From Deinococcales bacterium (GTDB taxonomy: Bacteria > Deinococcota > Deinococci > Deinococcales > JAAFIG01): DNA of 64,000 nucleotides. Position 1 is the first letter of the stretch. Every line of letters starts with the position of its first letter. Below, one piece after another: positions 1 through 64,000 of the stretch. The notes below the pieces were generated by a model. That model did no database searches and was not told the DNA's origin. It worked only from the letters and a program-made list of their open reading frames with translations. Location of the stretch: positions 1-64,000 of the forward strand of contig JANYHH010000002.1 in the NCBI GenBank assembly GCA_025359505.1, read 5' to 3'. Made by a program: the position numbers and the translations under genes.

Positions 1-2
1 AA

Positions 3-107
3 GCAATGGTTTTTGAGTGGATGGAGGTGTTTTACAATCGGCAACGGTTACACTCGAGTCTGAACTATTTGAGTCCAGCCGAGTTCGAGAATAGCCGAGC
101 GGCTTGA
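3..107 (+). pseudogene. C-terminal end of an IS3-family-like (OrfB/integrase core) transposase, running off the window start
   Basis: Frame 3 reads [34 protein letters not shown], the typical YN..R.HS.L.Y.SP..FE C-terminus of IS3/IS150 transposases. Confidence 0.8.
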
Positions 108-182
108 AACTGCCCGAGTCCACAAAACAGGGGCAACCCCACACTGTGTTCGACTCGAGATGTCAAGCTCAAAATGCGATGT

Positions 183-461
183 TCAACGATTGATGAGGCT
201 AACGGCAATACCGATTACAACGAACGGCAACCAAATCGCCACGCCGAAAACCCCAAGCCCATAAGCGAACCGCGCTCGAGTCATTCCAGTCAATGGTTCG
301 CTCGAGCTTCGAATGATCTGCATGGCTCGGCGTGCATAGCCAATTGCTCGATACGAACCGATCCCACAAACCCAGACGACCGCGTTGAACCACGCCCGCC
401 TCAATAGCCAGTCCACTTCACGCTGGTTGTCAGTAGGCACGGAGGTCATTGGCAGCAGCAT
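183..461 (-). CDS. small putative membrane protein
   Basis: Hydrophobic segments (AVVWVCGIGSYRAIGYA, FAYGLGVFGVAIWLPFVVIGIAVSLI); start set at MLLPMTSV inside the longer ORF, just downstream of rlmN. Confidence 0.5.
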   Translation of the reverse strand: MLLPMTSVPTDNQREVDWLLRRAWFNAVVWVCGIGSYRAIGYARRAMQIIRSSSEPLTGMTRARFAYGLGVFGVAIWLPFVVIGIAVSLINR

Positions 462-474
462 AGCAAACAGGTGT

Positions 475-1515
475 TCACGCCGCGCTGATCTCGCTCGAGC
501 GACCGTCTGGGCGTTTGAGCGCGAGTTGCCCGCACGCCGCGCCCGCATCGCGTCCACGTGAGCGGCGCACACTGACCGGAATCCCTCGAGCTTCCAGAAT
601 GTCGTAGAACGCTTGAATGCGCGATTCGCTCGAGGAGGTGAAGTCAGCGCCAGCCCACGCGTTCATTGGGATCAGGTTGACGTGGCTGATTAAGCCTTTG
701 AGCAGGTCTGCCAGCAGTTCCGCCTGCCACAATGCGTCGTTGACGCCGCTGAGCATCGCGTATTCAAACGTCACGCGGCGTTTGCTGCGCCGCTGGTACT
801 CGCGGGCCGCCTCGAGAATTCCGTGGATCGTGTGCGCGTGGGCGGTCGGGATGATCGTTTTGCGGGTTTCCTCGTCTGGCGCGTGTAGGGAAATCGCCAA
901 CTTGACGGTCACGTCTTCGCCAGCCAGTTTGACGATCTGTTTAGGCAATCCCACGGTGCTGAGCGTCACGCGGCGCTGACTCATGCCCAGCCCGTCCTCG
1001 TGCAGCATGATGCGGGCAGCAGTAAGCGTGTTGTCGTAATTCAAGAGCGGTTCGCCCATGCCCATGAAGACGAGGTTGCGAATCGCGCCGGGCGCGATGC
1101 CCTGATCCCTTGCCGCGTACAAGATTTGCTCAATCACTTCGCCCGCGCTCAGGTTGCGTCCAAACCCGAGCTTGCCAGTCGCGCAGAAACTGCACCCAGC
1201 GGGGCAACCGACCATGGTTGACACGCAGATCGTTGTGCGATCCGCGTAGGGCATCAGCACGGCTTCCATCTGCCGCCCATCCAGCAGCGTGTATAAATAT
1301 TTGGTGCTGCCGTCGCTCGAGGGAAACGTCTCGACCTTACTAAAGGCGCTCAAACGGTAATCCCGCTCGAGGTCATCGCGTAAGGCTTTGGGCAAGTTAT
1401 CCATCTCACCAAAGCTGCCGACGCCGCGCTTGAACACCCACTCCAATAACTGGTTGCGGCGGTAGCCGGAAAGCGGGTACTGGTCTGGGTGCAGGTCGAG
1501 CAGGTACGGCTTCAC
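475..1515 (-). CDS. rlmN: 23S rRNA (adenine(2503)-C(2))-methyltransferase RlmN (radical SAM)
   Basis: [28 protein letters not shown] radical-SAM motif and [17 protein letters not shown]. Confidence 0.95.
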
Positions 1516-1574
1516 GGGTTGATTATCTCATGGCGTGCAAGGCGCAGGGTCACAGTCGGTTCGAGGCTCGAGCA

Positions 1575-2663
1575 TCAGGTTTGCTTGACCGCACTTCTTA
1601 CCGCTTGAGCCACGGGCAGCGGCCCTTCACGCATGCCGCGCAACCACAGCGGCAGGCTGGCGTTGTCCCAGATCAGCAGCGCCGCGAACGCACCGTAAAT
1701 CGGCAGGTGGCCGACCAACTCAACCCAATCAAAGACTGTCAATGTCAGGTTGATCGGCAGCCACGCGATGATGATGATTTCGCGGGGGAAGATGTTGAAA
1801 GTCAGGCACAAACCGACCAAGAGTTCCACGCCGCCCGCCAGTCGGAGGAACACGTCGTCTGGGATTGGTAGCCCGAGGCTCGAGGTGAAGTTCAGCGGGA
1901 ATTGTTGCAGGAAGGCTTGCGCCAAGGCTGGATTGGCGAGTTTCTCGGTGAAGGCAGCGCTCAGCAGACTGACGCCAATCCCGATTCGCAACGCGCTCAT
2001 CGCGTGGCGCATCAGGTTGGCTGATGGCTCCAAACGCGGGAAGATCAGGCGATCCACGCTGATTGGGCCGCGTCCCGCGAGGAAGAAAAACGCGGCGAAA
2101 CCCAGAATATAGGCGTTGTCGAGCATCCCCTCGAGTCCGATGAAGACGGGCGAGATCAGCCACAGCCACGCCAGCAGCACCGCGCTGATGCGGGTCAGTC
2201 CACCGTAGAACAGGGATAGCGCGATGCCCGCTTGCAGCAGTCCCAGAATGTACGCCCAGCCACCGGGCAGGTGGTTGTCTGGCGAGAAAAGCTGCCCTTG
2301 CACGCTGCCGACAAACAGCGGCACGGCGAAGTGCACGGCCAGAATCGCGGGGATGAAACTAAACAGCGCGGCGCGATGATCGTCGGACGCGCCGAACCAG
2401 CGCATCGTCGGGATGAGGCCATGACCGCCTCTGAAGCGTTGCAATGCCGCCAGTGCTGCGACGAGTACGACCACGCCACCAATCACCACGAGCGTGATCG
2501 GATTCAGCAATGCGTCCCACTGCACGGGCGGTCGTTCGCCTTTGTAGAACCATTTGACGTGCGCTTCGGCACTGCTCCCCAGCAGCCATGCGACGACAAT
2601 CCAAATTGCTTTCACTGTAATTCCCCCAGCGCCCACGCAACTCGAGTCTCGAGCCATGCTCAC
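1575..2663 (-). CDS. multi-pass membrane protein, DoxX-like
   Basis: 362 aa, many hydrophobic segments, DoxX-like C-terminal half. Confidence 0.5.
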   Translation of the reverse strand: MSMARDSSCVGAGGITVKAIWIVVAWLLGSSAEAHVKWFYKGERPPVQWDALLNPITLVVIGGVVVLVAALAALQRFRGGHGLIPTMRWFGASDDHRAALFSFIPAILAVHFAVPLFVGSVQGQLFSPDNHLPGGWAYILGLLQAGIALSLFYGGLTRISAVLLAWLWLISPVFIGLEGMLDNAYILGFAAFFFLAGRGPISVDRLIFPRLEPSANLMRHAMSALRIGIGVSLLSAAFTEKLANPALAQAFLQQFPLNFTSSLGLPIPDDVFLRLAGGVELLVGLCLTFNIFPREIIIIAWLPINLTLTVFDWVELVGHLPIYGAFAALLIWDNASLPLWLRGMREGPLPVAQAVRSAVKQT

Positions 2664-2715
2664 GGTCGCGCCTCGAGTGTAATCTAGTTTGCTGAACGCG
2701 GGTTGCTTGTCCTCG

Positions 2716-3585
2716 CTAGCTTAATGCGCCGAGGCGGGCGTGCGAGCGAATGTAGTCTTTGGTGTGCGCGTCCAAATCGCGCATCAAGCGCGTGACCACT
2801 CCTCCGACAGTCCCATCACCGACGAGACGCTCATCCACTTGCGTAATCGGCATCACGCCCCGCGTGGCACTGGTCAAAAACAGTTCCGGCGCGGTGTGGA
2901 ACTCCTCGAGCGTCACCGCGCGGCGTTCGACTGCGGCGAAAGTGGTCGCCAAGCGCAGGGCGCGGCGCATTGTCACGCTCTCGAGCACGTGATCCAGCGG
3001 CGAGACAATCGCGCCGCTGGGCAGCACCACGCCGAGCGCCGCTCGCGCCCCCTCGAGCGCGTGGGTGGACGTGGTGAAAATCACTTCGGTGGCACTGGCG
3101 GCTTTGATCGCGCTGGAGAGTCGCACGGCGGTCAGGTAATCCGTGGTTTTGGCGTGCGCCAACTCGCGGGTGTGCTGGTGCGTGATGACCTTCGTGCCAA
3201 GCGTGAACAAATCAGTCGGGTACGGTTCTCGGGGGGTTTCGATGATGATTAAATTCGGCTCGGTTGGCGTGAAGTTGTCCGGGGAGTACCCGCCGGTCAG
3301 GTAAATGCTGACGCCGCTGTAACTGGCGTGATTGACGCGCAGCAAGTCCAAAACCCGCAACTCGAGATCATCGGGCGGCGTCAACTCGAGAACAGCGCAA
3401 CTGCGGATGAAACGCTCGAAGTGATCCTCAAAAAAAACTGGCACGCCATCGTCCACGCGCAGGAACTCGAAAACGCTGTACGCACGGCGCAACCCGAGGT
3501 CTGAGACGTGCAGCTTCGCGTCACTTTCTGGGACGAGGTTTGCATTGAGGTGAACGAAGCGCGGCACGGGCATCAGTGTACTCAA
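2716..3585 (-). CDS. aminotransferase class IV (branched-chain / D-amino acid aminotransferase-like)
   Basis: VSDLGLRRAYSVFEFLRV...FFEDHFERF...ATEVIFTTSTHALEGARAALGVV, class IV PLP signature layout. Confidence 0.85.
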   Translation of the reverse strand: MSTLMPVPRFVHLNANLVPESDAKLHVSDLGLRRAYSVFEFLRVDDGVPVFFEDHFERFIRSCAVLELTPPDDLELRVLDLLRVNHASYSGVSIYLTGGYSPDNFTPTEPNLIIIETPREPYPTDLFTLGTKVITHQHTRELAHAKTTDYLTAVRLSSAIKAASATEVIFTTSTHALEGARAALGVVLPSGAIVSPLDHVLESVTMRRALRLATTFAAVERRAVTLEEFHTAPELFLTSATRGVMPITQVDERLVGDGTVGGVVTRLMRDLDAHTKDYIRSHARLGALS

Positions 3586-3866
3586 AGCCTGATGGGATGA
3601 TGTGAACCGCGTTTCTGGCAGCGTAATCAGCTTCGTTCAAAGCAGGTGTTGTACGAAACAAGCCAGTGACTTTAGCACCTCGAGTTGCAAATATTTGCCC
3701 TCGGTATAGCTCGAGAATAGCGTGTGACTCGAGCGCTTGTCCACTCTGCAATTCGTGCAATCAATTGCAAAAGTGTTTTATTGCCAGAAATCTATGATTA
3801 TGTAGTAAAAATAGCATTAGACAATTATTTACATGCTATTATTGCTGGCGAAGGTAGAGGTTTTTT

Positions 3867-3983
3867 ATGACGCTCCAATTTGTGATTCTGGTTATCGGTT
3901 ACATCGCCTTGATCGCCCTTGCCGCCAGCGCCGTGCGCCACTTCGCACCGCCAAGTGAGTCCAAGCTCGAGATCAAGCGCTAA
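3867..3983 (+). CDS. small single-TM peptide (38 aa)
   Basis: ATG after AGGTAGAGG; MTLQFVILVIGYIALIALAASAVRHFAPPSESKLEIKR*; followed by a terminator-like hairpin. Confidence 0.45.
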   Translation: MTLQFVILVIGYIALIALAASAVRHFAPPSESKLEIKR

Positions 3984-4006
3984 ACGCAAGTCAAGTTTTC
4001 TCGCAT

Positions 4007-4033
4007 CCCGCTTGTTGGTGACAGGCGGGTTTT
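4007..4033 (+). terminator. Rho-independent terminator-like hairpin
   Basis: CCCGCTTGT-TGGTG-ACAGGCGGG followed by TTTT. Confidence 0.6.
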
Positions 4034-4213
4034 ATATTGCTGCTCGAGCGGCAAAGTCAAGGGCAACTCGCTGACGTTCGTTCCCTCACCCGCTGCGTTG
4101 AACCCATGTTCACAAAGTGCAGCGCAGCGGCCTCTCCCACGGGGAGAGGCGAACAAGCCAAAACGTTTCTGTCCTGCCAAAACTCAATATATGTTCGAGC
4201 TAGAATGTACGCG

Positions 4214-4564
4214 ATGAAGCCGACCCGCTCTAGCATCAACGGCGCGTGGGCGGAAGGCTTAGCCGCGCAGCATCTCGAGGCAGCCGGACTGTGGGTGATG
4301 CAGCGCAATTACCGCGTGCGCGGCGGCGAGATCGACTTGATCGCGCTCGAGGGGACGGTCACGGTGTTCGTTGAAGTCAAGCAGCGCAGCAAGTCGTCGC
4401 ACGGCACGCCCGGCGAGTACATCACGCCGCGCAAAGCGAGCCTGATTCGCCGCGCTGCCCTCGAGTATCTGGGGCGCGATGACGTGGCGTGCCGCTTCGA
4501 TGCGGTGCTGATCGAAGGTGACGCTCGAGCGTTCAATATCACGTGGCTCAAAGACGCGTTTTAA
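4214..4564 (+). CDS. YraN/UPF0102 family endonuclease-like protein
   Basis: GAWAEGLAAQHLEAAGLWVMQRNYRVRGGEIDLIALEGTVTVFVEVKQR, the YraN motif series. Confidence 0.9.
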   Translation: MKPTRSSINGAWAEGLAAQHLEAAGLWVMQRNYRVRGGEIDLIALEGTVTVFVEVKQRSKSSHGTPGEYITPRKASLIRRAALEYLGRDDVACRFDAVLIEGDARAFNITWLKDAF

Positions 4565-5129
4565 GGCCGTCTATTTCTGGCAACTCGAGCAAACCCGCTC
4601 TCAGCAGATGTGCGACGATTCCAGCGATGTTCCACGCATCGTCCGCGCCGTTGTGATGCCGACCCTCGAGCGGGATGCCGAGCGCCGCCAAGGCCTGGCT
4701 CATGCCGACCTTTTTGCCATCAGCTTGTCCCCGAGCGAACTCGACCTTGGCGTTGATGTGCCTCGAGCCAAACGGGTACGCGATGCTTTTGGCGCTGCAT
4801 TCGCGCGTGAATTGATGGCAGTCGTAATCGCCCCACGAGAGCCACGTGCGTGAACGCGAACGAAACTCGGTCTCGAGACGGTGCGCGGCTGCTTTGAGCG
4901 TCACACCCTGAGCCACCGCTTCCGAAGTCCAGCCCGTCAGATGCGTGCAAAACGCACTGATTTCGGAACGCGCGGGTTTCACGACGAGGCTGTGCTTGGC
5001 GACGCGCTCGAGGGTCGCGAGTTGCAGCACGCACACGCCGATTTCGATAATCTCGTTCGTTTGGCCGTGCGGCGGCGCACTCTGCCAGCAGGTCGCTTCC
5101 ACGTCGATAATGTTGACAAATCCGTCCAT
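4548..5129 (-). CDS. 3'-5' exonuclease (DEDD, ERI-1/KapD-like)
   Basis: IIDVEATCWQ...EIIEIGVCVL...LSWGDYDCHQF...HHNGADDAWNIAGIV. Confidence 0.85.
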   Translation of the reverse strand: MDGFVNIIDVEATCWQSAPPHGQTNEIIEIGVCVLQLATLERVAKHSLVVKPARSEISAFCTHLTGWTSEAVAQGVTLKAAAHRLETEFRSRSRTWLSWGDYDCHQFTRECSAKSIAYPFGSRHINAKVEFARGQADGKKVGMSQALAALGIPLEGRHHNGADDAWNIAGIVAHLLRAGLLELPEIDGLKTRL

Positions 5130-5176
5130 AGCGTAAGTTTGACGCACGGGCGTCCCATGCGACAGCGCAAGTTGGC

Positions 5177-5656
5177 TTACGCCGAGACGCGCACGCCGTC
5201 CTCGAGATACCACGTCTCCCCTGCCGTGAGCGCACCGATGGCGCATTGCAAGCGCCTCGCCATGCGCGGCAGCAGTAGCGTAGGCAGATTTGAAGGCGGC
5301 ACGAATTGCCAAGCCTCGAGTTCATCGGCTGGCAAACGAATCTGTGCGATCTGCTGCGGCTCGAGGATGCCACCGTCAAACACGAAGATCAGCGCGTCGG
5401 GACGCTCGTCGGTCGCGCTCAAATGCTCCATCACCAGCAAGCGCAGTGGTGTCAAAGCCAGACCAAGCTCCTCGAGCGATTCGCGCCGCGCACAAGCTCG
5501 CGGCGATTCGCCCGCTTCGACGATGCCGCCGGGAATCTCGAGCGTCAGTTTATAGGTCGGCGTGACGATCAGCACCGCGCCGCTTGAGTCGCGCACCAAT
5601 AAACCTGACCCCATGTACTTCTTTGGCAGCGACGCGAAGTACGCTTGGTCGTTCAC
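5177..5656 (-). CDS. NUDIX hydrolase
   Basis: Nudix box GGIVEAGESPRACARRESLEELGL. Confidence 0.9.
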   Translation of the reverse strand: MNDQAYFASLPKKYMGSGLLVRDSSGAVLIVTPTYKLTLEIPGGIVEAGESPRACARRESLEELGLALTPLRLLVMEHLSATDERPDALIFVFDGGILEPQQIAQIRLPADELEAWQFVPPSNLPTLLLPRMARRLQCAIGALTAGETWYLEDGVRVSA

Positions 5657-5737
5657 CCCTCGAGCCTAGCAGGACGTGGGTGAGTCGAACCTCATGAGGC
5701 TCAGTTTCGTTCGTCAAGCTCTTGGGTTGAACCGTAT

Positions 5738-7060
5738 TCACCAATCTCGTGCGCGATACGACACGGCTTCCGCGAGGTGCGCCTCGGTGATTTTATCCGC
5801 CCCGCTCAGATCGGCAATCGTGCGAGCGACGCGCAGCACGCGGTCAAAGCCGCGCCCGCTCAAGCCGAGTTGCTTGGCGGCGGCGCGAATGAAATTTTCT
5901 GGCCCAACCTCGAGATGCGCGTGTTGCCGCAGGGCTTTACCCTGCAAGAACGCGTTCGCCATGCGTTGCCGCCCCTGCATCCGCTCCCTTGCGGCGACGA
6001 CCCGACCGCGCACGATGCTCGAGGGTTCGGCTTCGGGGGCTTTGGTCAGTTCGTCTGGCGTGAGCTTCTGCACGTTGACCACGAGGTCAATCCGGTCGAG
6101 CAGCGGGCCCGATAACTTGGCTAAGTAACGGCGCTGCGCTGGGCTGGACGCATCCATCCAATCCCCGCTCGGGCTGGGATTCATTGCGGCGATCAGTTGA
6201 AACGCCGCCGGGAATGTCACCGATGCCCGCGCTCGAGAAATCGTCACTTCCCGATCCTCGAGCGGTTGGCGCAAAGCCTCGAGCGCGTCCCTCGAGAACT
6301 CCGGGAACTCGTCCAGAAAGAGGATGCCGTGATGCGCCAAGCTGACCTCGCCGGGTTTTGGGATGCTGCCGCCACCGATCAAGCCGGCGTCGGAAATCGT
6401 GTGGTGCGGCGCTCTGAAGGGCGCAGTCCGCAGCAAGCCCTTGGGCATCCGCCCAGCCGCCGAGTGAATGCGGGTCGTCTCCAAAGCTTCGGTACGACTG
6501 AGCGGCGGGCGCAGTCCACTGGCGCGACGGGCGAGCATGGTCTTGCCGCTACCGGGCGGCCCGATGAACAGCAGGTTGTGATGCCCAGCAATCGCAATCT
6601 CGAGCGCCCGCTTGCCCGAGGCTTGGGCTTTGATGTCCGCCAAGTCCAGCAGCGTGTCCTCATCCGGCTCGAGGCTGACGGGTTGGGCAGCCTCCAAAGT
6701 CGCCACGCCTGCGAGGTGGCGCACCGCCTCGAGCAAGGTGCGCGGCGTGTAGACGGTGATGCCCTCGACCACGGCGGCTTCTGGGGCGTTGTCCACGGGC
6801 AGCAGCACGCTTTTATAACCGTTTTCACTGGCCGCCAGCGCAATGTTGATCGCGTTACCGACCGGACGAATCGCGCCGTCGAGCGCCAATTCACCCGCGA
6901 CCAGCACCGTTTGCAATACCTCGAGCGGCAGGAAACCCTGCGTGGCCAGCAAGCCCAATGCCATTGGCAAATCGAAGCTCGAGCCTTCCTTGCGGACATC
7001 GGCGGGCGCGAGGTTGACGGTGATGCGAGCGGCTGGGAAGCCGAAACCGCTGTTTTTTAT
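5738..7060 (-). pseudogene. comM: ComM/YifB-family Mg-chelatase-like AAA ATPase, N-terminus removed by the transposon insertion
   Basis: ORF 5738-6970 plus in-frame upstream residues [32 protein letters not shown]; Walker [27 protein letters not shown]; no ComM N-terminal ~70 aa upstream, homology stops at ~7051-7060. Confidence 0.92.
6978..7004 (+). other. candidate protospacer for the transposon homing spacer (PAM AAG at 6975-6977)
   Basis: CTCGAGCCTTCCTTGCGGACATCGGCG vs spacer 4 CTCGAACCTTCGTTTCGAACGTCTGCA; 20/27 identical, mismatches at spacer positions 6,12,15,18,21,24,27. Confidence 0.88.
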
Positions 7061-7069
7061 GGAAAACTT

Positions 7070-7140
7070 CCCTACTTGACATTAAGCCACTTGTATATTA
7101 CCCTACTGGCTCTTAATTGACCTACTTTACATCGTTTAAG
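7070..7140. repeat. candidate TnsB-binding repeats at the transposon end
   Basis: Three related direct copies: CCCTACTTGACATTAAG (7070-7086), CCCTACTGGCTCTTAAT (7101-7117), ACCTACTTTACATCGTTTAAG (7120-7140). Confidence 0.6.
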
Positions 7141-7218
7141 CGATGTGTCAAGCATCTCACTCGTTCTTGCACAACCAAGAACAGTGTTGCTGTGATCCTT
7201 GAAAATTGAGTAATGCAT

Positions 7219-7251
7219 CATGCCAACGCTGCAACGTTGGCATGGTTTTTT
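7219..7251 (+). terminator. strong hairpin plus U-tract in the tnsA leader
   Basis: CATGCCAACG-CTGCAA-CGTTGGCATG (10-bp perfect stem) then GTTTTTT. Confidence 0.75.
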
Positions 7252-7292
7252 GGCCACAAGCATCGTTCTCGACTTGTTTCTCGGGAGAATTT

Positions 7293-7985
7293 ATGCTGAT
7301 ACGTGTCTCGTACGTTGATTTAGCTCGCACCCTACACGAGAAGCGTGCAATCAACGAACTTCCACCCCTGAGTAAACTGACCCCTGTGCGTCGACGCTGG
7401 TCGTCTGGCCAGCAACGCCACACCCCGGGCTTCTACTATTTTTCGACGCTGAAAAAGCACGTGTTCTACGAAAGCTACCTCGAATCTAAAATCCTCTCAC
7501 ATTTTGATTTCGAGGGGGAAACACAACGCTTGGTTGAGCAACCATTCGCTCTGCATTACAGCAAGAAAAAGCATTATCCCGATTTTGTCATGCAATCAAC
7601 GTCAGAAAAGATCACCGTGGTCAACGTGAAACCGGCGGCGTTTCTCGATTTGCCAGCCAACATTGCTGACTTTGAGATCGCTGACGAATTTGCTCGTGTA
7701 CAAGGCTGGCATCACCGCATCATGACGGAACTCAATCCGCAGTACATCGACAATTTGCAGTGGCTATCCGGTTTTCGAGCAACACCGTTTGAGTTAAAAG
7801 GCATCTCAGAACAGGTCTTCAATCTCCTCGAAGAGTCCATTTCGCTCAAACACATCATCGACGAAATCGGCAGGGAAATATTCGTCAAGCCCGTCATCTT
7901 CCACTTGCTCTGGCATCGCCGACTGAAAACTGATCTCGAGCAGCGCTTTTCGCTCGAGATGCCGATCTGGCGGGGTGAGGGATGA
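7293..7985 (+). CDS. tnsA: TnsA-like endonuclease (Tn7-type)
   Basis: ATG after GGGAG; ...FYYFSTLKKHVFYESYLESKILSHFDFEGETQRLVEQPFALHYSKKKHYPDFVMQ... TnsA N-terminal nuclease pattern; overlaps tnsB by ATGA. Confidence 0.88.
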   Translation: MLIRVSYVDLARTLHEKRAINELPPLSKLTPVRRRWSSGQQRHTPGFYYFSTLKKHVFYESYLESKILSHFDFEGETQRLVEQPFALHYSKKKHYPDFVMQSTSEKITVVNVKPAAFLDLPANIADFEIADEFARVQGWHHRIMTELNPQYIDNLQWLSGFRATPFELKGISEQVFNLLEESISLKHIIDEIGREIFVKPVIFHLLWHRRLKTDLEQRFSLEMPIWRGEG

Positions 7986-10153
7986 ACCTTTGGAACCTCG
8001 AGGTTGGCAGCACTTACCTGCTTGGTGAATCATTGGTGCGCGTGGAGCGTTTCGTCGGTCACGAAGTTTTGCTGCGTGATGAAGAAAATGTCATCAGCAA
8101 GCTTTCGATCACCGAGTTTGTGAGGCAAGCAGCGCAACCCGCCGATTCAGCAACGAAAAAGTTAGCGATTCCGTTACTTGAAGACATTGTCGGTCCACAA
8201 GCGATTAAAAAAGCTCAAAAGCTACAGCATCACCTCGAAATTGTCTTGCATGGGTTTGATAGTCAACTGGAAGATGGCCCAAACGATCCTGACTACAATC
8301 CTGAAACCACCACGATGACCGAGCGCATCAAGCGCAAGGCTGCGGAACTCGGTCGGAAGCCAAGTGCGCTTTTCAAAATGAAACGGCGTTACAAAAACTC
8401 AGGCATTGTGGGGCTGCTCGACGGACGCTCGATTCGCGATCACAGCGCCGAGCGACGAGACAGCAGTCCGCTGTACCTGAGCATTGCGCAAGTACTTAGA
8501 GACACGCACGATGCCTCGAAGAAAAACAACAAAACTTTGTACGAATTAATAGAAGCTACGCTTTTAGAACACTACCCAGAAGCGAAGTTACCCTCTGTTT
8601 CAACCCTGAATCGCTTGCTTAGGATCGTCAAGCAGGAACTGAGGTTTCAGGGTTCACCACGCCAACGGCAGAAACGTGCGCTCGAGCCACGGATGCCGTT
8701 CGGTCAATTCCGAGCAATCCGTCCCGGACAAGTGGTTCTCTTCGACGCCAACTCGTTCGATCTGCTGTGCTTCGACATCAAGTCGATGCAGTGGGTCAAG
8801 GTTGTTCTGGTTTTGGCCTTCGATGTTTACTCCCGTTCAATTGTCGCTTGGCGTTTTATCCCGCAAAGCGCCAAAGCACTCGACGCGGCACTGCTGTTGT
8901 TTGACCTGTTAAATCCCAAGCCCGCGCTGCCAGACTGGCCGGACTGCGCTCAATGGCGCTACTTTGGGGTTCCAGCAGATATCTGGGTGCTGTTGCGACC
9001 AGAAACAAATGTGGCTGCCCCCGACGCAGTGGGAAAGGTCATCGCTGGAATCCCGGTGATCACACCGCAGACCGTGGTCACCGATCACGATAAAATTTTC
9101 GTCTCTCGCTCCTTTCAGCACGTGTGCGCCACTCTGGGAATCACCATTCACCGAGCTCGAATTCGTCGTCCCACCGATAAGTCGATGATCGAGAACGTAT
9201 TCGGGTACATCAATGAGAATTTCGCCGCTCGGCTTCCCGGTTATAAGGGCGCGGATGTGGCGTCGCGCGGTATCGACATCGAGAAGTCTGCTTTTTACTT
9301 CCTCGAGGAGATCGACGCGATGTTCGCCGAGTGGGTTGCCACGGATTGGCAAAACCACGTTTCTCGCACCTTGATCCTCCCTGAACTACCTGCCCTACGA
9401 TTGTCTCCCAACGATGCGTACGCCGAGGGACTCGCTAAATCTGGGATCATGCCCATTCCAACCCAAGTGTATTTTGATTGTCTCGACACGGAGTACCGGG
9501 TCGTCGAATCAAACGGGATCACGGTCGATTACCTCAGCTACGACAGCGTTGACCTCAACTACTACCGCTTCAAGAAATCGAGTCTCACCGAGGATGGCAA
9601 ATTCGCAGTGAAAGTCGACCCTCGGGATCGCAGCCAAATTTACTTTTTCTCAGAACACGAACGTGAATGGTGGTCAATCCCATGGCGTGGAACGAAGATC
9701 TTCCCGAAACCATTCGGCGACATCGCACTCGGTTTCGCCAAAACCAAAGTGATGCAACGATTCAACGAGACATCACCGAACGATGATGACATGGCTCGTG
9801 CTCTGAAAGACTTGTACAAACGCTGGCGGGAGAACCGCTTTGACAGCAACCGAGAGCGCCGCGCATTTGGTCGCTCTGAAGCGTTAAGCGAGCAGGCCTC
9901 GCAAGATCGTCAACGGGATTCAGCAAAAGCCAAAGCAACTCAGCTACCGAGCCCGGAAAACGATCTGTGGGTCGACCAGGGCGAAAATGTCAGCGATGCC
10001 CTTTCCTCCTCCGTTAGATCAGAAGGGTTTAGCACCTCGAGGAGCGTGTATGAATCGTTTGATCACCTCGAAGAAGACGTCTCAGAAGAGCACATCTCAA
10101 CCGCCAAGCAAGATCAACCGTCCAGCCAAAGCCGCCGCAGACGCGGAGGATGA
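7982..10153 (+). CDS. tnsB: TnsB-like DDE transposase (Mu/Tn7 family)
   Basis: 723 aa; HTH region then VVLFDANSFDLLCFD...LVLAFDVYSRSIVAWRF...VTDHDKIFVSRSF...RRPTDKSMIENVFGYINENF integrase core. Confidence 0.93.
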   Translation: MNLWNLEVGSTYLLGESLVRVERFVGHEVLLRDEENVISKLSITEFVRQAAQPADSATKKLAIPLLEDIVGPQAIKKAQKLQHHLEIVLHGFDSQLEDGPNDPDYNPETTTMTERIKRKAAELGRKPSALFKMKRRYKNSGIVGLLDGRSIRDHSAERRDSSPLYLSIAQVLRDTHDASKKNNKTLYELIEATLLEHYPEAKLPSVSTLNRLLRIVKQELRFQGSPRQRQKRALEPRMPFGQFRAIRPGQVVLFDANSFDLLCFDIKSMQWVKVVLVLAFDVYSRSIVAWRFIPQSAKALDAALLLFDLLNPKPALPDWPDCAQWRYFGVPADIWVLLRPETNVAAPDAVGKVIAGIPVITPQTVVTDHDKIFVSRSFQHVCATLGITIHRARIRRPTDKSMIENVFGYINENFAARLPGYKGADVASRGIDIEKSAFYFLEEIDAMFAEWVATDWQNHVSRTLILPELPALRLSPNDAYAEGLAKSGIMPIPTQVYFDCLDTEYRVVESNGITVDYLSYDSVDLNYYRFKKSSLTEDGKFAVKVDPRDRSQIYFFSEHEREWWSIPWRGTKIFPKPFGDIALGFAKTKVMQRFNETSPNDDDMARALKDLYKRWRENRFDSNRERRAFGRSEALSEQASQDRQRDSAKAKATQLPSPENDLWVDQGENVSDALSSSVRSEGFSTSRSVYESFDHLEEDVSEEHISTAKQDQPSSQSRRRRGG

Positions 10154-11339
10154 TGACACCGCGCTGTTCCAGCAGGCTGTCGGCGAGTCACCCTACCCAA
10201 CTGAAGACCTGATTGTCACACACGACGACTGGGTACGATTCGTCGCCACCACGCCTCCACCCTGCCCAGCCGTTCCAACGCCTGCAGAGTGGGAATCGAT
10301 GTCTCTGGCAGACAAAACATCGTCACGTAAAATGCGCAGCGCCTACAACGCGGCGTTTGATTTGATTCTCACGCCCAGTCGCAAAGAGATCCGCGACGCG
10401 ATCATTCGGCTGACGACCATCAACCGCAAATCTCGAGATTCAGCCCGACTCGGTGCGGTGATTCAGGGTTCACCGACAGTTGGGAAAACCACGCTGGTTA
10501 AATACATCGGCAAAAGATACCAAATCGTCGCCTGCCGTCTTCACGTCAATATGTTTGGTCAAGATCAGACCGTAGCGGGAACGGCGTTTCGCTTCATTCC
10601 AGTCGTATTCATTTCCCTCGGAGCGCACAAGAACCGAGAAAAAGTCTCACTCTCGGGTTTCCTCAAGAAAATCTGTAAATTCTACGGCATTGTCATTACC
10701 AAAAAAATGAACGAAGACGATGTCATTGAAGCCATCATCGGCAAAACTCGTGAGTGCAAAACATCGCTTTTTATCCTCGACGAGATCAGCAACCTTGACT
10801 TGCGCTTCATCGGAGCCGAAATCATCATCGAGACGATCAAGGACTTGATGAATCACATCTCGGCCACGTTCATTTTTGCCGGAATCGCCACGAAAGCCGG
10901 CGAGATTTTCGCGGGATACGACCCTGAAAACTACAAAGATTTTGACGGTCAAATCGTCGCGCCTAACAAGCCCAAGCGAACTCGCCGAAAAAAAAGTGAA
11001 GACGACGAGATCCTTAACGATTCACAGTTTTACCATCGGTTGCAAAACTTTCCAATGTTGCCGTTCAAGGACAAGTTGAGCGAGGAGTTCGATGAAATCA
11101 TTGACCGCATCGACCGAGAAATTCGCCTCGTCAATCACCGGGTCGGTAACCTTCGAAAACTCACACCTTACCTAATGCAACGTACCGACGGGTACATTGG
11201 CGCCATTCAGACACTCGTTCGACACGGTTGCGAAATCGCCATCGCAGACACAACAGAGAAAATCACCAAACCATTGCTCGACAAGGTTCGGGTAGATTTC
11301 GCAGCCGAAACCCAGAAAACGAAGCGTCAGGCGAAGTAA
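10050..11339 (+). CDS. tnsC: TnsC-like AAA+ transposition regulator
   Basis: Walker A GSPTVGKTTLVKYI, Walker B SLFILDEISNL; ATG at 10050 after GAGGAG; stop overlaps tniQ start (TAATG). Confidence 0.93.
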   Translation: MNRLITSKKTSQKSTSQPPSKINRPAKAAADAEDDDTALFQQAVGESPYPTEDLIVTHDDWVRFVATTPPPCPAVPTPAEWESMSLADKTSSRKMRSAYNAAFDLILTPSRKEIRDAIIRLTTINRKSRDSARLGAVIQGSPTVGKTTLVKYIGKRYQIVACRLHVNMFGQDQTVAGTAFRFIPVVFISLGAHKNREKVSLSGFLKKICKFYGIVITKKMNEDDVIEAIIGKTRECKTSLFILDEISNLDLRFIGAEIIIETIKDLMNHISATFIFAGIATKAGEIFAGYDPENYKDFDGQIVAPNKPKRTRRKKSEDDEILNDSQFYHRLQNFPMLPFKDKLSEEFDEIIDRIDREIRLVNHRVGNLRKLTPYLMQRTDGYIGAIQTLVRHGCEIAIADTTEKITKPLLDKVRVDFAAETQKTKRQAK

Positions 11340-12493
11340 TGCCCGCCTCTCACCACTCGTCTACACAACCATTCCCTTTTCGGTTGCGAACTCGATCAGG
11401 CTACGCCCTCATCCCCGAACTCGAGCAGTTATCGTATCTGACCAGCACCCCGATGGAATCACTGGCGCAGGCGTGCGCAATACCGCTCGAGCAAAGCCCT
11501 TGGCGTTTTGACCGCCTGACCGTACTGCACACCCCCGAAATTCGGATCATGGCCGCGCGATTTGGCGTTGGCGAAGAGGCAATTCGAGGCATGACCGCGG
11601 AGTATTTCACCCCTCTCCTCTCCTCGCGCTCGAGGACTACCCGAGACTCGGAGACCGCACAGCGCGAGGTGTTTAATGCCCTCAATCCGTTTCCGCCTCA
11701 ACTGAAACTCTGCCCCGCTTGTCTGCATGAAGGACGCAATGTGCGCCTTGCTTGGCAGACCACTTGGACGTTCATGTGCCTGCGACATGGTTTGATGTTG
11801 ATTGACACCTGTCCGCACTGCCAGTGCGGACTCGCCTCGAAGCGGGTGTCAGCACCTGGGGTAGCCCAACTGGGTACGTGTCAAAACCAAATCGACGGTG
11901 AGGAGTGCCCGCAACAATTCGCCGACCTACCTCGAGTCCATCTCGAATCGATGCCCGAAGCGCGAACAGCACAGATTGCCTTCGAGCGAGCCTTAACCGG
12001 GCGCATCAGTCCTTTATTGGGAAGACCCCAGATTGCTCAACGCTACCTCAGAGGGATCACCAGCTTGTTCGAGCTACTCTGGATTATCTTGATCCCAAAG
12101 CACTTCACTCCCCGCGAACCGTGTATTGATCAAGCCTTTGCCGATTACTGCTCAAGTCGAGACACGCTCCTCGCTCTCGATGATAAAGAACCAGACGCAA
12201 ATTCGCGGCATCAAACTCGCAGCCCACTGATGGCGCTCACCAGTCCACTGGCATTGCAATTGGCATCTTCATCTAGCCAGCACGCAACCAGCGATGGACT
12301 GATTCATCTCATTCAGCGCACCCTTTTCTGGCAACCCGAATCCAGCATCTGGATTGCCCGTCAGCTACTTCGCCTGCGAGACCGACCTGATGTGTATTGG
12401 CATCAAGCGTTCAACCAAACCCTGCACTGGTTGTTCAAGCACGATCCAGCCGCTCGAGAGGAAACCCAATATGCTTTCCCAGACCATCATTAA
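11339..12493 (+). CDS. tniQ: TniQ family protein
   Basis: FPFRLRTRSGYALIPELEQL... with zinc-binding CPACLHEG...CLRHGLMLIDTCPHCQC. Confidence 0.9.
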   Translation: MPASHHSSTQPFPFRLRTRSGYALIPELEQLSYLTSTPMESLAQACAIPLEQSPWRFDRLTVLHTPEIRIMAARFGVGEEAIRGMTAEYFTPLLSSRSRTTRDSETAQREVFNALNPFPPQLKLCPACLHEGRNVRLAWQTTWTFMCLRHGLMLIDTCPHCQCGLASKRVSAPGVAQLGTCQNQIDGEECPQQFADLPRVHLESMPEARTAQIAFERALTGRISPLLGRPQIAQRYLRGITSLFELLWIILIPKHFTPREPCIDQAFADYCSSRDTLLALDDKEPDANSRHQTRSPLMALTSPLALQLASSSSQHATSDGLIHLIQRTLFWQPESSIWIARQLLRLRDRPDVYWHQAFNQTLHWLFKHDPAAREETQYAFPDHH

Positions 12494-13037
12494 TTTAAGT
12501 CCGAACGACAGTGAAACGCAGCGGCTGCTCGAGTATCCTTACCGCTTTCACCACGTCCTCGAAGACATCAATACGGCACGTCAACGTTTGCTGTGGCGAT
12601 TTGCGCATCAACGGTTGTTGATTCGCCACTCGCAACCGCTTGACTGGAATCGTCTCGATCAACGATTTCCAAGACTTGGTCAGCGAACCCACAGTCATCT
12701 TCAAAATACGCCTAAAGTTGGCGATTATTTCGCCTTCAATCTGCTCGCTTATATCCGACGTAGACCAGTGACGGGGCCGTGGATCGTGCAAGAACCGGAT
12801 CAGTATCGCGAGTGGCTTCAACGCCAATCGGCAGCCGTGGGTTTTGATGTTAAAGAAATTTCGAGAATGTCCCAAAGCTCGACGTATGTGAGAACTTCAT
12901 CAATGGGTTTAAACATACAACCTGTGGAGATCATCGGGCAGTTAGAAGTTAGTGATGTCGCTAGCTTTACACAGACTCTCGAGAAGGGGCTGGGTCGAAT
13001 GCGTGCATTTGGTTGCGGCCTACTGCTCATCAAATGA
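12471..13037 (+). CDS. cas6e: Cas6e/CasE (type I-E crRNA endoribonuclease)
   Basis: 188 aa; YRFHHVLEDINTARQRLLWRF N-term and GLGRMRAFGCGLLLIK C-terminal glycine-rich loop. Confidence 0.85.
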   Translation: MLSQTIINLSPNDSETQRLLEYPYRFHHVLEDINTARQRLLWRFAHQRLLIRHSQPLDWNRLDQRFPRLGQRTHSHLQNTPKVGDYFAFNLLAYIRRRPVTGPWIVQEPDQYREWLQRQSAAVGFDVKEISRMSQSSTYVRTSSMGLNIQPVEIIGQLEVSDVASFTQTLEKGLGRMRAFGCGLLLIK

Positions 13038-13081
13038 GGCTAAAAGCTATTTAACTCGTCAGGACTGTGTCTCAGCCAAGT

Positions 13082-13349
13082 GTCCTTCCCACGTGTGTGG
13101 GGATCAGCCGAGTCCGACATAGATCGCCGGCATCAGCAGCGCGTCCTTCCCACGTGTGTGGGGATCAGCCGAGTTCCGGGAAAATTTCGTTGGGCGTGGC
13201 GAAGTTCTTCCCACGTATGTGGGGATCAGCCGGTTTTGCCCGTCGACATATCGGCTACCAGCCAGTCGTTCCCACACAAGTGGGGATCAGCCACTCGAAC
13301 CTTCGTTTCGAACGTCTGCACCACTTCCCACTAGTGTGGGGTTAAACCT
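13082..13349 (+). CRISPR. type I-E-like array: five repeats, four spacers; units 1-3 regular (29/32 nt), unit 4 atypical
   Basis: Repeats at 13082-13110, 13143-13171, 13204-13232 (61-nt period), diverged 13265-13293 and ~13321-13349; consensus GTCCTTCCCACGTGTGTGGGGATCAGCCG with CCCAC/GTGGG stem, I-E-like. Confidence 0.93.
13294..13320 (+). other. atypical 27-nt spacer 4 (candidate homing guide against comM)
   Basis: CTCGAACCTTCGTTTCGAACGTCTGCA flanked by repeats with changed loops (ACAA, TAGT) and changed 3' ends. Confidence 0.85.
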
Positions 13350-13378
13350 TTAAGTCACATACAACCCTTGGAGGACGC

Positions 13379-14581
13379 GTGAACCTCTTATACGATCCTT
13401 GGATTCCGACCACCAATGGCGAACGTGGGATGCTCGAGGTACTCGAGAACGCACGCACGATCAACTTATCCTCTGGCGGCATGGCGTTTCTCAGTATTCT
13501 CCGCGTGTTGCTCGCTGCTTGTTATCGCGGCTGCGAAGACAGCCGTGGATTGCTACGACGAGGCGTAGGCCTTCGCACGCTTAAAAATCTCGAGCAACGG
13601 GCAGCAGCATTTGATCTACACGACGGGTATCTCACCTGCCCAGATCTCACCGCTCGCGTAGCAACCCTTGCCACGATCATGAACGAACGGGCGGCGGGCA
13701 GGACGATGAGCTTTCACCATCATGGGCGCGACGACCGTTCACCAGTCATCACCGAGGGTCAATTGGCGCGACGGGTTCTCGAGTATCACGCGTTCGCGCC
13801 AGCCAGCGGTAAATCGGTGACGGGATATCGCACCGTCAGTCCGTGCGCCAATGTCGCTCTTGGAGTAGCGAGCGGCTCTAACCTGCTCGAGACATTAGCC
13901 CTCAATCTCGTGCCTGACAGTTCACCTCCAACACCATCATGGGATTTACCGCGAGTTCAAGAGTCCGATTTGATCGCGCGAACGCGGAGTAAAGCCGGTA
14001 GCATTGCCGAGTTGTACACGTGGTTGGGACAGGCCGTGCGGTTGTGGCCTGAAGGGGTCGGCACGGCACGCGGGTTCACCCATGCGGGGCTGCGCGATCC
14101 AATGGCCGCCCTTAGCAAAGGCAAAAGTGTGAACAGCCAGTACCCATTGCAAGGCAATGAACTCGAGCCGTGGGCGCTCGCGTGTCGCTTGAGCGGCTGG
14201 AGCACGCTACCCGCAGCGACGCTGGTACACGCTGCTGGAGTGGGTGTGGCGTTTTCGGTGCGCGTCATCGCTCAGGTCAGCGATAAGAAAAATAAGGTCA
14301 AAGTTCTCGAGCGGACAGATTCCTGTTTTTCGTCGGCGCTCATCTGCTTCGATTTGGCTCAAATCATCACGAAAATGCGCACTGTCCTCAAGAAAGAGTC
14401 CCTGTACACCGCTCGGGTGTTCGTCTCCACCTTCGAAAATGCACTGATAGAGCGAGCCGGAGCATTTCGATTGAAAGAGTTCATCGATTCTAGCGATCTG
14501 CCGCTCAGCGCGAAGCAAAAGACCAGTCTGCGCGTTCTACTTAAAAGATCGGCACTTGGAGGCAACCATCATGAAGTATGA
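13379..14581 (+). CDS. cas8e: Cas8e/Cse1/CasA (short, 400 aa), GTG start
   Basis: MNLLYDPWIPTTNGERG N-terminal CasA signature; position upstream of cas7e; SVTGYRTVSP. Confidence 0.82.
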   Translation: MNLLYDPWIPTTNGERGMLEVLENARTINLSSGGMAFLSILRVLLAACYRGCEDSRGLLRRGVGLRTLKNLEQRAAAFDLHDGYLTCPDLTARVATLATIMNERAAGRTMSFHHHGRDDRSPVITEGQLARRVLEYHAFAPASGKSVTGYRTVSPCANVALGVASGSNLLETLALNLVPDSSPPTPSWDLPRVQESDLIARTRSKAGSIAELYTWLGQAVRLWPEGVGTARGFTHAGLRDPMAALSKGKSVNSQYPLQGNELEPWALACRLSGWSTLPAATLVHAAGVGVAFSVRVIAQVSDKKNKVKVLERTDSCFSSALICFDLAQIITKMRTVLKKESLYTARVFVSTFENALIERAGAFRLKEFIDSSDLPLSAKQKTSLRVLLKRSALGGNHHEV

Positions 14582-15791
14582 GGTACACCTGATTCAGCCA
14601 ATAGCCGTAAACCGCATGAACACCAACGGTGACAAGCAACCTAAAACCATTGACTTTGGTGGCTACACCCGAGCGCGACTCTCGAGTCAAAGCCAGAAAT
14701 ACGCCAGCCGCAAGTACACGCAAGAGTTCGGGCTCCTCGATCAAAACGAGATCGCCCTGCGAACCCGAAAGTTCACGCAGTTGATTCAGGCGGAACTCGA
14801 AAAACAAGGGTTTTCACCCGACGATGCGATTACACTCGCTCAGTTCGCAATGTCCGCGATTGGGATGAGTCACAAAAAGGGAGAAGATAAAAAAATTGAG
14901 CAACCACTGCTGAACGAGTACATGATCCTGTGCTGCCAAGCCGAGATCGACGCGTTTTTAGCAGCGGTGATTCGGCATCAGGATGCGATTCGCAAGGTGT
15001 CACTGGCCAAACCCATTGCTGCCGATGAGGAAACACCCAAGCCTAACGACTCACCGGTTAAATCAAAGTCGAAGTTGACTGCGAAGAAAGCTCTAGCTCG
15101 GCAATTTCCAGAAGTGGTTCGCAGTGATTTGGCGAAGGCCTTCATCGCTCACCGCAATCTCGAGGTGACGCTGTACGGCAGGCAACTTGCCGATTTTCCG
15201 GAAGGCACGGTCGACGGGCAAGTGCAGGTTGCACACGCCATCGCTGTAAACTACGCGCCTCGAGAACTGGATTTTTTCGTATCGATTGACGACTTAGCGG
15301 CTCCCGGGGAAGCCGAGGCGGGGATGCTGGATGACCTCGAGGTGACCGCGCCCACTCTCTACCGCACGGCGGCGGTGAACACATCCCAGATCGCTCGAGT
15401 GCTGGGTAGTCATGAGGCAGCAGTACTGGGCACCAAAGCGTTTCTCGAAGCGTTTACCGCATCGCTCCCAGCGGGCGGCAAGAATTCTTATCACGCCACG
15501 ACCGCACCGACCTTCGTGCTTTTTCGCGAGGTTCAACGGGGCTCACCCCTATCGTTTGCTCCCGCGTTCGAGAACCCCGTCAGGCCAGAACGTCATCGTA
15601 GCCTCTCGGAAATGGCGGTTGCACGGCTAGATGAATACATTCGCAAGTTAGAAACGGCATTCCCATCGTTTAAGTCCGAAAGGCAATGTTGCATCAACCT
15701 CACCGGTTACGAATTTCAGAACGCGCCAAGCGTGAAGAATCTACGTGCGGCGCTCGAGTACATGCTGCAAGACAGGCACATTGATGGCTGA
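14571..15791 (+). CDS. cas7e: Cas7e/Cse4/CasC
   Basis: EVHLIQPIAVNRMNTNGDKQPKTIDFGGYTRARLSSQSQKYASRKY, Cse4 family N-terminus. Confidence 0.92.
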   Translation: MKYEVHLIQPIAVNRMNTNGDKQPKTIDFGGYTRARLSSQSQKYASRKYTQEFGLLDQNEIALRTRKFTQLIQAELEKQGFSPDDAITLAQFAMSAIGMSHKKGEDKKIEQPLLNEYMILCCQAEIDAFLAAVIRHQDAIRKVSLAKPIAADEETPKPNDSPVKSKSKLTAKKALARQFPEVVRSDLAKAFIAHRNLEVTLYGRQLADFPEGTVDGQVQVAHAIAVNYAPRELDFFVSIDDLAAPGEAEAGMLDDLEVTAPTLYRTAAVNTSQIARVLGSHEAAVLGTKAFLEAFTASLPAGGKNSYHATTAPTFVLFREVQRGSPLSFAPAFENPVRPERHRSLSEMAVARLDEYIRKLETAFPSFKSERQCCINLTGYEFQNAPSVKNLRAALEYMLQDRHIDG

Positions 15792-16221
15792 GCTGAAAAT
15801 GCGATTGCAGGGACCGATGCAGGCTTGGGGTGTGGACGGAGCAGGTCAGATCAGACGCACCCATGCCGCGCCGCAAAAGCGGGCGGTTCTCGGTTTGATC
15901 CGCGCCGCCAAGGGCTTATCGCGCGATGAGGAATGGGCAGATCTCGAGGATCTCGAGTACCGCTGCGAAACCCTGCGGTCAGGCGTGCGGATGTGGGATT
16001 TCGCGACGATGTCAAACGTGATCAGCGCCGACGGGAAGGTAACGCACCCCCGAGGAATTCAGGAAAAGGAATACCTCGCAAATGCTGATTTTCTCATTCA
16101 TTTGGCAGGGAGCGACGATCTCATTGCTGAGGTCAGGGCTGCTCTCGAAGACCCAGTGTTTTTGATCGGCTTGGGTCGCCGCGATTGCCCGCCGAGTGCA
16201 CCCTTGCTTGCCGATTTGTAA
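15784..16221 (+). CDS. cas5e: Cas5e/CasD (short, 145 aa)
   Basis: MRLQGPMQAWGVDG...RRTHAAPQKRAVLGLIRAAKG...FLIGLGRRDCPPSAPL, Cas5e signatures; C-terminus ends right after the GRR.CPPS motif. Confidence 0.88.
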   Translation: MAELKMRLQGPMQAWGVDGAGQIRRTHAAPQKRAVLGLIRAAKGLSRDEEWADLEDLEYRCETLRSGVRMWDFATMSNVISADGKVTHPRGIQEKEYLANADFLIHLAGSDDLIAEVRAALEDPVFLIGLGRRDCPPSAPLLADL

Positions 16222-16249
16222 AGCCGTGACTGACTCAAGAGGTAAGAAG

Positions 16250-16273
16250 AAATTTGCACATCGGCGCAAATTT
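16250..16273. repeat. perfect inverted repeat downstream of cas5e
   Basis: AAATTTGC-acatcggc-GCAAATTT. Confidence 0.6.
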
Positions 16274-16453
16274 GGCAACCAGCTAACTTCAGTTCCTCAA
16301 GCATCGCGAGATTTGGGGAGAGATACCCCTTGGGGTCGCTAAGTTTCGTGAACACGATATCGGGGCACGAACAACAATCGCAAGACATGCAAATTTTAAG
16401 TGCTGAGATTGCCGTACTCGGAATTCGAGGTGTGAACTCTTCAGACGCGCACC

Positions 16454-16948
16454 TCAAAACGTTCCCGAAGCAATTCTTCTAAGGATCGCCATCACAGTTT
16501 CGTACCCGTCAATGCTGATCAGCATCTCGAGTGGACACTGACCGCCGAGAGCGGGCAAGCTCGACCTCATCCAAATGCTCGCATTGTCCTCACCGCCAAG
16601 GACGGTGGTCGCACGTTCGAACACTCGGCTGACCATTTCGACCTTCAAACCTTCAGCTCTGTCATCAAAGCGTTTAGCATACTCCTGCGCAGCTCGAGCC
16701 AGACGAGCGTTGGCTGCCATGGGATGCAGGACAGCGGTGCTGAACGCTCTCGAGTCCGCGCTGCTCAGCGCCATTGATTCGTCCATCTGAATGGTACGCA
16801 CCGCCGCCTCCATTGCCGCTGTCACGACGAACTCGGTCAGTGTGATCCCACGCAGTGCAGCCGCGCGTTGCAGCAGTGCTTTGCGCTCGAGCGGAACGCG
16901 CAACCGCAGGCGCGTCATGGATTCGGTGATCAGTTGGGCTTTACGCAT
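16454..16948 (-). CDS. antitoxin-like protein: DUF1778/RHH-like N-terminus plus MbcA/Xre-type (DUF2384-like) C-terminal domain
   Basis: RLRLRVPLERKALLQRAAALRGITLTEFVVTAAMEAA and RVFERATTVLGGEDNASIWMRSSLPALGGQCPLEMLISIDGYETVMAIL. Confidence 0.7.
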   Translation of the reverse strand: MRKAQLITESMTRLRLRVPLERKALLQRAAALRGITLTEFVVTAAMEAAVRTIQMDESMALSSADSRAFSTAVLHPMAANARLARAAQEYAKRFDDRAEGLKVEMVSRVFERATTVLGGEDNASIWMRSSLPALGGQCPLEMLISIDGYETVMAILRRIASGTF

Positions 16949-17373
16949 CTTGAGCCATCCTCTACTTCAAGCGTGTTTTGTCAAAAACGAGCTGAGAAAT
17001 TCTGTTCCACCAAGCCTTGTGAGTCTCCATCAGCACGTTTTGAGAGCGCGTCGATATTGCCAACATGGTTTGACTCAACGTGCGCAAGACGCTTGGACAG
17101 TGGGTCACGCTCCGTGTTGAAACGCTCACAGCACTCAGTCTCGAGAGCCCGCATAGCGCATGCCCAACCGCTTTTGGTGCGCGGCGCAGACGCGTGGCTG
17201 ATCGAGACGAATCTGCCGATGAATTCGGTCGGTCTTGGCGCGGTGATGCCGCTGGCGGAGTGCACGAGTCGTGGCGCGATGAGATCGTGCCGGGTTAATC
17301 CTGAAACCACACCAGCAATGCGCTGGATTCGATCAGTCGACGCGTTCGCGGCGATGGTTTCGACTTTTCATGC

Positions 17374-17676
17374 TCACTGGCGTTCAGCGCAGCGTTCATC
17401 GTGCAACTCCGCGCTGAGACTGGTTCCTTCGGCGTACTTGCCGCGCAAACCCTCGAGCGCGATCACCCGGATTTGCCCGGGTGTGGCGTCGCTTGTTGGT
17501 CTGAAAAACTCGAGCAGTTCACCAACAGGGGTTTCGAGTGCCGCCTCGAGTTTGAAGAGTGTGCTGACCCTCAGTCGCAGTGGGGCGCGGTTCGAGATGA
17601 TCCTGTCAACCGTGGATCGGGCCATGCCAGCGGTCCGGGCGAAACTCCCAATGCTTTTACAGCCATTGCGTTCCAT
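17374..17676 (-). CDS. small XRE-type HTH regulator
   Basis: SIGSFARTAGMARSTVDRIISNRAPLRLRVSTLFKLEAALETPVGELLEFF. Confidence 0.6.
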   Translation of the reverse strand: MERNGCKSIGSFARTAGMARSTVDRIISNRAPLRLRVSTLFKLEAALETPVGELLEFFRPTSDATPGQIRVIALEGLRGKYAEGTSLSAELHDERCAERQ

Positions 17677-18018
17677 CGTGCCTTTGATCAGTTGGACGAT
17701 CGGGTGATCGCGGATGGTGGTCGGAGTCGCACTGTTGGCTAACTTAACGCATTCTATTTTGATGATCGCTCACCACCTGTCAAGATTCTCGAGCGTCTCA
17801 GCGTGTCACCACAGATTAATTCGCAGTGAAGATTCATTTTCCGTCTGAGGAAAACCGCTCGGCGCGATTAAGCTTCGCCATTACCCACTAACCCGCGAGG
17901 CGATTTCGAGCAATTGCCCGAGCGTCATCAGCCAGCGAGTCACATCCGAACATCAATCCCGACCGTCAAAGCTGCCCGAAAACCACATCCAACCGGTCAC
18001 GCTTTTCGTGCATCAAAC

Positions 18019-18555
18019 TCATTCGTCAACGATTCGAGAACCATTTCCTTTGCAATCTTTTGTTTCCGAGAAGTGCAGCTTCAGCGCGTGCCATTTATCG
18101 CCCAAAGCTTGCTGCGCAGTCGTGACCACCGTCACCTCCCCGTCCACATGCACAATCAGCCAGAATTTGAGTTCCATCCATGGCGCTGTCGACGACCCTC
18201 CCTCGCTTTTGAGCGTGTTGACCGATTCCAGGGCGACCTCGACAAACCGCGAGAGATGCCGCGAGCGCCGCCACTCCCGCGCCGTCGCTAAACCATAAAA
18301 TGGCGCTTTTTTCGATGCGATCATCTGCTCGTACATCACAGATGGGTCCATTACTAGCGTCTGTGCCACCCCGCGCTTGGGAATCGTTTCGCCCTGCACC
18401 AGCACTCGAGCCAGCAAGCCGCCGCCCTGCCCGGCGTGAATCCACAGGGTCAACTCCGCGAACTCGATCTGCCACGGCAGCGCCCCGTGATCCATGATTG
18501 CCTGCTCGAGTGCGAGTTCCACCCGTTTGATAACCTGTGCCGCCGTTGATTTCAC
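18019..18555 (-). CDS. conserved-looking hypothetical protein (178 aa), GTG start overlapping the upstream gene (GTGA)
   Basis: Start/stop overlap with the 468-aa gene; long intact frame. Confidence 0.55.
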   Translation of the reverse strand: MKSTAAQVIKRVELALEQAIMDHGALPWQIEFAELTLWIHAGQGGGLLARVLVQGETIPKRGVAQTLVMDPSVMYEQMIASKKAPFYGLATAREWRRSRHLSRFVEVALESVNTLKSEGGSSTAPWMELKFWLIVHVDGEVTVVTTAQQALGDKWHALKLHFSETKDCKGNGSRIVDE

Positions 18556-19958
18556 CTGACCCCCACACCCTTCGCTTTGGTTTTCACACCGATAAGATTG
18601 CCTGCTCGAGCGGGCAGGTTGCGACGCAAGCGCTCGACGAGCGACAATGCGATGAACTGCCCATTGCCCTCGCGTTGCACCGCGCCGCGCTCGAGCAGGT
18701 GCGTGATCACGACCCGCCACGGCGCTAATTCCCCCGTGAGACTCGGAATATCCTTGACCTTGACGCGATACCCGTCGAGCCGCACGAGGTGCGCCATCAA
18801 CGCGCTCGAGAGCCGTTCAATATTCGCCGCTTGGCTCGGTGAAACGGCGAGTGACGATGAGCGGTCCGAGGCGCGAGCATGAATTGGTTCACCTCGAGCC
18901 TGACGAAGTGGATTGTCATTGCCAGCTTTCTGGCGCTCGAGATAGCCTTTGACCTTCGTCCATTTCCCAAACAAGGCCTCTTTTTCAGCTTCGACAGTCA
19001 GCAATTGCTGTTTCAGCTCGAGCCGCTCTCGCTGCCAATGCGCCCGCTCGACTCGCAATAACGGCTCGAGGTTCGCCTCGAGGAATTGCGCTGGGTCTGG
19101 TTCCTCGAGCGGATCACCAGCCGATGCGGGCTGACTTGCCGGGACTGGTGTTTGAGTGATCGTCGCACCAGCGATTGCGTTGGGAACGACAGCCGCATGA
19201 CCTCGAGATGTTGCCGCCGATTTCGCGTTGTGTTTCGCGGCGCGTCGCGGATTGGCTCGAGTCGGCTTCACAGCGTTTTGCGAGCGGTTCAATCCTCGAG
19301 AAGCGAGTGGCAGCATCGGCTCGAGTGGCGGCGTCATGCTGAAATCAGTGAACGCAGTCGGAAGCGTCTGGCTCGAGGAGAGCAGGGTCTGGAATGTGGC
19401 GTTCCACTGGAGCGACAACGCCAACTCGAAGCGTTGCCGAGCGCGGATGTACTCGCGCAGTGCTGGGTCTAGCTGCTGCCACACGAGTTCTGCCAGCATT
19501 GGCTGCTCGAAGGATTGACTGGCGCGATGAAGTTCTTGTTGTGCAAAAACGGTGAAGCCCTGCAAACCCGTTGCGCTCCAGTCGCTCGGCAAATCCAACT
19601 CGAGACGATGATGCGCCGAAGCTACTGCAGTCGAGTTCGTAAAGTTTGCGGTTCTCGAGTCAGCGTTGATTGCCGGTGTGCTCACTGATTTATCCGCAGT
19701 CACAGTTTGGCTTTGATTGCGTGTGGCTCGAGCTTGACCTGCTCGTTCGAGAAGCGATTTCCTTGAGTCGAGCGGTTGGGGTGCGAAGCGATGATCGGTG
19801 AACTGGTGATTGCAGGTCGGGCAGCGCCGCATCTGCACCCGCGTCTGCTCGAGTTTACGAATTCGCGTACCAGCGGAGTGCGTCCGACTCGCACCGCACT
19901 TCGGGCACGGTGTGTTTGCTATGACCGCTCTGCGTGCTGACTGAAAACCAGTGGTCAC
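18552..19958 (-). CDS. hypothetical protein: N-terminal zinc ribbon, coiled coil, C-terminal winged-helix-like region
   Basis: CPKCGASRTHSAGTRIRKLEQTRVQMRRCPTCNHQF; LLRVERAHWQRERLELKQQLLTVEAEKEALFGKW; C-term LTGELAPWRVVITHLLERGAVQREGNGQFIAL. Confidence 0.6.
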   Translation of the reverse strand: MTTGFQSARRAVIANTPCPKCGASRTHSAGTRIRKLEQTRVQMRRCPTCNHQFTDHRFAPQPLDSRKSLLERAGQARATRNQSQTVTADKSVSTPAINADSRTANFTNSTAVASAHHRLELDLPSDWSATGLQGFTVFAQQELHRASQSFEQPMLAELVWQQLDPALREYIRARQRFELALSLQWNATFQTLLSSSQTLPTAFTDFSMTPPLEPMLPLASRGLNRSQNAVKPTRANPRRAAKHNAKSAATSRGHAAVVPNAIAGATITQTPVPASQPASAGDPLEEPDPAQFLEANLEPLLRVERAHWQRERLELKQQLLTVEAEKEALFGKWTKVKGYLERQKAGNDNPLRQARGEPIHARASDRSSSLAVSPSQAANIERLSSALMAHLVRLDGYRVKVKDIPSLTGELAPWRVVITHLLERGAVQREGNGQFIALSLVERLRRNLPARAGNLIGVKTKAKGVGVR

Positions 19959-20075
19959 GTTACACCCTCAGGCTTTGAGATTTCGTGCTGCCATTGGTTC
20001 ATAGACCCTCCGATCGTGTGGTCTGGTATCGGTGTTGCTTTAATACTCGAGCCGTGTGTAGATTTGCGGCACTGG

Positions 20076-20711
20076 TCACACACGATCACGCTGACCCTCA
20101 ATTAATTCCTGAACCTCACGACGGCCCTGTGCTGGTTTCCATGCCGCCCATCGGGCTGGAACCGTCAACGCCACCTGCTCGAGTTGTTGCGCGACGAGTA
20201 CATTCCCCCGCAGCGTGCCGCGCATATGCACGGAGTTAGCATCTTCAAGGTTGGCGAGTTGCTCGAGTGATGCCTCAGCCGCAACGATGAACGGCTCGAG
20301 TTTGGCGCGTTCGGGGTAGACGCGCAGCACCGCGAGCCGGCTGGTTTGATCGAGACGGACGACTTGACCCGAAGCGCTCCAAATCGTCTCGTTATCGTCC
20401 TCTCGAGGGAATCGCAGGTTGACCATCTTGACGGGGTTGACGAGTGACCCATCTAAACGAGTGCGAAAATGTGCTGTCAATCGCCAGCGTCCCGACAACG
20501 CCGTGCCGAGACGCAATGCTTCGGGGCTAGCAGTGCAGCGCAAGCGCGTACCATCGTCAAGCTCGAGTTCGACAAGTTCGCCGCGTCCCGGATCGTGAAT
20601 GATGGCGGTCACAAGTAAGAAGGCGTGGTGGCTCTTCGGGAGGTTCGGTGGTGACTTGGTGGGGGTGGCGGTCGGCGGCAAGGTGGAACCTCCTCGAAAT
20701 GCAATCGCCAC
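20076..20711 (-). CDS. hypothetical protein (211 aa), possibly beta-rich/OB-fold-like
   Basis: Intact ORF upstream of and co-directional with the 18-20 kb pair. Confidence 0.45.
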   Translation of the reverse strand: MAIAFRGGSTLPPTATPTKSPPNLPKSHHAFLLVTAIIHDPGRGELVELELDDGTRLRCTASPEALRLGTALSGRWRLTAHFRTRLDGSLVNPVKMVNLRFPREDDNETIWSASGQVVRLDQTSRLAVLRVYPERAKLEPFIVAAEASLEQLANLEDANSVHMRGTLRGNVLVAQQLEQVALTVPARWAAWKPAQGRREVQELIEGQRDRV

Positions 20712-20944
20712 CGCTTCAGCCTGTTGGCTGGTGAGGAGGACGTCCTCAGCGGTGGCGTAATGGTGCGAACCTAGTTATGACGAACTGGTTGTGTGTCACT
20801 TCAATCTCGAGTCTTCACTTCACACGGTCTTAAGGTGTGAGTCATAAAAGACAACGAAAAGCCTGATAAGTATAACACGTCAAGTTATTCTAAGACAAAG
20901 TTTAACAAGTCGCTTTAGGACGCTCAAACCTCGAGTCTGAAATA

Positions 20945-21196
20945 GTGAAAAGCACTGGGAACCGTGTGCCTCGAGACGAGGGAGCGCTCGTGCAACTCGG
21001 CGCGAGAATCCGCGAGTTGCGCTTAATAAGGGACGAAGCGCAAGACGTGTTTGCTTGGCGGGCGCAAGTGCCTCGGGCTCACATCGGGTTGATTGAGAAT
21101 GGCAAGATTGACGTGCGTTACTCAACTCTCTCTAGGATTGCTGGAGCGCTCGAAGTCAGCCTCAGCGAACTGCTGCTGTTTGAGATTTCTAGCTAA
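20945..21196 (+). CDS. XRE/Cro-type HTH regulator
   Basis: LGARIRELRLIRDEAQDVFAWRAQVPRAHIGLIENGKIDVRYSTLSRIAGALEVSLSELL. Confidence 0.85.
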   Translation: MKSTGNRVPRDEGALVQLGARIRELRLIRDEAQDVFAWRAQVPRAHIGLIENGKIDVRYSTLSRIAGALEVSLSELLLFEISS

Positions 21197-21313
21197 AGAA
21201 CTCCATTTCTCGAAAAGTTTTTACTTGATGGTGGTCTGCCCGTTTTTGGTGCAACGTCAATTCAATGAATCGTGGTCTAGCCGCGCTGGAGCAGTAGTTT
21301 GACAAATACCAAC

Positions 21314-21329
21314 TAAACCAGTAGGTTTA
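21314..21329. promoter_or_regulatory. palindromic operator candidate upstream of the iron transporter operon
   Basis: TAAACC-AGTA-GGTTTA, downstream of TTGACA at 21299-21304. Confidence 0.5.
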
Positions 21330-21370
21330 ATACAGTTCGACTGTTGAAGTTTACAAACAATTGGAGAATC

Positions 21371-22432
21371 ATGAAAACGAAACACATCGCTGCCGGTCTC
21401 GCCGCACTCGCCCTGATCGCCACACTCAGCCTCTCGAGTCACGCCCAGCAAAGCTCCGTGACTGTTTACAGCGGACGCAGCAGCGGTCTGGTCGATCCAA
21501 TCGTTAAAGCCTTTGAGAAAGACACCGGCATCAAAATTAACGTTCGCTACGGCACGGATGCTGCGCTGTACGCCGCGCTCCAAGAAGAGGGCACGCGCAG
21601 TCCAGCCGATGTCTTCTGGGTTAACACGGCGGGTGCGGTCGTCACTGCCGCCAAGAACGGTTTGTTCCAGAAACTGCCGGCCGCGCTGTTGAAGCGCCCG
21701 GCCGAGTTCGTCCCGAAGAGCGGCTTGTGGGTTCCGTTGTCGGCTCGCTTCCGGGTGGTGGCGTTCAATCCCAAAACCGTCAAGGACAGCGACTTACCGA
21801 CTGGCGTGCTCGAGATGCCGAAACTCGTCAAATTCAAGGGGCGCGTCGGTTGGACGCCGACCTACTCGAGCTTCCAAGACTTCATCACCGCACTGCGAAA
21901 AGTCCACGGCGAGAACAAGGCGCGGCAGTGGCTGCTCGACATGAAGAAACTCGAGCCGAAAAGCTACGCATCGAACACCGCGATGCTCGACGCGATGCGG
22001 GCGGGGGAAATTGATGTCGCACTGACCAACCACTACTACATCCAGAAGATCATCGCAGGCGTGCGTGAAGGCGAGTTCGAGGGTACGGCTGAGGAAAAAG
22101 AGACCGCGACTCAACCGCAGGGCAACGTGATTGGCACGCATTACTTCGCGGCCGGCGATGTCGGCAATTTGGAACTGGTGACCGGCGCGGGCATCCTCAA
22201 GACCAGCAAAAACGCGGCCGCCCAGCGATTCCTCGAGTACCTGCTGTCCACGAAAACGCAGCAACTGACGACGACGACGATCCTCGAATACCCGGTGGTC
22301 AGCGGGTTCGCGCTGCCGAAAACCCTGTTGCCGCTAAGCGAGGCGATCCGCCGCAGCCCGAAACTCGATTTCGAGCAGTTGTCTGATTTGAACGGCACAC
22401 TGAAACTGCTGCGCGACGTGGGCGTGCTGTAA
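21371..22432 (+). CDS. iron(III) ABC transporter substrate-binding protein
   Basis: Signal peptide then SVTVYSGRSSGLVDPIVKAFEKDTGIKINVRYG, FbpA-like. Confidence 0.9.
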   Translation: MKTKHIAAGLAALALIATLSLSSHAQQSSVTVYSGRSSGLVDPIVKAFEKDTGIKINVRYGTDAALYAALQEEGTRSPADVFWVNTAGAVVTAAKNGLFQKLPAALLKRPAEFVPKSGLWVPLSARFRVVAFNPKTVKDSDLPTGVLEMPKLVKFKGRVGWTPTYSSFQDFITALRKVHGENKARQWLLDMKKLEPKSYASNTAMLDAMRAGEIDVALTNHYYIQKIIAGVREGEFEGTAEEKETATQPQGNVIGTHYFAAGDVGNLELVTGAGILKTSKNAAAQRFLEYLLSTKTQQLTTTTILEYPVVSGFALPKTLLPLSEAIRRSPKLDFEQLSDLNGTLKLLRDVGVL

Positions 22433-22437
22433 CAGCC

Positions 22438-24051
22438 GTGCGATCTCAACCGATTGGCAGGCAGACCCGCTCGAGCGCATCGCTCACCAAAGCTCGGCGG
22501 GGTAGCGGTCGGCGTACCCCGCCCGCACTGCTGGCGCTGGCCAGCCTGACCGCGCTGGGCGTACTGCTTCCACTGCTGTACCTATTGCTCAGGGCCACCC
22601 AAGCCGAACCAGCGGTGCTGCTCGAGATTCTGTGGCGCACTCGCAACCTCGAGCTGCTCGGCAACACCTTGCTGCTGCTGCTCGGAGTGTTGGTGTGTAG
22701 CACGCTGATCGCGTTGCCGTTGGCGTGGCTGCTGACCAGAAGCGATCTGCCACTGCGCCGCTGGCTGGTTTTTGTCGGCGTGCTGCCGCTGGCCGTCCCG
22801 GGCTACGTCGGCGCGTACGCGATGCTGGCCGCGACCGGTTCCGGCGGCGTGATCGAGCTGCTGACCGGACTGAATTGTCCGCGCCCGAGCGGTTACTGGG
22901 GCGCACTCGGGGTGTTGACGCTGTTTGGGTTCTCGTACCTGTTTCTGAATTTCTGGACGACGCTCAGCGGTTTAGACCCGAGTCTCGAAGATGCCGCCAG
23001 ATCGCTGGGGCTGCGACCGTGGGCGGTGTTTTGGCGCGTGATCTGGCCGCAACTCCAACCGGCGCTCTACGCGGGCGGCTTGCTGCTCGGATTGCACGTA
23101 CTGGGTGATTTCGGCGTGGTCAGCTTGATGCGCTTTGAGACGTTCAGCTACGCGATTTACATTCAGTACTCGGCCGCCTTCGACCGCGTGTATGCGGCTT
23201 GGCTGTCACTGATGCTGCTGGTGCTGACTGGAGCGGCACTGGTGTTGGAGGCACGCTTGATGCGAAACGTGCGGCTGGCGCGGGTCGGAATCGGCGCGGC
23301 TCGAGCATCGCAAGTTGTACGGCTCGACTGGTGGCAAGCGGCGCTGGCGCTCGGGCTGATTGGGCTGATCGCTGGAGCATCGCTGGTCGTACCACTTGGC
23401 ACGGTGATGTACTGGTTGACGCGCCACGCGGTCTCGAGCGGCGGGCTGCTCGAGGCGGGACTAAACTCTGTGCTGGCGGCGGGGCCAGCCGCGCTGCTGG
23501 CGGTGCTGCTGGCGCTGCCACTGGCCTATCTTGGCGTGCGCTTCCCGAGTTGGTCATCGCGGCTGCTCGAGCGCACCGCGTACCTCGGATATGCGACCCC
23601 GCCGCTGGCGCTGGCCCTCGCGTTCGTGTTCTTCAGCTTGCAGACCCTGCCGCTTTTGTACCAGACCCTGACGCTGCTGGTGATTGCGCTGGCGCTGCAC
23701 TTTCTGGCCGAGGCCATCGGCCCGATCCGGGCCGCGCTGCACCAAGTTCCCGTGCGGCTCGAGGAGGCGGCTCGAGGGTTGGGGGTATCACCCGGAGCGG
23801 CGTTCGTGCGCGTGACGCTACCGCTCGTCTGGCGCGGCTTGGTCTCGAGTTTGGCGCTGGTGTTTTTGTCGAGCCTCAAAGAGCTACCGATCAGCTTTTT
23901 ACTCTCACCCGTCGGTTTCGACACGCTCGCCAAGCGCATCTGGGGGTACACGAGCGAGGCGATGTTCGCCGAAGCCGCGCCGTACGCCTTGGGCATCGTA
24001 CTGATCTCGAGCGTGCTGGCGGGCATGGTGTTGGTGCGGGAACGCAGATGA
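22438..24051 (+). CDS. iron ABC transporter permease (FbpB-like)
   Basis: Two permease modules; LGLRPWAVFWRVIWPQLQPAL and LGVSPGAAFVRVTLPLVWRG EAA-loops. Confidence 0.9.
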   Translation: MRSQPIGRQTRSSASLTKARRGSGRRTPPALLALASLTALGVLLPLLYLLLRATQAEPAVLLEILWRTRNLELLGNTLLLLLGVLVCSTLIALPLAWLLTRSDLPLRRWLVFVGVLPLAVPGYVGAYAMLAATGSGGVIELLTGLNCPRPSGYWGALGVLTLFGFSYLFLNFWTTLSGLDPSLEDAARSLGLRPWAVFWRVIWPQLQPALYAGGLLLGLHVLGDFGVVSLMRFETFSYAIYIQYSAAFDRVYAAWLSLMLLVLTGAALVLEARLMRNVRLARVGIGAARASQVVRLDWWQAALALGLIGLIAGASLVVPLGTVMYWLTRHAVSSGGLLEAGLNSVLAAGPAALLAVLLALPLAYLGVRFPSWSSRLLERTAYLGYATPPLALALAFVFFSLQTLPLLYQTLTLLVIALALHFLAEAIGPIRAALHQVPVRLEEAARGLGVSPGAAFVRVTLPLVWRGLVSSLALVFLSSLKELPISFLLSPVGFDTLAKRIWGYTSEAMFAEAAPYALGIVLISSVLAGMVLVRERR

Positions 24052-25160
24052 GCGATCAACCAGCACCGGTACTGACGGTCAGCGGTTTAACCAAGAGCTT
24101 CGGTGCAATGACGCAGCAGGTCGTAGACGAGGTGAGTTTTTCACTCGAGGCGGGCAGCATCGTCGGCTTGCTGGGCCCCAGTGGGTGCGGCAAAACCACG
24201 ACGTTGCGCTTGATCGCGGGCTTCGAGCGGCCGGACAGCGGTCGCATTGAACTCGCTGGGCAGACGCTGTTCGGGGAAGGCGTCGATTGCCCACCGGAGC
24301 GACGCGGCATCGGCTTTGTGTTTCAGGATTACGCGCTGTTTCCCCACCTGAGCGTTTTTGAGAACGTGACTTTCGGTTTGGGTCACTTGAAGCGCTCAGA
24401 GCGCCTGCGTCGCGCCGAGGAAGTCCTCGGACTGGTCGGATTGACGATCTTCCGCGACCGCCAACCGGCGCAGCTCTCTGGCGGTCAGCAGCAGCGCGTG
24501 GCGTTGGCCCGCGCCCTCGCCCCGCACCCCAAACTGATTCTGCTCGACGAACCGTTCTCGAGCTTGGACGCGGGCCTGCGGGCCGCGACGCGGCTCGAGA
24601 TTCGTAAAATCCTCAAGAGCATCGGCGCAACGGCGCTCCTTGTCACGCACGATCAGCAGGAGGCGATGTCGTTCAGCGATCACCTGATCGTCATGCGCTC
24701 CGGGCGCATTGAGCAGCAGGGCCGCCCCGAGGCGCTTTACTCGAGACCGCGCACTGCGTTCGTGGCGAGTTTCTTAGGGCGCACCAACCTGATCGCGGGT
24801 CACAGCGCTGGCGGCGTCGTGCAGACTGCGCTTGGGCCAGTGGCCCTCGAGACAGTGACTCTAGAATCGGTATTGCCTGACTCACTCTCACTCGAGCAGA
24901 CCAGCGACACTGGCGCTGTGATGCTGAGCGTGCGCCCGGAGCATCTGCGTTTGAGCGCACTGGACAGCGGGTCTGGAGGCATCGAAGCGCTGGTCAGTGC
25001 GCGGGAGTTCGAGGGTCACAGCGTCACTTACACGGTCGAAGCGGCTGGCTTGCATTTAACGGTACAGGGTGATCCGATGCAGCGGGTCGAGGTCGGTCAG
25101 CGTTGGCGCGTGACGATTGATGGCCCCGTCGCACTCGTCGGCTCGAGTGCGACGACCTGA
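24048..25160 (+). CDS. iron ABC transporter ATP-binding protein (FbpC-like)
   Basis: GPSGCGKTTTLRLIAG, LSGGQQQRVALARAL, LILLDEPFSSLD; ATGA overlap with permease. Confidence 0.93.
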   Translation: MSDQPAPVLTVSGLTKSFGAMTQQVVDEVSFSLEAGSIVGLLGPSGCGKTTTLRLIAGFERPDSGRIELAGQTLFGEGVDCPPERRGIGFVFQDYALFPHLSVFENVTFGLGHLKRSERLRRAEEVLGLVGLTIFRDRQPAQLSGGQQQRVALARALAPHPKLILLDEPFSSLDAGLRAATRLEIRKILKSIGATALLVTHDQQEAMSFSDHLIVMRSGRIEQQGRPEALYSRPRTAFVASFLGRTNLIAGHSAGGVVQTALGPVALETVTLESVLPDSLSLEQTSDTGAVMLSVRPEHLRLSALDSGSGGIEALVSAREFEGHSVTYTVEAAGLHLTVQGDPMQRVEVGQRWRVTIDGPVALVGSSATT

Positions 25161-25322
25161 CCAACGGGCTGCGACATTGCGCTCAGTGCCGACTGTATGT
25201 GTCTCGAGACCACCGAATGACCAGCGTGGCTTTGCGTGCTGCTGTGACTTTCGCACCGCTGGCGCTCAATTGGTTGGGCGCGACATCGCGAATCTCAATC
25301 GTCGCGCCCACGCACCTTGCAA

Positions 25323-26255
25323 TCAGTGCTGCCCCAACCCGCTCAAGTCCTGCACAAAGCGCTTGCCACCCGCCTCGAGCGTAAATGACCTCGAGCCGCG
25401 CGGCACGGTGAATTCGATCACTGCTGGAACCATGTCTGGTAACTCGAGTACCGTTTTGCCTTGTGCATCGCTGATTTTCGCGCCACCCCAAAACGCTGGG
25501 ATGTTCGCGTCCAGCAAATGCGCTACCAACTCTGGCAGGTCAGCCACGCTGTCGGCTTCGGCGTGACACCAGATGTCGCGCCCGGAGTAAAAAGCGGGCG
25601 TCGCCTCCTCGAGCTGCTCGAGTTGCTCTTCGTCGACCTCTTTGCCGACGCCGACGATCACCAGATTCGTGCGCGGGAACTTCTTGTCTTCAATGGCGCG
25701 GGCCAGCGTCGCAGTGTATGCGACGCAATCCTCGAGATCGTGAATTTCGCCGTCGGTGACAATGGCCGCGATGCAGGCTTTGATTTCCTCGCCCGCGTCG
25801 CGGCAAGTATTGATGTACGCAACGAAGTCGCGCACGGCGGGCAGCAGGTTCGTGCCACCTCCGTAGGTTCTGGGGCCTTTGAACTCGGCTTCGCTCGCCG
25901 TTGCGCCCATCTCGCTGATGACTTCAATTTGCGTACCGCCACTGCCCGTTGCCCAGTACGCAACGCGGCACTGACCGTTGGCATCTTTCTTGGCGAGATA
26001 CGGAACCATGATCCGCATCGCCTCCTGCACGGGATTGCGCGGCGTGCCGAACAACCCGAAGAACCCGCCCTCGGTGCGGCCATACGCGCCCATCTGCTGC
26101 ATTGAACCGCTGCCGTCCATGTAGAAGGCGGCCGCTAGCTTCTCGATGGTCGGGTCGAGCGCGAAGGTCAGCTCGAGGTGCAAGCCCTCGGGTGTGTCCT
26201 CGGCGTGAATTTCGGCGTAAGGTTCGAGTAATCCGTTTTCGCGATGTAGTTTCAT
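25323..26255 (-). CDS. VWA-domain protein
   Basis: AAFYMDGSGSMQQ MIDAS-like motif; CIAAIVTDGEIHD. Confidence 0.75.
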   Translation of the reverse strand: MKLHRENGLLEPYAEIHAEDTPEGLHLELTFALDPTIEKLAAAFYMDGSGSMQQMGAYGRTEGGFFGLFGTPRNPVQEAMRIMVPYLAKKDANGQCRVAYWATGSGGTQIEVISEMGATASEAEFKGPRTYGGGTNLLPAVRDFVAYINTCRDAGEEIKACIAAIVTDGEIHDLEDCVAYTATLARAIEDKKFPRTNLVIVGVGKEVDEEQLEQLEEATPAFYSGRDIWCHAEADSVADLPELVAHLLDANIPAFWGGAKISDAQGKTVLELPDMVPAVIEFTVPRGSRSFTLEAGGKRFVQDLSGLGQH

Positions 26256-26271
26256 ACGTCTCCTGTATAGC

Positions 26272-27318
26272 CTAATCGAAATCGCTGGCGTGATCCGGTG
26301 TTACGGCTTTTTTGCTGATGCGCGGTTTGGATAACGTTTCGATGCCGATGGCATTCGGCGCAAAATCGCGCCACCAGCCGCTCTGCGTGGCTCGCTTTGG
26401 TGGAGGCTTATGGGTGAAATCCGATGTCCAAGCGCGTTCTATCCTCTCCGTGCTTGCAATCCGAGCCGCCTCCGCTCGCGCTGCGACCCGTACAGGCTGG
26501 CTTGGCGTAGAGTACGCGCTTGGCGGGGGAGGCGTTCCCGCATCGAACTCTTTTTCTTGCATCGCCGATACTAATTTGCTCGACTCAAGCACCACATGAA
26601 CTTCACCGATGCTTGACTTCAGGTTCCCCAGCGACTGGCGGGCTTCCGAACGCAGACAGTCCTCGAGCGCATCTGCCAACGGGTCGCTCGAGGGTGACGC
26701 GGCGATGTCGGTCTCGAGCCTGCGCTGCACGGCGCGATTGTCCGCGCCCTCAAAGAGCGTCGGATCGGGCATCGTGTAGATCAGCAGCAAACCCCGACCG
26801 CCCCGCGTTTGGAGCGCGTCCGCAGCGGGCAGCCACCAATGATGCGTGACCTCGCCCGCCGCTCTGGGGTTGTCAAACGCGCAGGTTTGGCTGTGGGTCA
26901 GCGACACCCGCGCCACGGCGCTCGAGACGATCACCTCGCCGCGCAGATGAAGCGGCTCGAGAGTCACCTCTGCATCCGCGACGCGCACCCAAACCATCGT
27001 CCTCAGCCACATCCGCCAGCCGCCGCTCGAGGTTTCAAAAGCGTCCATCGTGCAAAGTGCGAACTGTTCAGCGCTTACGAGCCGCAGCGTCCGATTCTGC
27101 ACCTGTGCCCACGCCTCGCGCAGCAATTTGGGCAGGTGATGCACGTGCGATTCGGGAACGAGCCTCAGCTCACCGTCGACGCAGCCGATCACCGCGAAAC
27201 GCAGTTCGCTCGAGCCAGAGCGTGCAAGGCGAAACGCATCGAGCAGCAAAATCGGCACGAGCGGACTGGGATCATCCTCCAGTGGCGTAAACAAGGTCAG
27301 CCACGTCGGACGATTCAC
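26272..27318 (-). CDS. hypothetical protein adjacent to VWA gene
   Basis: 348-aa intact ORF, co-directional. Confidence 0.4.
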   Translation of the reverse strand: MNRPTWLTLFTPLEDDPSPLVPILLLDAFRLARSGSSELRFAVIGCVDGELRLVPESHVHHLPKLLREAWAQVQNRTLRLVSAEQFALCTMDAFETSSGGWRMWLRTMVWVRVADAEVTLEPLHLRGEVIVSSAVARVSLTHSQTCAFDNPRAAGEVTHHWWLPAADALQTRGGRGLLLIYTMPDPTLFEGADNRAVQRRLETDIAASPSSDPLADALEDCLRSEARQSLGNLKSSIGEVHVVLESSKLVSAMQEKEFDAGTPPPPSAYSTPSQPVRVAARAEAARIASTERIERAWTSDFTHKPPPKRATQSGWWRDFAPNAIGIETLSKPRISKKAVTPDHASDFD

Positions 27319-27341
27319 TCTTTTAGCCTACCGCAGCCAAG

Positions 27342-28010
27342 TTACTCGAGCGCGGCTTTCAGAGCCACCTCGAGATCACCCGTGGCTTTTAGCTCGAGCA
27401 GCTTGCCATCCAAGAAGAACGTCGGTGTGCCCTTGACGCCGCTGGTCACGCCATCAACGCGGTCACGTTCGACTTTGGCGGCCCATTTGGGATCGTCGAT
27501 TGCCTTCTCGAACACCGCGAGGTCGAGGTTCAGCACGCGGGCGTACTCGAGGAAGCGCTCGCGCTGCGGCGCTTGCTTTTCGCCCCACTCGGTCTGCGTG
27601 CGGTAGAGGACATCCAAATACTCCCAGTAACGCCCCTGCGCTCCGGCCGCCTCGGCTGCACTGGCGGCCAGCACGCTATTGCCGTGCAGCGGCATATAGC
27701 GCACGACGAGTCGGAAGCGATCCTTGTATTTGGTTTTCAGGTCTTTGACGATGGGGTGAATTGCGCGGCAGGCCTCACATTCTGGATCGAGGAATTCGAC
27801 CAACGTAACCTTTGCGTCGGCTGGCCCGTAGACGGGGCTGTCAGCCTGCACGAGGCGGGTCACGTCTATTGCGCCGCTCGAGGTTGCGGCCACGGGCGCG
27901 GCACGGTTGGCGAGCGTCAGCGCGGCGATGGTGGCGATGATGACGACCGCACCGACGATGCCCATGATGGCGACGGGACTGAGTCTAGCTGAGCTGGGTT
28001 TGGCTTGCAT
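27342..28010 (-). CDS. DsbA-family thioredoxin-fold protein
   Basis: N-terminal TM; KVTLVEFLDPECEACRAIHPIVKDLKTKY; GVKGTPTFFLDG. Confidence 0.9.
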   Translation of the reverse strand: MQAKPSSARLSPVAIMGIVGAVVIIATIAALTLANRAAPVAATSSGAIDVTRLVQADSPVYGPADAKVTLVEFLDPECEACRAIHPIVKDLKTKYKDRFRLVVRYMPLHGNSVLAASAAEAAGAQGRYWEYLDVLYRTQTEWGEKQAPQRERFLEYARVLNLDLAVFEKAIDDPKWAAKVERDRVDGVTSGVKGTPTFFLDGKLLELKATGDLEVALKAALE

Positions 28011-28464
28011 GGTGAACCTCCGTGGATTGGGGCTTGGACAGCGCGAGTAAAACGAGCAACAGCGTGAACGCGGTCAGCGAAAGCAGCGGAATCGTGATGA
28101 AGCCCAGCCACTCGAGCTGACGGCTGGTGCAACTCACCCCGCTGGTGCAGGTCGTGAAGCCCTCGGGAATGATCTTGTAGTACAGCAGGTTGTGATACGC
28201 GGCGATGACCCAACCCGTGATGGCAAACGGCAGCGCGTACAGTCTGGCTCGAGCGTCGCTGGTGGCGATGCCGATGCCGAGGATGAGCACCAGCGGGTAC
28301 ATGGCGATGCGCTGATACCAGCACAGCGTGCAGGGCGGCAGGCGCATCACTTCGGAGAAGTACAAGCTGCCCGTCGTGGCGACGAGCGCCGCCGCCCACG
28401 CCGCGTACCCGAGGCTCGAGCGCCAAGCGTGTGGTGCGGCAGGGATTGGCTGAGTGGTCGTCAT
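27985..28464 (-). CDS. DsbB-like disulfide oxidoreductase
   Basis: PPCTLCWYQRIAMYPLV and TCTSGVSCTSRQLEWLGFITIPLLS. Confidence 0.9.
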   Translation of the reverse strand: MTTTQPIPAAPHAWRSSLGYAAWAAALVATTGSLYFSEVMRLPPCTLCWYQRIAMYPLVLILGIGIATSDARARLYALPFAITGWVIAAYHNLLYYKIIPEGFTTCTSGVSCTSRQLEWLGFITIPLLSLTAFTLLLVLLALSKPQSTEVHHASQTQLS

Positions 28465-28937
28465 CGCGCCGCACCTCGAGCGCTGGCTTGCAGCACTTGG
28501 CTGCGCGGCAAAATGGCGAGTGGGTTGAGCATGGTTGAGCCGCTGCGAATTTCAAAGTGAACGTGCGGCCCGCTGCTGCGCCCCGTGCTGCCGACTCGAG
28601 CGATCTGCTGGCCTTGCCGCACGGGTTGACCGCGCTTGACGGTCAGGCTCGAGTTGTGCGCGTAGTAGTAATCGCGTCCGTCCGACCCGCGAATCACGAT
28701 CAGATTACCGTAGCCGTACACATTCCAGCCCGCAGACTTGACCGTGCCAGACAGTGCGGCGTAAACGGGAGTGCCGTGCGGCGCGGCGATGTCTAAGCCG
28801 CTATGACCGTTTTTCGGGCCCTTCCACGCATACGTTTGCGTGATCGTGCCGCGCAGTGGCCAGAGGACGTGTTCGCTGGCGGCGAGGACGCTCGCGCTGA
28901 AAAGAGCCACACTCAAAATTAGGGCGATGTGATTCAC
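28461..28937 (-). CDS. M23 family metallopeptidase
   Basis: GHSGLDIAAPHGTPVYAALSG...GPHVHFEIR. Confidence 0.9.
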   Translation of the reverse strand: MNHIALILSVALFSASVLAASEHVLWPLRGTITQTYAWKGPKNGHSGLDIAAPHGTPVYAALSGTVKSAGWNVYGYGNLIVIRGSDGRDYYYAHNSSLTVKRGQPVRQGQQIARVGSTGRSSGPHVHFEIRSGSTMLNPLAILPRSQVLQASARGAAR

Positions 28938-29477
28938 AGGTACTCCTTCACTTTTTGCTCGAGTGTTTCAAAGGTGATCGGGCCAAAGTATTTGTGGCGG
29001 ATCACGCCCGCGCGGTCAATGATGTAGGTCTCGGGAACGCCTGTCAGTCCGAACATCACGCCGACCCGCCCGTCAGCGTCGTAGAAATTGGGATTGGTCA
29101 AATTGAACTCTGATAAAAACCCCCGCGCATCAGCCGGTTTATCTTTGACGGTGACGCCGATCAGCACCGCACCGCGATCCTTGTAACGAGCCGCGAACTC
29201 GCGCAGCGCGGGAGCTTCAGCGCGGCACGCACCACGACCCCCAGAAGTTCAGCACGGTCACGCGGCCGCGGTACGCGCTCAACGATTGCCGCCCGCCGCC
29301 CAGCAACTCGAGCGTGAATAGCGTGGCGGGTTTACCGACGAGCGGGCTGGGGGCGTTGCGGCTGGTTGGCGTCAGCAGCGCTGCCAGTAGACCCGCGAGC
29401 AGCACGCCGAGGATGGCGAAACCCGCGATGCGTTTCCACAGCGGCACGGCTGGCTTGATGACTGAGCGTTCGGTCAT
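28934..29477 (-). pseudogene. TlpA/ResA-type thioredoxin, frameshifted at the CXXC motif
   Basis: N-part ends ...NFWGSWCVPR*; other frame continues EAPALREFAARYKDRGAVLIGVTVKDKPADARG; break at 29215-29228. Confidence 0.85.
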
Positions 29478-29547
29478 GAATCTCCACGATAATAAAGTCT
29501 GAGCGGATGTTCAAGTATCTCAGCACGCACTTGCGGGTGACAGGCAC

Positions 29548-30759
29548 TCATCTCGAGGGCAGCACGACCCGCCACTCCGCCTGCGGAATTTTGATCACCG
29601 CATCGAAATCACCGGTCTGCCCAAAGAAGCCGTCACCCGCGAAACGCCCCGCGCCTAGCCGCTCGAGATTGAGGGTCAGCGGGCCCATGCCGTGTGAGGA
29701 CATATCAAAAATTCCCTCGACCCGCACATCGTCAGGCAGCGGCGCAGCCTTCGCATCAGTGAGAGTGAACTCGAGCCGCGCCCCGCCGAGCGGCGTTGGG
29801 CTGGCCACACCTTCGAGCGTGTAGCCGTTCTTGGATTGCTTGAACGAGACACTCCTTTTCAAACCCGCGCCTTGCTCCGGCGGCGCGGTCGAAGTCAGGG
29901 CGCTGGTCGCCATCAGCACCACCGTCAACAGCACCGCCTCGAGCCGCATCACCCGTTGGAAGCGCGGCAGGCGACTTGGAATGCGGCGCAGCAGCGGCAT
30001 CCACATGAAGCGGTTGATGCCCGCCAGTGCCAGCACAGCCGCGACCAAGGTCAGCTTGAAAACCCACGTCTGACCGTAATTGGTGATCGTCAGCAGCGCC
30101 GGATGCCACAGCCGCACGAGGCTCGAGAACGCGCCGGTCAGCGCAATCGCCCCAACGGACACCAGCGCGACGGTAGACACCCTCTCCAAGACATTGACGC
30201 CATCTCGAGGCTCACGGAAGGTGAACAGCACCGTAAAGAAAACCGAGCCAACCCAAGTCAGCATGGCGAGCAAGTGAACGAGATCGCTGATGATCGGCCA
30301 CAGCTCGCCCCGCGATCCGGCGTGACTGGTCATGCTGACCGTCACGGCAGCGACTATGCTCAGCACCACGAAGACCGTGCGCTCGAGCAGTGCAGCGTGA
30401 CGACCGATCAGTGTCTGCCAGTCAACGCGCGGGCGCAAGCTCAGCCACAGCAAACCGAGCGCGATGATGACGCGCAGGATCACCCACTGCCCGTTCCACG
30501 TGCGCGTCAGGTAAGCGAAATACAGGTACGGATTGATTTCACCGAGCGCCCGCCGCGCCGTGAAGCCGACATCGAGCAGACTGACGGCGATCAGCAAGCC
30601 CGCGCCGAGGCGATGCAACCACGTGAACAGCCGCGCCGTCGCCGGGGAGACCGCGCCAGCTCGAGACTCGAGGAAGCGCACGAAGCCCGCGCTGCCGACC
30701 AGCAGCACGAGGCTGACGAACAACAAGAAGCGAAAGACCGGACTCTCGAGCGAAGCCAT
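29548..30759 (-). CDS. CopD-family copper resistance membrane protein
   Basis: FRFLLFVSLVLLVGSAGFVRF... multi-TM with YLTRTWNGQWVILRV; adjacent to CopC. Confidence 0.8.
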   Translation of the reverse strand: MASLESPVFRFLLFVSLVLLVGSAGFVRFLESRAGAVSPATARLFTWLHRLGAGLLIAVSLLDVGFTARRALGEINPYLYFAYLTRTWNGQWVILRVIIALGLLWLSLRPRVDWQTLIGRHAALLERTVFVVLSIVAAVTVSMTSHAGSRGELWPIISDLVHLLAMLTWVGSVFFTVLFTFREPRDGVNVLERVSTVALVSVGAIALTGAFSSLVRLWHPALLTITNYGQTWVFKLTLVAAVLALAGINRFMWMPLLRRIPSRLPRFQRVMRLEAVLLTVVLMATSALTSTAPPEQGAGLKRSVSFKQSKNGYTLEGVASPTPLGGARLEFTLTDAKAAPLPDDVRVEGIFDMSSHGMGPLTLNLERLGAGRFAGDGFFGQTGDFDAVIKIPQAEWRVVLPSR

Positions 30760-31175
30760 TAGCGGTTCAGGTAACGAAAGTACGAGTACGCCTCGACGGT
30801 GTGCGTGTCCACGCCGAGCACGCGCCACATCACGACGTAGACGCCCGGCTTGAGGGCGGGTTTCAGTGCAATCGCCACTGTCTTGGTCGTGCCACTCGAA
30901 TCCGCGCCCGCATCGGCTCGAGCGCTTGCGTCGTCTTTCAGCGCGATCTTGGATGTGGCAAACGCTTGCAATTTCGCCTTCGTGACTTCTCCGGCGTAGA
31001 CGTACACCTTGAAACTGCTGAATGCGCCCTCGATGGCTTCATCGAAAGTGATACGAACGCTCTTGGGCATGGTCTTCACGCCCGCGCCGTTCGCGGGATT
31101 GGTTTCAAACGGTTCAGAGTGCGACAGGGCAACGCTCAGCAGCAGCGCTGCAAGAATGGCGAACAATGTTTTCAT
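30759..31175 (-). CDS. CopC-domain copper resistance protein
   Basis: FETNPANGAGVKTMPKSVRITFDEAIEGAFSSFKVY...GVYVVMWRVLGVDTHTVEAYSYFRY. Confidence 0.88.
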   Translation of the reverse strand: MKTLFAILAALLLSVALSHSEPFETNPANGAGVKTMPKSVRITFDEAIEGAFSSFKVYVYAGEVTKAKLQAFATSKIALKDDASARADAGADSSGTTKTVAIALKPALKPGVYVVMWRVLGVDTHTVEAYSYFRYLNR

Positions 31176-31225
31176 GGGAGAGACCTCGCTCAAGTTGAAA
31201 GAGAGTGCTGACGGACGCAGACTTC

Positions 31226-31519
31226 TCAAGCGGGCGGCGCATGGGCATCTGGCCAACGTTCGCTCGAGCGCAGTCCGTGGTGGATCGCGCTGGGAAACCA
31301 ATGCTCGAGCTGGAAGGGTGGTCGCTGCAATTGAAACGCGCCAGTCGGAACGGCCGCGTCGACGCGCACTTGAGCGCAATCGGCATGACCGTGATCGAAT
31401 GTGGCGGCACTCAACTCGGGCGACGAGTCTGGCTGGCCATGACCAATGTGCGCCGCGCCGCCCCACGTGAGCGCGTGGCTGGCAGTCAGCGCGATCAAGC
31501 ACGCTAGCAGCCAGCGCAT
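31226..31519 (-). CDS. small secreted His-containing hypothetical protein
   Basis: MRWLLACLIALTASHALTWGGAAHIGHGQP signal-like N-term; directly upstream of copC. Confidence 0.4.
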   Translation of the reverse strand: MRWLLACLIALTASHALTWGGAAHIGHGQPDSSPELSAATFDHGHADCAQVRVDAAVPTGAFQLQRPPFQLEHWFPSAIHHGLRSSERWPDAHAPPA

Positions 31520-31594
31520 CACGGATAACCTCAAGCGCAACGACACACCGCGCATTTTAACCGCAGGTACGAACCGTCCATTGAGGAATTTCCG

Positions 31595-32824
31595 CTACGG
31601 ACGCGCCGCTGTCGTGGCAGGCGCTTTCGGTGCGACTCGAGGGTCGAGCGGGTTAACCGCGAAGATCGCGCCCCACGGCACATACGTGCTGCGCGTCGTA
31701 TCGGTCAGCGTGCGCCCGTCCTCGTACCGCACGGTGCGAAGCTGGCGCACGCTGATGCCACCGACCGCGCCGTCAATCTGGCGGCTGCGTCCGAGCGGCA
31801 CGCTCGCGTCGGCTTGGAAACGCGCGGCGGGCGCGGGTTTGACGCCGAAATACACGGGCTTGGAAACCGTCACGCGACGTTGCGGGGCTGCGCCGAACAG
31901 GTCTACGCGCATCGTCATGCGACTCGAGTTGACGCTGAGTTGCATCAGCAGGCTCGAACCAGAATCGTTTTTGAATTTGAGGTTCTTGTACGGCGCGTAG
32001 ACCGTGGCTTCAAAGCCAATGGGCGGCGCGAAGCGCGGCGTGGCGAGTTCGTAGTACGACACTCGGTACGAGTGGTTGCTGCGAGCGGTGATCGGCAAGC
32101 CTGCTAGATACGCGGCTCGCCAGACGGTCGTGCTGACCTGACAGATGCCGCCACCAATTTCCTTCTTCAGTGTGCCGCTGGCGATGATGTACCCGTCGAC
32201 GAAGCCTTTGGCTGCGGTCAACTCGCCAAGCGCGGCGTTGTAATCGTATTCGCCGCCCGGCGCGATGATCGCGCCGTCCAGAATGCGGCTGGCGGCGACA
32301 ATGTTCTGCACGCGAAAGCTGCGCGAGCCGTAAAACGCGCTCTCGCCGCCACCGAAGCGCTGCACAATGCCTTGCGCTGCCCAATCCTCGAGATTGCGCT
32401 TCGGGCGCGTGACCGTGAGCTTGATGTCTGCCGTTTCGCGCCCTTCGATAATCGCTTTGACCAGCGCCTCGCGGGTGGTTTCAGCGTCTACTTGCCACGC
32501 GCTCTGCTGCCGCGCTTCCCAGTTGCCGTTCGGGAGCTGCGCGAAGCGGGCATCCACCGCCTCGCGCTCGAGGGCGTTGAAAATTCGCTCGAGGTCAGCT
32601 TCTAGGCCAGTGGCGATTTTGGCGAAGTTGCGGCTGCGCTGCACGAGTTGCGGATTGAGCGCGTAGCGTTTGGTGATGATCTCCTGACGCAAGCGCCCGC
32701 CCGCGATGCGCGGCTCGAAGGTCTCGAGTCGCAGCGTGAACTCTGGGAACGACTGCGCTAAGGCGGAACTCGAGGTGAAGACGAGGGCGATTCCCAACAG
32801 CATTTTGATCATCACAGACTCCAA
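31595..32824 (-). CDS. VanW family protein
   Basis: GGEYDYNAALGELTAAKGFVDGYIIASGTLKKEIGGGICQVSTTVWRAAYLAGLPITARSNHSYRVSYY. Confidence 0.9.
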   Translation of the reverse strand: MESVMIKMLLGIALVFTSSSALAQSFPEFTLRLETFEPRIAGGRLRQEIITKRYALNPQLVQRSRNFAKIATGLEADLERIFNALEREAVDARFAQLPNGNWEARQQSAWQVDAETTREALVKAIIEGRETADIKLTVTRPKRNLEDWAAQGIVQRFGGGESAFYGSRSFRVQNIVAASRILDGAIIAPGGEYDYNAALGELTAAKGFVDGYIIASGTLKKEIGGGICQVSTTVWRAAYLAGLPITARSNHSYRVSYYELATPRFAPPIGFEATVYAPYKNLKFKNDSGSSLLMQLSVNSSRMTMRVDLFGAAPQRRVTVSKPVYFGVKPAPAARFQADASVPLGRSRQIDGAVGGISVRQLRTVRYEDGRTLTDTTRSTYVPWGAIFAVNPLDPRVAPKAPATTAARP

Positions 32825-32911
32825 GGGTAACGCAAATTCAATGGTGAGCGGTGGCTACGGGCGGGTTCGTAGAGAGCTGCGTAACACGAGGGCTTATGCG
32901 TTTTACGGACG

Positions 32912-33085
32912 TTATGAATCCTCGGACGAACTCTCTTTAGCAACGCCGTCAGTTGACTCGAGCGTTGCATCTGCCATTGCCTGATCTTCGCGTGGTCGAG
33001 TGCGGTCGCGATTGAACATGACGAAAATCATTGTGAGTAACAGCCCCACACCATTGCCGAGGAGCAACGCCAACTCGAGGCTCAC
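32912..33085 (-). CDS. small membrane protein (57 aa), GTG start overlapping the upstream gene
   Basis: VSLELALLLGNGVGLLLTMIFVMFNRDRTRP...; GTGA overlap. Confidence 0.4.
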   Translation of the reverse strand: MSLELALLLGNGVGLLLTMIFVMFNRDRTRPREDQAMADATLESTDGVAKESSSEDS

Positions 33086-33759
33086 AGCAGACTGCCGATC
33101 ACGTTGAGCGTCAGTGCCAGAACCGCAGCATTGTACCAAAACGAGACAATGCCGTGCCAAAGCGCTGCCCAGCGCAAGCGCGGACTGGTGATCTGCACAT
33201 CGGAGACCTGAAACGTCATCCCGAGGACGAAAGCGAAATACGCGAAGTCGCGGTCACTGGGCGCTTTACCTCCGGGAAACTCGAGTCCGCCATCCGGTTC
33301 TCCGTCAGGATCGTCGCAACTGTAGTAAAGATGCGCGTAGCGAAAGGTGTACACCGTATGGGTCAGGAACCACGCGCTGACCACGGCGATCACCGCGATG
33401 GCCACGGCAATTCCGGGGGCACTCGGCATCAGTTTCGCGGCTCGCTCCAACACGAACGCGGCCGCGATCAGACTGACGGCGCTCGAGGTCAGCGCGACGA
33501 GTCCGAGGCCAGCCCGTCCCGGGTCTTCGCGCCCGGCCCGTGCGTGGGTTTGCTTGCTTGTGGAGTGAAGAATCGTCCACCACGCGATCCCGAGCAAACT
33601 GATCGAGGCAGCGTCCCAACCGATCACGACCCGCAGCAGCAGACTTTCCACGGGGAGCGCGAGGGTAGTCACCACACCGATCAAGGCGACCGCTACGAGG
33701 CGACTCCAAGAGTTCAACCTCGAGCCAGCGGGGTTTGGCAGGTCGTGAGGATCAGCCAT
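33082..33759 (-). CDS. DUF1345-family membrane protein
   Basis: YFAFVLGMTFQVSDVQITSPRLRWAALWHGIVSFWYNAAVLALTLN. Confidence 0.85.
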   Translation of the reverse strand: MADPHDLPNPAGSRLNSWSRLVAVALIGVVTTLALPVESLLLRVVIGWDAASISLLGIAWWTILHSTSKQTHARAGREDPGRAGLGLVALTSSAVSLIAAAFVLERAAKLMPSAPGIAVAIAVIAVVSAWFLTHTVYTFRYAHLYYSCDDPDGEPDGGLEFPGGKAPSDRDFAYFAFVLGMTFQVSDVQITSPRLRWAALWHGIVSFWYNAAVLALTLNVIGSLL

Positions 33760-33820
33760 GCGACGCCCCGCAGCTTCCCATATAGGTCACTTTGATCACG
33801 ATTTGAGGGTATGGCACGAC

Positions 33821-34549
33821 TCAGACCACCATGTCGATTAGCAGGAGCGCCAGAAACCCTGCGAAGAACGTCGCCGTCAGCAGCGCCGTCTCGGGGACCT
33901 CGTGCGCTTCGACCAGCAACTCCTCGGTCACGAGGTAGAGCAGCGCCGCCGCGCCGAACGACAGCACGATCTCGAGACCGATGCCTTGCAACCCAGTCAG
34001 CAGACCACCGCCGATCATCGCACCGACCACGAGCAGCCCAGCCAATAAAGCAACCACCGCGAACACTTTGGCTCGAGACGCACCGCTCTTCGCAAGGCTA
34101 GCGACGGTCGAGAGCGATAGAAACAGCAACTCGAGCGTCAACGCCACCGTCAGCAGGATACCCGTTCGCGCTCCAGCCGCGAAGCTCACGCCGATCAGCA
34201 ACCCATCAATCAGCACGTCGAGCGCGACGACGGTGACGAGGCTGCCCGAGCCGCTGACCGCCCCGAGGTCGCCCTCCTTGGGTGCGCTTTTTGGCAACAG
34301 GTAACGCAGCCCGAGCATCACGCACACGCCGATCACGAAGCCGATCACCACGCCCAGCGGCTCGTGACCCTGCTTGATCTCGGGGATCAACTCTGTGGCG
34401 ATGGCCGCGAAAACCAAACCGCCAGCGAAGTGCTGCACCGCGCTACGCAGCGCCGCGCTCGGTTCGCGCCACGCGGCCAGTGCCCCGCCGATCAGCGTGG
34501 CCAGAACCGGAATGGTCGTAAAGGTCAGCACGGAAACGAGGACGGTCAT
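33821..34549 (-). CDS. ZIP-family metal transporter
   Basis: FAGGLVFAAIATELIPEI..., DVLIDGLLIGVSFAAG. Confidence 0.85.
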   Translation of the reverse strand: MTVLVSVLTFTTIPVLATLIGGALAAWREPSAALRSAVQHFAGGLVFAAIATELIPEIKQGHEPLGVVIGFVIGVCVMLGLRYLLPKSAPKEGDLGAVSGSGSLVTVVALDVLIDGLLIGVSFAAGARTGILLTVALTLELLFLSLSTVASLAKSGASRAKVFAVVALLAGLLVVGAMIGGGLLTGLQGIGLEIVLSFGAAALLYLVTEELLVEAHEVPETALLTATFFAGFLALLLIDMVV

Positions 34550-35103
34550 GCCTGTTTCTGCCTCACCGATTCGGTACGCGCACGGTTGCGGCTCGACCAC
34601 AGCAGCAGCGCCACGCCGCCGACGACACCGACATCGGCGAGGTTAAACACTGGGTATTCCGTGCCAAAAATCGGGCGGTACAGTGCGGTCAGCGTCGGAG
34701 ACAACAGCATGTCCACCACGTAACCGCGCGTCGCGCCGTCAAAAGCGTTACCGAGTGCGCCACCGGCGATCAATCCAATCGCCATCATCAACCCGAGCCT
34801 AGGCTTAGGTTGACGCATCAGCCACCACAGCATCGCCACGCTCGCCACGGCACGCAAAATAGTGAGCGGCAGCGTGGCATTGGAAAATAAACTCCACGCC
34901 GCTCCACGGTTCTCGGCGTAGCTCAGTGCAACCAGTCCGGGGATTGGCTCGAGCCGCTGTGGGTAGTGCGGCACGTGATCAATCGCGTAGCTTTTGAGGC
35001 TTTGATCGAGCGCGAACCAAATCAGCGCGATGCACAGGGCGACGATCAAAGCCCGATGGGTTGACCAATACCCCCGCAATGATGCGGTCGTCTCGTTGGT
35101 CAT
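34546..35103 (-). CDS. lspA: signal peptidase II (LspA)
   Basis: SYAENRGAAWSLF; GGALGNAFDGATRGYVVDML; PVFNLADVGVVGGVAL. Confidence 0.9.
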   Translation of the reverse strand: MTNETTASLRGYWSTHRALIVALCIALIWFALDQSLKSYAIDHVPHYPQRLEPIPGLVALSYAENRGAAWSLFSNATLPLTILRAVASVAMLWWLMRQPKPRLGLMMAIGLIAGGALGNAFDGATRGYVVDMLLSPTLTALYRPIFGTEYPVFNLADVGVVGGVALLLWSSRNRARTESVRQKQA

Positions 35104-35381
35104 TGAGTTGCACGGTCATGCGGTGCGCCCCCGTCCGAAGCCGCGTGCAGCAGCGCCTCGAGCTGCGGGCGCTGATCATCGAACTCGCCGTAAAAGACCT
35201 GCCCGTCCAGCACCGTCACCGGCGCGATTCGCACGTTAGTAAGGGCGAACATCTCCGCTTTTGCGGTTTCGTCCGCTCGCACGTCGCGCTCGGTGTACTC
35301 GACCCCGTGCGTCTCGAGCAAGCGTTTCACGGCCGCGCAATCAGCGCAGTTGGGCACGGTGTACACGGTCGCTCGTGTCAC
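35100..35381 (-). CDS. glutaredoxin-family protein, GTG start
   Basis: ATVYTVPNCADCAAVKRLLETHGVEYTERDV...VRIAPVTVLDGQVFYGE. Confidence 0.85.
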   Translation of the reverse strand: MTRATVYTVPNCADCAAVKRLLETHGVEYTERDVRADETAKAEMFALTNVRIAPVTVLDGQVFYGEFDDQRPQLEALLHAASDGGAPHDRATQ

Positions 35382-37681
35382 GCGGCTTTCGGCGTCGCCG
35401 CGATTGGTGCGACTGTTTGAGCTTGTGGGCGACCCTTGAAGCCCAGCAAACGCAGTGCATTGGCAGTCACCAGCACCGTCGCGCCGGTATCCGCCAGAAT
35501 CGCCATCCACAGGTTGGTGATGCCCAGCAAGGTCGTCACCAAAAACACGGCTTTCAAGCCGAGCGCAATGGCGATATTCACACGAATGTTGCCCATCACT
35601 GCCCTCGACAGCACCACCAAATCCACCACGCCCATGACGTTCGATCTGAGGATTGCGGCGTTCGCCGTCTCGAGCGCGACATCCGTGCCGCCTCCCATCG
35701 CAATGCCGACATCGGACATCGCCAGTGCTGGCGCGTCGTTGATGCCGTCGCCGATCATGGCGACCTTGCCAGACTGCTTCAGCTCGCGGATGATCTCGAG
35801 CTTGTCCTCGGGCAGCAGTTCAGCCCGCACCTCGAGTCCTAAATCACTCGCAATTGCCAGACCAGTGCGGGCGTTGTCGCCCGTCAGCATCACGCTCGAG
35901 ATGCCCAAGTTTTTCAGTTCCGCTAGCGCCGCCCGCGCATCGGAGCGCGGCTCGTCGCGGATAGCGAACAGCGCCAGCGGCATCGCACCCTCCAGCAGCA
36001 GCACGACGGTCTTACCGCTCGCCTCGAGTGTATTGATCTGCGCGGCTAAAGTTGGCTCGAGCGGTGCGAGTTCGGCTGCGTACTTCGGGCTGCCGACGGC
36101 GAGGGTGCGCCCCTCGACCGTGGCAATCGCCGCCTTACCCTGCACGGCTTTGGCGTCGCTGTTGCTAGGCGCGTTGACACCAGCAGCTTTGGCACGATCA
36201 GTAATCGCTTTAGCCAGCGGATGCGATGATCCGTTTTCAACGCCTGCTGCGAGTCGCAGAATTGTCCCCTCCTCGCCCTGCAAGGTCACAACGTCAGTGA
36301 CGAGAGGTCTGCCCGCCGTGAGCGTGCCAGTCTTATCGAACGCAATCGTGTGGACGCTGCCGATATTCTCGAGCGCAGCGCCACCCTTGATAAGCAGTCC
36401 GCGCCGCGCTCCGCTCGAGAGTCCGCTGGTGATCGCAGCGGGCACGCTCAGCACCAAAGCGCACGGGCAGCCGATCAGCAGCAGGCTGACGCCTTTGTAG
36501 AGCCAGTCGTGCCAGACGCCGCCGAACAGCAGCGGTGGGAGCACCGCGACGAGGCTCGAGACCAGTACCACGCCGGGCGTCCAATAGCGGCTGAAGCGGT
36601 CGATGAATCTGGCGGTGTTGCCCTTGCCGTTCTCGGCTTCCTCGACGAGTTTGATGATCCGCGCAATCGTGTTGTCGCCTGCGGCTTTGGTGACCTGCAC
36701 GTCGATCACTGCGTCGCCGTTGATGCTGCCTGCGTAGACGGCGTCATTGACGGTCTTGTTGACCGGTACGCTCTCGCCGGTCACGGGCGAATCATCCAAA
36801 CTCGAGGCTCCTTTGACAATCATTCCATCGCATGGCACGCGCCCGCCGGGTTGGACGCGCACGAGTTGCCCGACCGCCAGACTGTCAGCGGGCACTTCGT
36901 CGGTGTGTTCTCCCGCGTGCTGACCATCGCCACCGCTGTGAACGACGAAGGCGGTTTTCGGCGCGAGGGCCGCAAGCGATTTGATGCCCGCTCGAGCGCG
37001 ACCAGCGGCCACACCCTCGAGCAGTTCGCCGATCATGAAGAAAAACACGACGACGACCGCCTCGGCTGATTCGCCAATGCCAATCGCACCGATGGCCGCA
37101 AGCGTCACCAGCATTTCTATCGTCCACGGATTGCCGAATCTGGCAGCGGCAAATGCGCGTCGAGCCAGCGGGTACGTGCCAATCAATGTGGCGACGACAA
37201 AGCCCCACGTGGCGATCTGCGGCTCAAAACGGCTGAAAATCCACGCTGCACCCGCGAGCGCACCGGTCAGGAACACCAGTTGCGCTTGCCGCGTCGCGTA
37301 CCACGGCTTACCCTCCTCGAGTGCGTGCGTGTGACCTTCCGCGCCGTGACCGTGGTCGTGACCCTTTTTACCGTGGTCTTCCTCGTCATCGTGCCCGGCC
37401 TCGCCATGTGCCGAGGGCTTCACGGGGGTAGCAGCAGTCTCTGCCCGCAGCGTCGGCACGTAGCCAAGTGTGCGGATATTGGACTCGAGCTTCGTGCGCG
37501 GAGTGCGGGATTCGTCCAGCTCGAGGGTCAGAATCTGCGAGGTGAAGTTGACTTTCGGGGCGGCGGCACCGGGCAGGCGCGTGACCATATCCTCGATTTT
37601 GCGGGCGCAGGACGCGCAATCCATGCCGTCTACGAAGTAGCGCAGGGTTGCAGGGTTGGCTTGATTGGTGGGTTGACTCAT
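35378..37681 (-). CDS. heavy-metal translocating P1B-type ATPase (Zn/Cd/Pb-type likely)
   Basis: HMA motif MDCASCARKIED; CPCALVLS; DKTGTLT; GDGINDAPALAMSDVGIAMG. Confidence 0.93.
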   Translation of the reverse strand: MSQPTNQANPATLRYFVDGMDCASCARKIEDMVTRLPGAAAPKVNFTSQILTLELDESRTPRTKLESNIRTLGYVPTLRAETAATPVKPSAHGEAGHDDEEDHGKKGHDHGHGAEGHTHALEEGKPWYATRQAQLVFLTGALAGAAWIFSRFEPQIATWGFVVATLIGTYPLARRAFAAARFGNPWTIEMLVTLAAIGAIGIGESAEAVVVVFFFMIGELLEGVAAGRARAGIKSLAALAPKTAFVVHSGGDGQHAGEHTDEVPADSLAVGQLVRVQPGGRVPCDGMIVKGASSLDDSPVTGESVPVNKTVNDAVYAGSINGDAVIDVQVTKAAGDNTIARIIKLVEEAENGKGNTARFIDRFSRYWTPGVVLVSSLVAVLPPLLFGGVWHDWLYKGVSLLLIGCPCALVLSVPAAITSGLSSGARRGLLIKGGAALENIGSVHTIAFDKTGTLTAGRPLVTDVVTLQGEEGTILRLAAGVENGSSHPLAKAITDRAKAAGVNAPSNSDAKAVQGKAAIATVEGRTLAVGSPKYAAELAPLEPTLAAQINTLEASGKTVVLLLEGAMPLALFAIRDEPRSDARAALAELKNLGISSVMLTGDNARTGLAIASDLGLEVRAELLPEDKLEIIRELKQSGKVAMIGDGINDAPALAMSDVGIAMGGGTDVALETANAAILRSNVMGVVDLVVLSRAVMGNIRVNIAIALGLKAVFLVTTLLGITNLWMAILADTGATVLVTANALRLLGFKGRPQAQTVAPIAATPKAA

Positions 37682-37743
37682 GTCGTGCCTCCTCGAGCAA
37701 CGTATGAACTGCTACTCAGTTAACTTGAGGATAGCACAATACC

Positions 37744-37757
37744 TGAGCATTTGCTCA
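37744..37757. promoter_or_regulatory. ArsR/SmtB-type operator candidate
   Basis: Perfect palindrome TGAGCA-TT-TGCTCA between arsR-like gene and the P-type ATPase start. Confidence 0.65.
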
Positions 37758-37774
37758 GTAATGAGTTTGGCTTC

Positions 37775-38146
37775 TCAATGCGCCTCGCCCGCGTGCGACA
37801 GCAAACTCTCCACGAGCTGATGCACGTGTTCGTCCGCCAAACGGTAATAGACCACGCGCCCGCGCTTATCGCTCACAACGAGGCTGGCATCGCGCAGGTA
37901 ACGCATCTGATGGCTGACCGCACTCTCGGAAACCTCGGTCAACACTGCCAGATCGCAGACGCACAACTCTGTGGCTGCAAGGCTGACGAGAATCCGCAAG
38001 CGCGTCTCATCCGCCACGGCTTTGAGCATCAGCAGCGCCCGCTCGAGCCGGGCCGCACCTCCGAGCGCGGCTCGAGCGAGCTGCACGGCTTCGGGGTGAA
38101 TCTGTTTCAGTTCGCAAGGCTCGAGTTCTACCGTAATGAGAGACAT
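37775..38146 (-). CDS. ArsR/SmtB-family metalloregulator
   Basis: ELCVCDLAVLTEVSESAVSHQMRYLRDASLVVSDKRGRVVYYRLAD. Confidence 0.93.
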   Translation of the reverse strand: MSLITVELEPCELKQIHPEAVQLARAALGGAARLERALLMLKAVADETRLRILVSLAATELCVCDLAVLTEVSESAVSHQMRYLRDASLVVSDKRGRVVYYRLADEHVHQLVESLLSHAGEAH

Positions 38147-38507
38147 ACTTATTTAATTTACGCTTTTGACGGCTGGCGGCGTCACTCGAGCAACACGATG
38201 CTCCGTCAACATCCTATGCAGTTTGATCGTTTCTCTAGAGTACACACATGTATGGCTTCACTCTAATGCACTGGCGTGATCCTCGCTCGAATCGGGAGTT
38301 TAATGAATGTGATGATCGTGCTGGTCAACCCAAACGGCCTCGACGTGGATCGTTTGAAGCTGCCCCTCGAGCGGCTGACGGATCTCGAAGCGGCCCAAGG
38401 TAAGCTGGCCGCTTACGTCTCGCTCAGTCACTTCAGCCCGCCGCGCCAACCACGAAGCCGAGCAAGCGTCCACGCGGTGACGGTCAGCTCATGCGTAAGA
38501 AAAAATT

Positions 38508-39536
38508 TCAACGCGCCGCAGCGGTGAGGGCGCGGTAAGCGCTAAGCGGGCCATCGGGAACGAAGCCAGCCGCCTTGTAAATGGCGTACGCTTTGCGAAT
38601 CAGCCGTGCGCCGTCGGCGGCTTTGCCCTGACGCTCGTAGACCAGCCCGAGTACGTAGGTGGCCAGCGGGTTCTCAGGCGCGAGCGCGACCGCCTGCTCG
38701 AGGAACCGCGCTGAAGCCGCGCGTCCCTCAATGGTTTTGGGTCCATTGATGAAACCACCGGGGTAGCGCTCGCCGCGGTAGTAGAAATACTGCGAGCGAA
38801 TGTAATTCCAAGACAGCAACCGCAGCGCCGCCGGGACGACCTCGCCGCCGCCCAACAGCCCGTAGCTCGAGATGGTGTTGTCGGCGCTATAGCGTGCCTC
38901 GACGAAGCGGTACTGACCATTCACGAGCGTGAACAGCCCAGGGTGCGGGTAGAACGGCGTCGGCTCTGAAGCGTCGGTGAGCACATCGCGCCCATCGGCG
39001 AGGCGAACCACGCTCACCATGTGCCCGAGATTGCTGACTTTGCCCGTCGCGTTTTTCCAGACCATCACGATGCCCGCCTCGACCCCCATGCGCTGCAACA
39101 TGCCCGAGATCAGCGTTGATTGCAGCAGGCATTGACGTTCGCCGTTGCGCACCGTGTAAGCGAACTCGTAGCCGCGCTCGAGGCTGAACTTCGGGATGAC
39201 GGCTTTGACGAGCTTGTGCAGCCAAGCGGCGGTACTCAGCTCGAGCCGCGTGCGTGCAGCGCGGTCACTGAGTTTGGCGATTTCCGCGCCGCGCTGGTCG
39301 AGCGCCTGACGCAGCGTCAGCGCGGGGAATCCCGCTAGATGCGCCGCCGGGGTTGCGGCGTACTGCCGCTCGAACCAAGGGTAAAACGCGGGGGTGGTCG
39401 CGCCGACAACGCCGTAGCTTTCGCTGACCAGCGCTGTCAGTGTTGCGGAACCGTAGACGAACTGCGGGCTTTGTCCTTGAGCGGCGGCCGTGCCGATGAA
39501 CAGGGCGAGCGCAGCAACAACCCAAAGTCGAATCAT
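38508..39536 (-). CDS. secreted transglutaminase-like/TPR-type hypothetical protein
   Basis: Signal peptide; GERQCLLQSTLISGMLQRMGVEAGIVMVWK; NPLATYVLGLVYERQGKAADGARLIRKAY. Confidence 0.6.
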   Translation of the reverse strand: MIRLWVVAALALFIGTAAAQGQSPQFVYGSATLTALVSESYGVVGATTPAFYPWFERQYAATPAAHLAGFPALTLRQALDQRGAEIAKLSDRAARTRLELSTAAWLHKLVKAVIPKFSLERGYEFAYTVRNGERQCLLQSTLISGMLQRMGVEAGIVMVWKNATGKVSNLGHMVSVVRLADGRDVLTDASEPTPFYPHPGLFTLVNGQYRFVEARYSADNTISSYGLLGGGEVVPAALRLLSWNYIRSQYFYYRGERYPGGFINGPKTIEGRAASARFLEQAVALAPENPLATYVLGLVYERQGKAADGARLIRKAYAIYKAAGFVPDGPLSAYRALTAAAR

Positions 39537-39680
39537 GCCGCGAGTATACGTTTCACAGATGAAAGGCGGAAGAAACATGTGAGCCAAGCGCGGTTCAATG
39601 ATATTAGAGGGCGTAGCGTCAATTGACGTGATTCGAGGCTGGTGGCGTTTTCCCCAGAACAACAATTGCTCTGTTTAAGT

Positions 39681-40589
39681 TCATGGCAAGACCAGCACAC
39701 CACGGTGCTTGGCTTTGCCCTCGGGTTCGACGTGAATCGTCACGAACGCACCGTCCACCGCGCCTCGAATTGCGTCCTCGAGCCGGTCGCAAATCGCGTG
39801 CGCGTCCGAGACGCTCAGGTTTCCCGCAACGATCAGGTGAAACTCCACGAAGGTCGTGCTGCCCGCGATGCGGGTTCGCAGATCGTGCGCCTCGAGCGCC
39901 CCGCCCGCGTGTTCAGTGATGACCGAGCGCACCGTGTTTACGATCTCGAGTGGTGCAGCTTCGTCCATCAGACCGTTGACCGAGTCGCGCACCAGTCCCC
40001 AGCCAGACCAGAGGATGTTCACCGCCACCAGCGCCGCAACGGCCGGGTCAATCGCCGCGATTCCGGTCAACCACGCCAGTCCCAATCCAATCAGCACGCC
40101 AACGCTCGAGATCACATCGGTCACGAGGTGCTTACCATCTGCCAACAGAGCAGGCGAGCGCCAGCGGCGGGCATTGCGAATCAGGTTCATCGCCCACAGC
40201 CCGTTCAGCAGCGATGCGCCCACGCTGACCAGTATTCCAATGCCCGGAGCCTCGAGCGGTTTCAGGGCTTGGAACGCGATGTACGCTTCGCGCAGAATCG
40301 CGAGCGCCGCCAGCACGATCAACACGCCTTCGATCACGGCGCTGAAATATTCAGCTTTGCTGTGACCGAACGGGTGGTTGGCGTCAGCGGGATGCAGGCT
40401 GATTCGCAACGCGACGAGCGCGGCGATGGACGCGGCGACGTTGATGATGCTCTCGAGCGCGTCTGAGTAGAGGGCGACACTACCTGTCAAACGGTACGCG
40501 AGGTATTTCAAACCCAGCACGACGACGCCCACCGCGATGCTATACGCAGCCGTGGCTATCGTGCGGTCGAACTGCGGGCGTAGAAGCAT
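39681..40589 (-). CDS. cation diffusion facilitator (CDF) transporter
   Basis: GSVALYSDALESIINVAASIAALVALRIS...HPFGHSKAEYFSAVIEG. Confidence 0.93.
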   Translation of the reverse strand: MLLRPQFDRTIATAAYSIAVGVVVLGLKYLAYRLTGSVALYSDALESIINVAASIAALVALRISLHPADANHPFGHSKAEYFSAVIEGVLIVLAALAILREAYIAFQALKPLEAPGIGILVSVGASLLNGLWAMNLIRNARRWRSPALLADGKHLVTDVISSVGVLIGLGLAWLTGIAAIDPAVAALVAVNILWSGWGLVRDSVNGLMDEAAPLEIVNTVRSVITEHAGGALEAHDLRTRIAGSTTFVEFHLIVAGNLSVSDAHAICDRLEDAIRGAVDGAFVTIHVEPEGKAKHRGVLVLP

Positions 40590-40747
40590 GGTTTCAGCAC
40601 TTTACACAGTCGGCGACGATAGAAGAAGGAGTATCGGCTGCGCGTCGCAATCTCGAAACGTCCGCGTCTTCATCTGCAAGCACTGCGGTTGAGGCTCGAG
40701 CAGCGTGACCTCAATGACTCGAGAATATCAGCGTCGCGTTTAACGCA

Positions 40748-41887
40748 TTACGCCGAGGCGTTCGGTATCGGCAGTCGAACTCGCGCCGTCGTGCCCACCC
40801 CGCGCTGGCTCTCGAGCGCGATTCCTCCACCCATCGCCTCGAGCAAGTGTTTGGCGACCGTTAACCCAACCCCGATGCCCAGGCTCGGATCGTCGCCCCG
40901 CGAGCGCGACTTATCGGCGCGGTAAAAGCGCTCAAACACGTGCGATAAATCCGAGTTGTCAATCCCCTCGCCGGTGTCTGTCACCTCAAGCAAGCCGCTG
41001 TGATGGTCAAATCTCACGCGCACGGTCACGCTGCCCGTTGAAGTGTGGCGCAGCGCGTTCGACAATAAATTGTGCAGCACTTGTTTGAGGCGGTCGGCAT
41101 CGCCGATCACGGTCACGGGTTGGGTATCGCAGTGCAACTCGAGTCGCTTTGCGGCAAATCGCGACTCGAGTTGCACACAGACCTCGCGGACGAGCGTATC
41201 GAGCTGCACGAGATCGCGGCGCACCGTGACGGCTCCAGCTTCGACCGCGCTGAGGTGCTGCAAATCCCCCAAGAGCCGCTCGAGGCGGTCCACCTCACGC
41301 CCAATAGATTCAGCCGCATGGGGAACGCTGAACACGCCGTCCAGCATTCCTTCGGCGTAGCCTTTCAAGCCCGAGAGCGGCGTGCGAAGCTCGTGCGCGA
41401 CCGTACCGATCAACTCCACGCGGCGCTGTTCAGTTTGCTCGAGCACCGCCGCCATGCGGTTGAAATTCGCGGTCAGTTCGCCGAGTTCGTCGCGCTCAGC
41501 CGCGGGCAGGCGTTCCTCGTAATGACCAGCGGCAATGCGGGCTGAGGCTGATGACACCCTCGAGACGGGCGCGACAATCCGTCGTGAGATCGCGGCGCTG
41601 ACCACCAGCGCCAGCGGAATGGTGATCAGCGCTGCCAGCAACAGTGATTGCGACAAGGCTTGATTGAAGCCGCGCTCGAGGTCGTCTTGCAAAGTGTGCG
41701 CTGGCGTTCCTTCAATCGTGATGTCTCCGGCTGCGTTGCCGCCCATCGCTCGAGCCATTTCAACGGCGTGGGTGCGGTAAAACGCGGGCGCGACCAATTC
41801 GAGGATCACAACCAGCACAATCCCAGCCGCTAGGATCACCGCGAGGAATGCGGCGATCAGCTTTGGACGCAAGCCCCAGCCGCTCAC
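40748..41887 (-). CDS. sensor histidine kinase
   Basis: HAMP-like region; VAHELRTPLSGLKGYAEGM; NLLSNALRHT; ATPase G-boxes. Confidence 0.93.
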   Translation of the reverse strand: MSGWGLRPKLIAAFLAVILAAGIVLVVILELVAPAFYRTHAVEMARAMGGNAAGDITIEGTPAHTLQDDLERGFNQALSQSLLLAALITIPLALVVSAAISRRIVAPVSRVSSASARIAAGHYEERLPAAERDELGELTANFNRMAAVLEQTEQRRVELIGTVAHELRTPLSGLKGYAEGMLDGVFSVPHAAESIGREVDRLERLLGDLQHLSAVEAGAVTVRRDLVQLDTLVREVCVQLESRFAAKRLELHCDTQPVTVIGDADRLKQVLHNLLSNALRHTSTGSVTVRVRFDHHSGLLEVTDTGEGIDNSDLSHVFERFYRADKSRSRGDDPSLGIGVGLTVAKHLLEAMGGGIALESQRGVGTTARVRLPIPNASA

Positions 41888-42573
41888 AACGTGCCCTCGA
41901 GCAAGCGGTAGCCAACGCCGCGCACGGTCGCCAGAAATCGAGGTCGCTCGGCATCGTCACCGAGTTTGCGCCGCAAGCCCGCGATGTGGACATCAACGAC
42001 CCGATCCACACCGGTGAAATCGCTTCCCCAGACGCTGGCGATCAGCTCTTCGCGCTGATAGACCCTCCCGGGTTGGCGCATCAGCGCGTGTAACAAATTG
42101 AACTCGAGCGTGCTGAGTTCGATGCCCTGACCCTCGAGCGTGACCTCGCGCGTATCGGGGTCGAGCCGCAAAGCGCCGTGACGCAGCGCGACGCTTGCTC
42201 CTCCATCACTCGCACCGCCACGCCGCAGAATCGCTTTGACGCGAGCCACGAGTTCACGCGGGCTGAAGGGTTTGGTCAGGTAATCGTCCGCGCCGAGTTC
42301 TAAGCCCAGCACACGGTCGAACTCATCCCCTCGAGCGGTCAGCAGTAGCACTGGAATGTGCCCCTCGAGTCGCAGTTGTTTCAGCACATCCAGACCGTTG
42401 ATTTTAGGCAGCATAATATCTAAAACAATCAGCGCCGGGTTTAGCTCGAGCGCGATCCGCAGCCCATCCGCTCCGTCGTTGGCGGTTCGCACCTCGAAGC
42501 CTTGTCGCTCCAAATACGCGCCCGCGATTTCGCGCACGCTCGGTTCGTCATCGATCACTAAAATCGTTGGCAC
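41884..42573 (-). CDS. OmpR/PhoB-type response regulator
   Basis: ILVIDDEPSVREIAGAYL...IVLDIMLPKINGLDVL; winged-helix C-term DRVVDVHIAGLRRKLGDD. Confidence 0.95.
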   Translation of the reverse strand: MPTILVIDDEPSVREIAGAYLERQGFEVRTANDGADGLRIALELNPALIVLDIMLPKINGLDVLKQLRLEGHIPVLLLTARGDEFDRVLGLELGADDYLTKPFSPRELVARVKAILRRGGASDGGASVALRHGALRLDPDTREVTLEGQGIELSTLEFNLLHALMRQPGRVYQREELIASVWGSDFTGVDRVVDVHIAGLRRKLGDDAERPRFLATVRGVGYRLLEGTL

Positions 42574-42681
42574 GCGCCCATGCTACGCGGCTTGTGTAAA
42601 GCTCCGGTAATTGCGGGCAATTCTCCGTCCTCACCTCAATTGCACAGTGGCTCTCTACAGTCGCCTGTGGAGGTTACAACC

Positions 42682-43044
42682 ATGATGCACAGCGATATGA
42701 ACCACAATGATGCGAACCACCACGCCCATATGGATGCGGCGATCAAAATCTCCCTCGAGTGCCACGCGACTTGCGAACACACCATCCAGCACTGTTTGGA
42801 GAAGGGCGGAATGCACGCCGCAGCCGCTCACATCGCGGTGATGCGCGACTGCGCCCAGCTCTGCATCACCTGCGCCGATTTCATGGCTCGCAGCTCCACA
42901 ATGCACGCGGGCGTTTGCAAGCTCTGCGCCGATGCCTGTGAAGCCTGCATCAAAAGCTGCCAAGGCATGAACGATGACGCGCACATGCAGGCCTGCATCG
43001 ACGCTTGCGCCGCGTCTTGCCGCGCCATGTCGCAAATGAACTGA
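42682..43044 (+). CDS. DUF326-type cysteine-rich four-helix bundle copper-binding protein
   Basis: CHATCEHTIQHC, CAQLCITCADF, CKLCADACEACIKSC, CIDACAASC; His/Met-rich N-terminus. Confidence 0.85.
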   Translation: MMHSDMNHNDANHHAHMDAAIKISLECHATCEHTIQHCLEKGGMHAAAAHIAVMRDCAQLCITCADFMARSSTMHAGVCKLCADACEACIKSCQGMNDDAHMQACIDACAASCRAMSQMN

Positions 43045-43061
43045 GTACGCATTTGCACTGA

Positions 43062-43087
43062 CCGCCCACAATTGCGGGCGGTTTTTT
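43062..43087 (+). terminator. Rho-independent terminator
   Basis: CCGCCC-acaattgc-GGGCGG followed by TTTTTT. Confidence 0.85.
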
Positions 43088-43216
43088 GATGCTGAAGGCT
43101 TTACACCAGCTTTACATTGCAGCAAGTTCGCGTCACTGACAGGCTTGCTCGCCCTCAAAGGCTTTGTCATAGGTTCACACGAACGGCTTACGCTTTTATC
43201 TCGAGAGGGCATACCA

Positions 43217-43630
43217 ATGAAAAAATTACTGTTGATGATTGCGCTGGTTTTAGCTCCGTCGCTCGCCACTTCCCATCCCGCGCCAACCACGGTCATTAAG
43301 ACCGCTGCTGGGCGCTACTATCAGCTCGAGCCAGCGCAACTGAGTATGCAACTTAAAAGTAAGGACTTCGTACTCATCAACGTCCACACGCCCTACGAGG
43401 GCGAAATCGCACAGACCGATTCATTCGTGCCGTTCGACGCGATCTCGAGCGCCAAGAATCTGCCTAAGAACAAGGCGAGCGAAATCGTCATCTATTGCCG
43501 CAGTGGTCGCATGAGCGCCATCGCCGCTCCCGCACTGGTAAAGCTCGGCTACACCAACGTCCGCGAGTTGCGCGGCGGCTTCGAGGCTTGGGTCGCAGCG
43601 GGTTATCGCCTCGAGCAGCGCGGACGGTAG
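43217..43630 (+). CDS. exported rhodanese-domain protein
   Basis: FVLINVHTPYEGEI...IVIYCRSGRMSAIAAPALVKLGYTNVRELRGGFEAWVAAGY. Confidence 0.9.
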   Translation: MKKLLLMIALVLAPSLATSHPAPTTVIKTAAGRYYQLEPAQLSMQLKSKDFVLINVHTPYEGEIAQTDSFVPFDAISSAKNLPKNKASEIVIYCRSGRMSAIAAPALVKLGYTNVRELRGGFEAWVAAGYRLEQRGR

Positions 43631-43634
43631 CCGA

Positions 43635-44498
43635 ATGCCGGACGCCGTTTCAGTCTTCGGATTGCTGATTCCCGTGGTGCGCGGCGCGGTGATTCTGGCG
43701 CTGCTGCTGGCGAGTTGGGTCGCGGTGCGCTACGCCCGACAGTCGGGGCTGCCGCTTGATCGGGTTGATCGCGCCGCCAGCGCGGTCGGCATTGCTGGGG
43801 TGGTTGGAGCGAGACTGGGATTCGTGGCGCTCAACTGGGGCGCGTTTCAGGGCAATCCGCTCAGCATCTTCTTCATCTGGCAGCCGGGTTTTAACCCGTG
43901 GGCTGGGCTGCTGGTCGGTGGCGTCTACGGATTGTGGCGTTTCGGTAGACAACGCAACCTCTGGCGACCGCTGTTGGTCGGTTTCGGCGTGGCTGCTCTG
44001 CTGCCCATGCTGGCATACGGAGCGACACAGACGCGCTTTGCCGCGCTCGGTACAAGCTCGGTTCGCATCGGTGATCCCGCTCCAGCGCTGCGGCTGATGA
44101 ATCTCGAGGGCAAGTCCGTGAGCTTGAGTCAGTTGCGCGGGAAAACCGTGGTGCTGAATTTCTGGGCAACGTGGTGTCCACCGTGCCGCCGTGAGATGCC
44201 GATGCTCGAGTCCGTCCAGCGCGAATACGCCGGTCAAAACGTGGTGATCGTCGGGGTGGATGTCGCCGAACCGCTCGAGCGCGTCACCGCATCGGTGGCG
44301 GACATCGGCGTACGTTACCCGATCTGGCTCGAGGGGACGGGCAGTGACTCGAGTCAAACGGCGTTCCAACGCTTCGGTGGGGTCGGCCTGCCGACGACGG
44401 TCTTTATTGACCGCGCTGGCATCGTGCGCGGGCGGCAGATCGGTGAGTTGAACCGCGCCAGCGTGACCTCGAATCTGAATGGGCTAGTGCCACAGTGA
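43635..44498 (+). CDS. Lgt-like membrane domain fused to a TlpA-type thioredoxin
   Basis: N-term GIAGVVGARLGFVALNW...PGFNPWAGLLVGGVYGLWRF; C-term VVLNFWATWCPPCRREMPML. Confidence 0.8.
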   Translation: MPDAVSVFGLLIPVVRGAVILALLLASWVAVRYARQSGLPLDRVDRAASAVGIAGVVGARLGFVALNWGAFQGNPLSIFFIWQPGFNPWAGLLVGGVYGLWRFGRQRNLWRPLLVGFGVAALLPMLAYGATQTRFAALGTSSVRIGDPAPALRLMNLEGKSVSLSQLRGKTVVLNFWATWCPPCRREMPMLESVQREYAGQNVVIVGVDVAEPLERVTASVADIGVRYPIWLEGTGSDSSQTAFQRFGGVGLPTTVFIDRAGIVRGRQIGELNRASVTSNLNGLVPQ

Positions 44499-44514
44499 AC
44501 AGAAAGAGGGTTCT

Positions 44515-45975
44515 ATGAATGACATCAATCGCAGGCAACTCCTGACCGCTGGCGCGGCCGCGCTGGCCGGTGCAGTTCTTCCGCGCAGCTTGTTCGGCGC
44601 TCGAGCCGCTGGTTCTGAGACACTGCTGCTCGAGACACCACTACTCGAGACGCGGCGCAGCGCGGGACTGATCGAGGCGCGGCTCGAGTCGGTCGTCAAG
44701 CCGCTCAGCGTTGCTGGGCAACAGGTGTCGCTGATGACGTACAACGCCAGCGCTCCGGGGCCGATCCTGCGACTGCGCGAAGGCGACGCAGTGCGCCTGA
44801 CCTACACCAACCGCTTGACGCAACCCAGCAACCTTCACCTGCACGGTTTGCACATTTCGCCGCAGGTTGATCTACCGCTGCTCGAGGTCGCTCCGGGGGA
44901 CTCGCACGTCTACGCCTTCGAGCTGCCAAAAGGCTCGAGCGGCACGCACTGGTATCACCCGCACGTTCACGGCAACGTTGCCGCACAGATGGCGGCTGGG
45001 CTGTCGGGCGCGATGATCGTCTCGGGGCCGATGGATGCGATGCCGGAACTGGTCGCGGCCGAGGAACACGTTTTGGTGCTTAAAGACCTTGCCTTGCAGG
45101 GCAGCGCCATCAAATCGCACGACATGATGGACTGGATGAACGGGCAGGAGGGCGAGTTGCAGCTTGTCAACGGGCAACTCAAACCGACGCTGCGGGCACA
45201 GAAAGCCACATTGCGGTTGCGGCTCGTCAACGCCAGCAACGCCCGCTATTACCGCCTGAAACTCGAGGATCACCCGCTCTACCTGATTGCCACCGATGGC
45301 GGCTTCGTTGAGAAACCCGTGATGCTCGAGGAGTTGTTGCTCGCGCCGGGCGAGCGGGCTGAGGTGATGGTGCAACTGACCCGCGAGGGCAGTTTCAAAT
45401 TGCAGAACCTGCCGTACAAGCGCGGCACGATGATGATGGGTGGCATGGGTGGCATGGGCGGGATGAGCCGCGGCATGAACATGGGCGGCTCGAGCGCGGA
45501 CGCGGCCCCAGTGACTCTGCTGACGGTCGTCGCGCCGAGCAACCCCAAACCCACGCCGCTGCCGACGGGCTTTGCGAGCCTCGAGCGGCTGGACGTGGGC
45601 GCGGCCGTTGCGACGCGGCGCATCACCTTCAGCGAGCAGATGATGCAGGCGCAGTTTTTCTTCAACAAAAAGAGCTTCGACGCGAAGCGTATTGACTTCA
45701 GCGGCAAGCGCGGCACGCTCGAGGTCTGGGAACTGCACAACACCTCCGACATGGATCACCCGTTTCACCTCCACAGTTACCCGTTCCAGATCATCGACCG
45801 CAACGGCGTCCCTGAGCCATACCGCGCTTGGAAAGATGTTGTGAACCTCAAAAAGAACGATCTCGTGCGGATCGCCGTGCCGCTGCGCGACTTCACCGGG
45901 CTGACGGTCTACCACTGCCATGTTGTCGAGCACGAGGATCGCGGCATGATGGGCACGCTCGAGGTGCGGGCGTGA
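44515..45975 (+). CDS. multicopper oxidase
   Basis: Tat-like NRRQLLTAGAAAL; NLHLHGLHIS, GTHWYHPHVHG, HPFHLHSYPFQ, VYHCHVVEHEDRGMMG copper ligands. Confidence 0.95.
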   Translation: MNDINRRQLLTAGAAALAGAVLPRSLFGARAAGSETLLLETPLLETRRSAGLIEARLESVVKPLSVAGQQVSLMTYNASAPGPILRLREGDAVRLTYTNRLTQPSNLHLHGLHISPQVDLPLLEVAPGDSHVYAFELPKGSSGTHWYHPHVHGNVAAQMAAGLSGAMIVSGPMDAMPELVAAEEHVLVLKDLALQGSAIKSHDMMDWMNGQEGELQLVNGQLKPTLRAQKATLRLRLVNASNARYYRLKLEDHPLYLIATDGGFVEKPVMLEELLLAPGERAEVMVQLTREGSFKLQNLPYKRGTMMMGGMGGMGGMSRGMNMGGSSADAAPVTLLTVVAPSNPKPTPLPTGFASLERLDVGAAVATRRITFSEQMMQAQFFFNKKSFDAKRIDFSGKRGTLEVWELHNTSDMDHPFHLHSYPFQIIDRNGVPEPYRAWKDVVNLKKNDLVRIAVPLRDFTGLTVYHCHVVEHEDRGMMGTLEVRA

Positions 45976-47183
45976 CTCCGGCGTTCCTACGGTGCATTGC
46001 CGCGCTCACCGCAGCAACTTGGCTGGCAGTCCCTGCGATGGCTGCGCCGAGTGAGGCCTTCAACCTCGAGTTGCGGCTCGCAGAGCGCGAGATTCGCAAC
46101 GGCGAACTGCGAACGCTCGTGATTGTCAAACGCTTCGCATTGCCGGGGCGAGCCGTGCAACGCAGCCGCAACTTCGGCAAGCTCTCGAGCGCCCTCGAGC
46201 CGAGCCTGCGCGACGTGTTCGCCCGCCTCGAGCGTCCGGCCGTGGATGCCCGTTGGACGCAGACCGTCAACGGTTGGGTGGCGACACAACGCAGCGCGTG
46301 GACGCTCGACAAGGCAGCGACCCGAGCGCGGCTGACGAAGGCGCTGATCGAAGGCAAAACCTCGAGCAGCGTGTCGGTTACCGTGAAACCACCGCAGCGC
46401 AGTGTCGAGCAGTGGTACGCGCAGGGCGTGCGCGGCCACTTCGCGGGGGGCGAGAGCGCCTTCTACCGCTCCGCCTCGTACCGCTTGCAGAACATCCGCG
46501 TCGGCTCGAGCCTCGTGGACGGCGTGACAATTGCCAAAAACGGGGTCTTCGATTTCAACGGCACGGTCGGCGACATCAACCCAGATCGCGGGTTCGTGGA
46601 CGGTTACGTGATCAAATCCGGCACGCTCGCCAAAGAGGTCGGCGGCGGCATCTGTCAGGTCAGCACGACCGTGTTTCGCGCTGCCTATCTCGGCGGGCTG
46701 CCGATCGTGCAGCGCAACTTTCACTCGTATCGCGTGTCCTACTACGAGATGGCGACCCGCGATTTCGCGCCGCCGATTGGTTTTGAAGCCACCGTCTACG
46801 CGCCGTACAAGAACCTCAAATTCAAGAACGACACCGGCGCACCGATCTTCGTGCAGGTTTCGGTGGACGCACGGCGCTACACGATGCGGGTGGATCTGTT
46901 CGGCGCGAAACCCGACCGCCGCGTGAGCCTTTCTAAACCCGTCTTCGGCCCGAGCAAACCCGCCCCCGAGCCACGCTTTCAAGCTGACGCGGGCGTCGGG
47001 CTGGGTCAGCAACGCCGCATTGACGGCGCGGTGAACGGCGTTAGCGTCTCGCAGACGCGCACCGTGCGCTACGCCAACGGTGGCGTACGGCTCGATAAGC
47101 TCTTTTCAAATTACGTTCCGTGGGGCGCGATTTACGCCGTCAACCCGCAAGACCCGCGTCTCGAGGAGGTGGCAGCGCGGTGA
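45972..47183 (+). CDS. VanW family protein, GTG start overlapping the oxidase stop
   Basis: GVFDFNGTVGDINPDRGFVDGYVIKSGTLAKEVGGGICQVSTTVFRAAYLGGLPIVQRNFHSYRVSYY. Confidence 0.9.
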   Translation: MTPAFLRCIAALTAATWLAVPAMAAPSEAFNLELRLAEREIRNGELRTLVIVKRFALPGRAVQRSRNFGKLSSALEPSLRDVFARLERPAVDARWTQTVNGWVATQRSAWTLDKAATRARLTKALIEGKTSSSVSVTVKPPQRSVEQWYAQGVRGHFAGGESAFYRSASYRLQNIRVGSSLVDGVTIAKNGVFDFNGTVGDINPDRGFVDGYVIKSGTLAKEVGGGICQVSTTVFRAAYLGGLPIVQRNFHSYRVSYYEMATRDFAPPIGFEATVYAPYKNLKFKNDTGAPIFVQVSVDARRYTMRVDLFGAKPDRRVSLSKPVFGPSKPAPEPRFQADAGVGLGQQRRIDGAVNGVSVSQTRTVRYANGGVRLDKLFSNYVPWGAIYAVNPQDPRLEEVAAR

Positions 47184-47740
47184 AGACCACTCTGTACTGG
47201 TTGCGCCGAGCGGCGATTCCGCTCGCGGTGGTCGGGCTGCTGATCGGTCTGGGCGTTGCCGTGACGGTGCGTCCGCTCGACCCCAACGCCCGCAGCAGCC
47301 CGTTGCAGGGTCGTCCCGCACCGGGGTTCGCGCTCGAGCGGCTGGACGGTGGGCGCTTGCAGCTCAGCGACCTGAGCTGCAAGCGGCGTGTCGTGCTGAA
47401 TTTCTGGGCCTCGTGGTGCGTGCCGTGCCGCGACGAGGCCCCGCTACTACGCGATGCTCAAATCAAATACGCCAAGCGGGGCGTCGTATTTGTGGGCATC
47501 ATCTTCAACGACAAACCGCAGAAGGCCCGCGATTTCGTCGCCGAATTTGGCCTGACTTACGCGAACCTGATTGATCCGAGCGGACGGTCAGCCGTGGAGT
47601 ACGGCGTGACCGGGCTGCCAGAAACCTACTTTATCGGCGCGAACGGCATCGTGATTTCCAAGAAGATCGGCCCGGTGGACGAGGTTGACCTCGAGCGCCG
47701 GATTCAGGAATTGCTCGATCCCAAGCGCGGTGGCGGGTGA
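47180..47740 (+). CDS. TlpA/ResA-type thiol-disulfide oxidoreductase
   Basis: VVLNFWASWCVPCRDEAPLLRDAQ...YGVTGLPETYFIG. Confidence 0.92.
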   Translation: MKTTLYWLRRAAIPLAVVGLLIGLGVAVTVRPLDPNARSSPLQGRPAPGFALERLDGGRLQLSDLSCKRRVVLNFWASWCVPCRDEAPLLRDAQIKYAKRGVVFVGIIFNDKPQKARDFVAEFGLTYANLIDPSGRSAVEYGVTGLPETYFIGANGIVISKKIGPVDEVDLERRIQELLDPKRGGG

Positions 47741-49245
47741 GCGTCGCGCTGTTCGAGTCCCCCGCCCGTCCGCTCGACCGGATCACGACCCACGCGCTGA
47801 GCGTCGTGTGCGGCGTCGCGCTGGCGCTGCTGTTCGTGCCGTTCCCGTGGTCGTGGCTCGCACCGCTGCCGCTGGCGGGCCTGTTCTGGCAGATCAGCCG
47901 CTCCCGCGACGCTCGAGGCGCATTCGCGGCCGGCTTCGCGGGTGGTCTGGGGTTTTTCGTCGTGCATCTGCTTTGGTTGCCGGTCTCGTTCGCGGGGCTG
48001 TTCGGGCCCGTCGGCGCGTTGCCGATGCCGTTTCTGGCACTGATTCTGGCCGCGTTTTGGGGCGCGACCGCCGGGCTGACGCGGCTGCTCGCCGGGCGCT
48101 CCACACTGGTGGCACTGGCCTTCGCGTGGGTGCTGCTCGAGTGGCTGCGCGGACTCGGGCCGCTCGCGTTCACGTGGGGTACGCTCGGTTACGCGCTGCT
48201 GCCAACGCCGGTCGCACAGGTCGCTGACCTCGGCGGCGTATACCTGCTGAGCCTGCTGGTGACGCTCACTGCCAGCGGCCTCGCCGGATTGCTGCGAGGT
48301 CGCTGGGAGGGGCTGGCGCTCTGCGTCTCGCTGCTGGGCATGGGAGCCGCCTATGGACTGACGCGACCAACACCGCCAGCGCCGATGCTCGAGGTGCTGC
48401 TCGTACAGGGGTCGGTTGATCCGGTGCAGCGGGCCCGCGCCCGCAGCGTCTCGGAACTCGAGCTGTACGAGCGGCTGACCCGCGAGGCTATGGATCGCGG
48501 GGCGCGACCGGCGCTTGTTGTCTGGCCCGAGGGCGCTGTCCCGAGCGCTCCGACGCAACCCGAGACCCGCGCGGCGCTCGAGCGGCTCGGCGCGATTCCC
48601 GCCGTGATCGGTGCGCCGAATTTCGCCGCTGATGGGGTTCGCAACAGCGCCTTTGGCTGGAACGGACGAGCCGTCACGGGGCGCTACGACAAAGTTAAAC
48701 TCGTGCCGTTCGGCGAGTTCTTTCCTGGGCGTAACCCACTCGGCTTCATCTACAATCCGATTTTCAATGGCATGGGCCTGTCAGGGCTGCGCGGCACGCA
48801 ACCGGGCGCGACCTATCCGGCGCTGGGACTGGGCAACATCCGTGCGGGCGCGTACATCTGCTACGAGAGCACCTTCGGCGCGGTCTCGAGGGCGCTCGTG
48901 CGGAACGGCGCGAACCTGCTGGTCAACATCTCCAACGACGCTTGGTTCGGCGCGACGCTCGGGGCGGAGCAGCATTTCCAGATGGGTCGGCTGCGGGCCA
49001 TCGAGACGCGACGGTGGGTGGCCCGCGACGGTAACGATGGCATCACAGCCGTGATCGATCCGTCCGGGCGCGTCACCGAGCGCTTCGAGCGCTTCGCGGT
49101 GGCCGCGTTCAACGCCCGCGTGGGCTTGAGCGACGAGGAAACCCCCTACGTGCGCTTCGGAGATTGGGCGGTGATACTGGCGCTGCTTGGCGTCGGGGTG
49201 GTTGTGTTCAGTCGTTGGCGCTTTGACGAATCGGAAAGGTTGTGA
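47737..49245 (+). CDS. lnt: apolipoprotein N-acyltransferase
   Basis: Multi-TM N-term, nitrilase-like domain VVWPEGAVPS, YDKVKLVPFGEFFP, ICYESTFG. Confidence 0.93.
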   Translation: MSVALFESPARPLDRITTHALSVVCGVALALLFVPFPWSWLAPLPLAGLFWQISRSRDARGAFAAGFAGGLGFFVVHLLWLPVSFAGLFGPVGALPMPFLALILAAFWGATAGLTRLLAGRSTLVALAFAWVLLEWLRGLGPLAFTWGTLGYALLPTPVAQVADLGGVYLLSLLVTLTASGLAGLLRGRWEGLALCVSLLGMGAAYGLTRPTPPAPMLEVLLVQGSVDPVQRARARSVSELELYERLTREAMDRGARPALVVWPEGAVPSAPTQPETRAALERLGAIPAVIGAPNFAADGVRNSAFGWNGRAVTGRYDKVKLVPFGEFFPGRNPLGFIYNPIFNGMGLSGLRGTQPGATYPALGLGNIRAGAYICYESTFGAVSRALVRNGANLLVNISNDAWFGATLGAEQHFQMGRLRAIETRRWVARDGNDGITAVIDPSGRVTERFERFAVAAFNARVGLSDEETPYVRFGDWAVILALLGVGVVVFSRWRFDESERL

Positions 49246-49248
49246 AGC

Positions 49249-50187
49249 GTGCATCCAGAACTGATTGACCTGTTCGGTTTCAAAATCGCGTGGTATGGCG
49301 TGCTGATCACGGCCGGAATCGCGCTCGGCTTGGCAATCGCCACGAACATCGCCCGGCGACGCGGGTTGAACGAGCGCCTGCTCTCAGACATGACGATCTC
49401 CGCCATCGGCTGGGGCATTGTCGGGGCGCGGCTGTTTTACGTGCTGACTTCACCGCGCGAGTTTCAAGGCGCGAGTTTCTTGCAGCTCATCAACATTCGC
49501 GGCGGTGGTATCTCGATTCACGGCGGCGTGATCTTCGGCATTGCGGTGATCCTCTACTATCAGTGGCGCTACCGCATCAACTTCTACCGCTACGCCGACC
49601 TGATGGCTCCGGGGTTGGCGCTCGGCATCATCGGCGGGCGGCTCGGCAATTTCTTCAACGGCTCGGACACGATGGGGCGAAGCACCGGATTGCCGCTCGG
49701 CTTCACGTGGCCAGAGGTCGGTACGCCGATCCTCGGTGTGTTTCAGTCCGCCCGCAACTGGGTCGGGATGCCGGGCCTGTGCGTCACCAGCACCCAGACG
49801 TACGTCTCGAGCCTCTGCCCGGACGGTCAACTCGTGCGCGGGCCCGTGCATCTGACGCAGATTTACGGCGTGCTGATCGGCGTGGCGCTGCTCGTGGCTG
49901 CATTTTACTGGTTGCGCTCCAACCGTCCCGGCTGGGTTTTTTGGCAATTCATCCTCTGGTACAGCGTTTTGCGTGGCGCACTCGAGGAGACGTTCCGGCT
50001 CAATCCGCTGTGGTGGAAGGTCGTGCTGCTCGAGGGGCCCAATCAACCGGGGATCGGATTGTTCACCGCTACGCAACTTTTCAGCGTTCCGATTGCACTG
50101 CTGGCACTCTATATGCTCTGGCGGATCGGCCGTGCCCCACTCGAGTCTGGTAATGGGACACGAAGCTCAACCGAGGCAGTGGCGTGA
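49249..50187 (+). CDS. lgt: prolipoprotein diacylglyceryl transferase
   Basis: FGFKIAWYGVLITAGIALG; GRLGNFFNGSDTMGRSTGLPLG. Confidence 0.95.
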   Translation: MHPELIDLFGFKIAWYGVLITAGIALGLAIATNIARRRGLNERLLSDMTISAIGWGIVGARLFYVLTSPREFQGASFLQLINIRGGGISIHGGVIFGIAVILYYQWRYRINFYRYADLMAPGLALGIIGGRLGNFFNGSDTMGRSTGLPLGFTWPEVGTPILGVFQSARNWVGMPGLCVTSTQTYVSSLCPDGQLVRGPVHLTQIYGVLIGVALLVAAFYWLRSNRPGWVFWQFILWYSVLRGALEETFRLNPLWWKVVLLEGPNQPGIGLFTATQLFSVPIALLALYMLWRIGRAPLESGNGTRSSTEAVA

Positions 50188-50879
50188 ACGTGACGGTTTG
50201 GCTGGCCATGCTCGCGGGCGGCTTCTCGTTTTTGTCGCCGTGCGTGCTGCCGCTCGTGCCCTCGTACCTCTCGGTGGTCGCGGCAGGTGGCTCGAGGCGC
50301 ATGGTGCTGCGCAACGCGCTGGGGTTCGTGCTGGGGTTCTCGCTGATCTTTCTCGTGTTGGGTGCTTCGCTGGGCTTGCTCGGTCAGGCACTGCGCGAGT
50401 ACCGGGGCGTCGTTACAACGATTGGTGGCGGCTTCGTGGTGCTGTTCGGGTTGCAGATGCTTGGCGCATTGCGCCTGCCGTGGCTCGGCAGCGGCTGGGC
50501 GGGGATTAACCTCGAGCGCTACGGTGTGGCCGCCCCCATCGCCATCGGTGCGGCCTTCGCCACCGGTTGGACGCCGTGCATTGGGCCGATCCTCGGCACG
50601 ATTCTGACGCTGGCCACGGGAGCTGGAGATGCGGCGCAGGGGATCGGGTTGCTGATGGCGTACAACCTCGGGTTGGCGATTCCGTTTCTGCTGACCGCGT
50701 TTGCCGCCACGCCCGTGCTGGCGTGGGCGCGACGCCACCGTAATGCCCACCTGTGGTTCAATCGCGTGGCGGGCGCGGTGATGGTGGTGATGGGACTGCT
50801 GGTGGTCACGAACACGATGACCGCGCTGAACGGCTACCTGATTCAGATCACGCCCGCGTGGCTATGGCAGCGGCTATGA
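50184..50879 (+). CDS. CcdA-type cytochrome c biogenesis/thiol transfer membrane protein
   Basis: GGFSFLSPCVLPLVPSYLS; FATGWTPCIGPILGTIL. Confidence 0.93.
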   Translation: MNVTVWLAMLAGGFSFLSPCVLPLVPSYLSVVAAGGSRRMVLRNALGFVLGFSLIFLVLGASLGLLGQALREYRGVVTTIGGGFVVLFGLQMLGALRLPWLGSGWAGINLERYGVAAPIAIGAAFATGWTPCIGPILGTILTLATGAGDAAQGIGLLMAYNLGLAIPFLLTAFAATPVLAWARRHRNAHLWFNRVAGAVMVVMGLLVVTNTMTALNGYLIQITPAWLWQRL

Positions 50880-52168
50880 GCCACATGGAGGCAGCACCCG
50901 TGAACGACGCACTGACCAACCTGCTCGAGCGCTGGCGGGCCGACCCCGGCAGCACCTACAACACGTGGTTTCTGTGGGAGCAGCGCTTGAAGAACTTCCG
51001 CTCGATCCGGCGCGGTTTGGAAACAGTCGTGCAAGAGATCAAAGCGGGCACGTTCGGGTCGCAGTACCGTGGCTCGTCGCTCGAGACGGTCGTGCATTCC
51101 ATCGCCGAGCAGCGCCAGATGTTCAGGGGCGCGGATCACGCGTTTTTGTGGAAACCCAAGTTGCGAATACCAGACATTTACGAAAACCGAGGAAATCAGC
51201 TCGCCTTCGCGCATTTTCTGGACACCTGCGCTTGTTGTGACAGGGAGTCGGAAGTGCTAGGCGCGATTCGACAACTCGATAGCCACGCGATCAAAGGTTT
51301 GGGGCCAGCCGCCGCCAACCCGCTGTATTTCCTGCACCCGACGCTCGTCGTGCCGTTCAACACCGCCATCGTGAATGGTTATAACGCGCTGACCGGCGCG
51401 AAGGTCAAGCTCGGGCGCTGGTCGGAGTACCTGGCGATGCGCGAAGGGGTACTGCGCTTCAACGCGCAGCACCGCCACCTGCTCTCGAACGACTTCGGAG
51501 CTGTTGCCGGGCTGCTGTTCGACATCGGCAGCGGGCGCTACGCGCCGCCGCCCTCGAGCGACGCGCCCGATGCCCGCGCCACGTGGGAGGCAGACCTCGA
51601 GCGGGTGCGCTTGGCGGGCGCGAGTGAAAAGCAACTCGAGGCGAGCCGCGATGTGGATCGCTCGCACAGCGAGGTGCAGGGCTGGCTGCGCGACCTCGGA
51701 CTGGCGCTGGGGTTCGCGGTCTGGATCGCCAGCAACGACCGCAACCGTTCATACGCCACCGGCAAACTCAGCGATGGTTGCCTGACGGTACTGCCCGACT
51801 GGATCGCCGCGCAGCCCGGAGCCGATGCGGTGCGGCTGATCGATGTGCTGTGGCTCGAGCCGGACGGTTCGGGCGTCGCAGCCGCGTTTGAGGTTGAACA
51901 CAGCACGTCGATTTACTCGGGGATCGTGCGGATGCTGGATTTGGCGCTCGGTGCGCCCGAGCGGGCCGTGCGCGGGCTGTACCTCGTCGCGCCCGATAAG
52001 CGCGAAGCCGAGGTGCGCGAGCAACTGGGTCGCCCGGCATTCTCGCAGGTGCGTCACCTCGGCGTGCGTTACCTGCCCTACGGTGAACTCGAGCGCAACC
52101 GCGAGGCGATGGCGCGATTCGGTCAGGGACTTAAGGCGATTGAAGCGGTCTCAAAGCAGTTGGTGTGA
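50876..52168 (+). CDS. hypothetical protein with a PD-(D/E)XK/restriction-endonuclease-like C-terminal region
   Basis: LIDVLWLEPDGSGVAAAFEVEHSTSIYSGIVRMLDL; ATGA overlap with ccdA-like gene. Confidence 0.55.
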   Translation: MSHMEAAPVNDALTNLLERWRADPGSTYNTWFLWEQRLKNFRSIRRGLETVVQEIKAGTFGSQYRGSSLETVVHSIAEQRQMFRGADHAFLWKPKLRIPDIYENRGNQLAFAHFLDTCACCDRESEVLGAIRQLDSHAIKGLGPAAANPLYFLHPTLVVPFNTAIVNGYNALTGAKVKLGRWSEYLAMREGVLRFNAQHRHLLSNDFGAVAGLLFDIGSGRYAPPPSSDAPDARATWEADLERVRLAGASEKQLEASRDVDRSHSEVQGWLRDLGLALGFAVWIASNDRNRSYATGKLSDGCLTVLPDWIAAQPGADAVRLIDVLWLEPDGSGVAAAFEVEHSTSIYSGIVRMLDLALGAPERAVRGLYLVAPDKREAEVREQLGRPAFSQVRHLGVRYLPYGELERNREAMARFGQGLKAIEAVSKQLV

Positions 52169-52178
52169 AGGAGTGCGT

Positions 52179-53198
52179 ATGAATCCAGATTCGCAAAATC
52201 AAGCCAAAAACCAAACCCCCACCCCAAGGCGGCAACCCAGTTTCACGCTTGTATTTTTCATCATTGTTGGACTGGCGCTCGGCGTGTTCGCGTGGCAATC
52301 GTTGACGCCGCGCACGACGAATGGCGCGATGCCGGGCATGGACATGTCGGGCGCGAACACAGCGACACCGCCAGCGGCAACTCAAAGCGACTTGAGCATG
52401 GCGGGCATGGACATGGGTGGCAACTCGGGTGCGGCGCAGACGGCCAGCGCCCCGAGCAAGCTCGCCATACTCGAGGGTGACCTGCACGCGCTGATGGTGG
52501 CGAGCGACGGGCGTCTGTTCTACGGTCAGCACGCGGGCGTGCAGGTCTCCAAGGATGGCGGCACGACGTGGAGTGCGCCAAGCGGGGGCGGTGACGCGAT
52601 GGGCATGGGCGGCGCGGGCGACAAGCTCTACCTCGCGGGTCACGATTTCTTTTCGGTCAGCAGCGATGGTGGCGCGTCTTGGCGCAACGCAGGCTTCGGC
52701 AATCTGCCCGGTACGGACATTCACGGCTTCGCGGTCGCGCCGAACGGCTGGCTGTACGCCAACCTCGCTGGCAAGGGGCTGTACCGCTCGACCGATGGTG
52801 GCGCGATCTGGACGGCCGTGACGCAAGCCACGATGAGCGCCATGACCTTGCAAGCCACGACGGGCAGCCCGGTGACCCTCTACGCCAACGCCCTCGATCA
52901 AGGGGTCATTCGCAGCCAAGACGGTGGGCGCACGTGGCAACCGTTGACGGCGGCGCTCGACGGGCGTGCCTCGAGCTTCGCAGTTGAACCGCAAAGCGGC
53001 GCACTGCTGGTCGCCACGGGTGAAGGCAAACTCCTGCGCTCTGACAGCAACGGCGACGCGTGGACGGCGCTGAATGCCCCTGAAGCGTTAGCGCTGCTGG
53101 CTGTTTCGCCAAGGAACGCGAAGCTGCTCTACGCGGTTGGCGGCAGCGGTCAGGCGTACCGCAGCAGCGATGGCGGTCAGACGTGGAACGGTCGCTGA
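52179..53198 (+). CDS. membrane-anchored Met-rich BNR/sortilin-type beta-propeller protein
   Basis: MPGMDMSGAN...MAGMDMGG; repeated S.DGG.TW motifs. Confidence 0.75.
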   Translation: MNPDSQNQAKNQTPTPRRQPSFTLVFFIIVGLALGVFAWQSLTPRTTNGAMPGMDMSGANTATPPAATQSDLSMAGMDMGGNSGAAQTASAPSKLAILEGDLHALMVASDGRLFYGQHAGVQVSKDGGTTWSAPSGGGDAMGMGGAGDKLYLAGHDFFSVSSDGGASWRNAGFGNLPGTDIHGFAVAPNGWLYANLAGKGLYRSTDGGAIWTAVTQATMSAMTLQATTGSPVTLYANALDQGVIRSQDGGRTWQPLTAALDGRASSFAVEPQSGALLVATGEGKLLRSDSNGDAWTALNAPEALALLAVSPRNAKLLYAVGGSGQAYRSSDGGQTWNGR

Positions 53199-53279
53199 AC
53201 GCGTGCCACACCAGCCACGTTGCACTGTGAGAACGAACAAGCTCGAGACCCGAGTGCCGCGCTCTAGGAAAGGCTGAAC

Positions 53280-54158
53280 GTGGCGCAACCCACGGCTCGA
53301 GGGGAACGTTTCCAGCGCACGGTCTGGATTGGGCTGCTGTTGCTGAGTGCGGTGGTGGTTTTGAATTGGGCCAGCGTCCTGCCGGTGCTGCGCGGTCTCG
53401 CGTCGCAACTGTACGGCTTAGGTGGCAGTTTGTACGCGCTGATCGGTCAGCCACTGAACGAGATGCGGCTGGCGCTCGGCACGAACCCGTTCGCGCCGCT
53501 GCTACTCGGCATCATGGGGGCGACCGCGCCGTGCCAGCTTTCGACGGGCGCAATCAGCCTTGCCTACGTCGCTCGAGACCGGCGCGACGGCGGGGCGCTG
53601 CAACGCGCCCTCGCGTACACGGCGGCGCGGGTGCTATTTTACGGTGTGGTCGGCGGCGCGGTCGTCGTATTGCTCGGCGGCACAGGTGGCACGGTGGAGG
53701 CTCCCGGCGAGTTTTTCACTGGCGTGCGGCGTGTGCTGGGGCCACTGACATTGCTGGCGGGACTCGTGACGCTCGGCGTGATCCGAGTGCGCTTTCAGAT
53801 CGGTGACGCCCTCGGCGCTCGGGTGCGGAACTTCGGCGAGGCTCGAGGTGGACTGGTCGGGGCGTTCGCGCTGGGGTTGGCGTTCAGTCTGGCGTTCTGC
53901 CCGACGCTGTTCCTTCTGTTTTTCGGGGCGACATTGCCGCTAGCCGCGCAATCCCCGCTCGGCTGGGTTTTTCCGGCCCTGTTCGCGCTTGGCATGAGCC
54001 TGCCGATCCTGATGCTCGCGGCGCTCGTGCCGGGTGGTGAGGAACGGCGCGGCGCGATGCGCGTCCTACGCGGTTGGCATCGCTTCGCTACTCCGGTGGC
54101 TGGTGCGGTGTTCGTGCTGGTCGGGTTGTACGACGTGCTCGTGTACTGGTTTTTGTAA
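53280..54158 (+). CDS. CcdA/DsbD-like transmembrane protein
   Basis: LLGIMGATAPCQLSTGAISLAY; FSLAFCPTLFLLFFGATLPLA. Confidence 0.8.
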   Translation: MAQPTARGERFQRTVWIGLLLLSAVVVLNWASVLPVLRGLASQLYGLGGSLYALIGQPLNEMRLALGTNPFAPLLLGIMGATAPCQLSTGAISLAYVARDRRDGGALQRALAYTAARVLFYGVVGGAVVVLLGGTGGTVEAPGEFFTGVRRVLGPLTLLAGLVTLGVIRVRFQIGDALGARVRNFGEARGGLVGAFALGLAFSLAFCPTLFLLFFGATLPLAAQSPLGWVFPALFALGMSLPILMLAALVPGGEERRGAMRVLRGWHRFATPVAGAVFVLVGLYDVLVYWFL

Positions 54159-54200
54159 CAGCGGTGATTCAAAGCGACCAACCATTTTCAAGGAGACCCG

Positions 54201-54773
54201 ATGCAACCCATAGAGTCTGTCCCGCGCCGCATCACCCCACCCGTGCTGATTCTAGTTGGCGTCGCTGCTCTGATCGGCGTCGCGCTCGCCGTGCGGGCCG
54301 CGAACCGCGCCGCCAGCGAAGCCCCCATCGCCGAGGTTAAAGTTTCATTGAGCGCACTGGCTCGAGATCACCGCGATGACCCACTGACCTACCCCGAGCA
54401 GCCGCCCGTCGGCGGGGTTCACAACGGCGCGTGGATCAACTGCGGGATTTACAAGCAGCAGGTCGCCACGGAATCAGCCGTGCATTCGCTTGAGCATGGC
54501 GCGGTTTGGATCAGTTACAACCCAAACCTCAGCGCGGCTGACATCGCCACGCTGCGCGAAGCCGTGCGCGACCACCCGTACACGCTGCTCGCCCCGGCCC
54601 GCTATGGAACACTTGCAACACCGGTCGCGGCGGTCGCTTGGGGCACGCGCTTGAACCTGCCGAGCGCCAACGACCCGCGCTTGGTGCGCTTCATCGCTCG
54701 TTACTCGAGCGGCGCTCAAACACCCGAGCCGGGTGCAGCCTGCACGGGCGGGGTCGGAACGCCCAATGGGTAA
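54201..54773 (+). CDS. DUF3105 protein
   Basis: YPEQPPVGGVHNGAWINCGIYKQQVATESAVHSLEHGAVWISY. Confidence 0.9.
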   Translation: MQPIESVPRRITPPVLILVGVAALIGVALAVRAANRAASEAPIAEVKVSLSALARDHRDDPLTYPEQPPVGGVHNGAWINCGIYKQQVATESAVHSLEHGAVWISYNPNLSAADIATLREAVRDHPYTLLAPARYGTLATPVAAVAWGTRLNLPSANDPRLVRFIARYSSGAQTPEPGAACTGGVGTPNG

Positions 54774-55842
54774 GCGAATACTGATTGTCCTCATCACGCT
54801 GCTGATCTCGAGCGGCGCACACGCGGCGACGATCCTCGAGACCCGCGATTCGCTCGCCTCAGCCCGCCTGAGCGGTGTGACGCTCGAGCAATCCCGCTGG
54901 CTGCGGGCGACGCTGACGCCGGGCAGTCGCACGGGAGTAATCGAGACGGCCGCGATTTCCCAGCCAGCATTTGACCGCGCCGTCGTATCGTGGAACGCGC
55001 TGACGCCCACGGGCGCTGCGCTCGAGATCGCCGTTCGCGCCCGCATCGGCTCGCGTTGGACGCGCTATTACCGCGTGGCGCGGTGGTCGTCCGACCCGCT
55101 GCTCGAGCGCCGCTCGTTCGCGGAAGAGCGCGATGCGGATGGATTTCTCGACACCGACACACTGAAGTTGACCCGCCCCGGTAACGCCGTGCAAATTCGC
55201 GTGACCCTCGAGGCAACCGCTGCCACGCCGACCCTGACTCGGCTGGCGGTGACAAGCTTCTCATCCCGAACCGCCTATAACGCCGTGGACGCGGAGTCTG
55301 ACCGCCGCGCTTGGGGGATGGACATCGCCGTTCCGGTGCGCTCGCAGATGATTTACCCGAAGGGTAGCGAGGTCTGGTGTTCACCGACGACGATGACGAT
55401 GCTGCTCGAGTTTTGGGGCGCGAGGCTTGGACGACCGCTCGCTGACACTGTGCCAAGTGCGGTCGGCGCGATCTGGGATCCCGTCTACGATGGAGGCGGC
55501 AACTGGTCGCTCAACACCGCCTACGCGGGCGGCAAGGGCTTGCGGGCTTACGTGGATCGACTCTCGAGCCTCAGTGCTGCTGAAAGCTACATCCGGCGCG
55601 GTGTGCCACTGGTCGTGTCCATCGCGTGGAAACTGGGTGAACTGCGCGGCGCGAAGTTGCCGCGCTCGAACGGTCACGTGCTGCTGCTGCGCGGCTTTAC
55701 GAAATCCGGTGATCCGATCACCAACGATCCGGCCGGAAAAACAGAATCTGCCAAAGATATTGTCACCGTCTATGACCGCGCCGAGTTCGAGCGGGCGTGG
55801 TTCGGGCATTCCGGTGGCGTGGTTTACGTGATTGGTCCCTAA
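54766..55842 (+). CDS. secreted C39-family peptidase-like protein
   Basis: GSEVWCSPTTMTMLLEFWG...NGHVLLLRGFTKSGDPITNDP. Confidence 0.8.
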   Translation: MGKRILIVLITLLISSGAHAATILETRDSLASARLSGVTLEQSRWLRATLTPGSRTGVIETAAISQPAFDRAVVSWNALTPTGAALEIAVRARIGSRWTRYYRVARWSSDPLLERRSFAEERDADGFLDTDTLKLTRPGNAVQIRVTLEATAATPTLTRLAVTSFSSRTAYNAVDAESDRRAWGMDIAVPVRSQMIYPKGSEVWCSPTTMTMLLEFWGARLGRPLADTVPSAVGAIWDPVYDGGGNWSLNTAYAGGKGLRAYVDRLSSLSAAESYIRRGVPLVVSIAWKLGELRGAKLPRSNGHVLLLRGFTKSGDPITNDPAGKTESAKDIVTVYDRAEFERAWFGHSGGVVYVIGP

Positions 55843-55844
55843 AC

Positions 55845-56939
55845 GTGAATGCACGGCTCGAGGTGGGAGCAGTTGGACAGCGCCGACGTGCGCTGGTCTG
55901 GCGTGTACTTTTGTTACTGGCTGTGACCGCAGGATTGTGGATCGCCTCGCGTTCAACTGCGCCGCGCTTGACAACGCAAAACGAATTAAACACAGTCTCA
56001 GTCGCGGGCGCACTCGAGTCCGTTGTGAAAATCGCCGCTCGGTCACCGCCCGAACTCGTCGCGCCCGGTCAAAGTCCTTCCGAGACGGGCAGCGGCTTCT
56101 TCGTGGCTCGAGGTTTGATCGTCACGAACGCCCACGTCATCAGCGGTGCGGTGACGCTTCGCGTCACCCTCAGAGACGGCCGCGAGTTGCCCGCAGTGGT
56201 CGTCGGCGTGGACGGTGGCTATGACCTCGCGTTGTTGCGTGTAAGTACCAATGAGATCGCACCACTTGAATTTGCGACCACCAATCAAAGTGGGCAAAAG
56301 GTCATCGTGCTGGGCGAACCGCTTGGCTACCGCAATTTTGTCGCGGTCGGGACGCTCAGCAGCGTTTCATACGTTGCTCAGGACAACGCCGACGGCATCG
56401 GCTCGGAATTGCCGCAACTGATGCTGACCGACGCGCAGGTGTTGCCCGGCAACTCGGGTGGGCCGGCGCTCGACTCGAGCGGACGGGTGCTGGGCGTGGT
56501 CGCCGCGCAGTTTCGGAGCAACTCGAGCGGTGAACGCGCGTATGGCTTGGCGATTCCGTACTGGTTAGCCCAAACGGCCATCCGCGATCTCGAGCAGTTC
56601 GGACGTCCGCGACGCGCCTCGCTTGGCGTGCGCCTGTTGGATGCTGCCGACCTTAGCCCGTTGACCCTCGAGACGCTGAAACTGGATTCGGCTCGAGGGG
56701 CCCTGATCTTGAGCGTTGAACCGGAATCGGTGGCTGAACGCGCCGGGCTGCGCGGCTCGGACACGGATGAAAGCGGTCGGCTCAGTCAGCTCGGGGATGT
56801 CATCGTCGAGTTGAACGCTGTGCCGATTCGCGGTCAGGAAAGCTTGCTGCAAGCGCTGAGCCGTGTCCGCATCGGGCAAACCGTGACGCTGACCATTCTG
56901 CGTCGGGGTAAGTTGCTGCCCCTGCGAGTGACGCTGTGA
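55845..56939 (+). CDS. trypsin-like serine protease with PDZ domain (HtrA/DegP-like), GTG start
   Basis: IVTNAHVISGAV; GYDLALLRV; LPGNSGGPALDSSGRVLGV; PDZ C-term. Confidence 0.92.
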   Translation: MNARLEVGAVGQRRRALVWRVLLLLAVTAGLWIASRSTAPRLTTQNELNTVSVAGALESVVKIAARSPPELVAPGQSPSETGSGFFVARGLIVTNAHVISGAVTLRVTLRDGRELPAVVVGVDGGYDLALLRVSTNEIAPLEFATTNQSGQKVIVLGEPLGYRNFVAVGTLSSVSYVAQDNADGIGSELPQLMLTDAQVLPGNSGGPALDSSGRVLGVVAAQFRSNSSGERAYGLAIPYWLAQTAIRDLEQFGRPRRASLGVRLLDAADLSPLTLETLKLDSARGALILSVEPESVAERAGLRGSDTDESGRLSQLGDVIVELNAVPIRGQESLLQALSRVRIGQTVTLTILRRGKLLPLRVTL

Positions 56940-57550
56940 GCGCCGATGATCTCGGTCAGCTTGCACAGGCGCGAATCGCGCCCAGTCATGCGGCGCGAGG
57001 TTCGCCTGCAATCGACATTGAACTGCATTGCTCAGCGGCAGAGCGGCGCTCGCTCGAGCTGGAGTTGCAGCGCGGGGGTTGCGCGTTGACGAGCGGCGCG
57101 GACATCGTGGTAATGATCGATCCTCGAGCCGCTGGCGTTCGCACGGCGCTCTCGCGCATCAACGAACGTCACGTGGTGGCCGTAACAGCGAATCCCTGCC
57201 CCGAGTACCGCTTAGATTTCTGCACGCAGCACCGTCAATCGACGCTGCTTGCCAGCCGTGACCCTGACGAGATCGTGCAAGCCATACGGAGGTTGCATGA
57301 CAACCCCAATCAACCCGCGCCGACGCTCGAATCTCTTTCACCGCGCGAGCGAAGCGTGTTGTACGGCGTGGCGCTCGGCTGGTCAGACCACCTGATCGGT
57401 GAGAATTTAAGCATCAAAAGCACGGTCGTGCGAAACCACGTCAGCGCGGTGATGAAGAAACTGCGAGCCGCACACCCCGAGTTGCGACTGGACTCGAGGT
57501 TGCGACTCGCGCTGTACTACTGGGGGTACTGGAGGTGGCTCAGGCGCTGA
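56936..57550 (+). CDS. LuxR-type HTH regulator
   Basis: LSPRERSVLYGVALGWSDHLIGENLSIKSTVVRNHVSAVMKKLRA. Confidence 0.8.
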   Translation: MSADDLGQLAQARIAPSHAARGSPAIDIELHCSAAERRSLELELQRGGCALTSGADIVVMIDPRAAGVRTALSRINERHVVAVTANPCPEYRLDFCTQHRQSTLLASRDPDEIVQAIRRLHDNPNQPAPTLESLSPRERSVLYGVALGWSDHLIGENLSIKSTVVRNHVSAVMKKLRAAHPELRLDSRLRLALYYWGYWRWLRR

Positions 57551-57593
57551 GGGTGAAGTGCAACTCCGTTCATTCGAGCGCTGACCGCTCGCG

Positions 57594-58184
57594 TTACTTC
57601 AGCCAAGCCTTGAATTGCTTGATTTCTTTGGATTGCGCGTTGATGACCGCTTGCGCGAACTTTTTCAGTTCGGGTTTATTGGCTTTTTTCAAAGCGTCTT
57701 GGCCCATCATCACGGCCATTTCGTGATGCGCGGTCATGCCCTCCAAGAAGCTCTGATCAATCGGCATGCTCATCCCCGCCATCGGAGCCATGCCAGACTT
57801 GGTGTCCTGCATCATCTGTGCATTGTCCTCGCGCATCAACGCCATCTGCTTCACGTCAGGCTTAGCGTTGTACCAAGTTTTCAGCCAACCCTCGAGCTGC
57901 TTGATCTCCTTGGTCTGATCGTTGATGATCGTTTGCGCGGCTTTTTTGACCTCAGCCCGCTCGCAGGCCTTGACGCAGTCTTGGGCCATGACGAGTGCGC
58001 CCTTGTGATGCTCGATCATCTGCGACATCCAGGCGATGTCGTAGGTCTTGCCGCTGAGTTTCTTGAGGGCATCGCTAGCTTTCGTGCCCATGCTGCCCAT
58101 GTTCATGCCTGTCATCTGTGCGGAGGCCGCACCGAGCGCGAGACCTGCAATGCCGACCATCAGCCATTTGGTAAATGTTTTCAT
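57594..58184 (-). CDS. DUF305 protein
   Basis: DIAWMSQMIEHHKGALVMAQDCVKACERAEVKKAAQTIINDQTKEIKQLEGWL; duplicated domain. Confidence 0.93.
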   Translation of the reverse strand: MKTFTKWLMVGIAGLALGAASAQMTGMNMGSMGTKASDALKKLSGKTYDIAWMSQMIEHHKGALVMAQDCVKACERAEVKKAAQTIINDQTKEIKQLEGWLKTWYNAKPDVKQMALMREDNAQMMQDTKSGMAPMAGMSMPIDQSFLEGMTAHHEMAVMMGQDALKKANKPELKKFAQAVINAQSKEIKQFKAWLK

Positions 58185-58260
58185 ACGCCGGTGATTATGC
58201 TCGTGGATTGTAAAGCCCGTATAAGGCTGAACAGCACAGGGTCACGTTTGAAGGTGAGGT

Positions 58261-59406
58261 TTACAAACCCAGAAACGCCAGCGTCCCTCGGGCGATGCCA
58301 GCCGCGATGCGCTGTCGGTAGGCTGACGTGCCAAGCCTCACGCCCTCCTCGGGGTGGGTCGCAAAGCCCATCTCGACGAGCACGCTCGGGATGCGCGGTT
58401 TGCTGATGACCCAGAACTCTGCCTGCTTGACCCCTTGATTGACCGCTTTGGTTTGCGCGATCACGTTGTTTTGAATGCCGTTGGCGAGGCGGCGCGAGAA
58501 AGTGGCGTTCAATCGTCCGAGCTGATCGTTCAGTAAGCTTCGAGCGATGCCGCTGGCCTGCGCGGTCAGCACCTTGCCGGTGCTGCCACCACCGTTTTCG
58601 CGCTCAGCCTGCGCGAGCGTTTCAGGATCCGGTGATTTGCCAAACAAAAAGGTCATCACGCCCTGCGCGTTGGGGTTGGCGGCGGCGTTGACGTGGATGC
58701 TGATGAACGCGTTGCGATCCGTGCTGCCCATGTCGGCGCGTTTGTCCAGATCGCAGCCTTTGTCGCACCCACCCACGCCCTGCCACGCGTAATCGCCGGT
58801 GCGGGTCATCTTGACCGTCACGCCCGCCGCCTCGAGCAGCTTCCTGACCTTGAGCGCCACATCGAGCGCCGTTTCCTTCTCGGTCACGTACGCCACGCCG
58901 CCCGGATCAATGCCACCGTGACCCGGATCGAGTACGACTGTCAAGCGCGGTTTCTGCGGCGCTCGAGTCGAGGCGGGTTTTGAGGGTGAGGGTGCAGCAC
59001 TGCTCGAGCCGCTGATGTCCGCGACGATCCGCGTCGGCAGTCCGTCGGCGGCCGGGAGCGCGAATAGCTTGAAGTTTCGTGCGCCCAACTGAACACGGGT
59101 TTGCAGGGTCAACACGCCGTAGCCGTTTTTAGGCTCGAGGCTCCACGATTCGACTTGCGGCGTGTTGACTAAGCCTCGCTGTCGCACCGCGTTAAACGGC
59201 TCGAGGCGAATCGTCAGGGTTTTGCCACGGCTGGTCGCGGTGTAGGTTCGATTGCCGGGCGCTGCGAGGATGACGCGGGTGAAGTCACCCTCTGGGTGGT
59301 ACGCCAGCCTCAGCGCGTCACTGTTGGCCGAGGCGAATAAGATTGAGAGGGCGAATAGAGCAATTAACACCAGTCCCAGTTGCGGAATAGGCTGCCGCTG
59401 ATTCAT
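58261..59406 (-). CDS. N-acetylmuramoyl-L-alanine amidase (Amidase_3)
   Basis: LTVVLDPGHGGIDPGG; AFISIHVNAAANPNAQGVMTFLFG; VLVEMGFATHPEEG. Confidence 0.93.
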   Translation of the reverse strand: MNQRQPIPQLGLVLIALFALSILFASANSDALRLAYHPEGDFTRVILAAPGNRTYTATSRGKTLTIRLEPFNAVRQRGLVNTPQVESWSLEPKNGYGVLTLQTRVQLGARNFKLFALPAADGLPTRIVADISGSSSAAPSPSKPASTRAPQKPRLTVVLDPGHGGIDPGGVAYVTEKETALDVALKVRKLLEAAGVTVKMTRTGDYAWQGVGGCDKGCDLDKRADMGSTDRNAFISIHVNAAANPNAQGVMTFLFGKSPDPETLAQAERENGGGSTGKVLTAQASGIARSLLNDQLGRLNATFSRRLANGIQNNVIAQTKAVNQGVKQAEFWVISKPRIPSVLVEMGFATHPEEGVRLGTSAYRQRIAAGIARGTLAFLGL

Positions 59407-60135
59407 TTAGCGTCCACGGTACGAGGCTTGAAAGGCTTGGCTCGAGGGCAAAAACGCCATTGGGTTGACGAGCGCCCCGCCACCGCGTATCTCAAAATGC
59501 AGGTGTGGCCCGGTGCTGTTACCTGTGTTGCCAACCCGCGCAATCGGTTGCCCTTGGCGCACAGTCTGCCCGACCCTCACGAGCAGGCTCGAGTTGTGAG
59601 CGTAGTAGTAATCGCGGCCACCCGCGCCGCGCACGATCACGAGGTTGCCGTACCCAAAGACGTTCCAGCCACTCGAGGTGACCGTTCCGCTGACGGCAGC
59701 GTAAATGAGCGTGCCGCTCGGAGCGGCAATATCCAGCCCAGCGTGACCGCAGCCTCTGCCGCAGTACGAGTAGCGTGTGGTGATGACTCCGGCGAGCGGC
59801 CACAGCACGCGCTCGGCGCTGGCAGATGCGCCGCCGCTCGAGGCAGGCGTGACGCGCGTAGTCGCAGTGCTTGGCTTCGCGCCGAGGATGTGCAAGGTCT
59901 GTCCGAGACTCACGGTGTCGCCTTCAATTTGATTGTCGCGCTGCAAAGTGCTGACCGCGACGCCGTTTTGCTTGGCAATGCCCCACAGCGTGTCACCGCG
60001 CTTGACTATGATATGGACACCATGTGCCATGACAACCGATGCGGTAAACACGCCACCACACATCAGTGCTGTCAAGGCGATCCGTCGCGTTTGTTTAAAG
60101 ATTTCTATTGTGTTCAGGTGGCGTTCAGTGGGCAC
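59407..60135 (-). CDS. LysM plus M23 metallopeptidase
   Basis: IIVKRGDTLWGIAKQNGVAVSTLQRDN; GHAGLDIAAPSGTLIYAAVSG...GPHLHFEIR. Confidence 0.93.
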   Translation of the reverse strand: MPTERHLNTIEIFKQTRRIALTALMCGGVFTASVVMAHGVHIIVKRGDTLWGIAKQNGVAVSTLQRDNQIEGDTVSLGQTLHILGAKPSTATTRVTPASSGGASASAERVLWPLAGVITTRYSYCGRGCGHAGLDIAAPSGTLIYAAVSGTVTSSGWNVFGYGNLVIVRGAGGRDYYYAHNSSLLVRVGQTVRQGQPIARVGNTGNSTGPHLHFEIRGGGALVNPMAFLPSSQAFQASYRGR

Positions 60136-60404
60136 GAGGCATGATACTCAGATTACTGTTAAGGCTTTGTAAAGTTCGCACTCGGGACGTTGTCTTGACC
60201 GGAATCCGGCAGTCGTTTCGATGATGCACCGCGTTTTGAACGGTCAGTATGGTCTCGCATATTACATCAATTCATTCGGATACTCGAATATGCTTCTTTC
60301 TAGGTCAGTACCTTCGGTTCTCGAGCCGTACCCCGTGAACCCCGAGTTGTGCGGCGCATAGTCCTCTCGAATCTCGCAAAATAGAACGTTCACGAAGGGT
60401 TCCT

Positions 60405-62309
60405 ATGTCTCAAGCCACGCGCCACCCAAACCAAACCTCCAGCCCGCCGCGCTTGCTCGAGTTGATGACCCGCGAGCGTTGGATCGAGGTCGCCCGCATC
60501 GTCATCACCGCGATCATGATCCTGCTCTACTCGCAGGGGCTGCTGCCGCTACCAGTGCTATTCGTCGCACTGGCCTTCGGACTTTACCCGCTCGTCAAGA
60601 TCGGCTTACTTGACCTGATTCACGAGCGCAAAATCGGCACGGAACTCTTCGTCACCGTCGCCACGAGCATCGCCATGCTCGGCGGTGAGTACACGGCCGG
60701 ATCGGTGCTGCTAGTGATCATCCTGATCGCCGAGTTCATCGCTGACCTCAACACCGACCGCGCTCGAGCCTCGATCAAAGCCCTGATCGGCTCCGTGCCG
60801 CAAACCGCGCTCGTGCGCCGCGCTGCCAAAGAGCTGACGCTGCCCGTGGCGGAGCTGCGCGTGGGCGAAGTCGTGATCGTGCGAGCGGGCGAGAAAATCC
60901 CGGTCGACGGCCTCGTCAAAAACGGTCAGGCGTCCGTTAACCAAGCCCCGATCACCGGCGAGAGCCTGCCCGTCGAGAAAACCATTGGCTCGAGCGTCTT
61001 CGCGGGGACGATCCTCGAACTCGGGGCTTTGGACATTGAAACCCAGAAGCTCGGGCAGGACACGACGTATTCAAGAATCATCGCGCTCGTCGAGGGCGCT
61101 GAGGCGCAACAAGCGCCGGTGCAAAAACTGGCGGATCGCGTGGCGGGCATCCTGATCCCGGTCGTGTTCGTCTTCTTGCTCGGGGTGTTCCTCGTCACTC
61201 GAGACGTGCGGCTGATTGTGACCCTACTGATTTTCACCTCGCCTGCCGAGTTAGGACTGGCCACGCCACTGGTGATGATCGCTGCGGTGGCTCGAGCGGC
61301 TCGCAGCGGCATTCTCATCAAGGGCGGAATTTACTTGGAGCAACTCGCCAAAGTCGACGTGGTGGCGTTCGATAAAACCGGCACGCTGACCTACGGCCAC
61401 CCTGAAGTCACCCGCATCCAGCTCAGCGATGCGACGATGGGCGAGGCTGAACTGCTGCGGCTCGCGGCGGGCGTCGAGCGACGCTCGAGCCACCCACTCG
61501 CCAAAGCCGTCGTGGATGCGGCCAGCGCTCAGGGCTTAGTGTTGAGCGAACCGAGCGATTTCGAGGTCGTGGCCGGGCGCGGCGTGCGGGCGACGCTCGA
61601 GGGTCGCAAGCTGCTGGCGGGCAACGCGGCCTTCCTGCTCGAGAACGGTGTGACCGTCGCGGCCGCCGATGCGGGCGAGGGTCAAACGGTGATTCACATC
61701 GCCGCCGACGGTCAAGCCCTCGGGGTGCTGCATCTGGCGGACAGCTTGCGCCCGAACGCCAAGGCCGCCATCGCCCAGCTTCGCGCCAACGGCATCAAGC
61801 GCATTGTGATGCTGAGCGGTGACAACGCCGCCGTCGCCAAACGCATCGGCGCGGAACTCGGTGTGGACGAAGTGTTTGCTGACCTGATGCCCGACGATAA
61901 GCTCGGGATTATCAAAGGCTTGCAGGGGAAAGGGCACAAGGTGGCGATGGTCGGTGACGGCATCAACGATGCTCCCGCGCTCGCCATCGCCGATGTCGGC
62001 ATTGCGATGGGCGCGGCTGGAACGCAAGCCGCGCTCGAGGCGGCCGATATCGCGCTGATGACGGATGACCTCGCCAAGATCAGTGAGGCTCGAGCCATCG
62101 CCGGGCGAGCGTACCGCACGATTCAGGAGAACCTCTTCGTCGGGGTCGGCGTGGTTCACGTGCTGGGGATCACAGCGGCGCTGCTGCGGCTGATCGGGCC
62201 GATTGAGGCGGCCGTGATTCACTTGGGGCCCGATATTCTGGTGTTCCTCAACTCGGTTAAGCTGCTCAGCGTTCGCATCATGCCCAATACGGCTGTCAAA
62301 TCAACCTAA
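60405..62309 (+). CDS. heavy-metal P1B-type ATPase
   Basis: DKTGTLTYGHPEV; GDGINDAPALAIADVGIAMGAAG; TGES motif; SPAELGLATP in place of a CPC motif. Confidence 0.9.
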   Translation: MSQATRHPNQTSSPPRLLELMTRERWIEVARIVITAIMILLYSQGLLPLPVLFVALAFGLYPLVKIGLLDLIHERKIGTELFVTVATSIAMLGGEYTAGSVLLVIILIAEFIADLNTDRARASIKALIGSVPQTALVRRAAKELTLPVAELRVGEVVIVRAGEKIPVDGLVKNGQASVNQAPITGESLPVEKTIGSSVFAGTILELGALDIETQKLGQDTTYSRIIALVEGAEAQQAPVQKLADRVAGILIPVVFVFLLGVFLVTRDVRLIVTLLIFTSPAELGLATPLVMIAAVARAARSGILIKGGIYLEQLAKVDVVAFDKTGTLTYGHPEVTRIQLSDATMGEAELLRLAAGVERRSSHPLAKAVVDAASAQGLVLSEPSDFEVVAGRGVRATLEGRKLLAGNAAFLLENGVTVAAADAGEGQTVIHIAADGQALGVLHLADSLRPNAKAAIAQLRANGIKRIVMLSGDNAAVAKRIGAELGVDEVFADLMPDDKLGIIKGLQGKGHKVAMVGDGINDAPALAIADVGIAMGAAGTQAALEAADIALMTDDLAKISEARAIAGRAYRTIQENLFVGVGVVHVLGITAALLRLIGPIEAAVIHLGPDILVFLNSVKLLSVRIMPNTAVKST

Positions 62310-62321
62310 AGGGTGAACCCG

Positions 62322-62693
62322 ATGAAACACCACGCCATTCCACCAGCACCCAACCCAGACAGTCTCGAGGCGATGGTCGAGACCTTCAAGGCGCTCGCCG
62401 ATCCGACCCGCGCCCGCCTCGTGCTGCTGCTGTCCGCGGGCGAACGGAGCGTCGGCGAATTGGTCGAGCAACTCGAGCAACCGCAAAGCACGGTCTCGAG
62501 GCATCTGTCGCTGTTGCGGGCAGCCGGTCTCGTCAGCACCCGCCGCGATGGAGTGCGCGTGTACTACCGATTGAAGGACGCGCACGTTGGCGATTTGGTC
62601 GCGCAAGCCTTCGCTCACGCTGAACACGAGCGGCTCGGGCTGCCCGATCACAGCGCCAAACCGTCACAGGCTGAACTCGAGATGCGGCGATGA
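62322..62693 (+). CDS. ArsR-family regulator
   Basis: FKALADPTRARLVLLLSAGERSVGELVEQLEQPQSTVSRHLSLLRAAGLVSTRRDGVRVYYRL. Confidence 0.93.
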   Translation: MKHHAIPPAPNPDSLEAMVETFKALADPTRARLVLLLSAGERSVGELVEQLEQPQSTVSRHLSLLRAAGLVSTRRDGVRVYYRLKDAHVGDLVAQAFAHAEHERLGLPDHSAKPSQAELEMRR

Positions 62694-63910
62694 CGGCTGC
62701 GTTTGCGCCGTTCCGCAGCCTTCGCAACCCGACTTTCGCGCGGCTGTACCTCGCGCAAACCACCAGTTTGCTCGGCGACGCGCTGACCTGGGTCGGGCTG
62801 GCATTGCTGGCATTTGAACTCGCGGGTAGCAACTCGAGCGTGATCCTCGGTGGGGCGCTGACGCTGCGCGTGACCGCGTTCGTGCTGCTTTCACCCATCG
62901 CGGGGGCGCTGGCAGACCGATTTGACCGCAAATTGATTCTCGTGATCAGCGACCTCGGGCGGATGATCGTGATCGCGCTGATGCCGTTCGTCACGCAAGC
63001 GTGGCAGATTTACGGGCTGATGTTCGCGCTCAACGCGCTGACGGCGTTTTTCACCCCGACCTATCAAGCGACGATTCCATTGGTGACCGGTAAGGACGAT
63101 TATGGTCAGGCAATATCGCTCTCGGGCGCGACCTACGAAACCCTCGGCGTGCTCGGGCCCGGCATCGCCGGTGGGGTGGCGGTGCTGATCGGGGCGCGAT
63201 CCATTTTCTATTTGGATGCCGCGACGTTTCTGATTTCTGCACTGCTGATTCTGACTTTGCCGCGCAGCCTCAACGCCCCTCGAGACCCAACGGAATCCTC
63301 GAGTGCAACGACGACGTGGCGCGACGTGCGAGACGGCACGGTCAGGTTGTGGGCGGATGCACCGATGCGCTACGCGCTGCTGCTCGAGTTCGTCGCCTCG
63401 GTCACTGGGGCGCTGGTCTTGGTCAACACCGTCGGCTTGGTGCGCGGTAGCCTAAATTTGGGCAACCTCGAGTACGGTTTGGTGATGGGCGCGTTTGGCA
63501 TTGGCGCGACGCTGGCGGCGCTGGCCGCCGGGGCGCTCGAGCGTCGCTTGCCGCGCACGCGCTTCGTGCTGCTGGGGGCAATCGTCACGACGCTGGCGGT
63601 GATTCTTGCCAACTTGGTCGGGTTCGCGCCGCTGCTGGCGCTGTGGCTCGTGGCGGGCGCGGGGCAGAACTGGGTCAACTTGCCGACGCAGGCTTTGATT
63701 GCGGATCGCACGCCCGTGGACGCGCAAGGGCGCGTGTACGGGGCGCATTTCGCGTGGAGTCACCTGTGGTGGGCGCTGGCGTATCCGCTGGCGGGCTGGT
63801 TGGGCGCGAGCTTCGCGGCTCGAGACTTCCTGATCGGTGGCTTGGTCGGGCTGGTCGCATTGATCGTCGTGCAGGTGGCGCTCGTCCCCCGCGACCTCGA
63901 GCGGCACTAA
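62690..63910 (+). CDS. MFS transporter
   Basis: FAPFRSLRNPTFARLYLAQTTSLLGDALTWVGLALLAFEL...PIAGALADRFDRK. Confidence 0.9.
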   Translation: MTAAFAPFRSLRNPTFARLYLAQTTSLLGDALTWVGLALLAFELAGSNSSVILGGALTLRVTAFVLLSPIAGALADRFDRKLILVISDLGRMIVIALMPFVTQAWQIYGLMFALNALTAFFTPTYQATIPLVTGKDDYGQAISLSGATYETLGVLGPGIAGGVAVLIGARSIFYLDAATFLISALLILTLPRSLNAPRDPTESSSATTTWRDVRDGTVRLWADAPMRYALLLEFVASVTGALVLVNTVGLVRGSLNLGNLEYGLVMGAFGIGATLAALAAGALERRLPRTRFVLLGAIVTTLAVILANLVGFAPLLALWLVAGAGQNWVNLPTQALIADRTPVDAQGRVYGAHFAWSHLWWALAYPLAGWLGASFAARDFLIGGLVGLVALIVVQVALVPRDLERH

Positions 63911-64000
63911 CTCTTGATTAAACGCATGCAACCGCTTTGGCAAAGCGATTGACATTGTGCTGACTGTTGCCTGACACACTTCCGTATGCGCGTTTTTACT

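Follow-up and report, generated by a model that had tools for sequence, protein, structure and literature searches.

The 2025 classification of CRISPR systems lists Tn7-like CASTs of types I-F, I-B, I-D, I-C and IV-A and a type I-A CAST with Mu, and it describes an I-E5 CAST on telomeric transposons that has an active Cas3 and is without TniQ (PMC12669027). For one I-F3 CAST, insertion is reported 49 bp downstream of the protospacer (PMC12774636); the terminal repeats are diverged in I-F3b, and wobble variation between hosts is the benefit given for mismatch tolerance in I-F3 (PMC11406308). We analyzed a stretch of 64,000 nucleotides from a Deinococcales genome (the window) and found in it an element with the appearance of a CRISPR-guided transposon, belonging to a subtype absent from the 2025 classification. 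Full-text literature searches, whose coverage was partial, returned no further report of an I-E CAST, and an earlier report is possible.

Gene content and boundaries of the element

The first base of the element is at 7058, where its right end begins (7058 to 7292, forward strand). This end has the terminal sequence TATGGAAAACTTCC and carries repeated CCTACT motifs, which are likely to be TnsB sites. Reading from it, and all on the forward strand, the operon consists of tnsA, tnsB, tnsC, tniQ, cas6e, the CRISPR array, cas8e, cas7e and cas5e. The tnsA product (7293 to 7985) scored 147.6 bits against NF033179 (cutoff, 110) and matched PF08722; tnsB (7982 to 10153) encodes a DDE transposase with an rve and IS481-type core that matches CAST TnsB structures; tnsC (10050 to 11339) encodes an AAA+ ATPase above the cutoffs of AAA_22 and TniB; and tniQ (11339 to 12493) scored 44.9 bits against PF06527 (cutoff, 27) and matched the models for TniQ from CASTs of types I-F and V-K. 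The whole tnsB, tnsC and tniQ core is present, together with tnsA, which most CAST types have, and this core is conserved in the two related elements described below, with the Walker A and B motifs of TnsC kept in all three.

The products of three cas genes exceeded their type I-E NCBIfam cutoffs: Cas6e (12471 to 13037) that of TIGR01907, with PF08798 also above cutoff; Cas7e (14571 to 15791) that of TIGR01869 (181 bits; cutoff, 178), with a match to PF09344; and Cas5e (15784 to 16221) that of TIGR01868, with PF09704 also above cutoff. Cas5e is short, at 145 aa, and alignment showed that this length is kept in its relatives. Cas8e (13379 to 14581), also short at 400 aa, scored above the Pfam cutoff (PF09481, 79.1 bits versus 24.7) and below that of the NCBIfam equivalog TIGR02547 (27.8 versus 70.05); it matched CasA/Cse1 in the PDB, its N-terminal 250 residues resembling Cse1 and its C-terminal third being diverged. 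The cas genes of the operon are limited to these four, without a target nuclease or adaptation genes; no cas3, cas1, cas2 or cas11 was found in it, and the Cas1 and Cas3 of the source genome (G000) are encoded on other contigs. A separate Cas11 (Cse2) was also sought with PF09485 in G000 and in three further genomes (G005, G006 and G007), none of which gave a match, and the operon leaves no gap for one. We therefore regard the effector as derived from type I-E rather than as a canonical I-E Cascade with all its subunits. The models that AlphaFold gave for Cas8e and TniQ, with mean confidences of 37 and 49, respectively, were set aside.

The element splits comM. The 3′ part of this gene, with Mg_chelatase/ChlI domains and 80% identity to the intact comM of G006, abuts the right end (5738 to 7057, reverse strand) on the contig of the window, C55, and the 5′ part ends at position 89453 of contig C54, where an element end, TATAGAAAATC, starts. 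AAAAA stands at both comM junctions, on the two contigs (it reads TTTTT at 7053 to 7057, inside the 3′ part of the gene), and the empty site in G006 comM reads ATTAAAAACAGT, which together indicate a 5-bp target-site duplication. No overlap was found between C55 and C54, which carry the two halves of comM, and C55 showed no matching left end between 7 and 74 kb. An accessory gene without a Pfam match (20076 to 20711, reverse strand) occurs on the downstream side of cas5e in each of the three elements, which suggests that the element reaches at least that far, and the gene is probably inside it.

Several other features of these contigs were observed. The accessory gene is represented by a tandem pair in both relatives (L054 15972-17316 in G005 and L055 19173-20470 in G006). 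Adjoining cas5e in the window is a gene with TacA1-like and Xre/MbcA/ParS antitoxin domains (16454 to 16948), and just inside the other element end, on C54, are trypsin/EAD1, GAP1-N1 and double-GTPase genes (L006 5833-10338), a defense-type cargo. Positions 1 to 142 of the window match the end of C54 at 88%, an IS-like sequence at the contig edge. In G007, comM is also interrupted (L053 548-3150 and L052, on contigs C58 and C32), beside a gene of 556 aa without an assigned type, and insertions into comM may recur in this bacterial family.

The terminal spacer and its match in comM

The CRISPR array (13082 to 13349, forward strand) has five 29-nt repeats, starting at 13082, 13143, 13204, 13265 and 13321, of which the last two deviate at 6 and 9 of 29 positions. 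The hairpin was retained in the three repeats folded, the last two among them. Spacers 1 to 3 are 32 nt long, and spacer 4 (13294 to 13320) is 27 nt long. An earlier note on this DNA had proposed that spacer 4 targets the comM gene in which the element sits, and we reproduced all of its particulars. Spacer 4 is identical at 20 of 27 positions to comM 6978 to 7004 (forward strand), which follows an AAG PAM at 6975 to 6977, and the mismatches are at positions 6, 12, 15, 18, 21, 24 and 27. All seven fall at third codon positions of comM (chance of 4e-5 for a fixed phase), and that at position 12 (Lys to Asn) is the sole amino acid change.

As a 20/27 match is expected about once by chance in a 4.2-Mb genome, identity alone is weak evidence, and the location next to the element end is decisive. 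A shuffled-spacer control near the junction, which the earlier note had suggested, came out in favor of the match: over the 300 bp that adjoin the element end, only 1 of 20,000 shuffled versions of spacer 4 equaled the real one. Spacers 1 to 3 reached only 16 to 17 of 32 positions in the same 300 bp, and the nonterminal spacers of both the window and G005 had no match to their flanks. A search for a better target or source gene in genomes of the phylum, allowing up to three mismatches, returned nothing but spacer 4 itself, and no exact matches to spacers 1 and 3 were found in viral contigs. The earlier note had also held that the guide is adapted to a site conserved across hosts. This was upheld within the bacterial family, where the comM site was recognizable at conserved positions in G000, G006 and G007 (the PAM being AAA in the latter two), and it did not extend to the other Deinococcota genomes searched, in which the site was not found at conserved positions.

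The flipping out of every sixth spacer base had been offered as the reason why mismatches at 6, 12, 18 and 24 would be tolerated, and this rationale did not hold. Over comM and the rqcH target of G005 (see below), third-position mismatches were equally common at flipped (6 of 9) and read (8 of 10) positions, and G005 has mismatches at read positions 3, 9, 15, 21, 27 and 28. Thus, codon wobble and not base flipping orders the mismatches. Several mismatches nevertheless affect read positions, among them position 3 (G005 and G006) and positions 27 and 28 (G005), and these count against homing; in an I-F3 CAST, a mismatch block at positions 25 to 29 abolished transposition (PMC12774636).

Two related elements and the distance from guide to end

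A search with Cas8e in 112 genomes of the phylum gave two close matches, in G005 and G006, which belong to the same bacterial family and carry the same operon; the TnsB proteins of these elements are 45 to 50% identical. With a TnsB profile, only the same two relatives, both in Deinococcales MAGs, were found among GTDB species genomes, and none was found in viral contigs. The G005 element sits in the 3′ end of a gene that we take to be rqcH-like from a reading of its NFACT/DUF814-type sequence rather than from an HMM result. The last spacer of this element matches the gene at 24 of 32 positions with an AAG PAM; no other site in the flank exceeds 18 of 32, and none of 20,000 shuffles reached 24. 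Seven of the eight mismatches are at third codon positions, and the spacer is nearer to the intact rqcH of G006 (27 of 32, AAG).

In the G006 element, 26 of the 32 positions of the last spacer are identical to a tRNA-Glu gene, again with an AAG PAM and with none of 20,000 shuffles as good, and an element end starts 52 bp beyond this protospacer. This target was found by using a pattern that leaves every third position open, a choice that biased the search toward matches of this kind; the evidence for the site is therefore the complete 26/32 identity, the PAM and the adjacent end. The tRNA-side end belongs to contig C11 and the cas genes to C12, and the only connection between these contigs is a 125-bp overlap of the last bases of C11 with the first bases of C12. 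Where the element closes on C12, this terminal sequence recurs in inverted orientation, matching at 25 of 27 positions, and the two contigs, if joined, hold one element of about 109 kb; the 160 kb of C12 contains no match to the last spacer. Also on C12, a gap of about 5 bp separates two element ends in facing orientation (L061 4507-4602), an arrangement suggestive of a second insertion at tRNA-Glu next to an earlier one. On contig C38 of G005, which has no tns or cas genes, there is an element-like end, TATGGAAAATCG, 53 bp past a tRNA-Glu protospacer (L076 3738), perhaps a scar or another element.

The comparison with related elements that the earlier note had suggested also came out in favor of its reading: the terminal spacer of the G005 element matches the gene that flanks it, rqcH, and that of G006 matches a tRNA-Glu gene beside an element end, so the proposal of an atypical terminal homing guide for a host gene is supported in three elements. 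In each, guide and flank match with an AAG PAM at a nearly fixed distance from the protospacer to the element end (53 bp in the window, 51 bp in G005 and 52 bp in G006). The distance of 53 bp uses the 27-nt spacer 4, and a 32-nt reading would give 48; in G006, where the last repeat is strongly diverged, the spacer can be read as 28 nt, giving 56. A 27-nt guide fits the window spacing better than a 32-nt one, and one case does not establish a ruler. The end nearest the target is the right end in both the window and G005, which is the convention for CASTs (PMC11406308).

Explanations of the match and comparison with known systems

From the gene content, guide-target match, PAM, spacing, split gene and three elements read in the DNA, we consider it very probable that this is a Tn7-like CAST that has co-opted a type I-E Cascade, with TniQ, and that its terminal crRNA homes to a conserved gene. 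The sequence comparisons support spacer 4 as the atypical terminal homing guide for comM, and homing is probably by crRNA, as in I-F3 and V-K. In the mechanism we envisage, Cas6e would process the array, and Cas5e, Cas7e and Cas8e would hold the crRNA. As judged from other CASTs, TniQ would bridge Cascade to TnsC and TnsAB, and the crRNA would thereby direct TnsAB through TniQ and TnsC. The terminal crRNA would locate a conserved chromosomal gene via an AAG PAM, and TnsAB would place the right end about 51 to 53 bp past the guide, counted from its PAM-distal end, and duplicate 5 bp of the target. The window element would have been directed into comM by spacer 4, and rqcH and tRNA-Glu would be the sites of the homing guides of its relatives. 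We infer that the guide directs insertion and that mismatches are tolerated; a guide that was acquired from a diverged homologue of a conserved gene, or that is retained to match one, would be expected to show third-position mismatches. With somewhat less confidence, we favor a separate co-option of I-E Cascade, without Cas11, by a TniQ-bearing Tn7-like transposon confined to one Deinococcales family, swapping only the terminal homing spacer among unrelated sites (comM, rqcH and tRNA-Glu); the length of the guide may determine where insertion occurs.

An improbable alternative, although the one that survives best, is that a protein recognizes the comM site, with TniQ in the role of a DNA binder like TnsD or TnsF, and that the match of the spacer is a side effect or has some other function. 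Protein selectors for comM are known in Tn6022 and Tsy (PMC10293859), and I-B and I-D CASTs locate their att site with TniQ (PMC11406308). However, the three elements are located at, or point to, three unrelated sites, and the spacer changes with the site each time. Furthermore, TnsF works at the Walker B region of comM, far from codon 60, and no second TniQ or TnsF was seen among the genes of the operon. Less probable still is a role for the Cas3-less Cascade in silencing comM or in defense of the element, the self-matching spacer being regulatory and not for transposition. A Cascade without a nuclease can repress transcription, and the protospacer does lie inside a gene, but comM is already disrupted, and neither the constant offset of 51 to 53 bp in three elements nor the operon shared with tnsABC and tniQ would be explained. 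Chance, with its one expected 20/27 match per genome, is refuted for the three elements together by the location, the AAG PAM, the codon phase and the two independent replicates, and we give it almost no weight.

If the element is indeed a CAST that homes by its terminal crRNA, crRNA homing would occur outside I-F3 and V-K, and a candidate for programmable insertion with a known PAM type would be added. Type I-E is the best-studied Cascade, and a TniQ-bearing I-E transposon is missing from the 2025 classification; the interface between TniQ and Cascade would be open to study in a subtype rich in structural data.

The closest plasmid relatives of its TnsB, at about 30% identity, are in actinobacterial Tn7-like elements with TnsA_like_Actin, although no cas genes are annotated beside the two annotated examples of these that were examined. 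The element shares insertion in comM with the TnsF-guided Tn6022 and Tsy, but their protein selector acts at the Walker B motif, whereas here a crRNA matches near codon 60, at a distance of 53 bp from the end. Like the I-E5 CAST, it is a transposon that has recruited a type I-E effector (PMC12669027); in contrast, TniQ is present, Cas3 is absent from the operon and the insertion is in a chromosomal gene, which places it outside I-E5. Like the type V-K CAST (ShCAST), it appears to have a dedicated crRNA for its att site, and its TnsB and TnsC match solved V-K proteins by sequence; V-K, however, has a single Cas12k effector and no TnsA, whereas here there are TnsA and a multisubunit Cascade. It is like the type I-F3 CASTs (Tn6677 and Tn6900) in having tnsABC and tniQ, a Cas3-less Cascade, probable crRNA homing to conserved genes, a diverged terminal repeat, att-site mismatches and a similar spacing (about 49 bp past the protospacer in an I-F3 CAST). 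Unlike them, it has a Cascade that is type I-E by sequence (Cas6e, Cas7e, Cas5e and Cas8e), an AAG PAM and a 29-nt I-E-type repeat, and its att sites are comM, rqcH and tRNA-Glu.
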